Shown in pieces: positions 1 through 64,000 of a DNA stretch of 64,000 nt. Numbering within the stretch: the stretch's first letter is position 1; each line of letters starts with the position of its first letter. The stretch comes from Paracoccus sulfuroxidans. GTDB taxonomy: Bacteria; Pseudomonadota; Alphaproteobacteria; Rhodobacterales; Rhodobacteraceae. The notes under the pieces were generated by a model, which saw nothing but the letters and a program-made list of their open reading frames with translations, was not told where the DNA came from and did not search any database. The stretch covers positions 5,001 to 69,000 of the forward strand of contig NZ_VLKU01000006.1 in the NCBI RefSeq assembly GCF_007830335.1, read 5' to 3'. Made by a program: the position numbers and the translations under genes.

Positions 1-508
<508 letters not shown>

Positions 509-514
509 TGATCC

Positions 515-536
515 GGAAGAAGGCAGATCTTCTTCC
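515..536 (+). other. hairpin in the 23S-5S spacer
   Basis: A perfect 8-bp stem (515-522 with 529-536) with a 6-nt loop directly downstream of 23S. It is probably a processing or folding element of the rRNA precursor. That role is inferred from position only. Confidence 0.5.
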
Positions 537-579
537 AAAAGCATCCTTGGACAACCAATCCTCGCAAGAGGACAACGCT

Positions 580-729
580 GATCTGTTTCTTTCCCGGTCT
601 GGTGGCTACAGCACGAGCGAAACACCCGATCCCATCCCGAACTCGGCCGTTAAGCGCCGTTGCGCCAATGGTACTGCGTCCTAAGACGTGGGAGAGTAGG
701 TCACCGCCAGACCTGGAAAGAAACAGATC
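580..729 (+). other. 5S rRNA precursor processing stem
   Basis: Bases 580-594 are the exact reverse complement of 715-729 (15 bp). The pairing continues into the terminal helix of 5S after a single C/T mismatch. In the precursor this would form a helix of about 22 bp clamping the 5S rRNA, a typical substrate for endonucleolytic 5S maturation. The pairing is seen; the processing role is inferred. Confidence 0.6.
598..713 (+). rRNA. rrf: 5S ribosomal RNA
   Basis: About 115 nt with the canonical closing helix (ggtctggtggc pairing with gccagacc). It carries the standard internal segments (cacccgatcccatcccgaactcgg in two pieces, and gtgggagagtaggtcaccgcc). It sits between 23S and the initiator tRNA, the usual order in alphaproteobacterial rRNA operons. 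Confidence 0.96.
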
Positions 730-780
730 TCTCGAACGATCAAAAACAACGCGCTCATCTCAACCGATCTGCGCAAATGG

Positions 781-858
<78 letters not shown>

Positions 859-886
859 AAATATCAAATAAATCAAAGGCATGCAC

Positions 887-908
887 AGCGCCCCTCAGGG
901 CGCTTTTT
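887..908 (+). terminator. rRNA operon intrinsic terminator
   Basis: A 7-bp perfect GC-rich stem (agcgccc/gggcgct) with a 4-nt loop followed by a run of T, 30 bases after tRNA-fMet. It ends the rRNA operon just before the insertion-element remnant. Confidence 0.85.
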
Positions 909-929
909 GCATTCGGACGCCGAACAACA

Positions 930-950
930 GTAAGCGGTGCATATGACCCC
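930..950 (+). repeat. IS66-type left terminal inverted repeat
   Basis: The sequence gtaagcggtgcatatgac has the gtaagcg start typical of IS66-family ends and lies 83 bases upstream of tnpA. No matching right end (ending ...cgcttac) is visible between tnpB and the following gene, so only the left boundary survives. Confidence 0.6.
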
Positions 951-1012
951 CTAAGTCGGGGCTGAAGCCAGAAGAGCTCCGCTGATAGGCTACCTTCAAA
1001 TGAGGGGCAGCC

Positions 1013-1426
1013 ATGAGCCGATACGAAACTTTCCAATCTACCGATACCTCACTCGAAATCTTCGGCTTCGAAGTGCCCGTCACCTTCGACGGTCGACGGA
1101 TTTGGCCGCCTCGCCTGAAAACTTACTTGCTGGAGAAGTTAAAAGCCGGTGATCTGTCTGCTGCCGAAGTTTGTAAGACATGCGATATCTCACCCTTGCA
1201 GCTCTCACGCTGGCAATTGGGCTCAGAGCCGTTCATCGCCAAGCCGAAAGCACTCTTTGCGGAGGTCAAGCTGACGGAAGCGCAGGTACCGGAGGATCTG
1301 GCAGGTCCGAGCATGAGCCTCGAGGAGATTGTTTTGCGGACAAGCCGATGTGAGCTCAGATTTCCCGTCAACTATCCTGTTGAACGTTTTGCTGTTCTGC
1401 TTGAGCTCATGGAGCGTGAAGGATGA
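1013..1426 (+). CDS. tnpA: IS66 family accessory protein TnpA
   Basis: A 137-residue protein of the IS66 OrfA type. The N-terminal half has a helix-turn-helix feel (LSAAEVCKTCDISPLQLSRW) typical of transposase-associated DNA-binding subunits. It starts at ATG 1013 after a GAGGGG-like ribosome site and overlaps tnpB by 4 bases (ATGA), as usual in IS66 elements. It is needed with TnpB and the TnpC transposase for movement, but tnpC is missing here, so the element should be immobile. Confidence 0.82.
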   Translation: MSRYETFQSTDTSLEIFGFEVPVTFDGRRIWPPRLKTYLLEKLKAGDLSAAEVCKTCDISPLQLSRWQLGSEPFIAKPKALFAEVKLTEAQVPEDLAGPSMSLEEIVLRTSRCELRFPVNYPVERFAVLLELMEREG

Positions 1427-1773
1427 TCGCACCATCACACAATCTCAAGATTTATGTCGCAACTGATCCAGTCGATTTCAGAAAAGGCATGGACGGCTTG
1501 GCGGCGCTCGTTCAATCGGAGTTTGATCTTGATCCGTTTTCCGGAGCTCTATTTATCTTTCGCGCAAAGAGGTCTGATAGGCTGAAAATTGTGTTGTGGG
1601 ATGGGACGGGCCTTGTCCTCATCTACAAACGGATCGAAGGCGCGGGCTTCGTGTGGCCGCGCATGCGCGATGGTACCGTTGAACTCAATCGTGCCCAATT
1701 TGAGGCGCTGTTCGAAGGTCTAGATTGGACCGTTGTGAGAAGTCGGCTTCATCTTCGGCCACGGGTAGCGTAA
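1423..1773 (+). CDS. tnpB: IS66 family protein TnpB (Orf2)
   Basis: A 116-residue IS66 Orf2-like protein. It has the family hallmarks near the N terminus (YVATDPVDFRKGMDGLAALV) and a central LFIFRAKRSDRLKIVLWDGTG stretch split by an Arg-rich turn. Length is normal (110-120). The frame is intact, but the expected tnpC downstream is absent: about 100 bases later the minus-strand JAB gene ends. This marks a deletion or replacement of the right half of the element. Confidence 0.88.
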   Translation: MIAPSHNLKIYVATDPVDFRKGMDGLAALVQSEFDLDPFSGALFIFRAKRSDRLKIVLWDGTGLVLIYKRIEGAGFVWPRMRDGTVELNRAQFEALFEGLDWTVVRSRLHLRPRVA

Positions 1774-1879
1774 CACATCACCCGGAACGGCCCATTGCGG
1801 TCACTCAACCTGGCCTCAAAATGCTGCGTAGCGGTCTGCCAGACCGGACCTTCGCTGCACTCCAAAGGCGGGTGGAGTG
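1774..1879. other. scar between tnpB and the JAB gene
   Basis: About 106 bases with no gene that I recognise. tnpC and the right terminal repeat of the IS66 element should lie here and do not, so at least one breakpoint of the rearrangement probably falls in this stretch. Confidence 0.4.
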
Positions 1880-2359
1880 CTAGGTTTCGCGCTCTACATT
1901 CAAGGCAGACCATGCGTTGGCCTCATGAAGTGACACATGCAACCCCTCGGGAAACTCTGCAGTGCCGACGATCACCATTAAGAATGCATTCAAATCATGC
2001 TTTGATCGCGCGAACAAGTCAGCCATTGATGAAAGGTCAGTTCCAGAAGGGATGGGAACGTATTGTGGGTGAGTGTGCCAATCTCCGAGATAATGCAGCC
2101 CCGACTTGTGCAGCGCGCTGATCTCCAGACGTTCCGCAAGACGGTCCGCGATAAAAAAGAAGCGTCCTCGTCGGTCGGAACGCCTCGGACCTGTTGCAAG
2201 CTTGACTTTGACGCGTTGACCTTCGACCGCACCAAATAGCTGCCCACCTGCTTCAGGCATTTTCAGGTCCAGCTGTCGCCATTTAACAAAGTGATCGAGA
2301 ACATTCTGTTCTAAGGTCAGAAATTGTCCACTTTCTCCAATGGGGTAGAGAATGCTCAT
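1880..2359 (-). CDS. JAB/JAMM-family isopeptidase, Cap3-like
   Basis: A 159-residue metallopeptidase of the Mov34/MPN/JAB type, the family that cleaves ubiquitin-like conjugates. All JAMM zinc and catalytic residues are present: Glu36 in a PEAGGQLFG stretch, the HTHP motif (His95, His97), and Ser105 and Asp108 (SGTD). The start at 2359 was chosen because its ATG overlaps the stop of the upstream E2-E1 gene as ATGA and has a GGGGGAGG-like ribosome site; the frame can be read 13 codons further but into that gene. In type II CBASS, Cap3 removes the CD-NTase from conjugates made by Cap2. The enzyme looks intact although its operon partners are not. Confidence 0.85.
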   Translation of the reverse strand: MSILYPIGESGQFLTLEQNVLDHFVKWRQLDLKMPEAGGQLFGAVEGQRVKVKLATGPRRSDRRGRFFFIADRLAERLEISALHKSGLHYLGDWHTHPQYVPIPSGTDLSSMADLFARSKHDLNAFLMVIVGTAEFPEGLHVSLHEANAWSALNVERET

Positions 2360-3930
2360 CCTCCCCCGCAAAAAGCACAATCTCCCTTTCGCCTCCACTC
2401 GAGTTGCCTCGTTCCGCCAAATTCAGGAACATCCGGAAAGAAATTTAGAAATTCCCGGGTAAAACGTCCACCTTGCTCGACAATTTCGTCCTTAGAAGCC
2501 CAGTAAACGGCCTCGGTTCCAGGGGTCATCTCACCAAGCAGTGCTTTGGTTGTGGTCTTGGCCACCAAAGCTGCTACGCCTGACAATGATACCGGCCCGT
2601 ATGGTTGGAAACTGGCCCCACAATGAGGTTGTTTGCGGGTCGTCTTGGTATCCCACTCGCAAATTGCTCGTAGGGTGCTTCCGAAATGGTCCATCCCGCA
2701 GGCAAAACACGGGCCGTCGGAGCCGATCAACGCGGCGTGTCCTGCGACAGAAAAAGGCTCTGCCCACCCATAGATCACAGGGGGAAAGTCTGGTTCGTTC
2801 CTAGCCAATTGGTTAAGCCTGCCTTCAGCCTCCCAACTACCCACCGTAGACACAATCAAATCGGTGTTGTGGAAAACCTCTGGATCTTTGCCATAGAGCG
2901 TTTGCCAGTCCTCGTTAAAATACTTGATCGAGCGCATATGTGGGAACCTGCGAGCCAACTCTTCTGCAAGTGATTTGGCTTTATACGTGCGGACCTCCGC
3001 GACCCCCAGCACATGACGACCGACATTGGGATAGTCCAGAACTTCCGGATCGACCAGTGTGATTGAGCCAACTCCAGTCTTGGCCAGAAGCAAAGCAGCC
3101 TCGCTTCCCAACGACCCCGCGCCGACCATCAGAACACGCTTGTCAAACAATGGGGCAACTGTAGGGGTATCACGTCCATGTATCCACGATGGGTCCGCGC
3201 GCACAACCTCATGGCGCTCGACCTTGTTCCCTCCGAACAGCCGCTGCATTCGGATATGCGTCGGCACCTTTCCAGGCCGAAAGCCCTTCTGCACCATGTT
3301 TGGCCTTCGCCCAGCCTTCATACCACGTTTATTGGGAGGCATAACCTCAATGGCGAAAAGCACTGGCCCGTCATCCGTACACCCCTCGAAGGAAACGGTG
3401 AACTTGTCGTCTGCAGCTTCGGCCGCATCTTCCAGTTGTTCTATGGATTCGGGGGCCAACTCTCGCAGAAAGCGTAGCACTGCCGCGCCAGACTTCGGAT
3501 ATTCCGAAGGCAGAATGGGTCTTTTTAGCACGATGTGCGATGCGGTGGTGAACCTGAAGTCCTCCTTGTTCCCCGGAAAGCGGTTGCGAAGCCAATTCTC
3601 CAGAGCTGCGTCGTCATCCCCTAAATAGTAATGAACCGTGCTGCACCACAGGGAAACCTTGCGAGAGACACCCCCAGGGGAAAGCAGGCTGACGATGTTC
3701 TTTCCTCCCTCCGTTTTGCTCCAATAGGAATCGAACTCGTCCGCGAAGTCACTGAGAAACGCGTCGTTGTATGAAGCGACGATCAATCGAGTAGCTTCTT
3801 TGATCGCATCCCATATTAGCCCTTTGGGGTTCACAGGGCTGTGCTCTGTCCCCGGTGGGTAAAGGCAAAATGCACCATCTTTTTCGATGTGTGGAAACTG
3901 CAAAAATTTAAATTTATCGGCGCAGTACAC
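2356..3930 (-). CDS. E2-E1 (ThiF-type) fusion, Cap2-like, 5'-truncated
   Basis: The readable part from GTG 3930 is 524 residues. It begins inside an E2-like domain with the HIEKDGAFCL motif (putative E2 cysteine at residue 22). An E1/ThiF adenylation domain follows: GAGSLG at 270-275, an acidic strand end (VDPE), and PNVGRH with TYKAKS. Possible zinc pairs are Cys408/Cys411 and Cys518/Cys521, and Cys437 (PHCGAS) is a candidate E1 catalytic residue. An E2 fused to an E1 and followed by a JAB gene is the Cap2-Cap3 arrangement of type II CBASS. The E2 frame stays open upstream of 3930 but has no ATG, GTG or TTG before a stop at 4188-4186, so the true start is lost. GTG 3930 has no clear ribosome site. 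It is probably a decayed remnant, though the E1 half is uninterrupted. Confidence 0.8.
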   Translation of the reverse strand: MYCADKFKFLQFPHIEKDGAFCLYPPGTEHSPVNPKGLIWDAIKEATRLIVASYNDAFLSDFADEFDSYWSKTEGGKNIVSLLSPGGVSRKVSLWCSTVHYYLGDDDAALENWLRNRFPGNKEDFRFTTASHIVLKRPILPSEYPKSGAAVLRFLRELAPESIEQLEDAAEAADDKFTVSFEGCTDDGPVLFAIEVMPPNKRGMKAGRRPNMVQKGFRPGKVPTHIRMQRLFGGNKVERHEVVRADPSWIHGRDTPTVAPLFDKRVLMVGAGSLGSEAALLLAKTGVGSITLVDPEVLDYPNVGRHVLGVAEVRTYKAKSLAEELARRFPHMRSIKYFNEDWQTLYGKDPEVFHNTDLIVSTVGSWEAEGRLNQLARNEPDFPPVIYGWAEPFSVAGHAALIGSDGPCFACGMDHFGSTLRAICEWDTKTTRKQPHCGASFQPYGPVSLSGVAALVAKTTTKALLGEMTPGTEAVYWASKDEIVEQGGRFTREFLNFFPDVPEFGGTRQLEWRRKGDCAFCGGG

Positions 3931-4030
3931 TCGTGGCTTTGTCCACGGGAAATGCCGAAAGAGTACTACTTGCAGATCAAAGCGGTCAGCTTGATGCTCG
4001 AATGGGACAACCCATCCGTGGATTGGGGCC
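3931..4030 (-). other. E2-domain reading frame without a start; deletion junction
   Basis: In the frame of the E2-E1 gene this stretch reads HGWVVPFEHQ...LQVVLFRHFPWTKPRVYC. That is the expected middle beta-sheet and FPxxxP part of an E2 fold just before the active-site segment. In another frame the same bases continue the N-terminal repeat protein (GGFAASWTRPQSTDG). The changeover from one gene to the other therefore lies at about 4010-4030. Roughly the first few dozen residues of the E2 domain, and anything upstream of it, have been deleted. Confidence 0.6.
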
Positions 4031-4310
4031 TTGTCCAGCTGGCCGCAAAGCCGCCATCCGCCAGCGTCGACAGGCTGATCGCGCGCGAGGAGGCTCCGTC
4101 CGCAGCGCTGATGATCGTCTCGGTCCCCAGCCGGACCCCCGAGGCTGAATAGCGCTGCATCGCGACATAGGTCGTGACGACGCCGTTATCATCATAATTG
4201 TTGAAGTAGCTTTCCCAGGCGATCACGAAACCGCCATCATTCAAAGCCGTGATGGCCGGATCACTCTGCCAGTTGCTCTGGTAGGTGTTCACCCGAAACT
4301 CGTTGCCCAT
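3966..4310 (-). pseudogene. 5' fragment of an RTX/VCBS-like repeat protein
   Basis: The start is ATG 4310 (MGNEFRVNTY) with GAGG upstream. The fragment contains two copies of a short motif of the type 'DGGFVIAWES' / 'DGGFAASWTR', about 55 residues apart. Such motifs are common at the start of long secreted calcium-binding adhesins and RTX proteins. The frame ends at TAG 3966 after about 14 residues that belong to another gene's DNA in the wrong frame, so the bulk of the protein, including any C-terminal secretion repeats, is missing. It is not the N terminus of the E2-E1 protein, because the frames differ. Confidence 0.6.
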
Positions 4311-4535
4311 TGCACCCTCGTCACTTTTACCAGGGAAGTGGTGACAGATGGGCGCGGCACAGGCAAGAAAATGCCGGATGGGGCAAGGCGCAAAGGCGGG
4401 GCTGCGCAACGGATTGCGATTTGCATCGCGGCGCCTTCTTCGGCACAGCATCGGCTTAAGCCACCCTTAAGGTTTGACCTGCAGGGACGAGCAAATTCGA
4501 ACTCACGCGGCCACATGGCCGCCTAGGAGGAACAG

Positions 4536-5168
4536 ATGATGCAACGTCGGACCTTTATCCGTGCAGGCGCCGCCCTGCTGGCACTGCCGACGCTGGGGCA
4601 GTTCGCGCAGGCGCAAGAGGCAGGCAGCAACCCCATGCCAGCCGAGCTGCGCAAGGCGCTGGAGCGTGACCCGACCGCCCCGGTTCTGGGCAATCCGAAC
4701 GGCGATGTGACCCTGACGGAATTCTTTGACTACAACTGCCCCTTCTGCCGCAAGATGGTCGAGCCGCTGCACCAGCTGATCCAGTCGGACAAACAGCTGC
4801 GCGTGGTGTTCCGCGAATGGCCCGTCTTCGGGGACGATTCCGACTATGCGGCGCGGCTTTCGCTCGCCTCGCTGAAGCAGAGGAAATACTGGCAGCTGCA
4901 CACCGCCATGTTCCGCACCCGTGGCCGCGTGACCGAGGCCGCCGCGCTGCGCGCCGCGCGCGAGGTGGGTCTGGACATCGCACAGCTGGAACGCGACATG
5001 GCCGCGCCCGAGGTCGACAAGCACATCAACTCCAGCCATATGCTGGCCGATCACATGGGGCTGGTCGGCACCCCCACCTTCATCGCGGGGGATGAGGGGG
5101 CGTTCGGCGAATACAGCCTCAGCGACATGCGCGAGCTGGTGCAGCGCGCGCGCGAAACCACCTCGTAA
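4536..5168 (+). CDS. DsbA-family thiol:disulfide protein
   Basis: A 210-residue periplasmic thioredoxin-fold protein. The N terminus has twin arginines and a hydrophobic run ending in AQA (MMQRRTFIRAGAALLALP...), fitting a Tat- or Sec-type signal. The redox motif is CPFC (Cys68/Cys71) and the cis-Pro loop is VGTPTF (Pro180). The family includes DsbA/DsbG/ScsC-like oxidants and isomerases. A strong TAGGAGG site precedes ATG 4536. Twenty-seven bases downstream begins a response regulator gene on the same strand, so the three genes may be cotranscribed. Confidence 0.88.
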   Translation: MMQRRTFIRAGAALLALPTLGQFAQAQEAGSNPMPAELRKALERDPTAPVLGNPNGDVTLTEFFDYNCPFCRKMVEPLHQLIQSDKQLRVVFREWPVFGDDSDYAARLSLASLKQRKYWQLHTAMFRTRGRVTEAAALRAAREVGLDIAQLERDMAAPEVDKHINSSHMLADHMGLVGTPTFIAGDEGAFGEYSLSDMRELVQRARETTS

Positions 5169-5195
5169 ACGCCCGCGCCGGATCGGAAGACTGCG

Positions 5196-5855
5196 ATGCG
5201 CCTGCTGATTGTCGAAGACGACCCGGTGCTGGCCGACGGGCTTTCGGTGGGCCTTGGCCTCTCGGGCTTCACCGCCGATGCCGTGGGCACGCTGGCCGAT
5301 GCCCGTGCGGCGCTGGCGGCGGGGGGCTTTGCCGGGATCGTGCTGGACATCATGCTGCCCGACGGCTCGGGCCTCGATCTGCTGGCAGAGCTGCGGCAGG
5401 CGGGCTCCCGGCTGCCGGTCCTGCTGCTGACCGCGCGCGACCGGGTGCGCGACCGCGTGACCGGGCTGGATGCGGGCGCTGACGACTATCTGGGCAAGCC
5501 TTTCGACCTTGAGGAACTGGCCGCCCGGCTGCGCGCCATGCTGCGCCGGCATGAAGGCCGCGCCTCGGCGGTCATCGAATGGAACGGGCTTTGCCTTGAC
5601 CCCGCCACGCAGAAGGGGCGGCTGGAAGGGCGCGAGTTGCGCTTTTCCCGGCGCGAATTCACCATCCTGCAGGCGCTGGCTGAAAACCCCGGCCGGATCA
5701 TGTCGAAGGCCCAGCTGGAGGAACGGCTTTACGGCTGGCAAGAGGATGTCGAAAGCAACACGGTCGAGGTGCATATCCATCACCTGCGCGCGAAGCTGGG
5801 CCGCGACTTCATCCTGACGGTGCGCGGTCTGGGCTATCGGCTGACGGAGGGCTGA
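5196..5855 (+). CDS. OmpR/QseB-type response regulator
   Basis: 219 residues. The receiver domain has the acidic pocket (Glu7, Asp8, Asp9), phosphoacceptor Asp51, Thr79 and Lys101. The C-terminal winged-helix domain carries the usual ESNTVEVHIHHLRAKLG recognition helix. The following sensor kinase starts 4 bases after its stop. No target can be named from the sequence; neighbouring redox genes make an envelope or thiol stress role possible. Confidence 0.93.
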   Translation: MRLLIVEDDPVLADGLSVGLGLSGFTADAVGTLADARAALAAGGFAGIVLDIMLPDGSGLDLLAELRQAGSRLPVLLLTARDRVRDRVTGLDAGADDYLGKPFDLEELAARLRAMLRRHEGRASAVIEWNGLCLDPATQKGRLEGRELRFSRREFTILQALAENPGRIMSKAQLEERLYGWQEDVESNTVEVHIHHLRAKLGRDFILTVRGLGYRLTEG

Positions 5856-5859
5856 CCCC

Positions 5860-7185
5860 ATGTCGATCAAGCTGCGCCTCTTTCTGATCCTGATCCTCGC
5901 CACCGGGGCGATCTGGCTGTCGGCGCTGTTCTGGATCGACCGCTCGACCCGGACCGAGGTCGAGCGGGTGTTGGACGCCCGTCTGGCCGAGGCCGCCAAT
6001 ATGGTCAGCTCGCTGATCTCGGATCGGCGGATCGCGGTCGGCGCGGTCGAGGAATTGCGGCCATGGTCCCCCGATGCGCCCGACTATTCGCGCCAGCTCT
6101 TCTGCCAGATCTGGTCGCTGCATGGCGATCTGGTCAGCGCCTCCTCGGGCGCGCCGGATGAGCAGATGACACATGAGGAAGGCTTCTCGACCAACCTGAT
6201 CGAGGGCGAGGAGTGGCGTGTCTATTCCGTCCACAATCAGGAACTGGGCGTCTGGGTCATGGTGGGTGACCGCATGCTGGTCCGCGACCGGCTGGTCTTT
6301 GACGTGGTGAAGGGGCTTTTGAAGCCCGCGCTGATGATCGTGCCGCTTCTGGCGCTGATGATCTGGATCAGCGTCAGCCGGGGGCTGGCCCCTCTGGCCC
6401 GGCTGGAAACTGCGCTGAGCGGCCGTTCCTCGCATGATCTGGGGCCGCTGCCCGAGGGTCCCGCGCCGCGTGAAATTCGCCCGGTGCGCCACGCGCTGAA
6501 CCAGCTTTTCGCCGCCGTCGAACGCGCCCGCCATGCCGAGCGTGACTTTACCGCCTTCGCCGCGCATGAGTTGAAGACCCCGCTGGCCGGGCTGCGCACG
6601 CAGGCGCAGATTGCCCGCATGGCGCCCGATGCCGCGACCCGCGACCGCGCGCTGCAAAGCATGATCGCCTCGGTCGACCGTACCGACCGGATGGCGCGGC
6701 AGCTTCTGGAACTGGCCACCGTCGAAGGCGATCAGGCCGAAATCGCACCCCTTTCGCCGCAAGATCTTGCAGAAGAGGTGTGCGAGGAACTGGCCGCGCT
6801 GGCCGCTGCGCGTAAAGTGACGCTGGACCTTCGCATCCCCGCCGATCTGCGGGTGCGCGCCAACCGGTTGCTGCTGTATGCTGCCCTGCGCAATGTGGTC
6901 GAAAACGCGGTTCTCGCCTCGCCCGCAGGGGGCGTGGTCACGGTCGACAGCGCGCAATCGGGCGGCATGTTGCGGCTGTCGGTCCGCGATCAGGGGCCGG
7001 GCATCGCGCCCGAAGAGCGCGACCGGATTACCGAGCGCTTCTATCGCGGCCCTCAGGCGGTCGCGGGCGGCAGCGGGCTGGGCCTTGCCATCGCCTCGGC
7101 GGCGATGGAGCGCATGGCCGGGCGCGTCGAGTTCAGCCACCTGACCCCGGGGCTTGAGGTCGGGCTGGTCCTGCCGCTGGCCTGA
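5860..7185 (+). CDS. sensor histidine kinase, QseC-like
   Basis: 441 residues. There are two membrane segments (about 9-26 and 156-172) flanking a periplasmic sensor region. A HAMP-like linker leads to an H-box FAAHELKTPLAG with the phospho-accepting His236. Next come an N-box (RNVVENAVLASP), a G1 box (DQGPGIAP) and a G2 box (GSGLGLAI), so the ATPase domain is complete. It is translationally coupled to the response regulator upstream and the two form a pair. Confidence 0.92.
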   Translation: MSIKLRLFLILILATGAIWLSALFWIDRSTRTEVERVLDARLAEAANMVSSLISDRRIAVGAVEELRPWSPDAPDYSRQLFCQIWSLHGDLVSASSGAPDEQMTHEEGFSTNLIEGEEWRVYSVHNQELGVWVMVGDRMLVRDRLVFDVVKGLLKPALMIVPLLALMIWISVSRGLAPLARLETALSGRSSHDLGPLPEGPAPREIRPVRHALNQLFAAVERARHAERDFTAFAAHELKTPLAGLRTQAQIARMAPDAATRDRALQSMIASVDRTDRMARQLLELATVEGDQAEIAPLSPQDLAEEVCEELAALAAARKVTLDLRIPADLRVRANRLLLYAALRNVVENAVLASPAGGVVTVDSAQSGGMLRLSVRDQGPGIAPEERDRITERFYRGPQAVAGGSGLGLAIASAAMERMAGRVEFSHLTPGLEVGLVLPLA

Positions 7186-7266
7186 TGGCCCTTGGGCAAG
7201 CGCCCCGGGGGTGCGATAGTCGCGCATGGGGGCAATCGGCCCCGCTACCTGCTGGGAGGCAATGGC

Positions 7267-7659
7267 ATGGCACGCGGTTACAAGGAAATGCTGGACGAGG
7301 CCGACGCCCAGGTCCAATCCGTCACCACCGAGGAAATGGCCGCGCGTCTGGGCGACGACGGCCTCGTGATGGTCGACATTCGCGACCCGCGAGAGTTGGA
7401 GCGTGAGGGCATGGTCCCCGGCGCCTTCCACGCCCCGCGCGGCATGCTGGAATTCTGGATCGACCCGGAAAGCCCCTATCACAAGCCCCGTTTTGCCGAG
7501 GGGAAGACCTATGTCTTCTATTGCGCCTCGGGCTGGCGCTCGCTTCTGGCGGCGAAGCTGGCGCAAGAGATGGGGCTGGAGGCGCGCTCGATGCGGGGCG
7601 GTTTCAAGGACTGGCATGCCTCGGGCAAGCCGGTGGCCGAGATGCCCCGGAAATCCTGA
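7267..7659 (+). CDS. rhodanese-like domain protein
   Basis: A 130-residue single-domain rhodanese. Hallmarks are VDIRDPRELEREGMVPGA and the active-site loop YCASGWRS, whose Cys carries persulfide sulfur in the family; the end is GGFKDWHASGKP. ATG 7267 was chosen because GGGAGG lies about 9 bases upstream; the frame is open from 7192 without a ribosome site. It is cytoplasmic with no signal peptide. Confidence 0.88.
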   Translation: MARGYKEMLDEADAQVQSVTTEEMAARLGDDGLVMVDIRDPRELEREGMVPGAFHAPRGMLEFWIDPESPYHKPRFAEGKTYVFYCASGWRSLLAAKLAQEMGLEARSMRGGFKDWHASGKPVAEMPRKS

Positions 7660-7753
7660 GATCCGACGCCGGGACGGTCGGTTTCCGCTGGTCGCCGAGG
7701 GCCCGGGATGACTTTGGCGGCATCCCGATGCTAGGCTGCCCTCGACAGCCAGT

Positions 7754-8056
7754 TTGCGGAGTGCCGATGATGCGCGAACCTTCTTGCTTGCCTTGTCCGT
7801 GGCGATGCCTCTGGCCGCCTGCGTGCCGACCGAGGGGGCGGTGACCTCCCCCGATGATCTGCGGTTGCGGCAACAGGCCGCCTGCAGCGCCCAGATTGCC
7901 GCCCATATCCGCCGTCCGGTGGCCGAGGTGACGTCCCGCTGGATCTCGGAAACCGACGGCATTGCGACCATCGAGGCGCGGGACGGCAACCGCCCGCATC
8001 TGTGCCGGGTGGACGCGACGGGGCACGTTCTGGGCTTTGTTCACCCCGGCGCCTAG
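7754..8056 (+). CDS. small putative lipoprotein, possibly frameshifted at its start
   Basis: The frame encodes a hydrophobic segment with a lipobox (TFLLALSVAMPLAAC) followed by about 75 residues with no family that I recognise. Two further Cys residues could form a disulfide. In this frame the only start is TTG 7754, giving an implausible acidic lead (MRSADDAR). A well-placed ATG at 7767, preceded by GGAG, is in the wrong frame. One extra base near 7773-7778 would join that ATG to the lipobox, so a 1-base deletion or sequence error is likely. The last 4 bases overlap the convergent transporter gene. Confidence 0.55.
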   Translation: MRSADDARTFLLALSVAMPLAACVPTEGAVTSPDDLRLRQQAACSAQIAAHIRRPVAEVTSRWISETDGIATIEARDGNRPHLCRVDATGHVLGFVHPGA

Positions 8057-8991
8057 CCGGTCGCGCCGCTGGCTGCTGCCGGTTCCGGACTTCGAGCCTT
8101 GCCCATCGGCAGCATGACCGCACAGGCGGCCAGCGTCATCAGGATCAGCCCGGCGAAATCGGTTGCCGTGGGCCGCTCTCCCAGCAGCAGGACCGAGCTG
8201 ATGACCCCGATGGCCGGGACCAGCAGCGTCGAAAGACTGACCGTGCCCGCAGGCAGGCGGCCCAACAGGTTATACCAGATCAGGTAGGCGAACGCCTGAG
8301 AGAAAACAACATGATGGAAAAGTGCGATCCATGTTCGGGTCTGGAACCCCTGCCAGTCCAGCCCGTCCCGCAGCACCTGAGGCTCGAACAGTGCCATTCC
8401 GATGGCCGCGACGAATGAGCCCGCTGCCAGCTGCCATGCGGCGGCCGAGATCGGCGGCACGCTGACCGGGAAGCGCTTGATGACGATGGTGCCAAGCGCC
8501 CAGCTCATCCCCGCGATCAGCGCCAGCACCAACCCGTAGGAGAATGTGCCCGCAAGGATCAGCGGCCAGCCCAGACAGATCAGCCCGGCGACGCCGAAGG
8601 CCAGCCCGATCTGGCGTCGGCGGTCCAGCCGCTCGCCCAGAAACAGGCGGGCAAAGATCACCGTCCAGACGGGCAGGGTGAAGGTCACGATCACCGCCCG
8701 CGTCGTCGGTGCGGCCAGCTGGGCAAAGGCCAGAAGCAGGTTGAAAAGCGTGATCGTCAGGAAGCCCGCGCCCAGAATGGGCAGCCATTCGCCGCGCTTC
8801 AGCCACAGCCTCTGGCCCTGGATCAGGGCGACGATCAGCAAGAACAGCGCCCCCGCGCCCATGCCGATGGCGCGCAGGGTCCAGGGTGGCAGGTCAAACA
8901 GCGCCGCCCGCACGGCAGGCCAGTTCAATCCCCAGAACAAGGCCAGCATCAGGATGGCAAGCTGGTCGAACCCTTTCCGGGGGGCTGTCAT
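8053..8991 (-). CDS. EamA/DMT-family transporter
   Basis: 312 residues with about ten hydrophobic segments arranged as two EamA repeats (LFWGLNWPAVRAAL early in the first repeat, SWALGTIVIKRF at the start of the second). It is a membrane metabolite exporter of unknown substrate. ATG 8991 (MTAPRKGF) has AAGGA 6 bases upstream; a longer reading from 9030 lacks one. It has no clear operon partner. Confidence 0.85.
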   Translation of the reverse strand: MTAPRKGFDQLAILMLALFWGLNWPAVRAALFDLPPWTLRAIGMGAGALFLLIVALIQGQRLWLKRGEWLPILGAGFLTITLFNLLLAFAQLAAPTTRAVIVTFTLPVWTVIFARLFLGERLDRRRQIGLAFGVAGLICLGWPLILAGTFSYGLVLALIAGMSWALGTIVIKRFPVSVPPISAAAWQLAAGSFVAAIGMALFEPQVLRDGLDWQGFQTRTWIALFHHVVFSQAFAYLIWYNLLGRLPAGTVSLSTLLVPAIGVISSVLLLGERPTATDFAGLILMTLAACAVMLPMGKARSPEPAAASGATG

Positions 8992-9093
8992 CGCAGGTCC
9001 TTTCGGAAGTCTTCCTGCCTGCAAGGACATGCGCGCGACCCGCCCGGGTCAAGGCGGATCGCATCAGGTCTTATGGATTGGCGGCAACTGGAC

Positions 9094-10158
9094 CTAAACG
9101 CTCGCCTCGCGTTCCAGCAGCGCGCGCTTGCGCTCGACCCCCCAGCGATAGCCGGACAGCCCGCCGTCATGGCGCACGACCCGGTGGCAGGGAATGGCCA
9201 CCGCGATCTTGTTCGAGGCGCAGGCCTGCGCCACCGCGCGCACCGATTTCTCGTGGCCGATCTGGCGCGCGATGTCGGAATAGCTGGCTGTCTGGCCTGC
9301 CGGGATCTCGCGCAGGGCCTGCCAGACGCGTTCCTGAAAGGCCGTTCCGCGAATATCCAGCGGCAGGTCCAACCCGATGGCCGGAGCCTCGACAAAGCCC
9401 ACGACCTGCGCCACACGCTGCTCGAAAGCGGCATCGCCGCCGATCAGGCTGGCGTTCGGAAAGCGGTCCTGCAGATCGCGCACCAGAGGCTCGGGGTCGT
9501 CGCCCAGGGCAATCGCGCAGATGCCCCGGTCGCTTTCCGCGACCAGAATCGCGCCCAGCGAGCCCTGCGCCACGGCAAAGCGGATCACACTGTCCTTGCC
9601 GCCCGCGCGATAGGCCGTGGGCGTCATCCCCAGCATCTGGTCGGAGTTCGCATAGAAGCGGCTGGAGGAGTTGAAACCCGCATCCATGATGGCGGTGGTG
9701 ACGCTGCCGCGCCCCTCGGCCAGCCCGTCGCGCAGCTTGCGGGCGCGGTTGGCCTGCGCCCAGGCTTTCGGCGTCAGTCCGGTGATGGCCTTGAACTGGC
9801 GGTGGAAGTGATAGGGGCTCATCCCGATCCGGGCGGCCAGCGCGTCGAGCTGCGGCGGCTCGTCGCTGGCCTCGATCAGGCGGCAGGCCTCGGCCACCAG
9901 CGCGGCATTGGCCTGCGCCGGGGATTGGCCGCGCGGGTGGCAGCGCAGGCAGGGGCGAAATCCGGCGGCCTCGGCCTCATCGGGGGTGGCGAAGAAGCGG
10001 ACGTTCTTCGGCTTGGCCGTGCGCGAGGGGCAGGAGGGGCGGCAATAGACCCCGGTCGTGCGGACGGCATAGACGAAATCGCCGTCGGCCGAGGCGTCGC
10101 GCCGCAGCACCTGCTGCCAGCGCGGATCAAGTTCGGTGGTGGGCATGAGCATCTGCAT
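9094..10158 (-). CDS. ada: Ada: methyl-DNA repair protein and transcriptional activator
   Basis: 354 residues with all Ada domains. The N-terminal zinc/methyl-acceptor domain has Cys39, Cys43, Cys70 and Cys73 (VYCRPSCPSR ... CLRCHPRG). An AraC-type helix-turn-helix follows (MSPYHFHRQFKAITGLTPKAW). The O6-methylguanine methyltransferase domain has the PCHRVV active site (Cys324). It repairs methylphosphotriesters and O6-alkylguanine and, when methylated, activates alkylation-response genes. A candidate Ada site lies 67 bases upstream at 10226-10237, next to the end of the neighbouring DUF72 gene. Confidence 0.95.
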   Translation of the reverse strand: MQMLMPTTELDPRWQQVLRRDASADGDFVYAVRTTGVYCRPSCPSRTAKPKNVRFFATPDEAEAAGFRPCLRCHPRGQSPAQANAALVAEACRLIEASDEPPQLDALAARIGMSPYHFHRQFKAITGLTPKAWAQANRARKLRDGLAEGRGSVTTAIMDAGFNSSSRFYANSDQMLGMTPTAYRAGGKDSVIRFAVAQGSLGAILVAESDRGICAIALGDDPEPLVRDLQDRFPNASLIGGDAAFEQRVAQVVGFVEAPAIGLDLPLDIRGTAFQERVWQALREIPAGQTASYSDIARQIGHEKSVRAVAQACASNKIAVAIPCHRVVRHDGGLSGYRWGVERKRALLEREASV

Positions 10159-10225
10159 GACGATGGTCCTGATGAATGGTTATGCCCTGACTCTAGCCCC
10201 CGGGGGAACCCCGCTCACTCCGCTG

Positions 10226-10237
10226 CTTGCGGTCAAA
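10226..10237 (-). promoter_or_regulatory. candidate Ada-binding motif upstream of ada
   Basis: On the minus strand this reads tttgaccgcaag. The identical 12-mer occurs at 18831-18842, 65 bases before the 2OG oxygenase gene; here it is 67 bases before ada. It contains gcaa, the B-box core of the E. coli Ada site. The match and spacing are seen; binding is inferred. Confidence 0.5.
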
Positions 10238-10239
10238 TC

Positions 10240-11055
10240 CTAGGGGTCGCGGTTCAGGCGGCGCAGGATCTCGGTCGCGGCGGTGGGGTTGCTGACCTTG
10301 TGGCCGCTGATGACATACAGAAACACGTCGCGCGCCGGGGTCTGTGTCGCAGGGGCCGCGACATATTCCAGCCCCTTGGGCAAGCCGCCTGCGGCCCATG
10401 TCTGCGCCCGCCCGGTCCACAGATCCAGCGCGTCCGGCGCGTATCCGGCCGCGTGATCGGGCTTCGTACCCATGATGCGGGCATAGGTGAAATCGGCCGT
10501 CTGATCGGCGAATTGCGGAAACTCGCCATCCGCAGACAGCACGATGGCCACCCCGCGATCACGGGCCATGTCGATGAATTCGGAGGTGCGGAAGCTTTCA
10601 TGCCGCACCTCGACCGCATGGCGCAGGGGTAGCCCGCCCAGATCGGGGGGCAGCAGTTGCAGGAAGCCCTGAAAATCCTCGGGGTCGAACTTCTTCGTCG
10701 CCATGAACTGCCAGTTGATCGGCCCCAGCTTGCGGCCCAGCCGCTGGAGGCCGGAATCGAGGAAACGCTGGATCGATTCGCCCGCCTCGCGCAGGACCTT
10801 GCGGTTGGTGGCAAAGCGCGGAGCCTTCAGCGACAGGACAAAATCCTCGGGCGTTTCGTCATGCCAGCGGGCGAAGCTGTCGGGCGTCTGCGTGCGGTAA
10901 TAGGTGCCGTTGACCTCGATGGTGGTCAGCAGATGGCTGGCATATTCAAGCTCTCGCTTCTGGGGAAGCTCGGCGGGGTAAAAGCTGCCGCGCCACGGCT
11001 CATAGGTCCAGCCGCCGATACCGACGCGGATCCTGCCCTGACCTTCTGCCGTCAT
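10240..11055 (-). CDS. DUF72 family protein
   Basis: 271 residues of the DUF72 TIM-barrel family. Family landmarks are RVGIGGWTYEPWRGSFYP at the N terminus, EVNGTYYR, and AVEVRHESF in the middle. The enzymatic role is not established. ATG 11055 (MTAEGQGR) was chosen because the family motif begins 9 residues later; the open frame upstream of it has no family similarity. It lies upstream of ada on the same strand, separated by about 80 bases holding the candidate Ada motif. Confidence 0.88.
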   Translation of the reverse strand: MTAEGQGRIRVGIGGWTYEPWRGSFYPAELPQKRELEYASHLLTTIEVNGTYYRTQTPDSFARWHDETPEDFVLSLKAPRFATNRKVLREAGESIQRFLDSGLQRLGRKLGPINWQFMATKKFDPEDFQGFLQLLPPDLGGLPLRHAVEVRHESFRTSEFIDMARDRGVAIVLSADGEFPQFADQTADFTYARIMGTKPDHAAGYAPDALDLWTGRAQTWAAGGLPKGLEYVAAPATQTPARDVFLYVISGHKVSNPTAATEILRRLNRDP

Positions 11056-11315
11056 GGTCCATCCTTTCCCGAAAGCTGCCGTTGGGGAATGCACGGCGGC
11101 CCGCGCGGTTCCATCGGGGCACCGTGTCCCGGCAAAGATCCGCAGAGGGGTGGTTGCCCCCGGGCCACATTTCCTGCTCAAAGCCAAGCCGGGCACGCGC
11201 GCCCCTTCGACTTTGCGTGATGCCGATGCTAGATGCAGGTCATGACGCGTCGGCTGGCCGACGACCTCCGGTGGGACGACCCGCTTGGCAGACTCATCCG
11301 GGGACGGCCCCTCAC

Positions 11316-12482
11316 ATGAGGAGCTATCTGTTGTCGACCACCATCCGGGCCCCGCTGCCCTCACTGATCCCGCCTTCGACCATCCTGCGCCTTCTGCTGT
11401 CCTGGGGCGTCGTTGCGGCCTTTCTGATCTTTGGTCACGGCTGGCTGGCCGCGCCCGTTCCGACCGGCGTGGCGGTGACCTGCTTTGTCGTGCTGTTCGC
11501 GACCATCCTTTACGCCTCGTTCGGCGTGGTGGCCGAGGCCGACCATCTGGCCCATCAACTGGGCGAGCCCTACGGGACGCTGATCCTGACGATCTCGGTC
11601 GTGGCCATCGAGGTCATCCTGATCTCGGCCGTTATGCTGGGACCGGGCGAGACCGCGACCATCGGGCGCGATTCCATCTTTGCGGTCATGATGATCATCA
11701 TGAACCTTGTCACCGGGCTGTGCCTGCTGCTGGGCGGGCTTCGCCATGGTGAGCAGGAGTATAACGCGCAAGGCGCGGTCAGCTATCTGTCGATGATCGC
11801 GCTTCTGACCGGGACGGCGCTGGTGGTGCCGAACCTGCTGAGCGGCACGGGCAGCTTCCTGCCGGTGCAGGCGGTGGTAATCGCGGCGCTGACGATCCTG
11901 CTTTATGCGGCGTTTCTGGCGATGCAGATGCGGGGCTATCGCCGCTTCTTCGTCCAGCCCATGCCGGGCCAGATGACTGTTCCCGCAGGCCAGTCGCAGG
12001 ACAGCGTTCCGCGCGCGGCCATTGACGGGCGTGCCTGCGTCGTGCGCTCGGTCCTGCTGATCGCGCTGATCCTGCCGATCGTGCTGCTGGCGCATGACAT
12101 GGCGGTGCTGATCGACATGGGGGTCAGCATGGCGGGCGCGCCGGTCGCGGTGGGTGGCGTGCTGATCGCGATCATCGTCTTCACCCCGGAATCGATCACC
12201 GCGATCCGCGCGGCGCTGGGCAATGAGATGCAGCGGGTGGTGAACCTCTGCCTTGGCGCATTCGTGTCGACCGTGGGGCTGATGGTGCCTGCGCTGCTGG
12301 TGATCGGGCTGATCACCGGCAAGCAGGTGGTGCTGGGGCTTGCCTGGCTGGATGTCTCATTGCTGGTGATGACGGTCCTCTTGAGCATGCTGAGCTTTCT
12401 GGGGCAGCGAACCTCGCCCATACAGGGGCTGATGCACCTGATGCTGTTCGCGGTCTATGCGCTGGTGCTGTTCCTGCCCTGA
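11316..12482 (+). CDS. calcium/cation:proton antiporter, ChaA/y4hA-like
   Basis: 388 residues, eleven or so membrane segments. The first cation-exchanger repeat is plain: HQLGEPYGTLILTISVVAIEV with its conserved Glu. The second repeat has FTPESITAIRAALGNEMQRVVNLCLGA. This pattern is that of the CaCA-type ionic transporters (ChaA/y4hA), which exchange Ca2+, Na+ or K+ for H+. It starts at ATG 11316 (MRSYLLST). The preceding 260 bases contain no other gene that I can support. Confidence 0.85.
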   Translation: MRSYLLSTTIRAPLPSLIPPSTILRLLLSWGVVAAFLIFGHGWLAAPVPTGVAVTCFVVLFATILYASFGVVAEADHLAHQLGEPYGTLILTISVVAIEVILISAVMLGPGETATIGRDSIFAVMMIIMNLVTGLCLLLGGLRHGEQEYNAQGAVSYLSMIALLTGTALVVPNLLSGTGSFLPVQAVVIAALTILLYAAFLAMQMRGYRRFFVQPMPGQMTVPAGQSQDSVPRAAIDGRACVVRSVLLIALILPIVLLAHDMAVLIDMGVSMAGAPVAVGGVLIAIIVFTPESITAIRAALGNEMQRVVNLCLGAFVSTVGLMVPALLVIGLITGKQVVLGLAWLDVSLLVMTVLLSMLSFLGQRTSPIQGLMHLMLFAVYALVLFLP

Positions 12483-12487
12483 GGGGC

Positions 12488-13531
12488 TCAGGCCAGCAGA
12501 AGGATCAGCCCCAGCCCGGTCACGGCGATGAACGCCGTGGCCAGCGCGCCCAGAAGCAGCGGGCGCAGGCCCTTGCGGCGCAGCTTGTGGACGTCCGTCT
12601 CCAGCCCCATGGCGGCCAGCGCGATGGTCAGCAGGAATGAGGTCGCCGTGACGATCTGCCCATGCGTGGCCGGGGGGATCTCGATGACCGAGTTCAGCAC
12701 GACCACCGCGATGAAGCCGAAGACGAACCACGGCAGGGGCGCGCGGGCCTCGGATTTGCGCCCGTCGCCCTGCGCCCGGCGCGAGGCCATGACGCCCAGC
12801 CCGATGATCAGGGGTGCCAGCATCATCACGCGCGAAAGCTTGGCGATGGTGCCGCTTTGGCCGGCCAACTCGCCTTGGGTGAAGGCGGCGGCGACCACCT
12901 GTGCGACCTCATGGATCGTGCCGCCGGCCCACAGGCCGAAGCTCTGTGGCGACAGGCCCAGCGGCCCCGCCAGCAGCGGATAGCCCAGCATCGCGATAGA
13001 GCCAAAGACGGTGACGCAGGCGATGGCATAGGCCACGTCCTCATCCTGCCCCTGCGTCACCGCATTGCAGGCGACGACCGCCGAGGCGCCGCAGACCGAG
13101 GTGCCAGCGGCGATCAGCTCGCTCAGCTTCCGGTCGACGCCAAGCGCACGCCCGGCCAGCTTGGTGAAGACAAAGGTCGACAGCAGCGTCAGCACCACCG
13201 CCGCCAGCGCGCCCGGGCCGATGTCGGCCAGATCGCCCAGCGTGATCTGGAACCCCAGCAGGATGATCGCAAAGCGCAGGATCCGGCGCAGCGAGAAGGC
13301 GACGCCCGGTGCCGTGCCCGGAACCGCGCCCAGCGTGTTGCGCAGGACCAGCCCCATCACCATCGCCACGACCAGCGGGCTCAGCGCCGCCAGACCCGAT
13401 CCGCGCTGGACCACAAAGGCCAGCACCGCGATGCCCGTTGTCAGCAACAGTCCCGGCAGCAGCGGGGCGATCTGTTTTTGGCGGGGCAGGGGCGCTGGCG
13501 CGGAGGTCGGGGTGGAAAGGGAATGGTTCAT
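12488..13531 (-). CDS. YeiH/UPF0324 family membrane protein
   Basis: 347 residues, about ten hydrophobic helices. UPF0324 hallmarks are AAGTSVCGASAVVACNAV and GLWAGGTIHEVAQVVAAAF. The family is often annotated as a putative sulfate exporter on indirect grounds. It is divergent from a LysR regulator with about 100 bases between them, an arrangement like the yeiE-yeiH pair of E. coli, so the regulator probably controls it. It converges with the antiporter gene (5 bases between stops). Confidence 0.88.
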   Translation of the reverse strand: MNHSLSTPTSAPAPLPRQKQIAPLLPGLLLTTGIAVLAFVVQRGSGLAALSPLVVAMVMGLVLRNTLGAVPGTAPGVAFSLRRILRFAIILLGFQITLGDLADIGPGALAAVVLTLLSTFVFTKLAGRALGVDRKLSELIAAGTSVCGASAVVACNAVTQGQDEDVAYAIACVTVFGSIAMLGYPLLAGPLGLSPQSFGLWAGGTIHEVAQVVAAAFTQGELAGQSGTIAKLSRVMMLAPLIIGLGVMASRRAQGDGRKSEARAPLPWFVFGFIAVVVLNSVIEIPPATHGQIVTATSFLLTIALAAMGLETDVHKLRRKGLRPLLLGALATAFIAVTGLGLILLLA

Positions 13532-13633
13532 CTGTCTGGGCCTTCGAATCTGGATTTATCTTCTTTGCACCCTCGGGCTATCAACAGTAAAACGAGTTAT
13601 TCTTGTTTGATTGATCGATTGGATTGATGAATC

Positions 13634-14503
13634 GTGACGCTGGAGCAGCTTCGCATCTTTCTGGCCGTGGCCGGGCAGTCGCATATGACGCGGGCGGCGG
13701 GCATGCTGAACCTGACGCAATCGGCGGTCTCGGCTGCGATTGCGGCGCTTGAGGCGCAGCATGGCGTCCAGCTTTTCGACCGCATGGGCCGCGGCATCCG
13801 CCTGACGGCCGAGGGTGAGGCTTTCGTGCCCGTCGCCCGCGCGGTCCTGTCCGAGGCCGAAACCGCCCGCATCGTCTTGCAGGATCTGTCGCGCGAAACG
13901 CGGGGCACGCTGCGCATCCACGCCAGCCAGACCGTCGCCAGCTATTGGCTGCCGCAGCGTCTGGCGGGCTTTCGGCAGACCCATCCCGGGGTCGAGGTCC
14001 TGCTGCATTTCGGCAATACCGCCGAGGTCGCGCAGGCTGTTCTGGCCGGAGAGGCCGATCTGGGGCTGGTCGAGGGCCAGATTGCGCAGACCCAGCTTCT
14101 GCGCCGGGTCGTGGCGCAGGATGAGATGGTCCTTGTCATGGCCGAGGGGCATCCGCTGGCCAGCCGCCCCCTGTCGGCGCGCGAGTATACGGCGCTTGAC
14201 TGGGTGCTGCGCGAACCCGGCTCGGGCACCCGCTCGGCCTTCGAGGCGCATCTGGGGCAGATGGATCTGACCGTGGCCGATCTGCGCATCGCCATGGAAA
14301 TGCCCTCGAACGAGGCGGTGCTCAGCGCCGTTCTGGCTGGGGATATGGTCAGCATGGTCTCGCAGCGGATGGCGAACCGCTGGCGCGGCGTCCATGCGCG
14401 CCAGGTCGACTGGGCACCGCCGCCCTTGCGCAGCTTTACCGTGCTGACCCATCCGCAACGCCACAGCACGCGGGCGGCGCAGGCGCTGCTGGGCATCCTT
14501 TGA
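13634..14503 (+). CDS. LysR-type transcriptional regulator
   Basis: 289 residues. The N-terminal winged HTH is MTLEQLRIFLAVAGQSHMTRAAGMLNLTQSAVS, followed by a periplasmic-binding-like effector domain. The start is GTG 13634, where the family start motif begins; no in-frame ATG precedes it closely. It most resembles the CbbR/YeiE branch. It is likely to act on the divergent yeiH gene through the AT-richer 13532-13633 spacer. The inducer is unknown. Confidence 0.9.
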   Translation: MTLEQLRIFLAVAGQSHMTRAAGMLNLTQSAVSAAIAALEAQHGVQLFDRMGRGIRLTAEGEAFVPVARAVLSEAETARIVLQDLSRETRGTLRIHASQTVASYWLPQRLAGFRQTHPGVEVLLHFGNTAEVAQAVLAGEADLGLVEGQIAQTQLLRRVVAQDEMVLVMAEGHPLASRPLSAREYTALDWVLREPGSGTRSAFEAHLGQMDLTVADLRIAMEMPSNEAVLSAVLAGDMVSMVSQRMANRWRGVHARQVDWAPPPLRSFTVLTHPQRHSTRAAQALLGIL

Positions 14504-14590
14504 CCGATGCGGTTTCGTCGCGGGTGGTGCGCTGCATCGCGGCCTGCTAAGCCTGCACGGATCAAGGCATCGACCAAGGATGAGGCCCAG

Positions 14591-15208
14591 ATGACCGCGC
14601 CGCAGGAAACCCGGTTTTGCACCAATTGCGCGACTTCGCTTGAGCGGATCTCGATTGACGAGGACGGCGGCCCGAAAGAGCGGCTGCGCTGCCCGGCCTG
14701 CGGCTGGACCCATTGGAACAACCCCACGCCCGTGCTGGCCGCGGTGATCGAAAACGATCAGGGACAGGTGCTGCTGGCCCGCAATGCGCTGTGGGTCGAA
14801 GGCATGTTCGGCCTGATCACCGGCTTCATGGAGGCAGGCGAATCGCCCGAAGAGGGGATCTGCCGCGAGGTGTTCGAGGAAACCGGCCTGCGCGCTATGG
14901 CCCTGCGGCCGATGGGCGCGTGGGAGTTCCTGCGGATGAATCAGGTGCTGATCGCCTATCACGTCCGCGCCGATGGCGAGGTGACGCTGTCGCCCGAGCT
15001 GGTGGAATATCGCTGGCAGTCCCCGGCCGAGGTCAAATGCTGGCCCGCAGGCACCGGCTATGCTTTGGCCCAATGGGTGCTGGAAAAAGGGCATCAGCCG
15101 CGCTTTGACGCCTTCCGCCCCGGCCAAAGCCCCGAGCCCGATCCGGGGAAATGGCCGCCCCGCCCGTGGCAGGCCGACGCCCGGTTTTTCGACGCGCCCG
15201 AACTCTGA
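14591..15208 (+). CDS. Nudix hydrolase with zinc ribbon, NudC-like
   Basis: 205 residues. The N-terminal zinc ribbon has CTNC and CPAC. The Nudix box GFMEAGESPEEGICREVFEE fits Gx5Ex7REUxEE with all catalytic Glu residues. It resembles the C-terminal half of NADH pyrophosphatase and stand-alone ribbon-Nudix proteins; the substrate is unproven. ATG 14591 has AAGGA upstream. It runs on the same strand as the LysR gene but with an 87-base gap. Confidence 0.85.
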   Translation: MTAPQETRFCTNCATSLERISIDEDGGPKERLRCPACGWTHWNNPTPVLAAVIENDQGQVLLARNALWVEGMFGLITGFMEAGESPEEGICREVFEETGLRAMALRPMGAWEFLRMNQVLIAYHVRADGEVTLSPELVEYRWQSPAEVKCWPAGTGYALAQWVLEKGHQPRFDAFRPGQSPEPDPGKWPPRPWQADARFFDAPEL

Positions 15209-15266
15209 CGGCCTCAGCCGCAAAAAGGGGATGACAGCGGCGTTTCAAGTGCCTATGTTCTGGGGC

Positions 15267-15341
15267 ATGTCGCATATCGCCACCTACACCGCATCGTTTT
15301 ATTGGTTCCGCTGTCCCCAGCGGATGCGGATTGCTGTGTAA
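15267..15341 (+). CDS. aromatic amino acid leader peptide of aroG
   Basis: A 24-residue peptide (from ATG 15267) with consecutive Phe-Tyr-Trp-Phe codons at 15297-15308 and TAA at 15339. An in-frame ATG at 15255 would add MFWG, containing another Phe and Trp. Neither start has a good ribosome site, so the exact start is uncertain. The aromatic codons lie immediately before the first strand of an attenuator, so stalling at low charged tRNA(Phe/Tyr/Trp) would free the antiterminator. It is too short to have any other obvious product role. Confidence 0.72.
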   Translation: MSHIATYTASFYWFRCPQRMRIAV

Positions 15342-15400
15342 GCTCGATAGGCGCGAAACACCCGATCCAAACAGCCGCTGGTCTGACCGGCGGCTTTTTT
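15308..15400 (+). promoter_or_regulatory. ribosome-mediated attenuator controlling aroG
   Basis: Four mutually exclusive strands can be counted. Strand 1 is ccgctg (15308-15313), strand 2 ccagcgg (15317-15323), strand 3 ccgctgg (15375-15381) and strand 4 ccggcggc (15387-15394) followed by six T. Pairing 1:2 is the pause hairpin and 2:3 is a perfect 7-bp antiterminator. Pairing 3:4 is the terminator; its 7-bp stem starts at 15374 and includes one T-G pair. A ribosome stalled on the Phe-Tyr-Trp-Phe codons would cover strand 1. The aroG start is 49 bases after the T run. Confidence 0.78.
15374..15400 (+). terminator. terminator arm of the aroG attenuator
   Basis: A GC-rich hairpin (stem gccgctg / cggcggc, loop of 7) directly followed by TTTTTT. 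As a factor-independent terminator it would stop transcription before aroG when aromatic amino acids are plentiful. Confidence 0.8.
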
Positions 15401-15448
15401 GTCAGATGCCCCCCGGTCCGACCTCAGAAACCTCAGAGAGTATGACCC

Positions 15449-16516
15449 ATGGCCCCCATTCAGACTGACAACCTTCGCATCGCCGAGCTGCGCCCGCTGC
15501 CCGCCCCGGCGGATCTGGCCCGAGAGATCCCGCGCGATGACGCGATATCGCAGACAGTGACCGATTGCCGCCAGGCGGTGCGCGACATTCTGGCCGGGCG
15601 CGACGATCGCCTGCTGGTCGTCGTCGGCCCCTGTTCGATCCACGATCCGAAATCGGCGCTGGAATACGCCCAACGCCTGACCGAGCTGCGCCAGCGTCTG
15701 GCCGACCGGCTGGAGATCGTCATGCGCGTCTATTTCGAAAAGCCGCGCACCACGGTCGGCTGGAAGGGGTTGATCAACGACCCGCATCTGGACGGCTCGG
15801 GCCGGATCGAGGAAGGGCTGCCGCTGGCCCGCCGCTTGCTGTTGCAGATCAACCAGCTTGGCCTGCCCGCCGCGACCGAATTCCTTGACCCGATCATGCC
15901 GCAGTACTTCGCTGACCTGATCGCCTGGGGCGCCATTGGCGCGCGCACCACGGAAAGTCAGATCCACCGGCAGTTGGCCTCGGGGCTGTCCTGCCCGGTG
16001 GGCTTCAAGAACGGCACCGATGGCGGCGTGCAGGTGGCGCTGGATGCAATCCGCTCGGCCCGCTCGTCGCATTCCTTCCCGGCCATCACCGCCGAGGGGC
16101 GCGCGGCGATTGCGACCACCACCGGCAACCCCGATTGCCACGTCGTCCTGCGGGGCGGCAACAAGGGGCCGAATTTCAGCCCCGCTCATATCGACCAGCT
16201 GGCGGCTTCGGCCGCAAAGGACGGGATCGATCCGGGCATCGTGGTTGACGCCAGCCACGCCAACAGCGGCAAGGACCCCGAGCGTCAACCCGAGGTCATC
16301 GCCGATATCGCCGCGCGCATCCGCGAGGGCGAAACCCGCATCCGGGGCGTCATGCTGGAAAGCCATCTGGTCGGCGGACGTCAGGATCAGGTGCCGGGCC
16401 AGCCGCTGACCTATGGCCAAAGCATCACCGACGGATGTCTGGGATGGGAGCGCACGGTCGAGGTGCTGGAGCTTCTGGCCGAGACGGCCGGATCGCGCCT
16501 GCAGCAGGCCGCCTGA
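15449..16516 (+). CDS. aroG: DAHP synthase, class I (AroG/F/H type)
   Basis: 355 residues. It condenses phosphoenolpyruvate and erythrose 4-phosphate, the first step of the shikimate pathway. Type I landmarks are VVVGPCSIHDPKSALEYA, the VYFEKPRTTVGWKGLINDP stretch, GARTTESQIHRQ, GFKNGTDG and VDASHANSGKDP. Length is normal for AroG. No frameshift is seen. Expression is probably controlled by the attenuator directly upstream, which reads out Phe, Tyr and Trp together. Confidence 0.96.
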   Translation: MAPIQTDNLRIAELRPLPAPADLAREIPRDDAISQTVTDCRQAVRDILAGRDDRLLVVVGPCSIHDPKSALEYAQRLTELRQRLADRLEIVMRVYFEKPRTTVGWKGLINDPHLDGSGRIEEGLPLARRLLLQINQLGLPAATEFLDPIMPQYFADLIAWGAIGARTTESQIHRQLASGLSCPVGFKNGTDGGVQVALDAIRSARSSHSFPAITAEGRAAIATTTGNPDCHVVLRGGNKGPNFSPAHIDQLAASAAKDGIDPGIVVDASHANSGKDPERQPEVIADIAARIREGETRIRGVMLESHLVGGRQDQVPGQPLTYGQSITDGCLGWERTVEVLELLAETAGSRLQQAA

Positions 16517-16623
16517 GGGCAATGCCCGCTTGCCAAGCGGACTGACCGCTCCTAAGCCAGCCCTGTCCCCTTGGGGGCAGGGCCGACCACTTCTGGGGCC
16601 GCGCATGATCTGTGAGAGCTTCG

Positions 16624-18039
16624 ATGACTGACAAAACTCCGGGCTGGGGGGCGCTGCTCTCGGGCAAAGATGGCATTCGCTCGCTGGCACTGGCCGGAGG
16701 CGTCGCGCTGCATGCGATCAACGTCTATCTGGTGACGACGATCCTGCCCTCGGTCGTGCGCGACATCGGCGGGTTGGACTATTATGCGTGGAACACGACG
16801 CTGTTCGTCATCGCCTCGATTGTCGGGGCGTCGCTGGCCTCGCGTCTGCTGCGCCGGGCTGGTCCGCGCCGCGCCTATGTCATGGCGGCGGCGCTGTTCG
16901 GCTTCGGCACGCTGATCTGCGCGCTGGCCCCCAGCATGCCGGTCATGCTGGGCGGGCGGCTGGTGCAGGGCGCGGGCGGAGGCGTCTTGCTGGCGCTGAC
17001 CTATGCAATGATCCGCATCGTCTTTCCGCCTGCGCTGTGGCCCCGGGCGATGGGGTTGGTGTCGGGCATGTGGGGCGTGGCCACGCTGATCGGCCCGGCG
17101 CTGGGCGGCATCTTCGCCGACCTGGATGCGTGGCGCTGGGCCTTCGGCAGCGTCATCCCCGCCGTGATCCTGTTCGCCGTTCTGGCCTTCATGGTGCTGC
17201 CTGCCGAAAACCCGGCCGAGACGCCGGACGACCGCCCCGGCCGCCTGCCTGCCTTCCAGCTGGCGCTCTTGTGCGTGATCGTGCTGACCGTCTCGGTCGC
17301 CAGCGCCAGCAGCAGTCTGGCGGTGAACCTGTCGGGCATGGTCATTTCGCTGCTGCTGATGGCCGCGCTGGTCATGGCCGAGCGGCGGGCCGAGGTGCGG
17401 CTGTTCCCGCGCGGCTCGCTGTCGCTGAAGACCCAGCTTGGCCTTGTCTTTGCCACCATGTCGTTCCTGTCGATCACCGTCACCTCAAGCGAGATTTTCG
17501 TGCCCCTGTTCCTGCAGGTGCTGCACGGCCAGTCGCCGCTGGTGGCGGGCTATCTGGCGGCGATCATGGGCGGGGCGTGGAGCGTGGGCTCGATCGCTTG
17601 TTCGGGCGCGCGTGGGGCGGCGGTGCCGCGCATCATTCTGGCCGCACCGCTTCTGGCGATTGCCGGCATGGTGGGGCTCGCGATCCTTGTGCCGCCCGGC
17701 AGCACCGGGGGCTTTGTCGCCATCGCCTCGATTTCCGTCGCGCTGTCGCTGGTCGGTCTGGGGGTCGGCAGCGGCTGGCCGCATCTGCTGACGCAGGTCC
17801 TGCAGGTCGCGCCCGCGGATGAGCAGGTGCTGGCCTCGGCCTCGATCACCACGGTGCAGCTGTTTGCCACCGCCGTTGGTGCGGCGCTGGCCGGGATGGT
17901 GGCGAATATGGGCGGGCTGACCGATCCCGGCGGGTTCACCGGGACCAGTGCGGCCTCGCTGTGGCTGTTCGTGGTCTTTGCGATTGCGCCGGTGCTGGGT
18001 CTCTTCACCGCGCTGCGCGTGGCCCGAGCGCTGCGCTGA
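16624..18039 (+). CDS. MFS transporter, 14-TM type
   Basis: 471 residues, rich in hydrophobic helices. DHA2-like features are VTTILPSVVRDIGGLDYYAW in the first helix region, GGRLVQGAGGGVLLAL (motif C-like) and a long tail of paired helices. It is a drug/metabolite:proton antiporter candidate; the substrate is unknown. ATG 16624 is preferred over GTG 16612 for its GAGAG site. The gene stands alone, 107 bases after aroG. Confidence 0.83.
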   Translation: MTDKTPGWGALLSGKDGIRSLALAGGVALHAINVYLVTTILPSVVRDIGGLDYYAWNTTLFVIASIVGASLASRLLRRAGPRRAYVMAAALFGFGTLICALAPSMPVMLGGRLVQGAGGGVLLALTYAMIRIVFPPALWPRAMGLVSGMWGVATLIGPALGGIFADLDAWRWAFGSVIPAVILFAVLAFMVLPAENPAETPDDRPGRLPAFQLALLCVIVLTVSVASASSSLAVNLSGMVISLLLMAALVMAERRAEVRLFPRGSLSLKTQLGLVFATMSFLSITVTSSEIFVPLFLQVLHGQSPLVAGYLAAIMGGAWSVGSIACSGARGAAVPRIILAAPLLAIAGMVGLAILVPPGSTGGFVAIASISVALSLVGLGVGSGWPHLLTQVLQVAPADEQVLASASITTVQLFATAVGAALAGMVANMGGLTDPGGFTGTSAASLWLFVVFAIAPVLGLFTALRVARALR

Positions 18040-18042
18040 GAC

Positions 18043-18765
18043 CTAAGCGGCGTCGTGAAAGATGATGCCCAGCGTGTGCCGCAGGCCGCTGCGCAGGCTG
18101 CTGACTCCGTGGCGCATGTTCACGCGATAGGTGCCGCGCGTGCCCTGCACGGGGCGGTGGTGGACGGCGAAGGCCACGGCATCGCCTTGCTGCAGCGGCA
18201 CGACCTCGACCCGGCTTTGCATGCGCGGGCGCTGCTCGGTCAGCACGAACTCACCCCCGGTGAAGTCGCGGCCCGGTTCTGACAGCAGGAACGCCACCTG
18301 CAGGGGGAAGGATAGGTCGCCGTAAAGGTCCTGATGCAGGCAGTTGAAATCGCCGGGCACGTATTGCAACAGCAGCGGCGTCGGGCGCTGCTGCCCGGCG
18401 GCGTGGCAGCTGTCCAGATAGGTCTGATGCGCGGGCGGATAGCGCAGATCAAGGCCCATCCGCTGGTTCCAGCCATTCGCGACCAGTACCAGCCGGGGGT
18501 AGAGCGCCTGACGCAGCTCTTGCACCAGCGGCGGCAGCGGATAGCGGAAATAGCGGTACTCGCCCTTGCCGAAGCCGTGTTTCGCCATGTGGATATGGCT
18601 GCGGAAATGCTGTTCCTGCGGATAAAGGGCGGCCAGATCGCGGCATTCAGCGGGGCTGAGGACAGAAGGCAGGCGGGCCCAGCCGCGACTGTCCAGTTCC
18701 TGCTGAAAACCCTGCCAGTCCATCGCCTGAAAGCGGTCTGCGGAAAATTGGCTGCTGTGGTCCAT
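18043..18765 (-). CDS. 2OG-Fe(II) oxygenase, Oxygenase-NA-like
   Basis: 240 residues with a double-stranded beta-helix oxygenase pattern: HQD (His144, Asp146 from ATG 18765), a distal His within VNMRHGVS, and an ending GLRHTLGIIFHDAA. That C-terminal signature matches the family I know as Oxygenase-NA (COG3826), predicted to act on nucleic acids; this recall should be checked. ATG 18765 has GGGA upstream. A 12-base motif 65 bases upstream is identical to one before ada, suggesting control by Ada and a role in DNA alkylation damage. It converges with the MFS gene. Confidence 0.75.
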   Translation of the reverse strand: MDHSSQFSADRFQAMDWQGFQQELDSRGWARLPSVLSPAECRDLAALYPQEQHFRSHIHMAKHGFGKGEYRYFRYPLPPLVQELRQALYPRLVLVANGWNQRMGLDLRYPPAHQTYLDSCHAAGQQRPTPLLLQYVPGDFNCLHQDLYGDLSFPLQVAFLLSEPGRDFTGGEFVLTEQRPRMQSRVEVVPLQQGDAVAFAVHHRPVQGTRGTYRVNMRHGVSSLRSGLRHTLGIIFHDAA

Positions 18766-18830
18766 GGCGTGATCCCTGACATCTGACGGGATCAGGGATG
18801 GCATGGGCGCGGGGCGCGGACACCTCGTTC

Positions 18831-18842
18831 CTTGCGGTCAAA
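18831..18842 (-). promoter_or_regulatory. candidate Ada-binding motif upstream of the oxygenase
   Basis: On the minus strand this reads tttgaccgcaag, identical to the motif before ada (10226-10237). It lies 65 bases from the oxygenase start, against 67 bases at ada. No third exact copy was noticed in the window. It is a candidate regulon site; Ada binding is an inference. Confidence 0.5.
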
Positions 18843-18854
18843 CCGCAGGGGGGT

Positions 18855-18878
18855 GGCCCCGCCTGTGACGGCGGGGCC
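18855..18878 (-). terminator. hairpin at the end of the peptide-transport operon
   Basis: A perfect 9-bp stem (ggccccgcc / ggcggggcc) with a 6-base loop, 9 bases beyond the stop of the last M20 gene. No T run follows, so it may be a weak terminator or a 3' protective hairpin. Confidence 0.5.
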
Positions 18879-18886
18879 GGTTTGGA

Positions 18887-20020
18887 TCAGTTGAATTCCA
18901 TGAACATGCCGGCATGGAATTTCGCGCGCTCGACAAGGCTTTCCTCAAGGATATGTTCGTTGAGGGTGTGCAGCCCCGCCCCGCGCACGCCGGTCGAGTC
19001 GATGGTCGGGATGCCCAGAGCGCCGGTGAAGTTGCCGTCCGAGCCGCCGCCCGAGGGTTCGTGCTTCAGCTCGAACCCGATGCGCTTGGCGACATTGGCG
19101 GCCACATCGAACAGCGCCAGATCCTGCGGCTGGCCGGGCTTCCAGACCGGGCGGGTGACGCCGCGCGTGACGATGAATTCGACGTCATTCGCGGTTTCGC
19201 CCAGATCCAGCATGGCCTTGACGCCGCGCTCCAGATCCTCGTCGGTCTTGGCCATCGACAGCACCTCGGCAAAGCACGAGGAGGACACGCAGTTCACCCA
19301 TTGCCCGGCATGGATCACGCCGACCGAGAAGGTGCAGTCTTCGGTGGTCATCGCCTCGATCTCGGGGATCTTGCGGGCCATCATGGCGATGGCCGAGCGG
19401 CCCTCTTTCAGCGCCCAGCCCGCATGCGAGGGCACGCCGCGGGTTTCCAGGTTGAAGCGGGCGATGGCGAAGCGGCCGATGACGCAGGAATGGTCCTTAT
19501 GCGCAGGTTCGGGCACGACGACATACCGGTTCATCAGCGCTTCCTGCTCGATCAGGTCGCGCGTCGCGGGGGTGCCGATTTCCTCATCCGGGGTCAGCAG
19601 GAAGGTGACGGGCAGGGGCGTGACGATGCCTGCGCGCATGATCTGGCGCATGGCCTCCAGCGCCACGAAATTGCCGCCCTTCATGTCCTGAATGCCGGGA
19701 CCGTACAGCTTTCCGTCCTCGCGCCGCCAGGGGTTCTGGCTCAGCGTGCCGACCGGATGCACCGTGTCCAGATGGCCCGAGACCAGAATGCCCGGCTTGC
19801 CCTGATCGGGGTGCGGGAACTTGACGCGCAGCGAGGGGCCAAGGCCCATGCGGCCCGGAATAACCTCAAGCGAGGCGCCCGCAGCGGCGCAGTCATAGGC
19901 CACCACATCGACGACGCGGGCCAAAGCGGCGGCGTCGAAAGTGGGGCTTTCGGTCTCGATCCAGGGCCGAAGACGGCGGATCATGTCCTCATTGTCGAAT
20001 TTCAGGTCGAGAAATGACAT
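18887..20020 (-). CDS. M20 metallopeptidase, carboxypeptidase G2-like
   Basis: 377 residues. It has M20 metal ligands in GHLDTVHPVG and in the IQDMKGG segment, the catalytic pair in LLTPDEEIGTPATR, and a distal His in VRGAGLHTLNEHI. Glutamate-carboxypeptidase-type M20 enzymes release C-terminal acidic residues or hydrolyse N-acyl amino acids. It is the last gene of a minus-strand operon with a Dpp-type ABC transporter; its start lies one base from the stop of the preceding M20 gene. No signal peptide is seen, so it acts in the cytoplasm on imported substrate. Confidence 0.88.
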   Translation of the reverse strand: MSFLDLKFDNEDMIRRLRPWIETESPTFDAAALARVVDVVAYDCAAAGASLEVIPGRMGLGPSLRVKFPHPDQGKPGILVSGHLDTVHPVGTLSQNPWRREDGKLYGPGIQDMKGGNFVALEAMRQIMRAGIVTPLPVTFLLTPDEEIGTPATRDLIEQEALMNRYVVVPEPAHKDHSCVIGRFAIARFNLETRGVPSHAGWALKEGRSAIAMMARKIPEIEAMTTEDCTFSVGVIHAGQWVNCVSSSCFAEVLSMAKTDEDLERGVKAMLDLGETANDVEFIVTRGVTRPVWKPGQPQDLALFDVAANVAKRIGFELKHEPSGGGSDGNFTGALGIPTIDSTGVRGAGLHTLNEHILEESLVERAKFHAGMFMEFN

Positions 20021-20021
20021 T

Positions 20022-21200
20022 TCAGGCGGCTTCCTTGCTCAGCGGCATGCGGTGTTCGACAAGACGGGCATAGATGGAGGATCCAATCGGCAGGATCGCG
20101 GGATCCAGCACGAAGGCGGGGTTGTGCAGCGCGGCCTGACCGCCATGCATCACGTTGATATAGGCCCCCGGAACGGCGGCGGACATGTCGGCGAAATCCT
20201 CGGACCCCATGACCTGCGGGCCGTCGTCCGAGACATTCTCGGCGCCCAGCACATCGGCGGCGGCGGCCAGATAGGCGTCCGAAAGCTCGGGCTCGTTCAC
20301 CAGCACGTCGAAGACGTTGCGGATGTCGACCTCGATCTCGATGCCATGGGCCAGCGCCAGACCGGCGCAGAGCTCGCGCATGCGCTTGGCGACCAGATCC
20401 ATGACCTCCTGGTCGAAATAGCGCACGGTGCCGGTGATCGTCGCGGTTTCCGGCACGATGTTATAGGCCGAGCCGGTGTGGAACTGGGTACAGGACAGCA
20501 CGCAGGGCTTCACCGGGTCGATGTTGCGCGACACGATCGTCTGCAAGAGGCCCACGAGTTCGGCCCCGATGACCAGCGCGTCCTTCGACTGGTTCGGCTG
20601 CGCCGCATGGCTGCCCTTGCCCTTGACGTGAATGTCGAAGAATGAGGCCCCGGCCATCATCGCGCCCTTGCGGATGCGCGCGGTCCCCAGTTCTGAAAAC
20701 GGGGCGTTGTGCATGCCGTAGACCTCATCGACGGGGAGACGCTCGAAAAGGCCCTCGGCGATCATCCGGCGCGCGCCGCCCAGACCCTCTTCGGCGGGCT
20801 GGAAGATGAAAACGGCGGTGCCGTCGAAATCCCGCGTCTCGGCCAGATATTGCGCCGCGCCCAGCAGCATCGTCGTGTGCCCGTCATGGCCGCAGGCGTG
20901 CATGCGGTCGGGGTTTTTCGAGGTATAGGGCAGGCCCGAGATTTCCTGAATCGGCAGCGCGTCCATATCGGCGCGCAGGCCGATGCGGCGGTTGCCCTGT
21001 CCCTTGCCGCGCAGGATGCCAACGACGCCGGTTTCGGCGATGCCGGTGTGGACCTCGTCAAAGCCCCATTCGTTCAGCAGCTTTTCGACCACGCCCGAAG
21101 CGTGCTTTTCCTCGAACCCGATCTCGGGATGGGCGTGCAGGTCTTCGAACACCGCGCGCATCTGCGGGGCGTTCTCCTCGATGAATTTGATCAGTGCCAT
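20022..21200 (-). CDS. M20 amidohydrolase, hippurate/N-acyl-amino acid hydrolase type
   Basis: 392 residues of the M20D amidohydrolase group. Landmarks are HAHPEIGFEE, GLRADMDALPIQE, MHACGHDGHTTMLLGAA with the metal ligands, FIFQPAEEGLGGA, and VMGSEDFADMS. Family members cleave N-acyl amino acids, hippurate or auxin conjugates. It sits between the transporter ATPase gene (15 bases upstream) and the second M20 gene. Confidence 0.9.
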   Translation of the reverse strand: MALIKFIEENAPQMRAVFEDLHAHPEIGFEEKHASGVVEKLLNEWGFDEVHTGIAETGVVGILRGKGQGNRRIGLRADMDALPIQEISGLPYTSKNPDRMHACGHDGHTTMLLGAAQYLAETRDFDGTAVFIFQPAEEGLGGARRMIAEGLFERLPVDEVYGMHNAPFSELGTARIRKGAMMAGASFFDIHVKGKGSHAAQPNQSKDALVIGAELVGLLQTIVSRNIDPVKPCVLSCTQFHTGSAYNIVPETATITGTVRYFDQEVMDLVAKRMRELCAGLALAHGIEIEVDIRNVFDVLVNEPELSDAYLAAAADVLGAENVSDDGPQVMGSEDFADMSAAVPGAYINVMHGGQAALHNPAFVLDPAILPIGSSIYARLVEHRMPLSKEAA

Positions 21201-21215
21201 GTCTTTCCTCTCAAA

Positions 21216-22874
21216 TCAGGCAACCAGCGGCTTGTGCGCCGCGAAATCCCAGAAACGGCCCGGGGCCGCGTTGATCAGCGCGCGGGTGTATTCGTGCTGC
21301 GGGGCGTGCAGAACTTGCCCGGCGGGGCCCTGTTCGACCACCTCGCCGCGCTTCATCACCAGCACCTCGTCGCAGATCTGGGCGGCGACGCGCAGGTCAT
21401 GGGTGATGAAGATGATCGCGATGCCGGTCTGGCGCTGCAGTTCGTCCAAGAGGTCCAGCACCTGCGCCTGAACCGAGACATCCAGCGCCGACACCGCCTC
21501 ATCTGCGACCAGCACGTCGGGGCGCAGCATGACGGCGCGGGCAATCGCGATCCGCTGGCGCTGCCCACCCGAGAACTGGTGCGGATAGCGCTTCAGCGCA
21601 TCCTCGGGCAGCGAGACGATCTGCAACAGCCGCTTGGCCTCGGCAATCGCCTCGGCATAGGGCACGCCATAGTTCAGCGGCCCCTCGGTCAGCGAACGGG
21701 CAATCGTCCAGCGCGGGTTCAGCGAGCGGAAGGGGTCTTGAAACACCACCTGCAGCTTCTTGCGCTTGGGCTTCATGGCCGAGGTCGACAGATGCGCGAT
21801 GTCATCGCCTTCCAGCAGGATCTGCCCCTCGGTCGGCTCGATCAGGCGCATGATCGAGCGCGCGACGGTCGTCTTGCCCGAGCCGCTTTCGCCCACGATC
21901 CCCAGCGTCCGGCCCGGCGACAGGTCGAAATTCACCCCATATGAGGCGCGCACCTCGGATTTCTTCGCCAGAAACCCGCCCGAGCGGTAGGTCTTGCCCA
22001 GATCCTTGGTGACCAGCACCGGCGTCGCACCGGCGTCGGGGCGGGGTTCGCGCGGGATCAGGCTGGGCACGGCCGAAAGCAGCTTCTTGGTGTAGTCGTG
22101 GCGCGGTTCCTCCAGCACCTGCCGGATGGTCCCCGTCTCAAGGATCTCGCCATGGCGCATGACGCAGACGCGGTCGGCGATCTCGGCCACGACGCCCATA
22201 TCATGGGTGATGAACAGAACGGCGGTGCCGTGCTTTTCCTGCAATTCGGCGATCAGCGACAGGATCTGCTTCTGCGTGGTCACATCAAGGGCGGTCGTCG
22301 GCTCATCCGCGATCAGCAGGGCAGGCTCAAGGATCAGCGCCATGGCGATCATGATGCGCTGGCGCTGGCCACCCGAAAGCTGGTGGGGGTAGCTTTCGAA
22401 GATGCGCTCGACATCGGGCAGGTGCACCTGCTCCATGATGTCGATGACCTTCGCCCGCTTTTCCGAGGCCGACAGCCGCGTGTGCAGGTCCAGCACCTCC
22501 ATGATCTGCGCGCCGACCTTCAGCACCGGGTTCAGCGCGGTCATCGGTTCCTGAAAGATCATCGCCAGATCGCGCGCGCGGCGCTGTTTCATCTGGCCGG
22601 GCGACAGGGTCACAAGGTTTTCGCCCTTCAGACGGATCTCTCCGCCCCTGACCTTCAGCGCGTCCTTGGGCAGAAGCCCCATGGTCGCGAGCGAGGTGAC
22701 CGATTTGCCCGAGCCGCTTTCGCCCACCAGACAGACGGTTTCGCCGTGGCGGATGTCGAAGCTGATGCCCTTCAGGATCGGCGGCAGGACGGATTTGCTG
22801 CCGACCTCGACCACCAGATCCTTGATTTCCAGCACGATGGGCTCGGCCGAGAAGTCCTTGTTACGAAGCTCCAT
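21216..22874 (-). CDS. fused dipeptide ABC transporter ATPase (DppD-DppF type)
   Basis: 552 residues carrying two complete ATPase modules. Each has a Walker A (GESGSGKSVT near 55, GESGSGKTTV near 330), a signature LSGGQRQRI / FSGGQRQRI, and a Walker B ending in ADEPTTALD / ADEAVSALD. An oligopeptide C-terminal region closes each half. In many species these are two genes; here one polypeptide supplies both sites. It pairs with the two permeases and the binding protein encoded just upstream. Confidence 0.93.
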   Translation of the reverse strand: MELRNKDFSAEPIVLEIKDLVVEVGSKSVLPPILKGISFDIRHGETVCLVGESGSGKSVTSLATMGLLPKDALKVRGGEIRLKGENLVTLSPGQMKQRRARDLAMIFQEPMTALNPVLKVGAQIMEVLDLHTRLSASEKRAKVIDIMEQVHLPDVERIFESYPHQLSGGQRQRIMIAMALILEPALLIADEPTTALDVTTQKQILSLIAELQEKHGTAVLFITHDMGVVAEIADRVCVMRHGEILETGTIRQVLEEPRHDYTKKLLSAVPSLIPREPRPDAGATPVLVTKDLGKTYRSGGFLAKKSEVRASYGVNFDLSPGRTLGIVGESGSGKTTVARSIMRLIEPTEGQILLEGDDIAHLSTSAMKPKRKKLQVVFQDPFRSLNPRWTIARSLTEGPLNYGVPYAEAIAEAKRLLQIVSLPEDALKRYPHQFSGGQRQRIAIARAVMLRPDVLVADEAVSALDVSVQAQVLDLLDELQRQTGIAIIFITHDLRVAAQICDEVLVMKRGEVVEQGPAGQVLHAPQHEYTRALINAAPGRFWDFAAHKPLVA

Positions 22875-22875
22875 C

Positions 22876-23757
22876 TCAGGCCTCCCGTTTCTTCATGCGC
22901 GGGTCAAGGGCGTCACGCGCCGCATCCCCGATGAGGTTGATCGACAGCACGCAGATCGTCAGCAGCAGGCCGGGCCACAGGATGATGCCGGGGTTGATGC
23001 GGAAATATTGACGGCCCTCGGCCATGATGTTGCCCCAGGTGGGGATCTCGGTCGAAATGCCCGCGCCCAGGAACGAGAGCAGCGCCTCGGTCAGGATCGC
23101 CGAGGCGACGATATAAGTGCCCTGCACGATCATCGGCGCCATGGTGTTGGGCAGAAGATGCTGGAACAGGATCTTCGGCGTCGATGAGCCAAGGGCGAGT
23201 GCGGCCTCGACATAGGGTTCCTCGCGCGCGGTCAGCACGACCGAGCGGACAAGGCGCACGACGCGCGGCACCTCGGGGATGGTGATGGCCATGATGACCG
23301 ACCCGATCGAGGGGCCGTTCAGCGCCACCAGCGCGATGGCGATCAGGATCGAGGGCATCGCCATCAGCGCATCCATGGCGCGCATGATGATCGCATCGGC
23401 AATGCGGAAATAGCCCGCAACCAGACCGATCAGGATGCCAAAGCCAAGCGCGACCACCGCCGCGCAAAGGCCGATCAGCAACGAGATCCGCCCGCCCAGC
23501 ACCATGCGCGAAAAGAGGTCGCGGCCAAAGCCGTCGGTGCCCAGGATATGCTCCTCGGAGGGCGGCTTCAGCCGCATCAGCGGGTCCATGGCCAGGGGAT
23601 CATGGGTGGCGATCCAGGGCGAGAAGATCGTCACCAGCACGACCGCCAGCAGCATGATCGCGGCGATGAACGGCCCGAAGCCGGTGTGCGAGGGCGAGAT
23701 CTGGGAAAGCAGACGCAGCGTCAGAGGCTTGTCCGCAGCGGAACGAGACGTGTTCAT
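22876..23757 (-). CDS. peptide ABC transporter permease, DppC type
   Basis: 293 residues, five to six membrane helices, with the N-terminal OppC-like segment (HILGTDGFGRDLFSRMVLGGRISL) and the inner-membrane EAA-type loop (EEPYVEAALALGSSTPKILFQHLLP split between helices). Its ATG overlaps the stop of the DppB-type gene by one base (TGATG). It forms the channel together with that protein. Confidence 0.93.
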   Translation of the reverse strand: MNTSRSAADKPLTLRLLSQISPSHTGFGPFIAAIMLLAVVLVTIFSPWIATHDPLAMDPLMRLKPPSEEHILGTDGFGRDLFSRMVLGGRISLLIGLCAAVVALGFGILIGLVAGYFRIADAIIMRAMDALMAMPSILIAIALVALNGPSIGSVIMAITIPEVPRVVRLVRSVVLTAREEPYVEAALALGSSTPKILFQHLLPNTMAPMIVQGTYIVASAILTEALLSFLGAGISTEIPTWGNIMAEGRQYFRINPGIILWPGLLLTICVLSINLIGDAARDALDPRMKKREA

Positions 23758-24698
23758 CAGTAGCGGATCCTCGGGTCAAACAGTGAATAGGACAGGTCGA
23801 TCAACAGGTTGACCGCGACGTAAAGGGTCGCGGTCAGCAGGATCAGCGCCTGAATGACGGGATAGTCGCGCGCCAGCACCGCATCGACGGTCAGACGCCC
23901 GATGCCGGGGATGTTGAAGATCGTCTCGGTCACCACCACGCCCGAGATCAGCAGCGCAAACCCCGCGCCGACGATGGTCGCGATGGGCACGGCGGCGTTC
24001 TTCAGCGCGTGGACGAACAGCAGCCTGCGGTCACCGACGCCCTTGGCGCGGGCGGTGCGGATGTAATCCTCGTTCAGAACGTCCAGCATGGCGGCGCGGG
24101 TCATCCGCGCGATCAGCGCGATATAGATCGAGGCCAGCGTCAGCGCGGGCAGGATCGCGCGCTCCATGAACGGGGCGATGCCTGCGCTGAGCGGCTTGAA
24201 GCCCTGCGGCGGCAGCCAGCCCAGCTTGACCGAGAAGATCAGCAGAAGCACATAGCCCACAAGGAAGACCGGGACCGAAAAGCCCAGCACCGAGAATGAC
24301 ATGACCAGATAATCGACCCAGGTGCGGTGCTTCCAAGCGGCGATGACGCCCATTGGAATGGCCACGCAGATGGCGATGATGATGGTCAGCACCGCCAGCG
24401 AGATCGACGGGCCCACGCGCTGTGACACAAGGTCCAAAACCGGCACGCTGGAAATCAGCGAGGTGCCGAAGTCTCCATGCAGGATGCCGCCGATCCATTT
24501 GACATATTGGGTCAGCAGCGGCTCGTTCAGGCCCATCGCGTCGCGGATGCGCTCCAGCGTTTCGGGGGTGGCGTTGTCGCCCGCCAGAATCGCGGCGGGG
24601 TCGCCCGGCGTCAGGCGCAACATCAGGAAAACAAAGACGGATACCAGGAACAGGACCGGAATGACCGACAGGATCCGTTTGAGAATATAGGTCAGCAT
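23757..24698 (-). CDS. peptide ABC transporter permease, DppB type
   Basis: 313 residues. It starts MLTYILKRILSVIPVLFLVSVFVF, the classic DppB N terminus, and contains the loop NEDYIRTARAKGVGDRRLLFVHALKNA. ATG 24698 has GGAG upstream; a longer frame from 24764 has no support. It follows the substrate-binding protein gene after a 140-base spacer holding a strong hairpin. Confidence 0.92.
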   Translation of the reverse strand: MLTYILKRILSVIPVLFLVSVFVFLMLRLTPGDPAAILAGDNATPETLERIRDAMGLNEPLLTQYVKWIGGILHGDFGTSLISSVPVLDLVSQRVGPSISLAVLTIIIAICVAIPMGVIAAWKHRTWVDYLVMSFSVLGFSVPVFLVGYVLLLIFSVKLGWLPPQGFKPLSAGIAPFMERAILPALTLASIYIALIARMTRAAMLDVLNEDYIRTARAKGVGDRRLLFVHALKNAAVPIATIVGAGFALLISGVVVTETIFNIPGIGRLTVDAVLARDYPVIQALILLTATLYVAVNLLIDLSYSLFDPRIRY

Positions 24699-24791
24699 GA
24701 AGGGCTCCGCTGATCTGGAATGAATGAGGATGAGGGGCGCGCGCGGGGGGTGGAGTGCCCGCAACAGTCAGGGCTGGGATCTGGGTCCGAA

Positions 24792-24821
24792 CCGGCCCCG
24801 TTCGGTGATGAACGGGGCCGG
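24792..24821 (-). other. intra-operon mRNA hairpin between binding protein and permease genes
   Basis: A perfect 12-bp stem (ccggccccgttc / gaacggggccgg) with a 6-base loop, just after the binding-protein stop. On the coding strand no T run follows. Such hairpins commonly protect the upstream mRNA so that binding protein is made in excess over permease. The hairpin is seen; the effect is inferred. Confidence 0.6.
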
Positions 24822-24838
24822 AAGGGGTCAGGCGGTGA

Positions 24839-26425
24839 TCATTCCTCGGTCTTCTTCAGGCCCCAGAACACCGGCACGGCGGTCGGCGCCATATCGGTCA
24901 GGACCGCGCGGCGCGCCTGCGGGAAGTTGTATTCCCCCAGCGGCACATAGTTCACCACGCCGATGGCATGGGCCTGGATCTTGTCGGTCACGGCCTTCTG
25001 TTCTTCCGGGGTCTTGGCGTCGATGAATTCCTGACGCAGTTTTTCCATCTCGGGGTCGTCCGGCCAGCCGAACCAGGCCTGATCGCCGCGCCCGTTCAGC
25101 ATGACGTTGTTGATCGGGCTGGCGATTTCCGAGATCTGCCAGTTCGTGAAGAACATGTTCCAGCCGCCCTGCGCCGGCGGGTCCATCGAGGCGCGGCGGG
25201 TGACCAGCGTCTGCCAGTCCATCGGCTGCATGTCGACGGTGAAGCCCGCATCGCGCAGCTGCTGGGCGGCGACGACCGGCTGGGCCTTCAGCGTCGGGCC
25301 GTCGGTCGGCTGCATCAGCACGACGGGGGTGCCGTCATAGCCTGCCTCCTCCAGCAGCTTCTTGGCCCCGGCCGGGTCGCCTTTGGCCACCAGCGTCTCG
25401 GTTCCGGTGGTGTTCTCGAAAGGCGTGCCGCAACCGAAAATCGCGCCGCAGACCTTGTAATACTCGGGGCTGCCGGTCAGCGCGGCCAGCACCGGTTCTT
25501 GCGACATGGCCATCAGCGCCGCCTTGCGGATCTGCGGATTGTCGAAGGGCGGATATTTGAAGTTCATCCGGCCCATGGTCTGGAAGCCGTATTCGGCACG
25601 CTTTTCGACGACGACCGTATCATCGCCCTCCAGCAGCGGGATCAGGTCGACCGGCATGGATTCGATCAGGTCGATATCGCCCGATTGCAGCGCGTTCACC
25701 GCCGTCTGGCTGTCCGACATGGTGACCCATTGGACCTTGTCGACATTGACGACCTTGCCGCCCGCATAGCCCGAGGCGGGTTCGCTGCGCGGCACGTAAT
25801 CCTCGTTCTTGGTATAGGTGACGCCGACGCCGGGCTGGAACTCCTCGGGGACGAATTTGAACGGGCCCGAGCCGATATGTTCCTGAATCGCCTGATCGGC
25901 GGGGGTTTCGGCGATGCGCTTGGGCATGATGAAGGGCGGCACGCCCGACTGTTTGCCGACCGTCGCAAGGAAGGGGCCGAAGGGCTCTTTCAGCTTCCAG
26001 ACGATGGTTTTCTCGTCCGGCGCCTCGATCGATTCGGTGACGTCCATGATCATCTGGCCGCCGGTGTCGCGCTTGCCCCAACGCTGCAGCGAGGCGACCA
26101 CATCCTCGCCGGTCACGGGCGCGCCATCGTGGAACTTCAGCCCCTCGCGCAGGGTGAAGGTATAGGTCAGCCCGTCGTCCGAGGCCGCGACCTCGGCCAT
26201 CTGCGGCTGGATGTTGAACTGCGCATCCTCGGCCAGCAGCACGTCATAGATCATATAGCCGTGGTCGCGGGTGATATGGGCGGTGGTGATGATCGGGTCC
26301 AGCACCCGCAGGTCCGAGTGCATGACCGCGGTCACGGTCGTCTCGGCCAGCGCGCCACCGGCGGCCAGCGCCAGAACGGAGGCGAAAACTCCGGTTTTCA
26401 GGGAAATCGTCAGGGGTCGGTTCAT
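24839..26425 (-). CDS. peptide ABC transporter substrate-binding protein (family 5)
   Basis: 528 residues. A Sec signal peptide (hydrophobic core VFASVLALAAGGALA) is followed by a solute-binding family 5 protein: MHSDLRVLDPIITTAHITRDHGYMIYDVLLA, then YTFTLREGLKFHDGAPVTGEDVVASLQRW. It captures the substrate in the periplasm for the DppBC-type channel. The ligand cannot be told from sequence; the co-encoded M20 and M81 enzymes suggest peptides or acylated amino acids. Confidence 0.92.
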   Translation of the reverse strand: MNRPLTISLKTGVFASVLALAAGGALAETTVTAVMHSDLRVLDPIITTAHITRDHGYMIYDVLLAEDAQFNIQPQMAEVAASDDGLTYTFTLREGLKFHDGAPVTGEDVVASLQRWGKRDTGGQMIMDVTESIEAPDEKTIVWKLKEPFGPFLATVGKQSGVPPFIMPKRIAETPADQAIQEHIGSGPFKFVPEEFQPGVGVTYTKNEDYVPRSEPASGYAGGKVVNVDKVQWVTMSDSQTAVNALQSGDIDLIESMPVDLIPLLEGDDTVVVEKRAEYGFQTMGRMNFKYPPFDNPQIRKAALMAMSQEPVLAALTGSPEYYKVCGAIFGCGTPFENTTGTETLVAKGDPAGAKKLLEEAGYDGTPVVLMQPTDGPTLKAQPVVAAQQLRDAGFTVDMQPMDWQTLVTRRASMDPPAQGGWNMFFTNWQISEIASPINNVMLNGRGDQAWFGWPDDPEMEKLRQEFIDAKTPEEQKAVTDKIQAHAIGVVNYVPLGEYNFPQARRAVLTDMAPTAVPVFWGLKKTEE

Positions 26426-26458
26426 TGGCGGTTTCTCTCTCTGTTGGTAGGCTCTTGG

Positions 26459-27955
26459 TTATTTCTGCTGGCCGAAGACCGGACCCAGCGGGCGCAGCCG
26501 CATGCCGGGGCGCAGGCTGGTCCATGGCAGCGACGAGGGGCAAAGCGGCATCGCCCCCGGCGCGGTCGCGACAAGGATGGTTTCGGCAATGGGCTCAAAA
26601 TCGGCGCGGAAATGGACCGAGCTTTTGTTCACCAGAATTTTCTGGGCCTCGGGCTCGATCCCGACCATGCGGTAGAAGTTGCGGTCGGCCATCTGGGCGA
26701 TGTGGCTGGTCACCACGACCCGCGTGCCGCCGATCTGCAGCGCGGCCGAGGGGCCCATGTCGATATGCGTGCCGCCGTAATAGGGCCCCGTGGCATGCAC
26801 CTTGCCGTCTGACAGCGCCGCGACCGTCGCCCGCGTCAGGAAGGGCGCATCCCCCGCAATGCCCGAGCGTCCGCCCAAGGCCACCTCGATCTGCGCGCCG
26901 ACACCGGCGGCATGGGCGGCCTTGGCGGCTTCGGGGTCGTGGAAATTGCCAAGGGCAGCATCCTGCGCATCGCAGGCGACCAGCGCGCGCAGCATGCCCG
27001 TCGTATCGGACGAACCGCCCGCACCGGGGTTGTCCTGCGTGTCCGCGATGATGACGGGCTGGCGGGCCTCGGCCGCCAGTCGCATAGCCACGCGCACGGC
27101 ATCCTCGGGGTCGAAGGCCTGACCGGCGAAATCGGGCTCGTGCGCCAGAAGCGCGCCCGCGATGGCGTCGGCATGCGCCTCGACCGCCGCCGCGTCGGGG
27201 CCATAGGCAAAGACCGCCGGGCCGCAGCCATCGAAATCCGAGGCCGGGAAGCCCATGAACAGCGATGCCGTCGCGACACCTGCGGGCAGGTCGCGGGTCA
27301 TCTGATAGAGGCCCTGCGCGGGCTGCATATTGGTGTATTGCCAGCTGATCGGGATCAGGTAATCGACCGCGCGCATGGCCTTCGCCCAAAGCTTGCCCGA
27401 GCGCAGCATCTGGTCCAGCGCCTCGGCGGCGCGCCAGCCGGTCTCGGCCATGTCGATATGCGGATAGGTGCGGAAGCCCACCATGATGTCGGACAGATCG
27501 AACATCTGCGGCGTGATATTTCCGTGCAGATCCAATGAGATCGAGATCGGCACCTCCGGGTGGATCTGGCGGATGCGGGCCAGCAGTTCCCCCTCTCCGT
27601 CGGGGTGATGCTCGGCCACCATGGCGCCGTGCAGGTCCAGATAGATCGCGTCCAGCGGCCCGGCGTCGCGCAGGCCCTGCAGGATCTCGGCGGCGATCGC
27701 CTCATAGGCGTCGCGCGTCACCGGGGCCGAGGGGATGGCCCCCGTCCACAGAATCGGCACGACCTGCCAGCCGGCCTTTTCGGCAAAGTCGAAGGCACCC
27801 GCCATGCCCAGATTGACGCCCCGGATCGCCTCGCGCAGCGCCGCGCCCCTGGTCATCGGGATATATCCGCCGCCTTGCTGAAACGCAGGCAGATCTGCGG
27901 GCGCGCTGGCGAAGCTGTTACTTTCGTGCAGGAACCCGGCGAAGGCGACTTTCAT
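26459..27955 (-). CDS. M81 family metallopeptidase, MlrC-like
   Basis: 498 residues of the MlrC/M81 family. Landmarks are VAFAGFLHESNSFA at the N terminus, LDLHGAMVAEHHPDGEGELL, SLDLHGNI, YPHIDMAETG, and DTQDNPGAGGSSDTTGMLRAL. MlrC degrades linearised microcystin in sphingomonads, but the family is far wider and often sits beside dipeptide transporters. It is the first gene of the minus-strand transport operon and is divergent from an IclR regulator; the operator-like palindrome lies 37 bases from its start. Confidence 0.88.
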   Translation of the reverse strand: MKVAFAGFLHESNSFASAPADLPAFQQGGGYIPMTRGAALREAIRGVNLGMAGAFDFAEKAGWQVVPILWTGAIPSAPVTRDAYEAIAAEILQGLRDAGPLDAIYLDLHGAMVAEHHPDGEGELLARIRQIHPEVPISISLDLHGNITPQMFDLSDIMVGFRTYPHIDMAETGWRAAEALDQMLRSGKLWAKAMRAVDYLIPISWQYTNMQPAQGLYQMTRDLPAGVATASLFMGFPASDFDGCGPAVFAYGPDAAAVEAHADAIAGALLAHEPDFAGQAFDPEDAVRVAMRLAAEARQPVIIADTQDNPGAGGSSDTTGMLRALVACDAQDAALGNFHDPEAAKAAHAAGVGAQIEVALGGRSGIAGDAPFLTRATVAALSDGKVHATGPYYGGTHIDMGPSAALQIGGTRVVVTSHIAQMADRNFYRMVGIEPEAQKILVNKSSVHFRADFEPIAETILVATAPGAMPLCPSSLPWTSLRPGMRLRPLGPVFGQQK

Positions 27956-27991
27956 GGGCGGTGCGGAACCTTTTCATCAAAATGCGAGATA

Positions 27992-28010
27992 TGTATCGAC
28001 AGGCGATACA
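27992..28010. promoter_or_regulatory. probable IclR operator palindrome
   Basis: A perfect inverted repeat tgtatcg-acagg-cgataca in the 129-base divergent region, with a further partial half-site (atatatcga) immediately after. Its position fits binding by the divergent IclR-type protein to control both itself and the M81/Dpp/M20 operon. The palindrome is seen; the assignment is inferred. Confidence 0.65.
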
Positions 28011-28084
28011 AATATATCGAAGATGATTCCTGTAGACCGACGCTCTGTCAACAAAATTTCCCTGAGGTCAGTTAGGAGGCAGTT

Positions 28085-28900
28085 TTGTTTCGTGAATTGA
28101 ACGGCGTACCGGCATTTGACCCGCAGGAAGCCGAAAAATTCGGCAATGATCCCTTGTTCGTTCGTGCCGCCGCGCGGGCCGTTGCCGTCATGTCGGTGTT
28201 TGAGTTCGCGCATAAGCCCTTGACCCTGAACGAAATCGGAGAGCTTGCAGGACTGGACCGCAGCGCCGCGCAGCGCATGGTCCACACGTTGCAGCAACTG
28301 GGCATGATCGTGCGCGATGAACAGGATCGGGGCTATCTTCCCGGTCGGCGGGTGCTGACCATGGCCTGCTCTCACCTGCGGATGAACCCGGTTCTGCGCC
28401 ACGCGACCCCGATTCTGCTGGAGTTGCGCCGCCGCACGCGAGAGCGGGTGGATATGTCGCTCTGGGACGATACGCGGATGATCTATGCGCTGCGGATGCC
28501 CTCGAAGCATGAAATCTTCACCGCGACGCTGACCGGGAATACGGTGCCGGTCTATTGCACCGGGGGCGGCCTTGCGGTGCTGGCCCATCTGCCCGATGAC
28601 GAGATCGCCTCGATCTTCGAGCGTTCCGACCGCACGCCCTTCACCGCCGACACCTTCACCACGCTCGACGAGGTGATGGCCGAGGTGACCCGCACCCGCG
28701 AGCGCGGCCATTCCGTCGCCGTCAGCCAGCTTCTGCGGCATGAGATCGCCATGGGCGCGGTGGTGACCGATCATTCGAACCGGCCTCTGGGTGCGATCCA
28801 TCTGGCGGGCTCGCTGGACGAACACACGCCCGAGGAATTCCAGGCGAAATTCGCCCCCCTGCTGCGGCGCGCGGCCCATTCGATGCGCGACTATCGCTGA
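28085..28900 (+). CDS. IclR-type transcriptional regulator
   Basis: 271 residues. The N-terminal winged HTH is ARAVAVMSVFEFAHKPLTLNEIGELAGLDRSAAQRMVHTLQQLG, and a C-terminal GAF-like effector domain follows (YCTGGGLAVLAHLPDDEI). It starts at TTG 28085, supported by a perfect AGGAGG 6 bases upstream; there is no equally good ATG. It is divergent from the M81-Dpp-M20 operon, which it probably regulates. Confidence 0.88.
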   Translation: MFRELNGVPAFDPQEAEKFGNDPLFVRAAARAVAVMSVFEFAHKPLTLNEIGELAGLDRSAAQRMVHTLQQLGMIVRDEQDRGYLPGRRVLTMACSHLRMNPVLRHATPILLELRRRTRERVDMSLWDDTRMIYALRMPSKHEIFTATLTGNTVPVYCTGGGLAVLAHLPDDEIASIFERSDRTPFTADTFTTLDEVMAEVTRTRERGHSVAVSQLLRHEIAMGAVVTDHSNRPLGAIHLAGSLDEHTPEEFQAKFAPLLRRAAHSMRDYR

Positions 28901-29009
28901 ATGTCGTACTGAGGGGCGGCGGCAGGTTGCGGGGCGCTTCTCTTGGCAAGGGCGCGCGCTTGGGTTAGCGCAGGCTGACCTGACACAGCCGATGAGGGCG
29001 CCAGTGCGC

Positions 29010-29945
29010 ATGGAGAACGCCAAGCAGGGCCAGGACGAACTGTCCGGGCAACCGCACGACCTTCGGGACGTGGCTGAAAAGCTGCGCCTGATGCGGACGA
29101 CCTCATTGCATCAGCGCTATTCGGGGAAACCTGCCCCGGCCCTGCCGTCCCGGTTCGAGATCATGGCGATCTTGACCGATGTGATCGGCGTGCTTTACCC
29201 CCGCCATCACGGGCCTGCCGGGCTGCACCCGGATGAAGTTGACGGTTATGTCGATCTGACGCTGCCCTTGATCCGCGACCGGCTGGCCCGGCAGATCGAA
29301 CTGGAGCTGATGCTGGACGTGACCGCTGACCCGGTCCTTTGCCGCCAGCGGGGCATCGAGGCCGCCGCCAGCTTCATGGACAGCCTGCTGCGCATCCGCG
29401 ACCTGCATGACACCGACATCACCGCCGCCTATGCGGGCGATCCCTCGGCCAAAAGCCTGGATGAGGTGGTGTTCTGTTTCCCCGGCGTCTCGGCCGTGCT
29501 GCGCCACCGCATTGCGCATGAGATCTTCCTGCTGGGCGCGACGATGATCGCGCGGGTGATCTCGGAATATTCGCATTCGGTCACCGGTATCGACATTCAT
29601 CCCGGCGCACAGATTGCCGCCGCCTGTTTCATCGACCATGGCACCGGCGTGGTGATCGGGGAAACTGCGATCATCGGGCGGAATGTGCGGCTTTATCAGC
29701 AGGTCACACTGGGCGCGAAACGCTTCGAGGCGGATGAGGACGGCACTCTGGTCAAGGGCCAGCCGCGCCACCCGGTCATCGGCGATGATGTGGTGATCTA
29801 TGCGGGCGCGACGATTCTGGGCCGCATCACCATCGGGCAGGGCTCGATCATCGGGGGCGGGGTCTGGCTGACGAATGACGTGCCGCCCGGGTCGAATGTG
29901 ATTCAGGCGCGGCCCAAGCTGACGACATTGCGCAGCAAGGGCTGA
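29010..29945 (+). CDS. cysE: serine O-acetyltransferase (CysE/EpsC-like)
   Basis: About 311 residues from ATG 29010; ATG 28992 is equally possible. An N-terminal helical domain is followed by a left-handed parallel beta-helix: GIDIHPGAQIAAACFIDHGTG, then VIGETAIIGRNVRLYQQVTLG and VIGDDVVIYAGATILG. This is the O-acetylserine-forming enzyme of cysteine synthesis, in the longer form seen in many alphaproteobacteria and Bacteroidetes. No other cys gene is adjacent, so involvement in cysteine supply is inferred from family alone. Confidence 0.85.
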   Translation: MENAKQGQDELSGQPHDLRDVAEKLRLMRTTSLHQRYSGKPAPALPSRFEIMAILTDVIGVLYPRHHGPAGLHPDEVDGYVDLTLPLIRDRLARQIELELMLDVTADPVLCRQRGIEAAASFMDSLLRIRDLHDTDITAAYAGDPSAKSLDEVVFCFPGVSAVLRHRIAHEIFLLGATMIARVISEYSHSVTGIDIHPGAQIAAACFIDHGTGVVIGETAIIGRNVRLYQQVTLGAKRFEADEDGTLVKGQPRHPVIGDDVVIYAGATILGRITIGQGSIIGGGVWLTNDVPPGSNVIQARPKLTTLRSKG

Positions 29946-30125
29946 CGCGGACAGTTAGTCCTGAAACTTCAACCTGTTGCGGGTCCGGAAAGGTGACAAA
30001 AACCACCCACGCGGCAGCAGGGATCGTGTTTTCTCACAATAAAGACGATAAAAGCGATAGACATTAACATAAATTCAGAGAATACTTTTCCCCGCCAAGA
30101 CCGACTACGCAGGGAGCGAGGGGCA

Positions 30126-30599
30126 ATGACCGACCTGGATCTGATCGACCGCAAGATCGTCGCGGAGCTTATGCAGGATGCGTCCCTGCCCATCGCCCAG
30201 ATCGCGGACAAGGTCGGGCTGTCCCAGACCCCGTGCTGGAAGCGCATCCAGAAGCTTGAGGCGAACGGCATCCTGGTCAAGCGCGTCGCGCTGGCCGACC
30301 CGCATCAACTGGGCTTCGGCATCGTCGTCTTTGTGGAAATCGAGGCGCCGAACCATACCAGCGAATGGCGCGAGACCTTCACCACCGCCGTCAACACCCT
30401 GCCCGAAATCATGGAGGTTTACCGCATGGCCGGGCATATGGATTATCTTCTGCGCGTGGCCGTGCCCTCGATGGAGGCGTTCGATGGGTTCTACAAGCGG
30501 CTGACGGATGCGGTGCCGATCAAGAATGTGACCTCGCATTTCTCGATGGAGCGCATCCATTTCACCACGGCCTATCCCGTCGACACCCGCAACCGCTAA
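30126..30599 (+). CDS. Lrp/AsnC family transcriptional regulator
   Basis: 157 residues. The HTH is DLDLIDRKIVAELMQDASLPIAQIADKVGLSQTPCWKRI, and a RAM-type effector domain follows (GHMDYLLRVAVPSMEAFDGFYKRL). Length is normal. GGAGCGAGGGGC precedes ATG 30126. The last 4 bases overlap the end of the convergent flavin oxidoreductase gene. It may respond to an amino acid related to that enzyme, but the sequence does not prove it. Confidence 0.92.
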   Translation: MTDLDLIDRKIVAELMQDASLPIAQIADKVGLSQTPCWKRIQKLEANGILVKRVALADPHQLGFGIVVFVEIEAPNHTSEWRETFTTAVNTLPEIMEVYRMAGHMDYLLRVAVPSMEAFDGFYKRLTDAVPIKNVTSHFSMERIHFTTAYPVDTRNR

Positions 30600-32632
30600 A
30601 GATCCTTGACCAGCCGCAGCGCGTCATAGATTGCGGCATGGGTGTTGCGCGCCGCGACCGCGTCGCCGATCCGGAAGACGCGGAAGCTGCCCTCGGGATT
30701 GGCCGCCACCGTTTGAGGCGCGCCCGCGATCAGCGCGTCATAGTCAACCTCGCCCAGATTGCGCGACAGCGGCTTCAGGTCGAAATAGAGGTCATCCAGA
30801 GGCCGCGTGCCGTGGTTCACCACGACCTGATCGACGATGCGGTCGCGGGTCATGTCACCGTAATCGCTGCCCAAAGTGGCGCGCAGCTGATTGCCCTCGC
30901 GCACCACCGATTGCAGCCGCCAGGTGACGGTGAAGGTGGTGTCCAGCCGCTGCAGGCTGCGCATATAGGGCACAAGGTTCATCGCCATCACCTCGGGCGA
31001 GAAGGCGCGGTCGGGGGTCACGATTTCCACCTTCGCGCCGGTCTGCGCGATCAGATCGGCGGCCTGCAGCGCCGCATGATCGCCCGCATCGTCATAGACC
31101 AGCACATTGCTGCCCGGCTTCACATCGCCCGACAATATGTCCCAGGCCGAGCAGACAAGGTCATTGCCCGCGCCCAGCACCTCGGTATGGGGCAGGCCGC
31201 CGGTCGCGATGATGACCTCATCGGGGGAGGTCGCCAGCACCTCATCGGCATCGGCGAAGGTGTTGAAGCGGAAGTTCACGCCATGCTTTTCGCATTGGGC
31301 CATGCGCCAGGCGATGATCGAGATCATCTCGCGCCGCCGTTCCTGCAGGGCGGTCAGGCGAATCTGGCCGCCGGGCTTGTCGGCGGCCTCCAGCACGGTG
31401 ACCGCATGCCCGCGTTCGGCGGCGACCCGCGCGGCCTCGACCCCCGCCGGACCCGCGCCGACGATGGTCACGCGCTTTTTCTCAGGTGCCACCGGGATTG
31501 TGTGCGGCATGGTCTCTTCGCGTCCCGTGGCGGGATTGTGCAGGCAGAAGGCCAGCCCGCCCTGATAGATCCGGTCGAGGCAATAGTTCGCGCCGACGCA
31601 GGGGCGGATGTCATCCTCGCGCCCCTCGATCACCTTCCGCACCAGATGCGGGTCGGCCATATGCGCCCGCGTCATGCCGACCATATCCAGCTTGCCGCTT
31701 TCGATCGCATGGCGCGCCGTGGCCACATCGGGGATTTTCGCGGCATGGAAGGTCGGGAAGCCGGTGGCGGCGCGAATCTCGCCCGCGAAATCCAGATGCG
31801 GGGCGTTCTTCATGCCCTGCACCGGGATCACATCTGTCAGGCCCGCGTCAGTGTCGATATGGCCGCGAATGACGTTCAGGAAATCGACCAGACCGCTGTC
31901 TTTCAGCATCTGGGACACCTGCACGCCCTCGGCCTTGGTCATGCCGCCCGGTTGCGCCTGATCGCCGGTATAGCGCAGGCCGACGATGAACTCCTCGCCG
32001 CAGCGCTGGCGGATCTCGCGCAGGACGTCGAAGGTGAAGCGCAGCCGGTTTTCCAGACTGCCGCCATAGGGCGCGTCCAGATCATTGGTCAGCGGCGACC
32101 AGAACTGCTCCAGCAGGTGGCCATAGGCCTCCAGCTCGATCCCGTCGACGCCCGCGGCCTTCATCCGCTCGGCGGCATCGCCGAAATCCTTGATGATGCG
32201 GGCAATGTCCCAATCCTCGATGCGCTTGGGGAAGGCGCGATGGGCGGCCTCGCGTTCATGGCTGGGGGCGACGACCGGCAGCCAGTCGGCTTTGTCCCAG
32301 CGGGTGCGGCGGCCCAGATGGGTCAGCTGGATCATCACCGCCGCGCCATGGTCGTGGCATTCGTCGACCAGCTTCTTCATCCAGCCGACGACCTCGTCCT
32401 TATAGGCGAGGATATTGTTGAAGACCGGCGGGCTGTCCTTCGCGACCGCAGCCGAGCCCGCCGTCATGGTCAGCGCCACCCCGGCCTTCGCCCGCTCGAC
32501 ATGATACAGCCGATAGCGGTCCTTCGGCATCCCGTCCTCGGGGTAGGCCGGTTCGTGGCTGGTGATCATGATCCGGTTGCGAAGCGTCAGATGCTTCAGC
32601 TTGTAGGGCTGGAGAAGAGGGTCGTTCGTCAT
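30596..32632 (-). CDS. FAD/FMN-dependent demethylase, N-methylproline demethylase-like
   Basis: 678 residues in the TMADH/old-yellow-enzyme plus FAD-binding layout. The N-terminal FMN TIM barrel includes YGHLLEQFWSPLTNDLDAPYGGSLENR. An iron-sulfur cysteine cluster follows (RPCVGANYCLDRI...AFC). A C-terminal dinucleotide-binding half has VGAGPAGVEAARVAAERGH and IIATGG. The Cys spacing is as I recall from the StcD/HpbA/DgcA group that demethylates N-methylproline or dimethylglycine. The exact substrate is not determined. Confidence 0.82.
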   Translation of the reverse strand: MTNDPLLQPYKLKHLTLRNRIMITSHEPAYPEDGMPKDRYRLYHVERAKAGVALTMTAGSAAVAKDSPPVFNNILAYKDEVVGWMKKLVDECHDHGAAVMIQLTHLGRRTRWDKADWLPVVAPSHEREAAHRAFPKRIEDWDIARIIKDFGDAAERMKAAGVDGIELEAYGHLLEQFWSPLTNDLDAPYGGSLENRLRFTFDVLREIRQRCGEEFIVGLRYTGDQAQPGGMTKAEGVQVSQMLKDSGLVDFLNVIRGHIDTDAGLTDVIPVQGMKNAPHLDFAGEIRAATGFPTFHAAKIPDVATARHAIESGKLDMVGMTRAHMADPHLVRKVIEGREDDIRPCVGANYCLDRIYQGGLAFCLHNPATGREETMPHTIPVAPEKKRVTIVGAGPAGVEAARVAAERGHAVTVLEAADKPGGQIRLTALQERRREMISIIAWRMAQCEKHGVNFRFNTFADADEVLATSPDEVIIATGGLPHTEVLGAGNDLVCSAWDILSGDVKPGSNVLVYDDAGDHAALQAADLIAQTGAKVEIVTPDRAFSPEVMAMNLVPYMRSLQRLDTTFTVTWRLQSVVREGNQLRATLGSDYGDMTRDRIVDQVVVNHGTRPLDDLYFDLKPLSRNLGEVDYDALIAGAPQTVAANPEGSFRVFRIGDAVAARNTHAAIYDALRLVKDL

Positions 32633-32776
32633 CTCTGGCTGCCTTGGATAGGGGTGATTTCGGAACGCTGCCGGAAATGTTCACTTGTGTCAATTTAAAC
32701 TACGCATGTGTACCCTGCTTGGGCGGCGACGCACATTCCGGTTGCGCGCCGGGGGCCGCGCCATTAGCGATAGGGC

Positions 32777-33439
32777 ATGGCAGAAGATGCACCCTCCGAG
32801 ACGGGCTGGCGCGGGTCGCCGGAAGGCTGGCTTGAGGCCGCCTATGAGGCGCTGATCGACGGCGGCATCGACGCGGTCAAGATCATGCCGCTGGCGCAGC
32901 GGCTGCGGCTCTCGCGCACCAGTTTCTATTGGTTCTTCAAGGATCGTGAGGCGCTGCTGACCGCGCTTCTGGATCGCTGGGACCAGCGCACCACGCAGCC
33001 CCTGATCGCGGCGGCCACTGCCTATGCCGAAACCCAGGCCGAGGCGATCCTGAACGTCATCGGCAGCTTCCTTCCGCCCGAGACCTTCGATGCCAGGCTG
33101 GAATTCGCGGTCCGCAGCTGGGCTTTGCAGGATGCAGGCGTCATGTCGCGCCTGCATGCCGCGGATGAGCACCGGCTGACTGCGCTGCGCGATCTCTTGA
33201 TGAGATGGGGTCATGCGCCGCTTGACGCCGATGTTCGGGCGCGCACGATCTATCTGGTGCAGATGGGCTATATCTCGATGCAGCAGCGCGAGCCTCTGGC
33301 CCTGCGGCTGGAGCGCATCCCGGCCTATGTCGAGATCTATGGCGGCATCCGCCCCGAACCGCGTGAGATGGCGCGGTTCCACGCCCGCCACAGCGAAGCG
33401 GATGACATTGCCACAAGCGGGGTCGCTGGTCCAAGCTGA
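32777..33439 (+). CDS. TetR family transcriptional regulator
   Basis: 220 residues. The N-terminal HTH is ALIDGGIDAVKIMPLAQRLRLSRTSFYWFFKDREALLTALL and the helical ligand domain is not family-specific. It is divergent from the flavin demethylase gene and 30 bases upstream of an SDR gene on the same strand, so it may regulate either side. The 144-base divergent spacer is AT-richer than its surroundings; no convincing palindrome was found. Confidence 0.88.
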   Translation: MAEDAPSETGWRGSPEGWLEAAYEALIDGGIDAVKIMPLAQRLRLSRTSFYWFFKDREALLTALLDRWDQRTTQPLIAAATAYAETQAEAILNVIGSFLPPETFDARLEFAVRSWALQDAGVMSRLHAADEHRLTALRDLLMRWGHAPLDADVRARTIYLVQMGYISMQQREPLALRLERIPAYVEIYGGIRPEPREMARFHARHSEADDIATSGVAGPS

Positions 33440-33469
33440 TCCGAACAACCGGACAGGGGGACAGATCCG

Positions 33470-34207
33470 ATGCGGCTTCGGCAGAAAACCATTCTCGTGA
33501 CAGCGGCGGGTCAGGGCATTGGTCGCGCAAGCGCCATCGCTTTGGCCGCCGAGGGTGCAAGGGTCATCGCGACCGACCGCGATGAGGGCCTGCTGGCGGG
33601 CCTCGACGGGATCGAGACCCGCGTGCTGGACGTCACCGACGCGGGCGCGGTCAGCGCCATCGCCGCCGATCTGGGGCCGCTCGACGGGCTCTTCAACTGC
33701 GCGGGGGTGGTCCACAACGGCACGCTGCTGGACATCACCGATGCCGATTGGGACTTCGCCTTCAGCTTGAACGTCACCGCGATGATGCGTCTGGCGCGCG
33801 CCTGCCTGCCGGGCATGCTGGAACGCGCGTCGCAGACCGGGACGGCCTCGATCCTGAACATGGCCTCGATGGCGTCATCGGTGAAGGGGTTCACGAATCG
33901 CACGGCCTATGGGGCCTCGAAAGCGGCGGTGATCGGGCTGACCAAGGCCATCGCCGCCGATTTCGTCACGCAGGGCATCCGCTGCAACGCGCTGTGCCCG
34001 GGCACGGTCGACACGCCCTCGCTTCAGGGCCGGATCGCGGCCTCGGCCGATCCGGTGCAGGCCCGGCGCGATTTCATCGCCCGCCAGCCCATGGGGCGGC
34101 TGGCAACGGTCGAGGACATCACGCCGATGGTGGTCTATCTGCTGTCCGATGAAAGCCGTTTCGTCTCGGGTCAGGCGGTTCTGGTGGATGGCGGCGTGAC
34201 CATCTAG
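33470..34207 (+). CDS. SDR family oxidoreductase
   Basis: 245 residues. Short-chain dehydrogenase landmarks are the cofactor loop TAAGQGIGRA, NCAGVV, the catalytic Ser region ILNMASMASS, and YGASK with the Tyr/Lys pair. The ending is GQAVLVDGG. An acidic residue after strand 2 (ATDRD) predicts NAD preference. Similar proteins act on 3-hydroxybutyrate or sugar acids; the substrate here is unknown. It lies in a row with TetR upstream and kynureninase downstream (79 bases). Confidence 0.88.
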   Translation: MRLRQKTILVTAAGQGIGRASAIALAAEGARVIATDRDEGLLAGLDGIETRVLDVTDAGAVSAIAADLGPLDGLFNCAGVVHNGTLLDITDADWDFAFSLNVTAMMRLARACLPGMLERASQTGTASILNMASMASSVKGFTNRTAYGASKAAVIGLTKAIAADFVTQGIRCNALCPGTVDTPSLQGRIAASADPVQARRDFIARQPMGRLATVEDITPMVVYLLSDESRFVSGQAVLVDGGVTI

Positions 34208-34286
34208 GGCGGGCCGCTTGCGCATCGGCATCGCTTGTGAGGTAATCGCCCGATGCCACGAGCGCATGCAACCGATGAAGGCTTCG

Positions 34287-35483
34287 ATGACCACTGATTT
34301 CAACGCGACCCGCGCGATGTTCGACCTGCCCGAGGGCGTGGTCTATCTGGACGGCAACTCTCTGGGGCCGTTGCCGCGCGGGGTCGAGGCGCGGCTGGCC
34401 TCGGCCGTGCGCGAGGAATGGGGGCGCGAACTCATCAAGGCCTGGAACACCGCAGGCTGGATGGAGATGCCGCGCCGCATCGGTGACCGCATCGCCCGAC
34501 TGATCGGGGCCGAGGCGGGCCATGTCGTCATGGGCGACACGCTGTCGATCAAGGTGTTTCAGGCGCTGGCGGCATCGCTGAAGATGAATCCGGAACGGCG
34601 GGTGATCCTGTCGGACACCGGGAATTTCCCGTCCGATCTTTATATCGCGCAGGGGCTTAGCGAATTGCTGGGGCAGGGCTATATCCTGCGCACCGTCGCG
34701 CCCGAGGACGTGATGGCGGCGATTGACCCCACCATCGCCGTCACCCTGATTACCGAGGTCGACTACCGCACCGGTCGCCGCCACGACATGAAGGCGCTGA
34801 CCGCACGCGCGCATGAGGTGGGGGCGCTGGCGATCTGGGATCTGGCGCATTCGGCGGGCGCCGTGCCCTTGCAGGTGGCGGCGGATGGCGCGGATTTCGC
34901 CGTGGGCTGCACCTATAAATACCTGAACTCGGGCCCCGGCGGTCCGGCCTTCATCTATGTCGCGCCGCGCCATGCCGATCTGGCGCGCCCGGCGCTGGCG
35001 GGCTGGATGGGGCATGAGGCGCCCTTTGCCTTCGATCAGGACTATCGCCCCGGTCACGGGATCGAGCGGATGCGCGTCGGCACCCCGCCGATCCTGCAAC
35101 TGGCCGCGCTGGATGCCGCGCTGGATGTCTGGGACGGCGTCGACATGCAGGATCTGCGCGCGCGCTCATTGCAGCTGGCCGACCAGTTCATCGCGGGGGT
35201 CGAGGCCGCTTGCCCGGATCTGGTGCTGGCCACGCCCCGCGATCCGGCGCAGCGCGGCTCTCAGGTCAGTTTCGCCCACCCCGAGGGTTATGCCATCATG
35301 CAGGCGCTGATCGCCCATGGCGTGATCGGCGATTTCCGTGCGCCGGACATCCTGCGCTTCGGCTTTACGCCGCTGTATCTTGGGACCGAGGATGTGGCGA
35401 AGGCCGTCGAGATTCTGGCGCGCATCATGGCCGAAAAGCTGTGGGACCGGGATGAATACAGGACCCGTGCCCGCGTGACCTGA
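34287..35483 (+). CDS. kynU: kynureninase
   Basis: 398 residues. A PLP-dependent fold-type I enzyme splitting kynurenine to anthranilate and alanine. Landmarks are GVVYLDGNSLGPLPRGVEARL, the substrate/PLP region VVMGDTLSIKVFQALAAS, WDLAHSAGAVPL, and the Schiff-base Lys in CTYKYLNSGPGG. ATG 34287 is preferred among several in-frame starts because AAGG lies 6 bases upstream. No tryptophan 2,3-dioxygenase or formamidase gene is next to it. Confidence 0.92.
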   Translation: MTTDFNATRAMFDLPEGVVYLDGNSLGPLPRGVEARLASAVREEWGRELIKAWNTAGWMEMPRRIGDRIARLIGAEAGHVVMGDTLSIKVFQALAASLKMNPERRVILSDTGNFPSDLYIAQGLSELLGQGYILRTVAPEDVMAAIDPTIAVTLITEVDYRTGRRHDMKALTARAHEVGALAIWDLAHSAGAVPLQVAADGADFAVGCTYKYLNSGPGGPAFIYVAPRHADLARPALAGWMGHEAPFAFDQDYRPGHGIERMRVGTPPILQLAALDAALDVWDGVDMQDLRARSLQLADQFIAGVEAACPDLVLATPRDPAQRGSQVSFAHPEGYAIMQALIAHGVIGDFRAPDILRFGFTPLYLGTEDVAKAVEILARIMAEKLWDRDEYRTRARVT

Positions 35484-35565
35484 GGAAGACGCCCACCGGC
35501 CCGAAGAAAGCGTGGAAATCGCACAGGTTGAGGCCTAGTGCGATTTCCTGATGGCGCTTTAGCCC

Positions 35566-37113
35566 TTACTTCCCGGCCAACCGGGTCGCGAGGCTTTGCT
35601 TCGTCCAGTCGTCCAGCGCCTGATCCGAGGCAGCGTTGCGCACGGCCAGCCACGCCGGATCATTGCCAAAGCGCTGGTCGATCCGCTTCAGCAGCGATTG
35701 CGACGGGCCGTCGCCCGCGGCTGCCGCCAATGAGCCCAGCCGCCATGCCAGCGCGTAGCTGCGCGGCGCGCCCTGACCGTCCTCATAGGCGCGGGCCTGA
35801 TCGCGCAGGCTGATCACTGAGGCGAAGGCGGTGTCCGGCAGATCGGCATCCGCCGCCAGCTGCGCCTTGAACAGATCCGCCGTCGCGAGGCGAGCTTCGG
35901 CGCGGTCAAGTGCGGCGGCAGCGCCGATGGCCTTGGCCTCGGCCGCACGCAAGGCGTGCTGATAGGAGGCGGCGGCATCGCTGTCGGCGGTCAGATCGGC
36001 CAGCGCCAGCGCGACCTCTCCGTCCTCTTGCAGCGGCGTCAGCAACTCGATGGCGCGGCCAATGTTCTGCGGCACGCCCTGACCGGTGGCGAAGGCCAGG
36101 CCCATCGCGCGCGGGTCGGTCTGGTCCGACGGGTCGGCGATCAGCGGCAGCGGCGGGGTGGGCGCCGCGTTCGAGATGACCGGCTGAAGTGCAGCAACCG
36201 CATCCTGCGGCGTCTTCCAGGTGGTCGTGCTGATCTCGACAGGCTTCGCGGGCCGGATTTCGGCGGTGACGCGGCCGGGGGTCGCGACGAAATTGTTCAG
36301 CGCTGTGGCCAGCTGACTGGTGAAGGCGGGGTCGATCACGGCGGGATCGGCCTGCAGGGCCTCATTGATCGCGGCGGGGGTGATCATGTCGGGCGGGATC
36401 ATCGGCTGCATGCGCTCCCAGATGCCCAGATTCTCGACCGAGACATGGGCCGCGCGCAGCGTGCCATGCACGCCGAAGCTGGGCTCGCGGGCCGAGCTGT
36501 CATAGGTGTAATTCGGGTCCGAGTAATCCGGCGTATAGTTCAGCTTCTGGAAGAAATCGGGCGAGAACAGGCTGAAATAGTCGAAGTCAGCGGTCCCTTC
36601 GATCCGCGCGATCGAGGGGCTGACAATCTCGAACGCCAGCGAGGCCGCGCCGCTGCCGACGGTCTGCGTCGATTCAATCGTCAGATCCGAGATCTGGATA
36701 AGGTCGCCGCCCGCCACCATGCCGATGACCGGGGCCTGACGGCCGAAGCAATTCGTCGAAACCACGATGTCCGAGGCGTCAAGGCGCGAGCGCGTATCCT
36801 CGGCCAGCCAGAACGAGATGCCGTTCATGGTGATCTGGCCCAGCGTGACCGTGCATTTCCCGTCCGGCCCGATGCCCGAAACCGACAGGTCGCGCATGGT
36901 CAGCGCGCCGCGCTTGGCGTCAATCTCAAGCGCGCCGTATTTCACATCGGCCACCACACGGGCATAGGTCACCAACAGGCGAATTACGCCGCCAACGACA
37001 TTGGCGGGGGCAAACATGCTGGTCGATTCAGGCTGGGTCTGGGCAGAGACGGGGGTGGCCAAAGCCAAACCCAATGCAGTGCTTGCAACCAGACCGCGGG
37101 TAAACAGGGACAT
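35566..37113 (-). CDS. exported protein with Sel1-like C-terminal region, function unknown
   Basis: 515 residues from ATG 37113 (GGAGAG 7 bases upstream). A clear Sec signal peptide (MSLFTRGLVASTALGLALATPVSAQ) leads to a beta-rich middle domain that I do not recognise. A C-terminal half follows with a Sel1/TPR-like segment (MGLAFATGQGVPQNIGRAIELLTPLQEDG, and again around GQGAPRSYALAWRLGSLAAA). It is probably periplasmic. It is flanked by convergent kynU and divergent PIG-L genes, neither of which explains it. Confidence 0.75.
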   Translation of the reverse strand: MSLFTRGLVASTALGLALATPVSAQTQPESTSMFAPANVVGGVIRLLVTYARVVADVKYGALEIDAKRGALTMRDLSVSGIGPDGKCTVTLGQITMNGISFWLAEDTRSRLDASDIVVSTNCFGRQAPVIGMVAGGDLIQISDLTIESTQTVGSGAASLAFEIVSPSIARIEGTADFDYFSLFSPDFFQKLNYTPDYSDPNYTYDSSAREPSFGVHGTLRAAHVSVENLGIWERMQPMIPPDMITPAAINEALQADPAVIDPAFTSQLATALNNFVATPGRVTAEIRPAKPVEISTTTWKTPQDAVAALQPVISNAAPTPPLPLIADPSDQTDPRAMGLAFATGQGVPQNIGRAIELLTPLQEDGEVALALADLTADSDAAASYQHALRAAEAKAIGAAAALDRAEARLATADLFKAQLAADADLPDTAFASVISLRDQARAYEDGQGAPRSYALAWRLGSLAAAAGDGPSQSLLKRIDQRFGNDPAWLAVRNAASDQALDDWTKQSLATRLAGK

Positions 37114-37422
37114 CAACGCTCTCCAACGAAACATGGCAGCAAGGGTGCACAGACCGCCGGGAATTGCCACCGCCAATTTGCCCGAATTGTTCAGGTCAGG
37201 CACAACCCAAAGGCGCAACCGGGAATCAGCGCGGCGCCCGCCGATGGCGGTGCGACAACCGGCGGGCGTGTTGAATTTGCTACCCTTGGCCTGTTTGGGC
37301 TGGAAACTCGCCAAAATATGCGGCTTTGAACGCCCGGATCGGCTTTGCTATCACCTCGGTGTCATGCGGCAATGTTGTTCAGGTGGCGAAGGCGTCACTG
37401 ATTTTTACGAAGGTTTTAGGTT
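37114..37422. other. divergent intergenic region
   Basis: 309 bases between the divergent Sel1-type and PIG-L genes. Promoters for both must lie here. The last 40 bases before the PIG-L start are AT-richer (actgatttttacgaagg). No RNA gene, repeat or convincing -35/-10 pair was found by eye. Confidence 0.4.
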
Positions 37423-39255
37423 ATGGGCGTACGCAATCCGGGACTCGATCAAGCTCAGATGGCGATCGTGTCCCATCAGGACGACGATATTCTTTTCATG
37501 AGCCGGGATCTGCAGGCTCAGATCAATTCGGGCAATCCGATGACCACGGTCTTCATGACGGCGGGCGACGCGGGGCTGGACCCGAACTATTGGCAAGAGC
37601 GGGAAAACGGGGCCAAGGCCGCCTATGCCGCGATGGCGGGCTGCGACGCCTGGGTCGATGAGACCATCCAGATCATCGTCGACGGCGAGATTTTCGAGGT
37701 CGCGACCTCATTTCTGGCCGACCGGCCCGAGATCCGCCTGTATTTTCTGCGCCTGCCCGACGGCCCCGGTGGCAATGGCACGGAAACGCAGGGCTATCAG
37801 AGCCTTGAGAAGCTGTGGATGGGTGAGATCGAGCATGTGACCTCGGTCGATGGCACCACGGAATACAGTCGGCAGGATCTGCTTGACGTGCTGAACGTGC
37901 TGATGGACACGCATCAGCCGGGCGGTCTGATGGTGCAGGACCCCTACAGCCGTTTTTCGGCGGGCGATCACTCGGATCACCAATATGCCGCGCGGTTTTC
38001 GATGCTGGCGCAGCAATATTACGACGCCCCGCATACGGTCACGTCCTATATCGGCTATGCGATCCGCAACCTGCCCGAGACGGTGTTCGGCGCGGATTAC
38101 GAACGCTCGCTGTCGATCTTCCGCGAATATGCCGTGCATGATTACCGCACTATCCGCGGCTATGACATCTATGACACGCCGCTGGTCCGGCGCAGCTATG
38201 AGGGCTATCTGGCGCGGCAGCATGTGGTCGACGACTATGGCACCTATTGGCTGAACGAATTCGGCGTGCTGTCCGGCAACTGGAGCCGCACCAATACCGA
38301 GCGTCTGCTGGCCGATGTCAGCGGTGATGGCGTGGCCGATCTGGTGGGGTTTGGGACCACCGGCGTCCGGGTTTCGGGCGCGACGATGATCGGCTTCAAC
38401 GAAAGCCGGGAATGGAGCGCCGATTTCACCCAGCGGGCCGGGTGGCGCGTCACCCGGCATGAACGAGAGCTGGGCGATGTGAACGGCGATGGTCGCGCCG
38501 ATGTCGTGGCCTTTGGCGAACATGGGGCCTATGTCGCGCTGTCGAACGGCGCGGGCTTTGATGCGGGCCAGCTTTGGCTGAATGATTTCGGCTATGTCGC
38601 GGGCTGGCGCGTGGGTCGCAACGAACGGCTGGTGGCCGATGTGAACGGCGACGGGCTGGACGATATCGTGGGCTTTGCTGCGCAGGGCGTCCGCGTGGGC
38701 CTGTCGACCGGCACCGCCTTTGGGCGCGGGACGCTCTGGACCGACGAATTCATGTTCCGCGCCGCCAATATCGACCCCACCCGGCACGAGCGTGAGGCGG
38801 CAGATGTCAACGGCGATGGCCGCGCCGACCTGATCCTGTTCGGAGAGCAGGGCGCCTATGTCGCGCTGTCGAATGGCACGGGCTTTGACGCGGCCGAGCT
38901 GTGGATCAACAATTTCGGCGCGCAGCCCGGCTATGGCGGCTGGAAGGTCGGCACGAATGAGCGGCACGTTGCGGATGTGAACGGCGACGGCATGGCCGAT
39001 ATCGTCGGTTTCGGCGCGGGCGGGGTCTGGGTGGCGCTGTCGAACGGCCATTCCTTCGAGCCCGGGACGCGCTGGCAGGTGGGCGCCTTTGCCCGGGCCG
39101 AAAACTGGGACCCTGCGCGCCATCTGCGGCAGGTTGCGGATGTGAATGGCGACGGCATGGCCGATATTGTCTGGGTCGACGACTATGGCGCCCGGGTCTC
39201 GATCTCGACCGGGAATTCCTTCGTGCTGCAGACCTACGACGATTTCGTCTTCTGA
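37423..39255 (+). CDS. PIG-L deacetylase fused to six VCBS/FG-GAP-like repeats
   Basis: 610 residues. Positions about 1-270 form a PIG-L/LmbE deacetylase with the metal motif HQDDD (HPDDE in classic members) and a second ligand set GDHSDH. Residues about 285-610 are six repeats of 54-57 residues, most with DVNGDG calcium-type loops followed by 'ADIVGFG..GV.VALS.G'. Such repeats build beta-propellers on secreted or surface proteins. No signal peptide is visible (MGVRNPGLDQAQM), so export by a C-terminal or other signal, or cytoplasmic action, remains open. PIG-L enzymes remove N-acetyl groups from sugars. Confidence 0.85.
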   Translation: MGVRNPGLDQAQMAIVSHQDDDILFMSRDLQAQINSGNPMTTVFMTAGDAGLDPNYWQERENGAKAAYAAMAGCDAWVDETIQIIVDGEIFEVATSFLADRPEIRLYFLRLPDGPGGNGTETQGYQSLEKLWMGEIEHVTSVDGTTEYSRQDLLDVLNVLMDTHQPGGLMVQDPYSRFSAGDHSDHQYAARFSMLAQQYYDAPHTVTSYIGYAIRNLPETVFGADYERSLSIFREYAVHDYRTIRGYDIYDTPLVRRSYEGYLARQHVVDDYGTYWLNEFGVLSGNWSRTNTERLLADVSGDGVADLVGFGTTGVRVSGATMIGFNESREWSADFTQRAGWRVTRHERELGDVNGDGRADVVAFGEHGAYVALSNGAGFDAGQLWLNDFGYVAGWRVGRNERLVADVNGDGLDDIVGFAAQGVRVGLSTGTAFGRGTLWTDEFMFRAANIDPTRHEREAADVNGDGRADLILFGEQGAYVALSNGTGFDAAELWINNFGAQPGYGGWKVGTNERHVADVNGDGMADIVGFGAGGVWVALSNGHSFEPGTRWQVGAFARAENWDPARHLRQVADVNGDGMADIVWVDDYGARVSISTGNSFVLQTYDDFVF

Positions 39256-39303
39256 GACGGAAAAGGGTCCGCCCGACGCTTTGTCAGGCGGCCCCGGTTC
39301 AGA

Positions 39304-40242
39304 TCAACGCTCGGGCGCGGGGATGAATTCGTGATCATCGCCCGGCGGCAGATGGAACATGCCGTTGCGGAAATCCTCGTTCCGCCAGGCTTCCTTGGCC
39401 TCCTCGATCTTTTCCATCGAGGAGGAGACGAAGTTCCACCACACATAGCGCGGACCGTTCAGCGTCTCGCCGCCAAGGGCCATCAGCCGCGCGCCCTGTT
39501 CGCCCGCGCGGATGGCGATGCGGTCGCCGGGGCGGAAGACCATCATCCGGCCCTTCTCGAACACTTGCCCGGCCACGACGATGCTGCCTTCGGTCACATA
39601 GATGCCGCGATCCTCGTGATTGTCGGGCAGCGGCAGCACGGTGTTCGGCTGCATGACGACATCGGCATAGAAGATCTCGCTATGCATGGTGACGGGGGCC
39701 TTTTCGCCCCAGGCGTCGCCCAGGATCAGCCGCGCCGAGACGCCGTTGTCGTTCAGGAAGGGCAGGGCGCTTTGCTTGTGATGCTCGAACGAGGGGGCCA
39801 GATCCTCCTTGTCCTCGGGCAGCGCCACCCAGGTCTGGATGCCGAACAGCGAATGCTGTTTGACCCGCGTTTCGGGGCTGGTGCGCTCCGAATGGGTCAC
39901 GCCCTTGCCGGCCAGCATCCAGTTCACCTCACCGGGATAGATCATCTGGCTGGTGCCAAGGCTGTCGCGGTGCTGGAATTCGCCTTCATAGAGGTAGGTC
40001 ACCGTGCCCAGCCCGATATGCGGGTGCGGGCGCACGTCGATGCCGCCTTCGGTCAGGAATTCGGCAGGGCCCATCTGGTCGAAGAAGATGAACGGCCCGA
40101 CCATCTGCCGCTTCGGAGAGGGCAGCGCACGCCGCACGTCGAACCCGCCAAGGTCGCGGCTGCGGGGAATGATCAGCGTCTCGATGCTGTCCATCGAGGT
40201 CGTGTCGGGGCAATCGGGGGCGAGGGTCGGGTTCCAGCTCAT
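39304..40242 (-). CDS. pirin family protein
   Basis: 312 residues, two cupin domains. The N-terminal metal site is in DVRPHPHIGLGTVTYLYEGEFQHRDS, and the segment WMLAGKGVTHSER is typical. Several bacterial pirins have quercetin 2,3-dioxygenase activity. ATG 40242 has AAGGA upstream. It is the last of three minus-strand genes with an esterase and a ring-cleaving dioxygenase, a set like the quinone-response genes of other bacteria. Confidence 0.92.
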   Translation of the reverse strand: MSWNPTLAPDCPDTTSMDSIETLIIPRSRDLGGFDVRRALPSPKRQMVGPFIFFDQMGPAEFLTEGGIDVRPHPHIGLGTVTYLYEGEFQHRDSLGTSQMIYPGEVNWMLAGKGVTHSERTSPETRVKQHSLFGIQTWVALPEDKEDLAPSFEHHKQSALPFLNDNGVSARLILGDAWGEKAPVTMHSEIFYADVVMQPNTVLPLPDNHEDRGIYVTEGSIVVAGQVFEKGRMMVFRPGDRIAIRAGEQGARLMALGGETLNGPRYVWWNFVSSSMEKIEEAKEAWRNEDFRNGMFHLPPGDDHEFIPAPER

Positions 40243-40313
40243 CTTGCGTCCTTTCCTTGACTTGGGGATCGGCGGGGCGGCTGTGGATCAGCCCCGCCGG
40301 TCGAGAGTGTCGT

Positions 40314-40925
40314 TCAGCCTTGGCCCTGGCCGAAGAATCTGGCGATGGCCTGAACCTCGGGCTGGTCGATGCCGTGGCCGCCCTCGCTCCAGTATTCGGT
40401 CAGATCTGCGCCTTGCGCGGCCAGATAGCTGTTCAGCTGCCGCGTCAACTCGGGCGGGCAAATCGGATCGCGCTTGCCTGCGGTCACCAGAATGCGTCGT
40501 CCGGCCAGACCCGGCTGCGGTTGCGGCTGCCACGGGATCAGCGGGTGCAGAAGTGCGGCCTCATCAACCACCTCGGGATGGGTCAGCATCACCGAGGCCA
40601 GGATGTTGGCGCCGTTCGAGAACCCCATCGCAATCACGCGGCTTGCCCCTGTCCTTTGCTTCTGCTCGGCAATGAAACGCGCCATCGCCCCGGTTCGTTC
40701 AGCAAGATCCTTCATATCATACACGCCCTCGCCGGTCCGGCGAAAGAAACGTGCCGCGCCATGCTCTGACACGTCCCCGCGCGCAGAGATCACATGCGCG
40801 CCCGGAACCAGCTGCGAGGCAAAGCCGTGAAACTGGTTTTCGTCGCCGCCGGTGCCGTGGAAGGTCAGGAACAGCGGTGCGCCTACTGCGGCGCCTTCGG
40901 TCTCGATATAGTGATAGCTGGCCAT
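40314..40925 (-). CDS. alpha/beta hydrolase, carboxylesterase/phospholipase type
   Basis: 203 residues. Landmarks are FHGTGGDENQFHGFA (oxyanion region), the nucleophile elbow GFSNGA, and SEGGHGID carrying the His of the triad. It is of the YtpF/MhqD-like carboxylesterase group. It starts 3 bases after the stop of the ring-cleaving dioxygenase gene, so the two are surely cotranscribed. Confidence 0.87.
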   Translation of the reverse strand: MASYHYIETEGAAVGAPLFLTFHGTGGDENQFHGFASQLVPGAHVISARGDVSEHGAARFFRRTGEGVYDMKDLAERTGAMARFIAEQKQRTGASRVIAMGFSNGANILASVMLTHPEVVDEAALLHPLIPWQPQPQPGLAGRRILVTAGKRDPICPPELTRQLNSYLAAQGADLTEYWSEGGHGIDQPEVQAIARFFGQGQG

Positions 40926-40928
40926 GAC

Positions 40929-41861
40929 TTAACCTTCGATCGGTTGCAGGTTCTGTTCAAGTTTCGCACGAAGATGTTCGTGCTGGCGGGGCAGTTTCAG
41001 CGCCTCGCCCAGATGCGCGGTATCCTCGTCCCGGTCGAAACCCGGTTCATTCGTGGCGATTTCGAACAGCACACCACCCGGCGTGCGGAAATAGATCGCC
41101 CAGAAATAGTCGCGGTCGATGACCGGGGTCACCTGATAGCCGGTGTCCATCAGCGCCTTGCGCACCTCAAGCTGCGCGGCCCGGTCGGGCACGGCGAACG
41201 CCAGATGGTGGACCGAGCCCGCACCTTGCCGGGCCGCTGTCGCGCCGGGCAGCGTCTCGATATCGACGATATCAGCGCCGTTGCCGCCTTCGCGGATCAG
41301 CCGGGTCATGTCGCCCTGATGGTCAAGGACCTGATAGCCCATGTATTTCAGCAGTTCCGAGGTCGCGCCTTCATCCCGCAGCCGCAGCTGGGCCGAATGG
41401 AAGCCGCGAATGGCGGCCTCGGCCGGGACATCGGTGCCTTCCCAAGGGGCGCGGGCGTCATCCTCGACCTCGATCAGCGCGAAGTCGTCGCCGTCGGGGC
41501 CCTGAAAGCTCAGGCGTTCCTGCCCGAATGAACTGCTGCGGGCCAGCCCCGCCGTGCCCATCGCGGCCAGACGGTCCTGCCAATAGGGCAGCGCGCCCTT
41601 CGGCACGGCAAAGCCGGTCAGTCCGACCTCACCCGCGCCACGCTTGCCGCGCGCCGCATGGGGGAAGGGGAAATAGGTCATGACCGTGCCGGGCGTCCCC
41701 TGCTTGTCACCGTAATAGAGGTGATAGACGTCGGGGGCGTCGAAGTTCACGGTCTTCTTCACCCGCCGCAGGCCCAGCTCATTGGTGAAGAAATTGTTGT
41801 TCGTCCGCGCGTCACTGGCCAGCGACGTCACGTGGTGCAGGCCCTGAATCTGATTGATCAT
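40929..41861 (-). CDS. VOC-family ring-cleaving dioxygenase, MhqO-like
   Basis: 310 residues with two vicinal-oxygen-chelate modules. The first begins GLHHVTSLASDARTNNNFF and the second GFHSAQLRLRDEGAT. Metal ligands are in HHVT, SVHHLAFAVPD and VLFEIATNEPGF. ATG 41861 has AGGAGC upstream. In Bacillus, MhqO and MhqD act together on hydroquinones, and the dioxygenase-esterase-pirin order here suggests the same kind of job. Confidence 0.87.
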   Translation of the reverse strand: MINQIQGLHHVTSLASDARTNNNFFTNELGLRRVKKTVNFDAPDVYHLYYGDKQGTPGTVMTYFPFPHAARGKRGAGEVGLTGFAVPKGALPYWQDRLAAMGTAGLARSSSFGQERLSFQGPDGDDFALIEVEDDARAPWEGTDVPAEAAIRGFHSAQLRLRDEGATSELLKYMGYQVLDHQGDMTRLIREGGNGADIVDIETLPGATAARQGAGSVHHLAFAVPDRAAQLEVRKALMDTGYQVTPVIDRDYFWAIYFRTPGGVLFEIATNEPGFDRDEDTAHLGEALKLPRQHEHLRAKLEQNLQPIEG

Positions 41862-42044
41862 GATTGGCTCCTGTTGTTTTGGCATCATGGCGATGTCCTT
41901 GCTGGCAATGTGGGCGCAGGCGTGCCGGCAAGCCAGTCGCGGATTGCGAAAGATGGTGTTGCGATATTTGGAACGGCTCGGGTCGCTGGTATTTCGCCCG
42001 GAAACCGGCAGAGTGGTGCCGATTTCCCTTCCATGAGGCATGAC

Positions 42045-43289
42045 ATGGGGCTTCCTTTGCACGCGCGCGTCGATCTGGGGCGCTTCTGGACCACGATCGA
42101 GCGTTCCGCCCAGATCGGGCAGGGCCGACCGGGCGGTCTGGCGCGCCTGACCCTGACCGATGACGACCGCGAGATGCGCGACCAGTTCCGCGACTGGTGC
42201 CATGAGGCGGGGCTCGAGGTCACCGTCGACCGCATGGGCAATATCTTTGGCCGCCGCACGGGGCGCGAGGATGACCTGCCGCCCATTCTGATCGGCAGCC
42301 ATCTGGACACGCAGGTCAACGGTGGCCGCTTCGACGGCATCGCGGGCGTTCTGGCGGGGCTGGAGCTGGTGCGCAGCCTCAACGATCTGGGCCATGTGAC
42401 GCGCCGCCCCATCGTGATCGTCGACTGGACGAATGAAGAGGGGGCGCGCTTCTCTCCGCCCATGGTCGCCTCGGGCTGCTTCGTCGGTCGCTATGAAGAA
42501 GCCTGGTGCCACGACCTGACCGCCGATGATGGCGCGCGCTTCGGCGACGAATTGCAGCGCATCGGCTATCTGGGCGATGCGCCCAGCAAGGGCGGCCCGG
42601 TTGACGCGTATTTTGAGTTGCACATCGAACAGGGCCCCATTCTGGATGCCGAGGGGCGGCAGATGGGCGTCGTCACTGGCGGCTATCCCAGCCACGGCAT
42701 GCGCGTCCGCTTCGAGGGTGAGACCGCCCATACCGGCCCCACGCCCATGGACCTGCGCCACAATGCGCTGATCGCGGGCGCGCGCTTTCTTACGGCGGTC
42801 GATGACATCGGCTGGGATTTCGCGGTGCATGACGGCAAGGCCACGGGCTCTCGCCTGACGGCATGGCCGAACAAGGCGGGGATCCTGTCCGAGACCGCCG
42901 AATGCGTGGCCGATGTGCGCCATCCCGACCTGATCACCGCCCGCGTCATGGCCGAGAAGATGCGCCGCGCCGCGCAAGAGGCCGCCGCGCGGGCAGGCTG
43001 CACAGCGGTGGTCGAGGATGAATGGTTCTGGGGCGGCGACATCTTCGATCCGGCGCTGATCGCGCTCGTGCGGGATGAGGCGGTGCGGCAGGGCTGGAAC
43101 TGGCGCGACATCAAGTCTCAGGCGGGCCATGACGCCTATCACATGGCACTGCATTGCCCGACGGTGATGATCTTCACCCCCTGCAAGGGCGGGATCACTC
43201 ATAACAACCGCGAATCCTGCGAGCCCGAGGATTTGGAGGCCGGGCTGAACGTCCTGTTGCACGCGGTCGTCCAGCACGCCGACCGCTAG
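42045..43289 (+). CDS. Zn-dependent hydrolase, N-carbamoyl-L-amino acid hydrolase/allantoate type
   Basis: 414 residues of the M20F/hydantoinase-carbamoylase group. Landmarks are GSHLDTQVNGGRFDGIAGV, VVDWTNEEGARF, FELHIEQGP, GETAHTGPTPMDLRHNAL, and SQAGHDAYHMA. It hydrolyses a C-N bond in N-carbamoyl amino acids, ureidoglycine or beta-ureidopropionate in known relatives. ATG 42045 was chosen for GAGG 5-6 bases upstream. It is divergent from the dioxygenase set; no other pyrimidine- or purine-breakdown gene adjoins it. Confidence 0.9.
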   Translation: MGLPLHARVDLGRFWTTIERSAQIGQGRPGGLARLTLTDDDREMRDQFRDWCHEAGLEVTVDRMGNIFGRRTGREDDLPPILIGSHLDTQVNGGRFDGIAGVLAGLELVRSLNDLGHVTRRPIVIVDWTNEEGARFSPPMVASGCFVGRYEEAWCHDLTADDGARFGDELQRIGYLGDAPSKGGPVDAYFELHIEQGPILDAEGRQMGVVTGGYPSHGMRVRFEGETAHTGPTPMDLRHNALIAGARFLTAVDDIGWDFAVHDGKATGSRLTAWPNKAGILSETAECVADVRHPDLITARVMAEKMRRAAQEAAARAGCTAVVEDEWFWGGDIFDPALIALVRDEAVRQGWNWRDIKSQAGHDAYHMALHCPTVMIFTPCKGGITHNNRESCEPEDLEAGLNVLLHAVVQHADR

Positions 43290-43300
43290 GCGGACATGAA

Positions 43301-43325
43301 AACGGGCGCCGCAAGGGCGCCCGTT
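43301..43325. terminator. bidirectional terminator between hydrolase and katG
   Basis: A perfect 10-bp stem aacgggcgcc / ggcgcccgtt with a 5-base loop between convergent genes, followed on the plus strand by cgatttt. It serves the hydrolase gene and katG. Confidence 0.8.
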
Positions 43326-43343
43326 CGATTTTGGCCGGTCCGC

Positions 43344-45563
<2,220 letters not shown>

Positions 45564-45679
45564 TCACATGTCGCCGCCACCGGGGGGGAATCGTCCTGAA
45601 ACCGCCCGGCTGGAATTCATTTGACGACAGGCTATCAGCCCAATTCGATTGCGATAAGTTAATTGTTGTGATGCCAATG

Positions 45680-45694
45680 ATAGCTGCAAGTTAT
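45680..45694. promoter_or_regulatory. candidate OxyR half-site upstream of katG
   Basis: atagctgcaagttat matches the OxyR pattern ATAGnTnnnAnCTAT at 9 of the 10 fixed positions. A properly spaced second half was not found, so this is only suggestive of peroxide control of katG or the divergent gene. Confidence 0.35.
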
Positions 45695-45768
45695 CGACGC
45701 GGCAGGCTTGCGCGCAGGCGGCGATCCTGCTTGGCTGGGGCGGTCCAGCACAGCCGAAAGCCATAGCC

Positions 45769-46242
45769 ATGTCCGACAACCTCTCGATTCTTGAACGCCG
45801 CCGCATAGAGGCGATGATCCTGAAAAACGTCCATGAGGTGATCGAGGCGCGCTCGGGCCGGGATGAGGCTGATGCCGTCATCGGCGCGGCGGTGACGCAA
45901 TCGGCGATCCAGCAGGGGCAGGCCTTTGCGGCGACGCTGGATCATGCGCCGGACCTTCAGGACTTCGCCGATATCCTGCCCAACTGGACCCGCGATGGCG
46001 CGCTGGAGATCGAGACGCTGCATGCCTCACCCGAGCGGCTGGATTTCGACGTCCGCCGCTGCCGCTATGCCGAGATGTATCAGGAAATGGGTCTGGGCCG
46101 GATCGGCCATCTGCTGTCCTGCAGCCGCGATGGCGATTTCTGCATCGGCTACAATCCCGACATGAAGCTGACGCGGACGCAGACGATCATGAAGGGCGCC
46201 AGCCATTGCGACTTCCGCTATCGGATGGAAAGCGACGAATAG
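45769..46242 (+). CDS. L-2-amino-thiazoline-4-carboxylic acid hydrolase-like protein
   Basis: 157 residues. The C-terminal half has the family pattern as I recall it: YAEMYQEMGLGRIGHLLSCSRDGDF, then GYNPDMKLTRTQTIMKGASHCDFRY. The Pseudomonas founding member hydrolyses a thiazoline to cysteine derivatives. Most relatives are uncharacterised, so substrate is unknown. It is divergent from katG and converges with efp. Confidence 0.78.
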   Translation: MSDNLSILERRRIEAMILKNVHEVIEARSGRDEADAVIGAAVTQSAIQQGQAFAATLDHAPDLQDFADILPNWTRDGALEIETLHASPERLDFDVRRCRYAEMYQEMGLGRIGHLLSCSRDGDFCIGYNPDMKLTRTQTIMKGASHCDFRYRMESDE

Positions 46243-46250
46243 GCAGCGAA

Positions 46251-46270
46251 AAGGGGCCTTGCGGCCCCTT
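46251..46270. terminator. bidirectional terminator between ATC-hydrolase-like gene and efp
   Basis: A perfect 8-bp stem aaggggcc / ggcccctt with a ttgc loop, lying between the two convergent stop codons. Confidence 0.75.
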
Positions 46271-46278
46271 CCGGAAAC

Positions 46279-46845
46279 TCAGTTTTTGGCGCGTTCCACA
46301 TAAGAACGGTCTTCGGTGTTGATGACCACCCGGGTGCCCACGTCGATATGCGGGGGAACCATCACGCGCACGCCATTGGTCGCCATCGCAGGCTTATAGC
46401 TTGACGATGCGGTCTGGCCCTTCACCACCGGCTCGGTCTCGGCGATTTCGACGACGACACGCTGCGGCAGTGACATCGAGATCGGGATGCCGTTGTGGAC
46501 CTGCAGATAGACGCGCACGCCTTCGCCCAGGAAAACCTCATCGTCGCCGATGACGTCATTGGCGGCGACGACCTGCTCGTAGCTGACCGGCTCCATGAAG
46601 TGGAAGCCCTCGTCATCGTTGTAAAGATAGTCGTATTCGCGTTCGTCGACATGCGCCTTCTCCACCTGCTCGGTGGTCTTCCAGCGTTCCGACACCTTGA
46701 CCCCGTCCGAGATGCGACGCATGTCGATCTGGGTGGTCGGGGTGCCCTTGCCGGGGTGGAAGCTGGCGGCGGTCAGGACGACGTAAAGTTTGCCGTCGAG
46801 TTCGACGACGTTGCCTTTGCGAAGGCTCGAGGCGATGACTTTCAA
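46279..46845 (-). CDS. efp: translation elongation factor P
   Basis: 188 residues, three beta-barrel domains. EF-P rescues ribosomes stalled at polyproline. The loop FHPGKGT carries Lys33, the residue (Lys34 in E. coli) beta-lysylated by EpmA, so this is the lysine-type EF-P. The epmA gene lies next to it on the opposite strand, 129 bases away. Confidence 0.96.
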
Positions 46846-46974
46846 GGTGTTTCCCTTGTCTGCTTTTCAATGAACCGATGGTCGGCTAGGTGAAACGCCG
46901 ACGAAGATGCCGCCCTTTAGCCTATTCGATGCGAAATCGCCAGCGATTAGCGTGCGCCACGCAGGAGGCCTTTG

Positions 46975-48027
46975 ATGAGCAAGCCCGCAGATCTTTCCAG
47001 CCCCTGGTGGGACCGCAACCGCCACGCCGACCGGCGTCCCTTGCTGCTGGCGCGCAACCGCATCCAGCGCGCGATCCGCGACTGGCTGGAGGCGCAGGAT
47101 TTTCTGGAGATCGACCCGGCCGCGCTGGTCATCAGCCCCGGCAATGAGGTGCATCTGCACGCCTTCCAGACTGTGCAGATCGGCAACGATGGTGCGACGC
47201 GGCCCATGTATCTGCACACCAGCCCCGAATTCGCCATGAAAAAGCTGCTGGCGGCGGGCGAAGAGCGGATCTTTTCCTTCGCCCATGTCTGGCGCAACCG
47301 CGAACATACCGTCACCCACAGCCCGGAATTTTCCATGCTGGAATGGTATCGCGCGGGTCAGGACTATCGCGTGCTCTTTGACGATTGCGCGCATTACCTG
47401 CGGCTGGCCGCCGAGGCTGCCGGGGCCGAGGAGTTGCGCCACCGCGAGGCGAGCTGCGACCCCTTCGCTACGCCCGAGATCGTCAGCGTGGCCGAGGCGT
47501 TTCGCGAATTCGCCAAGATTGACCTGCTGGCCACCTGCGACGGGGCCGAGACGGATGAGCCCGCCCTGCGCGCCATGGCCGAGGCGCAGGGCATCCGTAC
47601 CGCGCTCGATGACAACTGGTCCGACATCATGTCCCGCATTCTGGTCGAGAAGGTCGAGCCGCATCTGGGCCATCACCGTCCGCTGATCCTTGACCGTTAT
47701 CCCGCTGCCGAGGCCGCTCTGGCCCGCCGCGCCGCCGATGATCCGCGCGAGGCCGAGCGATTCGAGCTTTACGCCTGCGGGGTCGAGCTGGCGAACGGCT
47801 TTGGCGAATTGACCGACCCGGCCGAGCAGCGCCGCCGCTTCATTCTGGAAATGGTCGAGAAGCAGCGCGTCTATGGCGAACGCTATCCGCTGGATGAGGA
47901 TTTTCTGGCCGCTCTGGCCTTCATGCCGCCCGCCTCGGGCTGTGCGCTGGGCTTTGACCGGCTGGTGATGCTGGCCACCGGCGCGCCGCGTCTGGATGAG
48001 GTCATCTGGACCCCGGTTGCGGGCTAG
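46975..48027 (+). CDS. epmA: EF-P--lysine ligase EpmA (GenX/PoxA)
   Basis: 350 residues, like a lysyl-tRNA synthetase catalytic core without the anticodon domain. Class II motifs are PMYLHTSPEFAMKKLLAAG, FSFAHVWRNRE with HSPEFSMLEWY, and SGCALGFDRLVML at the end. ATG 46975 has GGAGG upstream; the codon before it, TTG, is an unlikely start. It modifies EF-P, encoded divergently next door. The 2,3-aminomutase EpmB is not in the window. Confidence 0.95.
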   Translation: MSKPADLSSPWWDRNRHADRRPLLLARNRIQRAIRDWLEAQDFLEIDPAALVISPGNEVHLHAFQTVQIGNDGATRPMYLHTSPEFAMKKLLAAGEERIFSFAHVWRNREHTVTHSPEFSMLEWYRAGQDYRVLFDDCAHYLRLAAEAAGAEELRHREASCDPFATPEIVSVAEAFREFAKIDLLATCDGAETDEPALRAMAEAQGIRTALDDNWSDIMSRILVEKVEPHLGHHRPLILDRYPAAEAALARRAADDPREAERFELYACGVELANGFGELTDPAEQRRRFILEMVEKQRVYGERYPLDEDFLAALAFMPPASGCALGFDRLVMLATGAPRLDEVIWTPVAG

Positions 48028-48029
48028 GG

Positions 48030-48056
48030 GCAGCGCCGGAAGGCCTCCGGCGCTGC
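48030..48056. terminator. bidirectional terminator between epmA and the deaminase gene
   Basis: A perfect 11-bp stem gcagcgccgga / tccggcgctgc with a 5-base loop between convergent genes. No T run is present on either side. Confidence 0.65.
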
Positions 48057-48069
48057 GATGGGCAACGGT

Positions 48070-48528
48070 TCAGCCCGCGCTGAAGCGGTTCCAGCGATCG
48101 GCGTGATCGCGGCGGAACTCGGTCACCAGATCGATGCAGGCCGGGTCCTGATAGACGGCCAGCTCGACCTCTTGCGTCTGCAGCCAGTCATGCGCGCCGC
48201 TGTAGTGATGCGTCTCGCCAATCACGATCCGCGACACGCCCGCGACGATGGCCGCGCCTGCGCACATCGGGCAGGGGGCCTCGGTTGCGGCCAGCACCAC
48301 ATCGCCCTTCAGCGGGCCGGGGTGGGACTTCAGGAACGCACCCAGACAGGTCATCTCGGCATGGGCCAGAAAGTCGCCGTCCTGGATCTGCCGGTTGTGA
48401 CCCCGGCTGACGATCCGATCGCCGATGACCAGCACCGCGCCGAAGGGCATCCCGCCCGAGGCGACGCCCTTGCGGGCCTCCTCCAGCGCTTCCGCCAGCA
48501 GGTGCTGATCGCTCAGGGTGCCGCTCAT
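48070..48528 (-). CDS. nucleoside/nucleobase deaminase (cytidine-deaminase-like fold)
   Basis: 152 residues. Zinc motifs are HAEMTCLGAF (His, catalytic Glu) and PCPMCAGA (two Cys). It resembles yeast-type cytosine deaminase and guanine deaminase rather than the E. coli CodA amidohydrolase. Its ATG 48528 overlaps the stop of the NCS1 permease gene (ATGA). The pairing argues that it deaminates the base the permease imports, perhaps cytosine or guanine. Confidence 0.87.
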   Translation of the reverse strand: MSGTLSDQHLLAEALEEARKGVASGGMPFGAVLVIGDRIVSRGHNRQIQDGDFLAHAEMTCLGAFLKSHPGPLKGDVVLAATEAPCPMCAGAAIVAGVSRIVIGETHHYSGAHDWLQTQEVELAVYQDPACIDLVTEFRRDHADRWNRFSAG

Positions 48529-49961
48529 GCCCGGGCCTTCTGGCCGGACAGCAGATAGTGGAAGAGGCCACCCGCCGCTGCGCCGAAGAACCACGAGAAT
48601 GCGGCCAGCCCGCTGAACTCCGACAGCTGCGAGATCGACAGCGCAACCGCCGCCGCCAGCACCAGCGCGATGATGGCGTTCACGTTGAAGCCGCTGGAAT
48701 ACCAGTATTTCCCGCGCGGATCCTCGCTATAAAGGCTGTCCAGATCGATCTGCTGCCTGCGGATGAAGTAGTAGTCGCAGATGATGACGCCGAAGATCGG
48801 CCCGATGAAGGAACCCAGCGTGCCCAGCGTGTACTGCACCATGACCGGATCGGAATAAAGCTTCCACGGCATCACGGCGACCGACAGCAGCGAGGCCAGC
48901 ACGCCCGCCCGGCGGAAGGTCAGGTATTTGGGCGCAAGGTTCGTCAGGTCCATCGCGGCCGACACGAAGTTCGCCACGATATTGGTCGCGATCGTCGCCG
49001 TCATGAAGGTCAGCGCGCCCAGCATGATCGCGGTCACGTTGTCCAGACGCGCGACCAGATGCACCGGGTCGGTGATCAGCTCGCCAAAGACTTTCAGCGC
49101 GCCCGAGGTGGTCACGACCGTCACCAGCGCAAACAGCGCGAAGTTGATCGGCAGGCCCAGGAAGTTCGCCTGCTGCATCGCCTTGCGCGATTTCAGGAAG
49201 CGCGAGAAGTCGGCGAAGTTCAGCGTTGTCCCGGCAAACCATGCCACGGTGAAGGCGACCGCCGTGAACCAGGCCGAGATCGCCTGCCCGCCGGTCAGTT
49301 GCTCCGAACTCAGGCTGAAGTCGATGTGCTGAAGCCCGCCGGCTTTCCAGACGATCCAGCCCGCCAGCAGGAACATCACCAGATAGATGGCCGGACCGGC
49401 CCAGTCGGTGAATTTCCGGATGGCCTCCCAGCCGTAGTAAAAGACCGCGAGTTGCGAGAACCACATCACGAGGAAGCAGATCCAGCCCAGCGTCGACATG
49501 CCGAGGATCGAGTTGTCGTTCAGCGCAGCCGAGCCGGGGGCCAGCCGCAGCGTGACCACGACCAGCGCGGTCGAAGCGACCCAGGTCTGGATCCCGTACC
49601 AGCAGGTCGCCGTCGAGGCCTTGATCATGCTGGGGATGTTCGCGCCGAAGACGCCGAAGGCGGGGCGGCAGAAGGCGGCGAAAGCGATGCCGTATTTCTG
49701 CCCGGCGCGACCGGCGAGGTTGGTGAAGACATAGATCAGCATGATCCCGGCGATCAGCGCCGAAAACACCTGAAAACCGCCCAGACCCAGCGTGAACAGG
49801 CTGGCGGCGAACACATAGCCCGCCACGCTGTGGACGTTCGACATCCACATGGCCGAGAGGTTGTAGACCCCCCAGTCCTGATTTTTCACGGGGGCGATGT
49901 CGTGGTTTGACAGGCGGTCGCTGACGGGCAGCGCGGGGGATGAGGGTGAGTTTGAATGCAA
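48525..49961 (-). CDS. NCS1-family nucleobase permease
   Basis: 478 residues, twelve hydrophobic helices. NCS1 features are DWGVYNLSAMWMSNVHSVAGYVFAASLF at the first helix, ANIPSMIKASTATCWYGIQTW, LNFADFSRF, and GPIFGVIICDYYFIRRQQ. The family imports uracil, cytosine, allantoin or hydantoins with a proton or Na+. It is coupled to the downstream deaminase. The 5' region contains a 12-bp long-range inverted repeat that may fold in the mRNA leader. Confidence 0.9.
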   Translation of the reverse strand: MHSNSPSSPALPVSDRLSNHDIAPVKNQDWGVYNLSAMWMSNVHSVAGYVFAASLFTLGLGGFQVFSALIAGIMLIYVFTNLAGRAGQKYGIAFAAFCRPAFGVFGANIPSMIKASTATCWYGIQTWVASTALVVVTLRLAPGSAALNDNSILGMSTLGWICFLVMWFSQLAVFYYGWEAIRKFTDWAGPAIYLVMFLLAGWIVWKAGGLQHIDFSLSSEQLTGGQAISAWFTAVAFTVAWFAGTTLNFADFSRFLKSRKAMQQANFLGLPINFALFALVTVVTTSGALKVFGELITDPVHLVARLDNVTAIMLGALTFMTATIATNIVANFVSAAMDLTNLAPKYLTFRRAGVLASLLSVAVMPWKLYSDPVMVQYTLGTLGSFIGPIFGVIICDYYFIRRQQIDLDSLYSEDPRGKYWYSSGFNVNAIIALVLAAAVALSISQLSEFSGLAAFSWFFGAAAGGLFHYLLSGQKARA

Positions 49962-50297
49962 GTGGGCTCTCCGCGGCCGTATGACGGCGCAAATGTTGGA
50001 AGAATCGCAATGGCGGGAAAGGCTGTGCGCGGGCTAAGTCGGGTTCAGGTCGACCTCATGACAATGGCGGCACCAGCCCATGTAACAGACTGATCGTGAT
50101 GGCCCCCGCGTTCACGAAGGCGAGAGCGCGCCGACTTAGCCCTAAATCCGCAAGGCTGACCAGAGGGAAATATAAACAGCTTATAAAAATAGAAGATAAT
50201 TGGTACGGGCCGCGATTTTCCACGACCTAGGTATGGGAACGCCGGTCGGTTTCCCTGCCCGGCGCGTTGTTTTGCCTCTGTCAGAGGGGTCGAATCG
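49962..50297. other. 336-base leader/intergenic region upstream of the permease
   Basis: No gene is supported. It contains the inverted-repeat pair at 50031-50142 and an AT-rich patch at about 50170-50205 (aaatataaacagcttataaaaat) where the permease promoter could lie. The end nearest 50298 is simply downstream of the acyl-CoA dehydrogenase gene. Confidence 0.5.
50031..50142 (-). repeat. long-range 12-bp inverted repeat, possible structured leader RNA
   Basis: gggctaagtcgg (50031-50042) is the exact reverse complement of ccgacttagccc (50131-50142), with 88 bases between. On the permease strand the two would close a domain containing further possible helices, including the palindrome aggtcgacct. 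Its end lies 69 bases from the permease start. This could be a riboswitch-like leader or, less likely, a small mobile element. I could not match it to a known riboswitch class. Confidence 0.5.
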
Positions 50298-51425
50298 CTA
50301 CAGGCTGCGGGCGATGACCAGCCGCTGCACCTCGCTGGTGCCTTCGTAAATCTGGGTCACGCGGACGTCGCGATAGATGCGTTCGACCGGGTAATCGCGC
50401 AGATAGCCATAGCCGCCATGGATCTGGATCGCGTCCGAGCAGACCTTCTCGGCCATTTCCGACGCCACCAGCTTCGCCATCGAGGCTTCGGTCAGGCAGG
50501 GCAGGCCCGCTTCGCGCAGGGCGGCGGCATGCAGGACCATCTGATGCGCGGTCTCGATCCGGGTGGCCATATCGGCCAGCATGAAAGAGATCGCCTGATG
50601 CTGGGCGATGGGCTTGCCGAAGGTGATGCGTTCCTTGGCATAGGCCTTCGCATGCTCGAACGCCGCCCGCGCCATGCCGACGGATTGCGCGGCGATGCCG
50701 ATGCGCCCGCCTTCAAGGTTCGCAAGCGCGATCTTCAGCCCCTCGCCTTCCGCGCCCAGCAGGTTCTCTGCAGGCACGCGCATGTCGGTGAAGGAAATCG
50801 CGCAGGTGTCCGAGCTCATCAGGCCCAGCTTCTTCTCGACCGTCATCACCTCATAGCCGGGGGTGTCGGTTTCGACGATGAAGGCGGAAATGCCCTTCTT
50901 GCCCGCCGCCGGATCGGTCACGGCAAAGGTGATGATGACCTTGCCGTTCTTGCCCGAGGTGATGAACTGCTTCGAGCCATTCAGCACGTAATGGTCGCCG
51001 TCCCTGACCGCGCGCGTCTTGATTGCGGCGGCGTCCGAACCGGTCGAGGGTTCGGTCAGCGCGAACCCCCCGATCCATTCGCCCGAGGCCAGTTTCGGCA
51101 GGTATTTCTGCTTCTGCGCTTCGGTGCCGTATTTCACGATGGGCATGCAGCCGACCGAGCTATGCACCGACACGATGGTCGAGCAGGGGCCGTCGCCCGC
51201 CGCGATTTCCTCCAGCGCCAGCGCATAGGCAATCGTGCCAAGGTCCGAGCCGCCGTATTCCTCGGGGACCAGCATGCCAAGGAAGCCAAGCTCGCCCATC
51301 TCGGTCAGTTCTTCGCGCGGGAAGCGGGCCTCGGCGTCGCGTTCGGCGGCACCGGGGGCCAGACGCTCCTGCGCAAAGTCACGGGCTGCGTCGCGGATCT
51401 GTTCCTGCAGTTCGGTCAGTAGCAT
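50298..51425 (-). CDS. acyl-CoA dehydrogenase, short-chain type
   Basis: 375 residues. Landmarks are the flavin/substrate segments [16 protein letters not shown], then [35 protein letters not shown], and the C-terminal catalytic Glu in [16 protein letters not shown]. It dehydrogenates short or branched acyl-CoA using ETF. ATG 51425 overlaps the thiolase stop by one base. It is the last gene of a four-gene acyl-CoA operon. Confidence 0.94.
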
Positions 51426-52615
51426 CAGATGATCCTTTCGATGGCGACAGCGGTGGCTTCGCCCCCACCGATGCAAAGCGAGGCGACGCCGCGCGTCAAG
51501 CCATGCGTTTCCAGCGCATTGAGCAGCGTCACCATGACGCGCGCGCCAGAGGCCCCAATCGGGTGGCCAAGGGCGCAGGCGCCGCCGTGGATGTTCACCT
51601 TGTCATGCGGCAGGTCCAGATCGCGCATCGCGGCCATGGCGACGACGGCAAAGGCCTCGTTCACTTCGAACAGATCGACGTCCGAGAGGTTCCAGCCGGT
51701 CTTCTCGGCCAGCTTCCGCATCGCGCCAATGGGCGCGGTCGGGAACAGGTTCGGCTTGTCGGCATGGGTGGTGTGGCCGACCAGCACGGCGCGCGGGGTC
51801 AGGCCGCGCTTTTCGGCCTCGGATGCGCGCATCATCACCAGCGCCGCCGCGCCGTCCGAAATGGACGACGAGTTCGCCGCCGTCACCGTGCCGCCTTCGC
51901 GGAAGGCGGGGCGCAGCGTCGGGATCTTGTCCAGACGCGCCTTGCCGGGCTGTTCGTCGATGCGGATCACCGCCTCGCCCTTGCCGGCGCGCACGGTCAC
52001 CGGGGCGACCTCATTGGCGAAAAGCCCGTCCTCGATGGCCTTCTGCGCCCGCTTCAGCGAGGTGATGGCGTAATTGTCCTGAGCCTCGCGCGTGAACTGG
52101 TAGGCTTGCGCGCAATCCTCGGCAAAGGTGCCCATCAGGCGGCCCTTGTCATAGGCGTCCTCAAGCCCATCGAGGAACATGCTGTCCATGACCTGACCGT
52201 GGCCCATGCGGAAGCCGCCGCGCGCCTTCGGCAGCAGATAGGGGGCGTTCGTCATGCTTTCCATGCCGCCCGCGACGATCACGTCAGCGCTGCCTGCCAG
52301 CAGCAGGTCATGCGCCAGCATCGCGGCCTTCATGCCCGAGCCGCACATCTTGTTCACCGTGGTCGCGCCCGCGCCCAGCGGCAGACCGGCTTTCAGGGCC
52401 GCCTGACGGGCCGGGGCCTGACCCTGACCTGCGGGCAGGACGCAGCCCATGATGATTTCCTCGACGGCCTCGGGCGCAAGGCCCGCGCCTTCCAGCGCGG
52501 CGCGGATCGCGACCGCGCCCAGATCGGCGGCCTCGGTCGAGGCGAAGTCGCCCTGAAAGCCGCCCATGGGGGTGCGGGCTGCTCCGGCGATGACGATGGG
52601 GTCGGAATTTGCCAT
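51425..52615 (-). CDS. acetyl-CoA acetyltransferase (thiolase)
   Basis: 396 residues. All thiolase residues are present: the acyl-accepting Cys in [30 protein letters not shown]-type segment ([14 protein letters not shown] here), and CIGGGEATA with the second Cys. It cleaves or forms acetoacetyl-CoA. It follows an SDR gene after 11 bases and overlaps the dehydrogenase gene. Confidence 0.95.
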
Positions 52616-52626
52616 GATCTTCTTCC

Positions 52627-53394
52627 TTATTTCGCGGCCATGCGAAGGGCACCGTCCAAGCGGATGACCTCGCCGTTCAACATCTGGTTCTCGGCGATAT
52701 GCCGGACCATGGAAGCATATTCCGCCGGATCTCCCAGGCGGGGCGGGAAGGGGACCGAGGCCCCCAGGCCATCCTGCACCTCTTGCGACATGCCCGCCAT
52801 CATCGGGGTCTTGAATATGCCGGGGGCAATGGTCACGACGCGGATGCCATGGCGCGCCAGTTCGCGCGCGGCGGGCAGGGTCAGCGCGGCGACCGCGCCT
52901 TTGGACGAGGCATAGGCCGCCTGTCCGATCTGCCCGTCATAGGCCGCAATCGAGGCGGTGTTGATGATCACCCCGCGTTCGCCGCTGGCGTCGGGCTGGT
53001 TTTTGGTCATCGCCTCGGCGGCCAGACGCAGCATGTTGAAGGTCCCGATCAGGTTGATCGAGACGGCGCGCGCGAAACTCTCCAGCCGATGCGGACCATC
53101 GCGACCGACGATCTTTTCGCCCGGCGCGACGCCTGCGCAATTCACCAGCCCGTCGATGCGGCCAAAGGCGTCCAGTGCGGCCTTGATGGCGGCCTGACCG
53201 TCCTCGTCGCTGGTCACATCCGTCTTCTGGAACCGCGCATTCGCGCCCAGTTCGGCTGCAGCGGCCTCTCCGGCCTCGGCGTTGATGTCCAGCAGCACGA
53301 CCTTGCCGCCATTCTCGACCACCATCCGGGCGACCGCATTGCCCAGACCCGAGCCTGCGCCGGTCACCAGAAATACCTTGTCAGTCAATTGCAT
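52627..53394 (-). CDS. SDR 3-hydroxyacyl-CoA dehydrogenase (HSD17B10-like)
   Basis: 255 residues. Features are [34 protein letters not shown], and [39 protein letters not shown]. This pattern is that of type II (mitochondrial-like) 3-hydroxyacyl-CoA dehydrogenase. It supplies the missing oxidation step between the acyl-CoA dehydrogenase and thiolase of the same operon, though no enoyl-CoA hydratase gene is in the set. Confidence 0.92.
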
Positions 53395-53397
53395 GGC

Positions 53398-55068
53398 TCA
53401 GGCCTTTTCTGCTTGCTGTTTCTCGACCTCGGCCTTGCGCAAAAGGAAGCGCTGGATCTTGCCGGAGGGCGTCTTGGGAAGTTCGGTGACGAAATCGATC
53501 AGGCGCGGATAGGCATGGGCCGAAAGGCGCTTCTTGACATGCTGGCGCAGCTCTTCGGCCAGCGCCTCGCTGCCCTGCTGGCCTGCGGCCAGAATGACAT
53601 AGGCCTTCACGATCTCGGTCCGCTCGGGGTCGGGGACGCCGACGGCGGCGGCCTCGGTGACCGCAGGATGCTCCAGCAGCGCGCTTTCCACGTCGAATGG
53701 CCCGATCCGATAGCCCGAGGAGGTGATCAGGTCATCCGCACGCCCGATGAAGCTGACCGAGCCATCGGGCTCGAACTCCACGCTGTCGCCGGTGCGGTAA
53801 TAGCCGCCTTCAATCGCGGGCGTGTCCTTCTGGTAATAGCCGGTGAACCACAGGATCGGAGAGTTCGCGATGTCGATGGCCAGGACGCCCGGCTGGTTCG
53901 GCCCCTGCTCATTCCCGGCCTCATCCAGCACGGCCACGCGATAGCCCGGCATGGCAAACCCGGCCGAGCCCGCGCGCACCGCATGCGACAGGCCGTGGTG
54001 GTTGTTGACGACCATCCCGGTCTCGGTCTGGCCGTAATGGTCAAAGATCGGCACGGCCAGATTTTCATCGAACCAGCGGATGACTTCCGGGTTCAGAGGC
54101 TCGCCCGCCGAGGACACGACCCGCAGCTTGCCCTTCACCCGCAGCGCGGCCTCAGGACCCGCAGCTAGCAGCAGACGGAAGGCAGTCGGTGAACCGGCAA
54201 GGCTGGTGACGCCCAGACGCTCGATCAGGTCATAGGTCGATTCGGCGGTGAAGCCGCCTTCGTAAAGCGTCGTCGCGACGCCCAGCAGCAAGGGGCCGGT
54301 CACGGCATAGTAAAGCCCATAGGCCCAGCCCGGATCGGCGATGTTCCAGAAGATGTCGTCGGACCGCAGCCCGACCGCCTCGCGCATATAGGCACCAAAG
54401 GCCAGCAGCGCGCGCAGCGGCACCGGCACGCCCTTCGGCAGCCCCGTCGTGCCCGAGGTCGACATCATCATGAACAGATCATCGCCCTTGCGCATCACCG
54501 GCGCGAACTCGACCGAGGCGGTCGCCAGCGCGGCCCCAAGGTCCAGATCTCCGGTCCGCGGCGCATCGCCCGAGGCCAGCACCGTTGCCACGCGGGGCAG
54601 ATCGGCGATCTCGTCCAGCTTGCTGCGGTTGGCCGAATTGGTGACCACCAGCCGCGTGCCGCCAATCTGGAAGCGGTGCTCGATGGCCTTCGGCCCAAAC
54701 GCGGTGAACAGCGGCTGATAGACCGCGCCCAGACGCCAGGCGCCCAGGATCGTCGCCACCAGATCGACCGAGCGCGGCAGCAGTCCCGCGACCACATCGC
54801 CCGCCTTCACGCCCTGCGCTGCCAGCACATTCGCCATGCGGGCCGACAGATCGCGCAGATCCTCGAAACTGTATTCGCTCAGCGTGCCCTCGGCCGAGAT
54901 CGCCCGCAGCGCCAGACGGTTCTGCCCGGTGTGGCGGTCGACGCATTCGACGCAGGCGTTCAGCGCGTCCAGATTGCCGGACAGGCGCGCAATCTCGGTC
55001 TCGATGCGAAAGTTACGGCTGGCATCTGCATAGCTTGGCGTTGCCGCTGCAACTGGCGTGTCGGTCAT
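53398..55068 (-). CDS. AMP-binding acyl-CoA synthetase
   Basis: 556 residues. The adenylate-forming P-loop is MSTSGTTGLPKGVPVPL. Further core motifs are DHYGQTETGMVVNN, YYRTGDSVEFEPDG, and the C-terminal catalytic Lys in PKTPSGKIQRFLLR. It activates a short- or medium-chain acid, feeding the downstream beta-oxidation-like genes. ATG 55068 has GGAGG upstream; the frame above it has no family similarity. Confidence 0.93.
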   Translation of the reverse strand: MTDTPVAAATPSYADASRNFRIETEIARLSGNLDALNACVECVDRHTGQNRLALRAISAEGTLSEYSFEDLRDLSARMANVLAAQGVKAGDVVAGLLPRSVDLVATILGAWRLGAVYQPLFTAFGPKAIEHRFQIGGTRLVVTNSANRSKLDEIADLPRVATVLASGDAPRTGDLDLGAALATASVEFAPVMRKGDDLFMMMSTSGTTGLPKGVPVPLRALLAFGAYMREAVGLRSDDIFWNIADPGWAYGLYYAVTGPLLLGVATTLYEGGFTAESTYDLIERLGVTSLAGSPTAFRLLLAAGPEAALRVKGKLRVVSSAGEPLNPEVIRWFDENLAVPIFDHYGQTETGMVVNNHHGLSHAVRAGSAGFAMPGYRVAVLDEAGNEQGPNQPGVLAIDIANSPILWFTGYYQKDTPAIEGGYYRTGDSVEFEPDGSVSFIGRADDLITSSGYRIGPFDVESALLEHPAVTEAAAVGVPDPERTEIVKAYVILAAGQQGSEALAEELRQHVKKRLSAHAYPRLIDFVTELPKTPSGKIQRFLLRKAEVEKQQAEKA

Positions 55069-55195
55069 CCGTTGATCCTCCAATGCCGCGCCTTTCCCCT
55101 CAAAGGCGCAAGATGGCGAAAGGTTAATGGCAACTGTCTTGCAAACAATGACATTGAGTGGCCAAATACCTGATCGGTTTTGCAATAGGTGAGGA

Positions 55196-56179
55196 ATGGC
55201 CGAACGCCACAACATCGCGCCGGGCTTCGTGCAGGATGCGCTGGATTGCCTCAGGGCGCGGCAGATCCCGACCGCGCCGCTGCTGCGCGCGGTGGGCCTG
55301 CCCGAGACCGTCACGCAGCCGGTCACCAATGTGCAATACGGGCGGTTGTGGTGGGGGATTGCGCAGGAAATTCAGGACGAATTCTTCGGCCTCGGCGCGC
55401 GCGCCATGCGGCCGGGCAGCTTTGACCTGATGTGCCACGCGGTGCTGCATTCGGGCAATCTGGAACGTGCGCTACGCCGCTCGCTGCAATTCCTGAACGT
55501 CATCCTGGATGAGCCCTCGGGCGAGATGCGCATCCGTGACGGGGAAGCCGTCATCACCCTGACCGATGCCCACCCCCGCCCGGCCTTTGCCTATCGCGCC
55601 TATTGGCTGATTCTCATGGGCGTGGCCTGCTGGCTGATCGGCCGCCGCGTCCCGCTGCGCCTTCTGGACTTCGCCTGCCCTGCGCCGCAGGACCGTCAGG
55701 ATTATCGCAGCTTCTTCGGCGCGCCCGTCCGGTTCCAGCAACAGACCACCCGCCTTGTCTTCGATTCCTCCTACCTCACCCTGCCGGTCGTGCGCAGCGA
55801 AACCGCGCTGGAAACCTTCCTGCGCGAGGCCCCGGCCAATATCCTGATCCGCTACCGCCACGACCACGACATGTCCTCGCGCGTGCGCGCACGCCTCGGG
55901 GCAGAGCCGCCCGTCGACTGGCCCGACTTCGACACCATGGCCGCGCGGCTCGGCATGTCCGCGCCCACCCTGCGCCGCCGCCTTCAGGCCGAGGGGCAAA
56001 GCTTCGGCGCCATCAAGGATGAGCTGCGCTCGGTCCTGGCCCAACGCCTGCTGCCCGACGCCAGCCTCAGCGTGGCCGAGGTCGCCGCACGGCTGGGCTA
56101 TAGCGAGCCCAGCGCCTTCCACCGCGCCTTCCTGAAATGGACCGGCCAGACGCCCGGCTCCTATCGCCGCAGCGCCTGA
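55196..56179 (+). CDS. AraC family transcriptional regulator
   Basis: 327 residues. It has an N-terminal effector domain of the ArgR/OruR-like type and a C-terminal double HTH: AARLGMSAPTLRRRLQAEGQSFGAIKDELR, then SVAEVAARLGYSEPSAFHRAFLKWTGQTPGSYR. It starts at ATG 55196. It is divergent from the acyl-CoA operon with 127 bases between and probably activates it. Confidence 0.9.
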   Translation: MAERHNIAPGFVQDALDCLRARQIPTAPLLRAVGLPETVTQPVTNVQYGRLWWGIAQEIQDEFFGLGARAMRPGSFDLMCHAVLHSGNLERALRRSLQFLNVILDEPSGEMRIRDGEAVITLTDAHPRPAFAYRAYWLILMGVACWLIGRRVPLRLLDFACPAPQDRQDYRSFFGAPVRFQQQTTRLVFDSSYLTLPVVRSETALETFLREAPANILIRYRHDHDMSSRVRARLGAEPPVDWPDFDTMAARLGMSAPTLRRRLQAEGQSFGAIKDELRSVLAQRLLPDASLSVAEVAARLGYSEPSAFHRAFLKWTGQTPGSYRRSA

Positions 56180-56210
56180 CTTCTTTCATGCCGCAAATAT
56201 CCTCGGGGGT

Positions 56211-56231
56211 CCGGGGGCAGACAGCCCCCGG
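56211..56231. terminator. Rhodobacteraceae-type GC-rich hairpin after the AraC gene
   Basis: A perfect 8-bp stem ccgggggc / gcccccgg with a 5-base loop, preceded by aaatatcctcgggggt. I recall this unit as repeated in many intergenic regions of Rhodobacteraceae. It lies between convergent genes and can end both transcripts. Confidence 0.6.
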
Positions 56232-56240
56232 CGCGGCCGC

Positions 56241-57272
56241 TCAACTGGCCTGCTTCTGTTCCAGATAGCGGGTGTGCTTCCAGATCGCGTCGACAAATTC
56301 GAAGATCTCATCGGGCGTCAGCGCCGCATCTTCAGCGGTCTCGGGATAGCTGGCGAAGCTTTCGTCAAATAGGGTGGCCCGGTCCAGATCGGCGAAGAAG
56401 GTCTCGCGCACCCAGGCGTTCCCCTCGGTGAAGGCGGCATAGAACGCCTCGGCCTCGGGCCGTGCCGGACGGTAGGGCGCGGATTGCCCGACCTTGCTGA
56501 TCACGCTGAAAATCGGCCCGCGCTGCGGGTTGATCTTGTTGTTGACCACCAGGGGAAAGCGGCGGTTGAACTCTTCCAGAAACTGGCCCTGCTTGGCGGA
56601 AAGCGATTCATTGGCCTTGGGCAGCGCCGGTTTGGGCAGATCGATCCCGGCGCGGAAATAGAAATCCGTCACGATGTCGCCACCCGCCAGCCGCGCGGGC
56701 TCGAACAGCCGGGCCGAGATATTCTCCTGCCCGAAGAACTGCCCATAAAGCTGCAGCATTCTGTCGAAGGCGAAATAGGCCGGAACCGGGGTGGTCGCGG
56801 GAAAGATCTCGCCCGCGCCGCCCAGCTTCAACCGCGTCGAATGCAGGCTCACGGCCAGCTGATCCTGACGGCGCAGATAGACCTGCACCTCGATATTGGG
56901 ACAGAAGGGGGTCAGCAGGTCCTTCAACCGCTCGATCGCAGTCTGCGTCAGCAGGCGGCTGTGGCAATGCTCGTTCGAGATGATCATCGTGTGACAGCCG
57001 CTGGCCGCGAACTCATCGGCCAGTCGCCGGCGCAGCCGCTCGCGATATTCGGGCAGGTCGCATTGGGCCTTGTCCAATTCGAACAGGCGCAGCTCCATCT
57101 GCTGCTCATCATCCGCCGCATAAACGGCGATTTCCATATGGTTTTCCGAGCCGAACAGCCGCGGAAACAGGATGCCACGGGCCGCCAGCGCGTCACGGTC
57201 ATGGGCCAGCGCATGCTGAATCGACGTGGTGCCGGTCTTTTCGGTGCCGATATGTAAGATGATCCTGTCCAT
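56241..57272 (-). CDS. sulfotransferase family protein
   Basis: 343 residues. The N-terminal PAPS-binding loop is ILHIGTEKTGTTSIQHAL, as in carbohydrate sulfotransferases and their bacterial relatives. A second signature lies near YLRRQDQLAVSLHSTRLKLGG (the 3'-phosphate-binding region). It probably sulfates a glycan or lipid. It borders the glycosyltransferase and methyltransferase genes, which fits decoration of a surface polysaccharide. Confidence 0.8.
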   Translation of the reverse strand: MDRIILHIGTEKTGTTSIQHALAHDRDALAARGILFPRLFGSENHMEIAVYAADDEQQMELRLFELDKAQCDLPEYRERLRRRLADEFAASGCHTMIISNEHCHSRLLTQTAIERLKDLLTPFCPNIEVQVYLRRQDQLAVSLHSTRLKLGGAGEIFPATTPVPAYFAFDRMLQLYGQFFGQENISARLFEPARLAGGDIVTDFYFRAGIDLPKPALPKANESLSAKQGQFLEEFNRRFPLVVNNKINPQRGPIFSVISKVGQSAPYRPARPEAEAFYAAFTEGNAWVRETFFADLDRATLFDESFASYPETAEDAALTPDEIFEFVDAIWKHTRYLEQKQAS

Positions 57273-57515
57273 GATCCGTCCTTGGTGATTGCGGCAAGAT
57301 TATGGCATGTCGGCGACAGTTCCAAGCTGACGCCCAAGCGTCCTGCCGATCCCCTGCACCGCAAGCGCGGATCTGTGCCACACTCGCCAAAATGCCACCT
57401 TTTCCCGGCAGTTGGGGCCTTGCCGTACCGTCATGCGCCGCTTAGCACTGGCTCAGGCGAAAACGCGGGCAGTCGCGCGGACTGTCGGCCCCATCGAAAG
57501 GCGAAACCGCTGAGC

Positions 57516-58970
57516 GTGCCACCGAAAATCGGGACCGAGCCCGAATTCCAGACCCTCTGGGACAAGGTCCAGCCCTATACGATGACCTCGCGGGAACGTG
57601 GATATGCGCTCTGGTGCGCGATCAACACGATTCTGGACAATGAAACCCCGGGCGCTTTCGTGGAATGCGGTGTCTGGAGGGGCGGCTCCTCCATGCTGAT
57701 CGCGCTGACGCTTTTGCAGCGCGGCGCGGGCCATCGCGACATCTATATGTTCGACACGTTCGAAGGCATGACCGAGGCGGGCGAGGTCGATGTCGACGTC
57801 GACGGCCACCATGCCGATGCGCTGATGGAGGGCATCCGGGGCGACAAGCTGGCCGAGCTGGTCAAGGCCGCCGCCGGGATCGACGGCGTGCGCGCGGCGA
57901 TGGAAAGCACCGGCTATGACATGCGCCGTATCCGCATGATCAAGGGCGATGTGCGCGAGACGCTGAAGGTCACCCAGACGCTGGGCATCGCGCTTCTGCG
58001 GCTGGATACCGATTTCTACGACAGCACGCTGGAGGAATTGCGCGTCCTCTATCCGCGCCTCAACAAGGGCGGCATCCTGATCATCGACGATTTCGGGCAT
58101 TGGCACGGTGCCCGGCTGGCGGTGCAGGATTACTTTGCCGATCCGGAATGCCCCTTCACCAAGCCGATGCTCTGGGCGATTGACTATACCGGGCGCGGCG
58201 CGGTCAAGATCGAAGAGCAGACCGGCGCCGGGATCGAGCGTTATGACTATGTGCCCCCGGGCATGGAGCCGCCGGACCTGCTGCCCCTCTTTCCCTTTGC
58301 CGAGGCGCAGAACCCCTGGAAGATCGGCTGGCAATATCTGCGCAAGCAGACGCCGCATATCTGGCGCTCGGACACACGCCATACCGGCCATGCGACCGGC
58401 AATGCCTCGGCCGAGGAAGCCGCCTGTCTCTATGCCGTCGCACGCCAGTTCGAAGGGCGTCGCGGGCTGGAGATCGGCACTCATTTCGGCTGGACCGCCG
58501 CGCATCTTCTGGCGGCGGGCCTGCGGCTTGACTGCATGGACCCGGCCATCGCCGATCCCGAGCGGAAGGCGCAGATCTCGGAGGCTCTGGACGGGGTCAA
58601 GACGACCGGCAGCTATCGCCTGTGGAGCAGCCTGTCGCCTGCGGGCGTCAAGGAGGTTCGCGACAGCGCGGAAGAGCCTTACTCCTTCGCCTTCATCGAC
58701 GGCGATCACGACGGCGAGGCACCTGCCGATGATGCGCGCGAGGTGCTGAACCATCTGGCCCCCGATGCGGTGGTGATGTTCCACGACCTGACCTCGCCCC
58801 ATGTCGCCAAGGGGCTGGCGGTGATGCAGGACGCGGGCTTCAAGGTGCGCCTTTACAATACCATGCAGATCATGGGCGTCGCCTGGCGCGGGAATGTCAC
58901 CATCCCCGAACATGTCGTCGACCCCAATGTGCCGCCGATGATGGCGGGGCACCTGAAACGGTTCCTGTAA
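57516..58970 (+). CDS. two-domain methyltransferase: TylF-type plus second SAM-dependent domain
   Basis: About 484 residues from GTG 57516; the start is uncertain, and the frame is open from 57282 without family similarity. The N-terminal part is TylF/macrocin O-methyltransferase-like: GAFVECGVWRGGSSMLIALTL, YMFDTFEGMTEAG, RLDTDFYDSTLEELRVLYPRL, and IIDDFGHW. The C-terminal part is a separate class I methyltransferase fold: RRGLEIGTHFGWTAAHLLAAG, then YSFAFIDGDHDGEAPADDAREVL and VVMFHDLTSPHVAKG. Both SAM loops appear intact. It is probably a sugar or glycan O-methyltransferase. Confidence 0.78.
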   Translation: MPPKIGTEPEFQTLWDKVQPYTMTSRERGYALWCAINTILDNETPGAFVECGVWRGGSSMLIALTLLQRGAGHRDIYMFDTFEGMTEAGEVDVDVDGHHADALMEGIRGDKLAELVKAAAGIDGVRAAMESTGYDMRRIRMIKGDVRETLKVTQTLGIALLRLDTDFYDSTLEELRVLYPRLNKGGILIIDDFGHWHGARLAVQDYFADPECPFTKPMLWAIDYTGRGAVKIEEQTGAGIERYDYVPPGMEPPDLLPLFPFAEAQNPWKIGWQYLRKQTPHIWRSDTRHTGHATGNASAEEAACLYAVARQFEGRRGLEIGTHFGWTAAHLLAAGLRLDCMDPAIADPERKAQISEALDGVKTTGSYRLWSSLSPAGVKEVRDSAEEPYSFAFIDGDHDGEAPADDAREVLNHLAPDAVVMFHDLTSPHVAKGLAVMQDAGFKVRLYNTMQIMGVAWRGNVTIPEHVVDPNVPPMMAGHLKRFL

Positions 58971-58973
58971 AGC

Positions 58974-59003
58974 AAACGGCCGGGCATCACGCCCGGCCGT
59001 TTT
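58974..59003. terminator. bidirectional terminator between methyltransferase and GT2 genes
   Basis: An 11-12 bp stem aaacggccgggc / gcccggccgttt, loop atcac, ending in a T run on the plus strand and an A/T-rich start on the minus strand. The flanking genes converge on it. Confidence 0.85.
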
Positions 59004-59024
59004 TCCTTGCCGATCAGCCCGCGA

Positions 59025-59711
59025 TCAATCCGGGCTGGCGACCGCGTCGTTGCGCGCCACGACCGACAGCAGTGAGCCACGGCGGCGGCGCTTGAAATGG
59101 ATCGTCCCCGGCACCGGCTTATGCGCGATCCCGTGGTTCAGCGTGACGATGTTCCAGTTCCAGTCCTCATAGGCGAAGCCGCGCTGGGTATCGACCGGGC
59201 GATAGGGGTGGCGGCGATAGATCTCGGTCGCGGCGAAAGACAGCGAATCCCAGTAGTTCTGCCAGGACATATAGTCCGGATCGTAAAACGGCCCCTCGGA
59301 GTCGATGTGCCACCACAGGTTGCGCTCCATCCCGAAGATGACGTTGCAATGGGAATGATAGATGGCATCGGGACGTTTCTTGGCGGCGGCATAGCCCTCG
59401 GTCAGCCAGTTCAGCGACCAGAGGTCATCGGCATCAAGAAAGGTGCAGAATTCACCCTTGGCCTGCTGCGTGGCAAAGACGCGCGCGCGGCCCAGATCGC
59501 CATATTCCGTTTCGTGAAAGCTGGCGCGGTCGCCCAGACCGGCATGCATGATCTCGCGCGTGGCATCGTCGGCGCGGTCCAGAATGACCATCAGCTCGAT
59601 CTCCATGCCTTGCTGTTCGGCATGGGCAATGGTTTCCAGGGCGTTGCGGGCGGTGACACCCGCGATGACGCCTTCGCGGTGGCCGTTGATGATGGCGGTA
59701 AGCTGCGTCAT
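59025..59711 (-). CDS. glycosyltransferase family 2
   Basis: 228 residues. GT-A fold features are the N-terminal TAIINGHREGVIAGVTARNALETI, then ELMVILDRADD and FCTFLDADDLW with the DXD-type motif. ATG 59711 overlaps the stop of the upstream glycosyltransferase (ATGA). It transfers a sugar to an unknown acceptor and is the third gene of a minus-strand run with an epimerase and a GT4. Confidence 0.86.
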   Translation of the reverse strand: MTQLTAIINGHREGVIAGVTARNALETIAHAEQQGMEIELMVILDRADDATREIMHAGLGDRASFHETEYGDLGRARVFATQQAKGEFCTFLDADDLWSLNWLTEGYAAAKKRPDAIYHSHCNVIFGMERNLWWHIDSEGPFYDPDYMSWQNYWDSLSFAATEIYRRHPYRPVDTQRGFAYEDWNWNIVTLNHGIAHKPVPGTIHFKRRRRGSLLSVVARNDAVASPD

Positions 59712-61864
59712 GCGAGGTCCTCGGTCAGGATGGCGTCCAGAGACTTGCGATAGTTTTCGACGCTGTGGACCCGGCGGACGTAGTCCTGCAGCGCGGTGGC
59801 GCGCGCCACGCGGTCCTGGGGGCTTGCCAGCATCTGGCGCAGCGCCTCGACATAAGCGTCGACGGGGCTGCCGACGGGCACGGTCCAACCGCGCCCTTCG
59901 CCCAGAAGCTCGGGCACGCCACCCGCAGCGCTGGCGGTGATCGGCATGCCGCGCGCGCCCAGTTCGATCAGGATGGTCGGGATGCCGTCCCAATCGGCGG
60001 TGTAGAAAAAGCCGTCGACCTGTTCCAGCGGCAGTTCATCATAGCTTGAGAACGGCTCGTTCAGCGTGACGTTTTCGGGCAGGTCCAGCGCGTCGCCCTT
60101 GCCGCTGAGGACAGCCTTGCCCCAGCAGAGGAAATCGACCTCGGGCATCTTTCGGGCGACGTCTTGCAGGATGTCGAACCGCTTCTGCTTGTCGAGCCGA
60201 CCGGCCCAGATCAGCGCAGGCCGGCTGCGTTTCCCGGCGTTTGCGACCTGCTGTTGCACGACGGGGGTGGGCAGGGTTTCCAGCATAGCGGGGGTATAGA
60301 TGGTGCGCAGGCCCTTGCGCATGCTGGCGGGCAGGCCGAAGCGTTCCGACAGTTCCTCTTCCAGCGACTGGCTGTCGGTGATCGAGGTGGTCAGCTTGCC
60401 GAAGATATCCGCGAAATAGAGGATCGGATAGCCGACCATCGCCCCCTGATCGGTGCGGTCGGCGCAGAAGTAATAGCTGTGCAGCGAGGACTGATAGCCC
60501 AGCTGGCGACCGAAGCGCACGAAAGTGTCAAAGCCCGCGCGGCTGTTCACGTTGAAGATCTGCGCCGGGCGCAGCTTGCGCAGGACGGTATAAAGGACCT
60601 GCGTCCGGATATCGCCCACCGCCGCGTTCAGCACATCCGACAGATCGACCCGCGCGATACCCGGGAACCAGTCGGGGCGCGCGAATTCGCTTTGATCGGT
60701 CTGGATGACCAGCACCGGGCCTTTCGATTGCGCCAGCGTCTGCGCAAGGATGCCCGCGACATAATCCGCGCCGCCGACCTTGCAGAAGGGGATCAGCACC
60801 ACGGATTCGAACCGACCCTCGGGCAGGCGTTCCAGCGCGCGCTTGCACACCCGGAAGGCCGCATCGTGCCAGGGCGGCATGACCGAAGGCAGGTCGACTG
60901 TCAGGCCGATGTCGGGCTCCAGCGCGTTCGCCTGGGCAAACATCTCGCGGAAGCGGTGAGAGATGCGGAAATTGCGCATCTTCTGCAGCTCGTCCAGCGC
61001 CTCTTTGTTGCGGCCGAACTCATCGGCGAATTGCAGACCGACCGAGCGGCCGGGGATCATCCCGGTCTCATTAATCACCAGATCCTTGGTGAAGCGGCGC
61101 TTGTCGTTCTGGCCGTTGAACAGGAAATGCTCGAACGGCCAGATGGCGCGCGAAAGCTCGGGGTGAAGCTGGCGATAATCCGGGTCGTGGAACAGGCGGT
61201 TCGGTACGATCTCGGCCTCGATCCCGTGTTCGACCCAATGCTCGAACGGCGTCTGACGCGGCTTCATCGGCGGCAGATTGGCCGCACTTGCCCGCTGAAG
61301 GTAATATTCGTTGTCAAACAGCGGCCCTGGGCTGATGCCCTGCGCAAAGTCAAAAACCAGATAGCGCGTGAAGCATTCAAGGTCCGAGATATTCGGCTCG
61401 ATCCCGCGCAGCTGGCGATAAGCGGGGGCAGAGAACATCGCCTGCAGATGCGAGCCGATGGCCGCAGGGGACAGAAGCGACGCATCGCGACCGAAGGCGG
61501 CCAGTATGCCCGCAAGCTGCTTTTGCCATTTGCGGTCATTCGCGCGCACGAGTTTGACGAATTCGGCCTGATCGGGATCGGTCGTGAACTTCCCCGGAAT
61601 GCCGAAGCGGACGTAATGCGCCAGCGGGCAGGCGTCAGGGTAATCACCCATGTGCCGCTCGCGATAGAATTTCGGCTCGAACGTATGTGACAGGCGACGG
61701 CCCTCGCGCCAGCCGGAGCCGAGATAGTGATCCAGCGGGTCTGCCCCGGCGGCTTTCACGTCGCCGTTGATCTCCAGATACTGGGCCGCGTTGAAATGCG
61801 CTTTCAGATCGTCCCTGGTCAGCCCCAGCATGGGCAGGGGTAGTTTGGTCGTTTCAGCAGACAT
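59708..61864 (-). CDS. glycosyltransferase family 4 with N-terminal repeat region
   Basis: 718 residues. The first third holds at least two short repeats of the kind 'YLEINGDVKAAGADPLDHYLGSGWREGR', seen on large polysaccharide-synthesis GT4 proteins. The C-terminal part is a GT-B glycosyltransferase: PALIWAGRLDKQKRFDILQDVA, then FSSYDELPLEQVDGFFYTADWDGIPTILIELGARGMP with the EX7E region. It builds a surface glycan in the inferred pathway. Confidence 0.83.
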   Translation of the reverse strand: MSAETTKLPLPMLGLTRDDLKAHFNAAQYLEINGDVKAAGADPLDHYLGSGWREGRRLSHTFEPKFYRERHMGDYPDACPLAHYVRFGIPGKFTTDPDQAEFVKLVRANDRKWQKQLAGILAAFGRDASLLSPAAIGSHLQAMFSAPAYRQLRGIEPNISDLECFTRYLVFDFAQGISPGPLFDNEYYLQRASAANLPPMKPRQTPFEHWVEHGIEAEIVPNRLFHDPDYRQLHPELSRAIWPFEHFLFNGQNDKRRFTKDLVINETGMIPGRSVGLQFADEFGRNKEALDELQKMRNFRISHRFREMFAQANALEPDIGLTVDLPSVMPPWHDAAFRVCKRALERLPEGRFESVVLIPFCKVGGADYVAGILAQTLAQSKGPVLVIQTDQSEFARPDWFPGIARVDLSDVLNAAVGDIRTQVLYTVLRKLRPAQIFNVNSRAGFDTFVRFGRQLGYQSSLHSYYFCADRTDQGAMVGYPILYFADIFGKLTTSITDSQSLEEELSERFGLPASMRKGLRTIYTPAMLETLPTPVVQQQVANAGKRSRPALIWAGRLDKQKRFDILQDVARKMPEVDFLCWGKAVLSGKGDALDLPENVTLNEPFSSYDELPLEQVDGFFYTADWDGIPTILIELGARGMPITASAAGGVPELLGEGRGWTVPVGSPVDAYVEALRQMLASPQDRVARATALQDYVRRVHSVENYRKSLDAILTEDLA

Positions 61865-61927
61865 GCGTGTTCCGGTTCCATCGAAGCTGCGAATAGGGAA
61901 AGTCCGGCGTGGCCGGGCCTTGAGGTG

Positions 61928-62875
61928 TCATTGGCTGCGCCCGGCAGCTTCGCGGTCCAGCCACCAGCGGGCCGTCCGCGACAGCCCCTCGGCCATCGAA
62001 ATGCGGGGCGACCAGCCCAGCGCCTGACGCGCGCGTGAGATGTCCAGCACGTTGCGCGCCACGTCGATGGCGCGGCCCGGCTCGAACTGGACGGGGACGG
62101 GGCGGCCCAGCGCGGGCTCGATCATCTTGAGCAGATCCAGCAGTGACAGCGCCTGACCCGAGCCGATGTTGACGACCGGCGGCACCTCACCTGCGGCGCA
62201 GGCGGCGGCAAAGCCAGCCGCCACGTCCGAGACATGGATGAAGTCACGCTCGACCGAGCCATCGCCCCAGATCGGCATGGTCTTGCCGCTGATGGCGTGC
62301 TGCATTGCGGCCGCGACGAAGCCCTGATTGCGCAGCGCCAACTGCCCCTCGCCATAAGGGTTCGAGACCCGCAGCGAGACAGTCTGCATAGGCCGAAGCC
62401 GGGACAGCAGGCGCAGGTAGTGCTCGATCGACAGCTTCGACACACCATAGGCGTTGATCGGCGCGGTCGGCATGTCCTCGGCCAGCGGTTGATCGGAGCT
62501 GTAGCCGTAGACCGTGCCCCCCGAAGAGGCGAAGACAAAGCGCTTCACCCCCTGGGCGTTCGAGATTTCGGCCGCCTTGATCGTGGTTTGAACATGGTCA
62601 TGGATCTCGGACGACAGGTCCGTATTGGCCGAACCAGGCAGCGAGCTGTTGGCCAGGAACACCACCGTATCGCAGCCCGAAACGGTCGAGGCGAACAGCG
62701 CCGTATCGGTGATCGAGCCGGTGACCTGATCGACCCGCGACAGGTCATCCGGCAGTCGCGTGACATCAAGGACCGCGACCTGCGCGCCGTCGGACAGCAG
62801 TTGGCGGACGACATGCCGACCGATGAAACCGGCACCTCCCACCACAAGGACCTTCTTGTCCTTAAGCGTCACCAT
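61928..62875 (-). CDS. NAD-dependent sugar epimerase/dehydratase
   Basis: 315 residues. The Rossmann motif is VVGGAGFIGRHVVRQLL, the catalytic triad is SSGGTVYG / YGVSKLSIE, and NPYGEG is present. It is an extended SDR of the UDP-glucose 4-epimerase/dTDP-sugar type. GGAGG lies 3-6 bases before ATG 62875 / GTG 62872; either could serve. It supplies a nucleotide sugar to the two downstream glycosyltransferases. Confidence 0.87.
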   Translation of the reverse strand: MVTLKDKKVLVVGGAGFIGRHVVRQLLSDGAQVAVLDVTRLPDDLSRVDQVTGSITDTALFASTVSGCDTVVFLANSSLPGSANTDLSSEIHDHVQTTIKAAEISNAQGVKRFVFASSGGTVYGYSSDQPLAEDMPTAPINAYGVSKLSIEHYLRLLSRLRPMQTVSLRVSNPYGEGQLALRNQGFVAAAMQHAISGKTMPIWGDGSVERDFIHVSDVAAGFAAACAAGEVPPVVNIGSGQALSLLDLLKMIEPALGRPVPVQFEPGRAIDVARNVLDISRARQALGWSPRISMAEGLSRTARWWLDREAAGRSQ

Positions 62876-63128
62876 CAACCTCCGGGCCGCATCAGAGCTG
62901 CGGCTTTCGTTACCTTGGCGGGCCGACGCGACGATCCGCCTTTCGTAGAAAGCACCGGGATTGGTGCTTGTAAAGATTGCAACTCTGCCTGCTGGCTTCC
63001 GGTTTCGGCGACCGGGTTGCAGCGCAATTGGTTAACACCGTGTAGCGGCTGAGGAATTTTGGGCAAGACGGCGCTGTACAAATCGGTATAATCCCGCCTG
63101 CAAGTGAACAGGTCGAGTGTGTTTCCCC

Positions 63129-63407
63129 ATGAAAAATGTTGCCTTGGTCGGTGATCGTCACGAATGCAGCATTCATCGGCTGCCGGACAACCGGATCATC
63201 TCCTCGCCCTGCAATTCCATCTCTGGCGGGCGTCAGATTGCCGTTGTGGGTTCGATCACCACCTGCGGGGCGGTCATCGTCGAGGGCTCGTCGCAGTGGA
63301 ACATCGGGGGGCGTGACGTCGCGGTTCTAGGCTCGAAGACCTTGCATGCCGACTCGGGCGCGACGGGCAAGATCGTCACGGCCACCGCGGACATGAAGAT
63401 TTCCTGA
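63129..63407 (+). CDS. PAAR-domain protein (T6SS spike tip-like)
   Basis: 92 residues, the length of a bare PAAR domain. The start VALVGDRHECSIHR is followed by three beta repeats with 'G' turns (GGRQIAVVGSITTCGAVIVEG, then GGRDVAVLGSK). His/Cys residues could bind the apical zinc. Such proteins cap VgrG spikes in type VI secretion. No extension domain is present, so it would recruit effectors non-covalently. ATG 63129 has only a weak ribosome site; GTG 63117 is possible. Confidence 0.72.
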   Translation: MKNVALVGDRHECSIHRLPDNRIISSPCNSISGGRQIAVVGSITTCGAVIVEGSSQWNIGGRDVAVLGSKTLHADSGATGKIVTATADMKIS

Positions 63408-63527
63408 GCCTCAGCCCCATGCCTGCCGGTGCGCCGGGTTGCGCCTGCCGGGGCAAGCTTTCATAATCCGCCGAACATGCGCGCAAGTGCGACCATATCC
63501 ATGCCCGTGAGTGGACAAGTGGCCTGA

Positions 63528-64000
63528 ATGACCGCCAAAGACGTAAGCGAAAAGACCCAACCTCCCCAGCGATCGCTACGCGTCGATAGCCCGGCCGAGC
63601 TGTTCGTGCTGGACCGGGACTATCTGCCCGGGCTGGTGAAGCTGCGCCCGCTGCCGGGCGAAGAGGGGCTGGCCTTCCTGCGCCGTCTGCGCGGCTCGAC
63701 CACGCCCGAAGAGGCGGTGACTTTCACGGCCTTCGCCTCGCTTCCCAATGTCGCGGTCGGCTGGGCCTATGAATGTCTGCGGATGATGGCCGATCACCTG
63801 AACCCGACCGAGCGTCAGATGATGGAGAACATCGCCGTCTGGCTGGCGACGCCGACCACCCGCATGCGCCACCAGATCATGATGGACGCGCTTTGGGCCC
63901 CGGTCCGGCATCCGTCGGTCTTTCTGGGGCTGGCGGTCGGCTGGTCGACGGGCGGTCCTGCGCCCAACGACCCCGAGCGTCCGCCAGCGCATAAGGCTCC
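63528..64000 (+). CDS. DUF6931-like protein, partial at the right edge
   Basis: The ATG at 63528 opens a frame of at least 157 residues that is still open at the window edge. The central stretch FTAFASLPNVAVGWAYECLRMMADHLNPTERQMMEN resembles DUF6931 proteins that I recall from type VI secretion loci. It follows the PAAR gene after 120 bases on the same strand. Function is unknown. The family call is tentative; the open frame and its codon use look real. Confidence 0.6.
   Translation, partial: MTAKDVSEKTQPPQRSLRVDSPAELFVLDRDYLPGLVKLRPLPGEEGLAFLRRLRGSTTPEEAVTFTAFASLPNVAVGWAYECLRMMADHLNPTERQMMENIAVWLATPTTRMRHQIMMDALWAPVRHPSVFLGLAVGWSTGGPAPNDPERPPAHKA

Follow-up and report, generated by a model that had tools for sequence, protein, structure and literature searches.

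The window analysed here, a stretch of 64,000 nucleotides from Paracoccus sulfuroxidans, carries a gene for a class I DAHP synthase, aroG, which scores 494.7 bits against TIGR00034 (cut-off 173.2). Directly upstream lies a compact element of about 15231-15400, from promoter to T tract, in which a sigma-70 type promoter is followed by a short leader ORF, pairing strands and a terminator. The features are as follows.

15231..15236, + strand: -35 hexamer ATGACA, from a promoter scan and comparison with relatives
15254..15259, + strand: -10 hexamer TATGTT, from the promoter scan and relatives
15267..15341, + strand: leader ORF of 24 codons, MSHIATYTASFYWFRCPQRMRIAV and stop; start set by comparison with Pseudogemmobacter and others
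15297..15308, + strand: putative regulatory codons Phe11-Tyr12-Trp13-Phe14 (TTT TAT TGG TTC); aromatic cluster kept in relatives
15307..15313, + strand: strand 1, TCCGCTG, overlapping the last aromatic codon; from folding
15317..15324, + strand: strand 2, of which CAGCGGA pairs with strand 1 and CCAGCGG with strand 3; from covariation with strand 3
15373..15382, + strand: strand 3, the left terminator arm, with CCGCTGG (15375-15381) as antiterminator partner
15386..15400, + strand: strand 4, ACCGGCGGCT (15386-15395), with the T tract (15395-15400); from folding and covariation
15449..16516, + strand: aroG, class I DAHP synthase (NCBIfam TIGR00034 / NF009395)

The promoter is the only promoter-like site (15231-15259) found by the scan in the 400 bases upstream of aroG (shuffle mean 0.0), and the leader sits between it and the gene. 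Its hexamers are separated by a spacer of 17 nt, and 7 nt lie between the end of TATGTT and the leader ATG. Hexamers resembling GTGACA, ATGACA or TCGACA are found at the matching -35 place in most alphaproteobacterial relatives. No Shine-Dalgarno sequence precedes the ATG at 15267, and the leader ends with the stop codon at 15339-15341. The initial annotation had placed the leader start at 15255; this ATG was rejected since it falls within the -10 box and is not shared by relatives, and the conserved start is the ATG at 15267. An in-frame ATG at 15231, with which the -35 hexamer begins, was also rejected as part of the promoter and not conserved.

Among 56 alphaproteobacterial loci, the best promoter match places the end of the -10 hexamer 6-9 nt ahead of the leader ATG in 54 (6 or 7 nt in 51), whereas the distances were scattered when the search was repeated in front of the aroG start. 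A Shine-Dalgarno-like 4-mer ahead of the leader ATG was found in none of the 56 loci. Therefore, with a nearly fixed distance between -10 and ATG and no Shine-Dalgarno sequence, the leader mRNA of the Paracoccus element is predicted to be leaderless, and transcription would start at 15266/15267, on the first base of the leader AUG or the base preceding it. A start downstream of 15340 had been named in the initial annotation as speaking against the attenuator; the predicted one is far upstream of that position. A similar spacing of -10 and ATG (TGTGTTATCA...ATG) was seen by eye in Xanthomonadales. In Burkholderiales, TATAAA is located about 35 nt upstream of the leader ATG, which suggests that those leaders have a 5' UTR. 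The leaders of the Burkholderia group are nearly identical, with MSAKFYFYFFW...PLADREG in most (L026, L028, L030, L037, L039, L040, L042, L047, L072); they appear to have the same sensor with a different translation start, the -10 hexamer being about 35 nt upstream and the leaders not leaderless.

The Phe-Tyr-Trp-Phe run and the four strands of the initial annotation were confirmed. Strands 1 and 2 form a 7-bp hairpin, TCCGCTG/CAGCGGA (15307-15313 with 15318-15324; -11.4 kcal/mol, z -6.0), and the aromatic codons meet strand 1 as had been described, since strand 1 begins inside the last of them. The 2:3 antiterminator is a perfect 7-bp helix of CCAGCGG (15317-15323) with CCGCTGG (15375-15381). 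The 3:4 terminator has 10 bp, including one G.U pair (15373-15382 with 15386-15395; -17.2 kcal/mol, z -4.4), and ends in six T (15395-15400) ahead of aroG. A terminated leader RNA would be expected to have about 134 nt and to end near 15400. From its sequence, the element ahead of aroG is very probably an attenuator of the ribosome-mediated kind, in which a mixed sensor would read Phe, Tyr and Trp.

Alternatively, the hairpin could simply terminate transcription of the Nudix gene upstream, or act as a barrier to readthrough from it, with the aromatic ORF there by chance. This gene is on the same strand and ends at 15208, and its transcript would enter the terminator; however, a dedicated promoter lies between the two, and relatives that differ in sequence further upstream still have the leader, the promoter and the strands. 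The chance of such an ORF is also small. When an aromatic cluster was defined as an ATG ORF of 12-40 codons having 4 or more aromatic residues within 6, located in the 350 nt upstream of aroG, such an ORF appeared in only one dinucleotide shuffle out of 2000 made from this region of the window. In the working set, the cluster was present at 86 of 89 loci as compared with 8 of 890 shuffled sequences and 4 of 694 control stretches of real sequence, although this set was partly chosen for having a leader and the unbiased figure is the 37 of 38 genes given below. A plain terminator with a fortuitous ORF therefore has next to no likelihood.

Covariation was assessed on 62 distinct strand sets, in which strand 2 was picked by our own rule, blind to strand 3; a rule based on how well it fits strand 3 was circular and was abandoned. 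Five pairs of helix 2:3 are changed on both sides, with 31 such cells against a shuffled mean of 13.3 (0 of 500 shuffles as high), and strand 2 fits its own strand 3 better than foreign ones when strands are swapped between leaders (permutation p 5e-5), both figures being inflated, as in all shuffle tests, by sequence relatedness. Helix 2:3 is paired at 72%, as compared with 16-45% for slid versions, and helix 3:4 at 92.8%, with 50 cells showing double-sided changes. One 2:3 pair is A-U in the window's clade and G-C in most other leaders (CCAGCGG/CCGCTGG versus CTGGCGG/CCGCCAG). Strand complementarity and conservation of the aromatic codons in relatives, two of the checks proposed in the initial annotation, were thus both borne out, 2:3 and 3:4 remaining paired through double-sided changes. 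For helix 1:2, no covariation support was found across the wider alignment. It is well formed in the window and its clade only, where CCGCC/GGCGG replaces CCGCT/AGCGG in two loci (L082, L094) and the pair is retained; it is weak in Bradyrhizobium, Mesorhizobium and Burkholderia, and weak or absent in other lineages.

In many leaders outside the window's clade, a GGAGG-like stretch follows strand 2 directly (alignment A2, columns 36-43). It is Shine-Dalgarno-like, lies inside the leader ORF about 15-20 nt before its stop, and might slow the ribosome or extend the pairing.

Transcription attenuation by other sensors is common, and the 5' region might accordingly bind a metabolite, as a riboswitch, or a protein, the ORF being no more than a part of the structure. 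No family of Rfam 15 matched at gathering score in the window or in 18 relatives, and the RNA outside the strands is poorly conserved, whereas the aromatic codons are kept; such a sensor is very improbable. Matches to RNAI, sroD, ncS01 and isrK (12-16 bits), obtained at a relaxed threshold, were rejected as chance.

For the attenuator, we infer from the sequence a start site, stalling, termination and a response to each amino acid that can be potentially described as follows. With a transcript that begins at 15266/15267, as predicted, the ribosome would have to initiate on the leaderless 5' end of the leader RNA. When charged tRNA-Phe, tRNA-Tyr or tRNA-Trp is scarce, the ribosome would stall at codons 11-14 and cover strand 1; strands 2 and 3 would then pair, no terminator would form, and aroG would be transcribed. 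When all three are plentiful, the ribosome would reach the stop codon, and strand 2 would be either covered or paired with strand 1; with strand 2 occupied, 3:4 would form and transcription would end near 15400.

This scheme was modelled by folding with a ribosome in place, the bases under the ribosome being single-stranded and strand 4 not yet made, as an equilibrium estimate. The modelled probability of 2:3 pairing was 0.99-1.00 with codon 11, 12, 13 or 14 in the A site and 0.28 with codon 15; it was 0.00 with the ribosome at the stop codon and 0.27 without a ribosome, and it also reached 0.89 with Tyr7 in the A site. From this profile, it appears as if the four aromatic codons are the stalling sites that would free strand 2 most fully. 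In Mesorhizobium, some Bradyrhizobium and Burkholderia, the ribosome-free RNA is predicted to favour 2:3, and therefore the off state would have to depend there on a translating ribosome or on kinetics.

The attenuator may also be real and yet read only one or two aromatic amino acids (e.g. Phe and Tyr), with the Trp codon incidental. Phe and Tyr codons occur in every one of the 56 alphaproteobacterial leaders and the Trp codon in 48 of them (8 have none), and leaders of the Massilia type have Phe and Tyr only. However, the Trp codon of the window lies within the run where stalling is predicted to free strand 2, and Trp is kept in those 48 leaders though an amino acid with one codon is easily lost. 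We consider a narrower sensor possible but doubtful.

In a protein search of the order and class in which the leader was ignored, the aromatic leader unit was found ahead of 37 of 38 class I aroG genes; in the remaining locus (L112), the promoter and terminator are the same and the leader is a short one with Phe and Tyr. About 50 of the 80 closest aroG genes in GTDB genomes carry the aromatic cluster, many of Burkholderiales and Xanthomonadales having the unit, while among these 80 genes it was not found in Enterobacterales, Neisseriales or Methylotenera. Overall, the unit recurs in many alpha- and betaproteobacteria and in some gammaproteobacteria. When 289 genomes of the class were searched with a covariance model (R1), eight matches of 68-80 bits were obtained, several of them in genomes that had also supplied sequences to the model, and all others were at 37 bits or below. 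Seven of the eight adjoin a class I aroG; the eighth (G637) is at a contig end, and the aroG of that genome is also cut at a contig end. The lower matches that were inspected, one of them (L157) in the same genome as the window, were rejected as hairpins that lack an aromatic leader. In that genome, the aroG site scored 68.5 bits and the next best 25.7.

Class I aroG is patchily distributed: any match was present in 10 of 149 genomes of the family, one of them marginal, and in 19 of 342 genomes of the order. The aroG of the window is an extra class I isoenzyme and not the usual DAHP synthase of the family. No such leader was found at the class II DAHP synthase (G000:C8:200268-201578, L123), trpE, pheA or tyrA of the same genome. 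Therefore, the shared control of the first shikimate step suggested in the initial annotation is supported by the anatomy for the class I isoenzyme only. A tree of 111 enzymes places those of Alphaproteobacteria and Xanthomonadales in one group (58 rows, support 86/98), and every member of this group has a leader. The family holds two separate aroG lineages, that of the window, next to Rhizobium tropici, and that of Leisingera; this fits a scheme in which gene and attenuator were gained together more than once, presumably by transfer.

The element resembles attenuators of the trpL, pheL, ilvL and thrL type in having a short ORF with codons for the end products, a 2:3 helix that competes with 3:4, a T tract and a biosynthetic gene downstream. 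The trp and phe attenuators read one amino acid, whereas the aroG element mixes all three aromatics and would control DAHP synthase. Mixed leaders are known for the branched-chain amino acids and for Thr/Ile. Escherichia coli aroG, aroF and aroH, whose products are homologous class I enzymes, are regulated by TyrR and TrpR. No aromatic leader is present at the enterobacterial loci of our set. In Sinorhizobium meliloti, trpL precedes trpE(G) and codes for a Trp-sensing leader of 14 aa; its leader mRNA begins with the AUG of the leader ORF, and both the RNA (rnTrpL) and the peptide (peTrpL) act in trans (PMC7298713, PMC10117765). Both elements are alphaproteobacterial, the leaderless start of the aroG element being predicted from sequence; rnTrpL has Trp codons before trpE, whereas the aroG element has mixed codons and its own trpE lacks such a leader. 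The uORFC-13-1 motif before Acholeplasma aroF has been proposed as a uORF attenuator with Phe codon(s) and a terminator, in 24 examples (PMC8632094). It shares with the aroG element a uORF and a terminator before a DAHP synthase gene, but it belongs to another phylum (Acholeplasma only) and has a ribosome binding site and at least one Phe codon, while the aroG element is proteobacterial and without a Shine-Dalgarno sequence.

No report of a proteobacterial aroG attenuator was found in the literature covered, which excluded the surveys Panina 2001 and Vitreschak 2004. A survey of attenuators in Actinobacteria gave no aromatic-pathway attenuator except for tryptophan genes (PMC1262725), and aroG is absent from the text of a survey of premature terminators (PMC2965389). 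The aroG attenuator family is apparently unlisted. Its proposed mechanism is classical; what appears new is the mixed sensor, the target and the predicted leaderless start.

In enteric bacteria, the first shikimate step is split among three isoenzymes and two repressors. The present results suggest a simpler solution in many other Proteobacteria, in which one leader would sample all three end products and set one DAHP synthase gene. They add a recognisable RNA family for annotation, predict that many genomes hold small leaderless ORFs that have escaped annotation, and would offer a natural multi-input sensor for strain engineering. A more far-reaching scheme, which we regard as unlikely, is that an old unit of leaderless promoter, three-aromatic sensor, terminator and class I DAHP synthase spread together across Proteobacteria, that the RNA of about 134 nt or the aromatic peptide also acts in trans in the manner of rnTrpL/peTrpL and coordinates the aromatic pathway, and that another logic of switching off applies where 1:2 is weak.

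Downstream of aroG, a multidrug-efflux-like MFS gene is located on the same strand (16612-18039). Since inspection by eye showed no terminator with a T tail between the two, their co-transcription is possible. Further upstream in the window, a membrane protein gene (12488-13531, - strand) is divergent from a LysR-type regulator gene (13634-14503), the best NCBIfam match of which is YeiE, below its cut-off; the pair (12488-14503) is presumably a YeiH-type transporter with its regulator.
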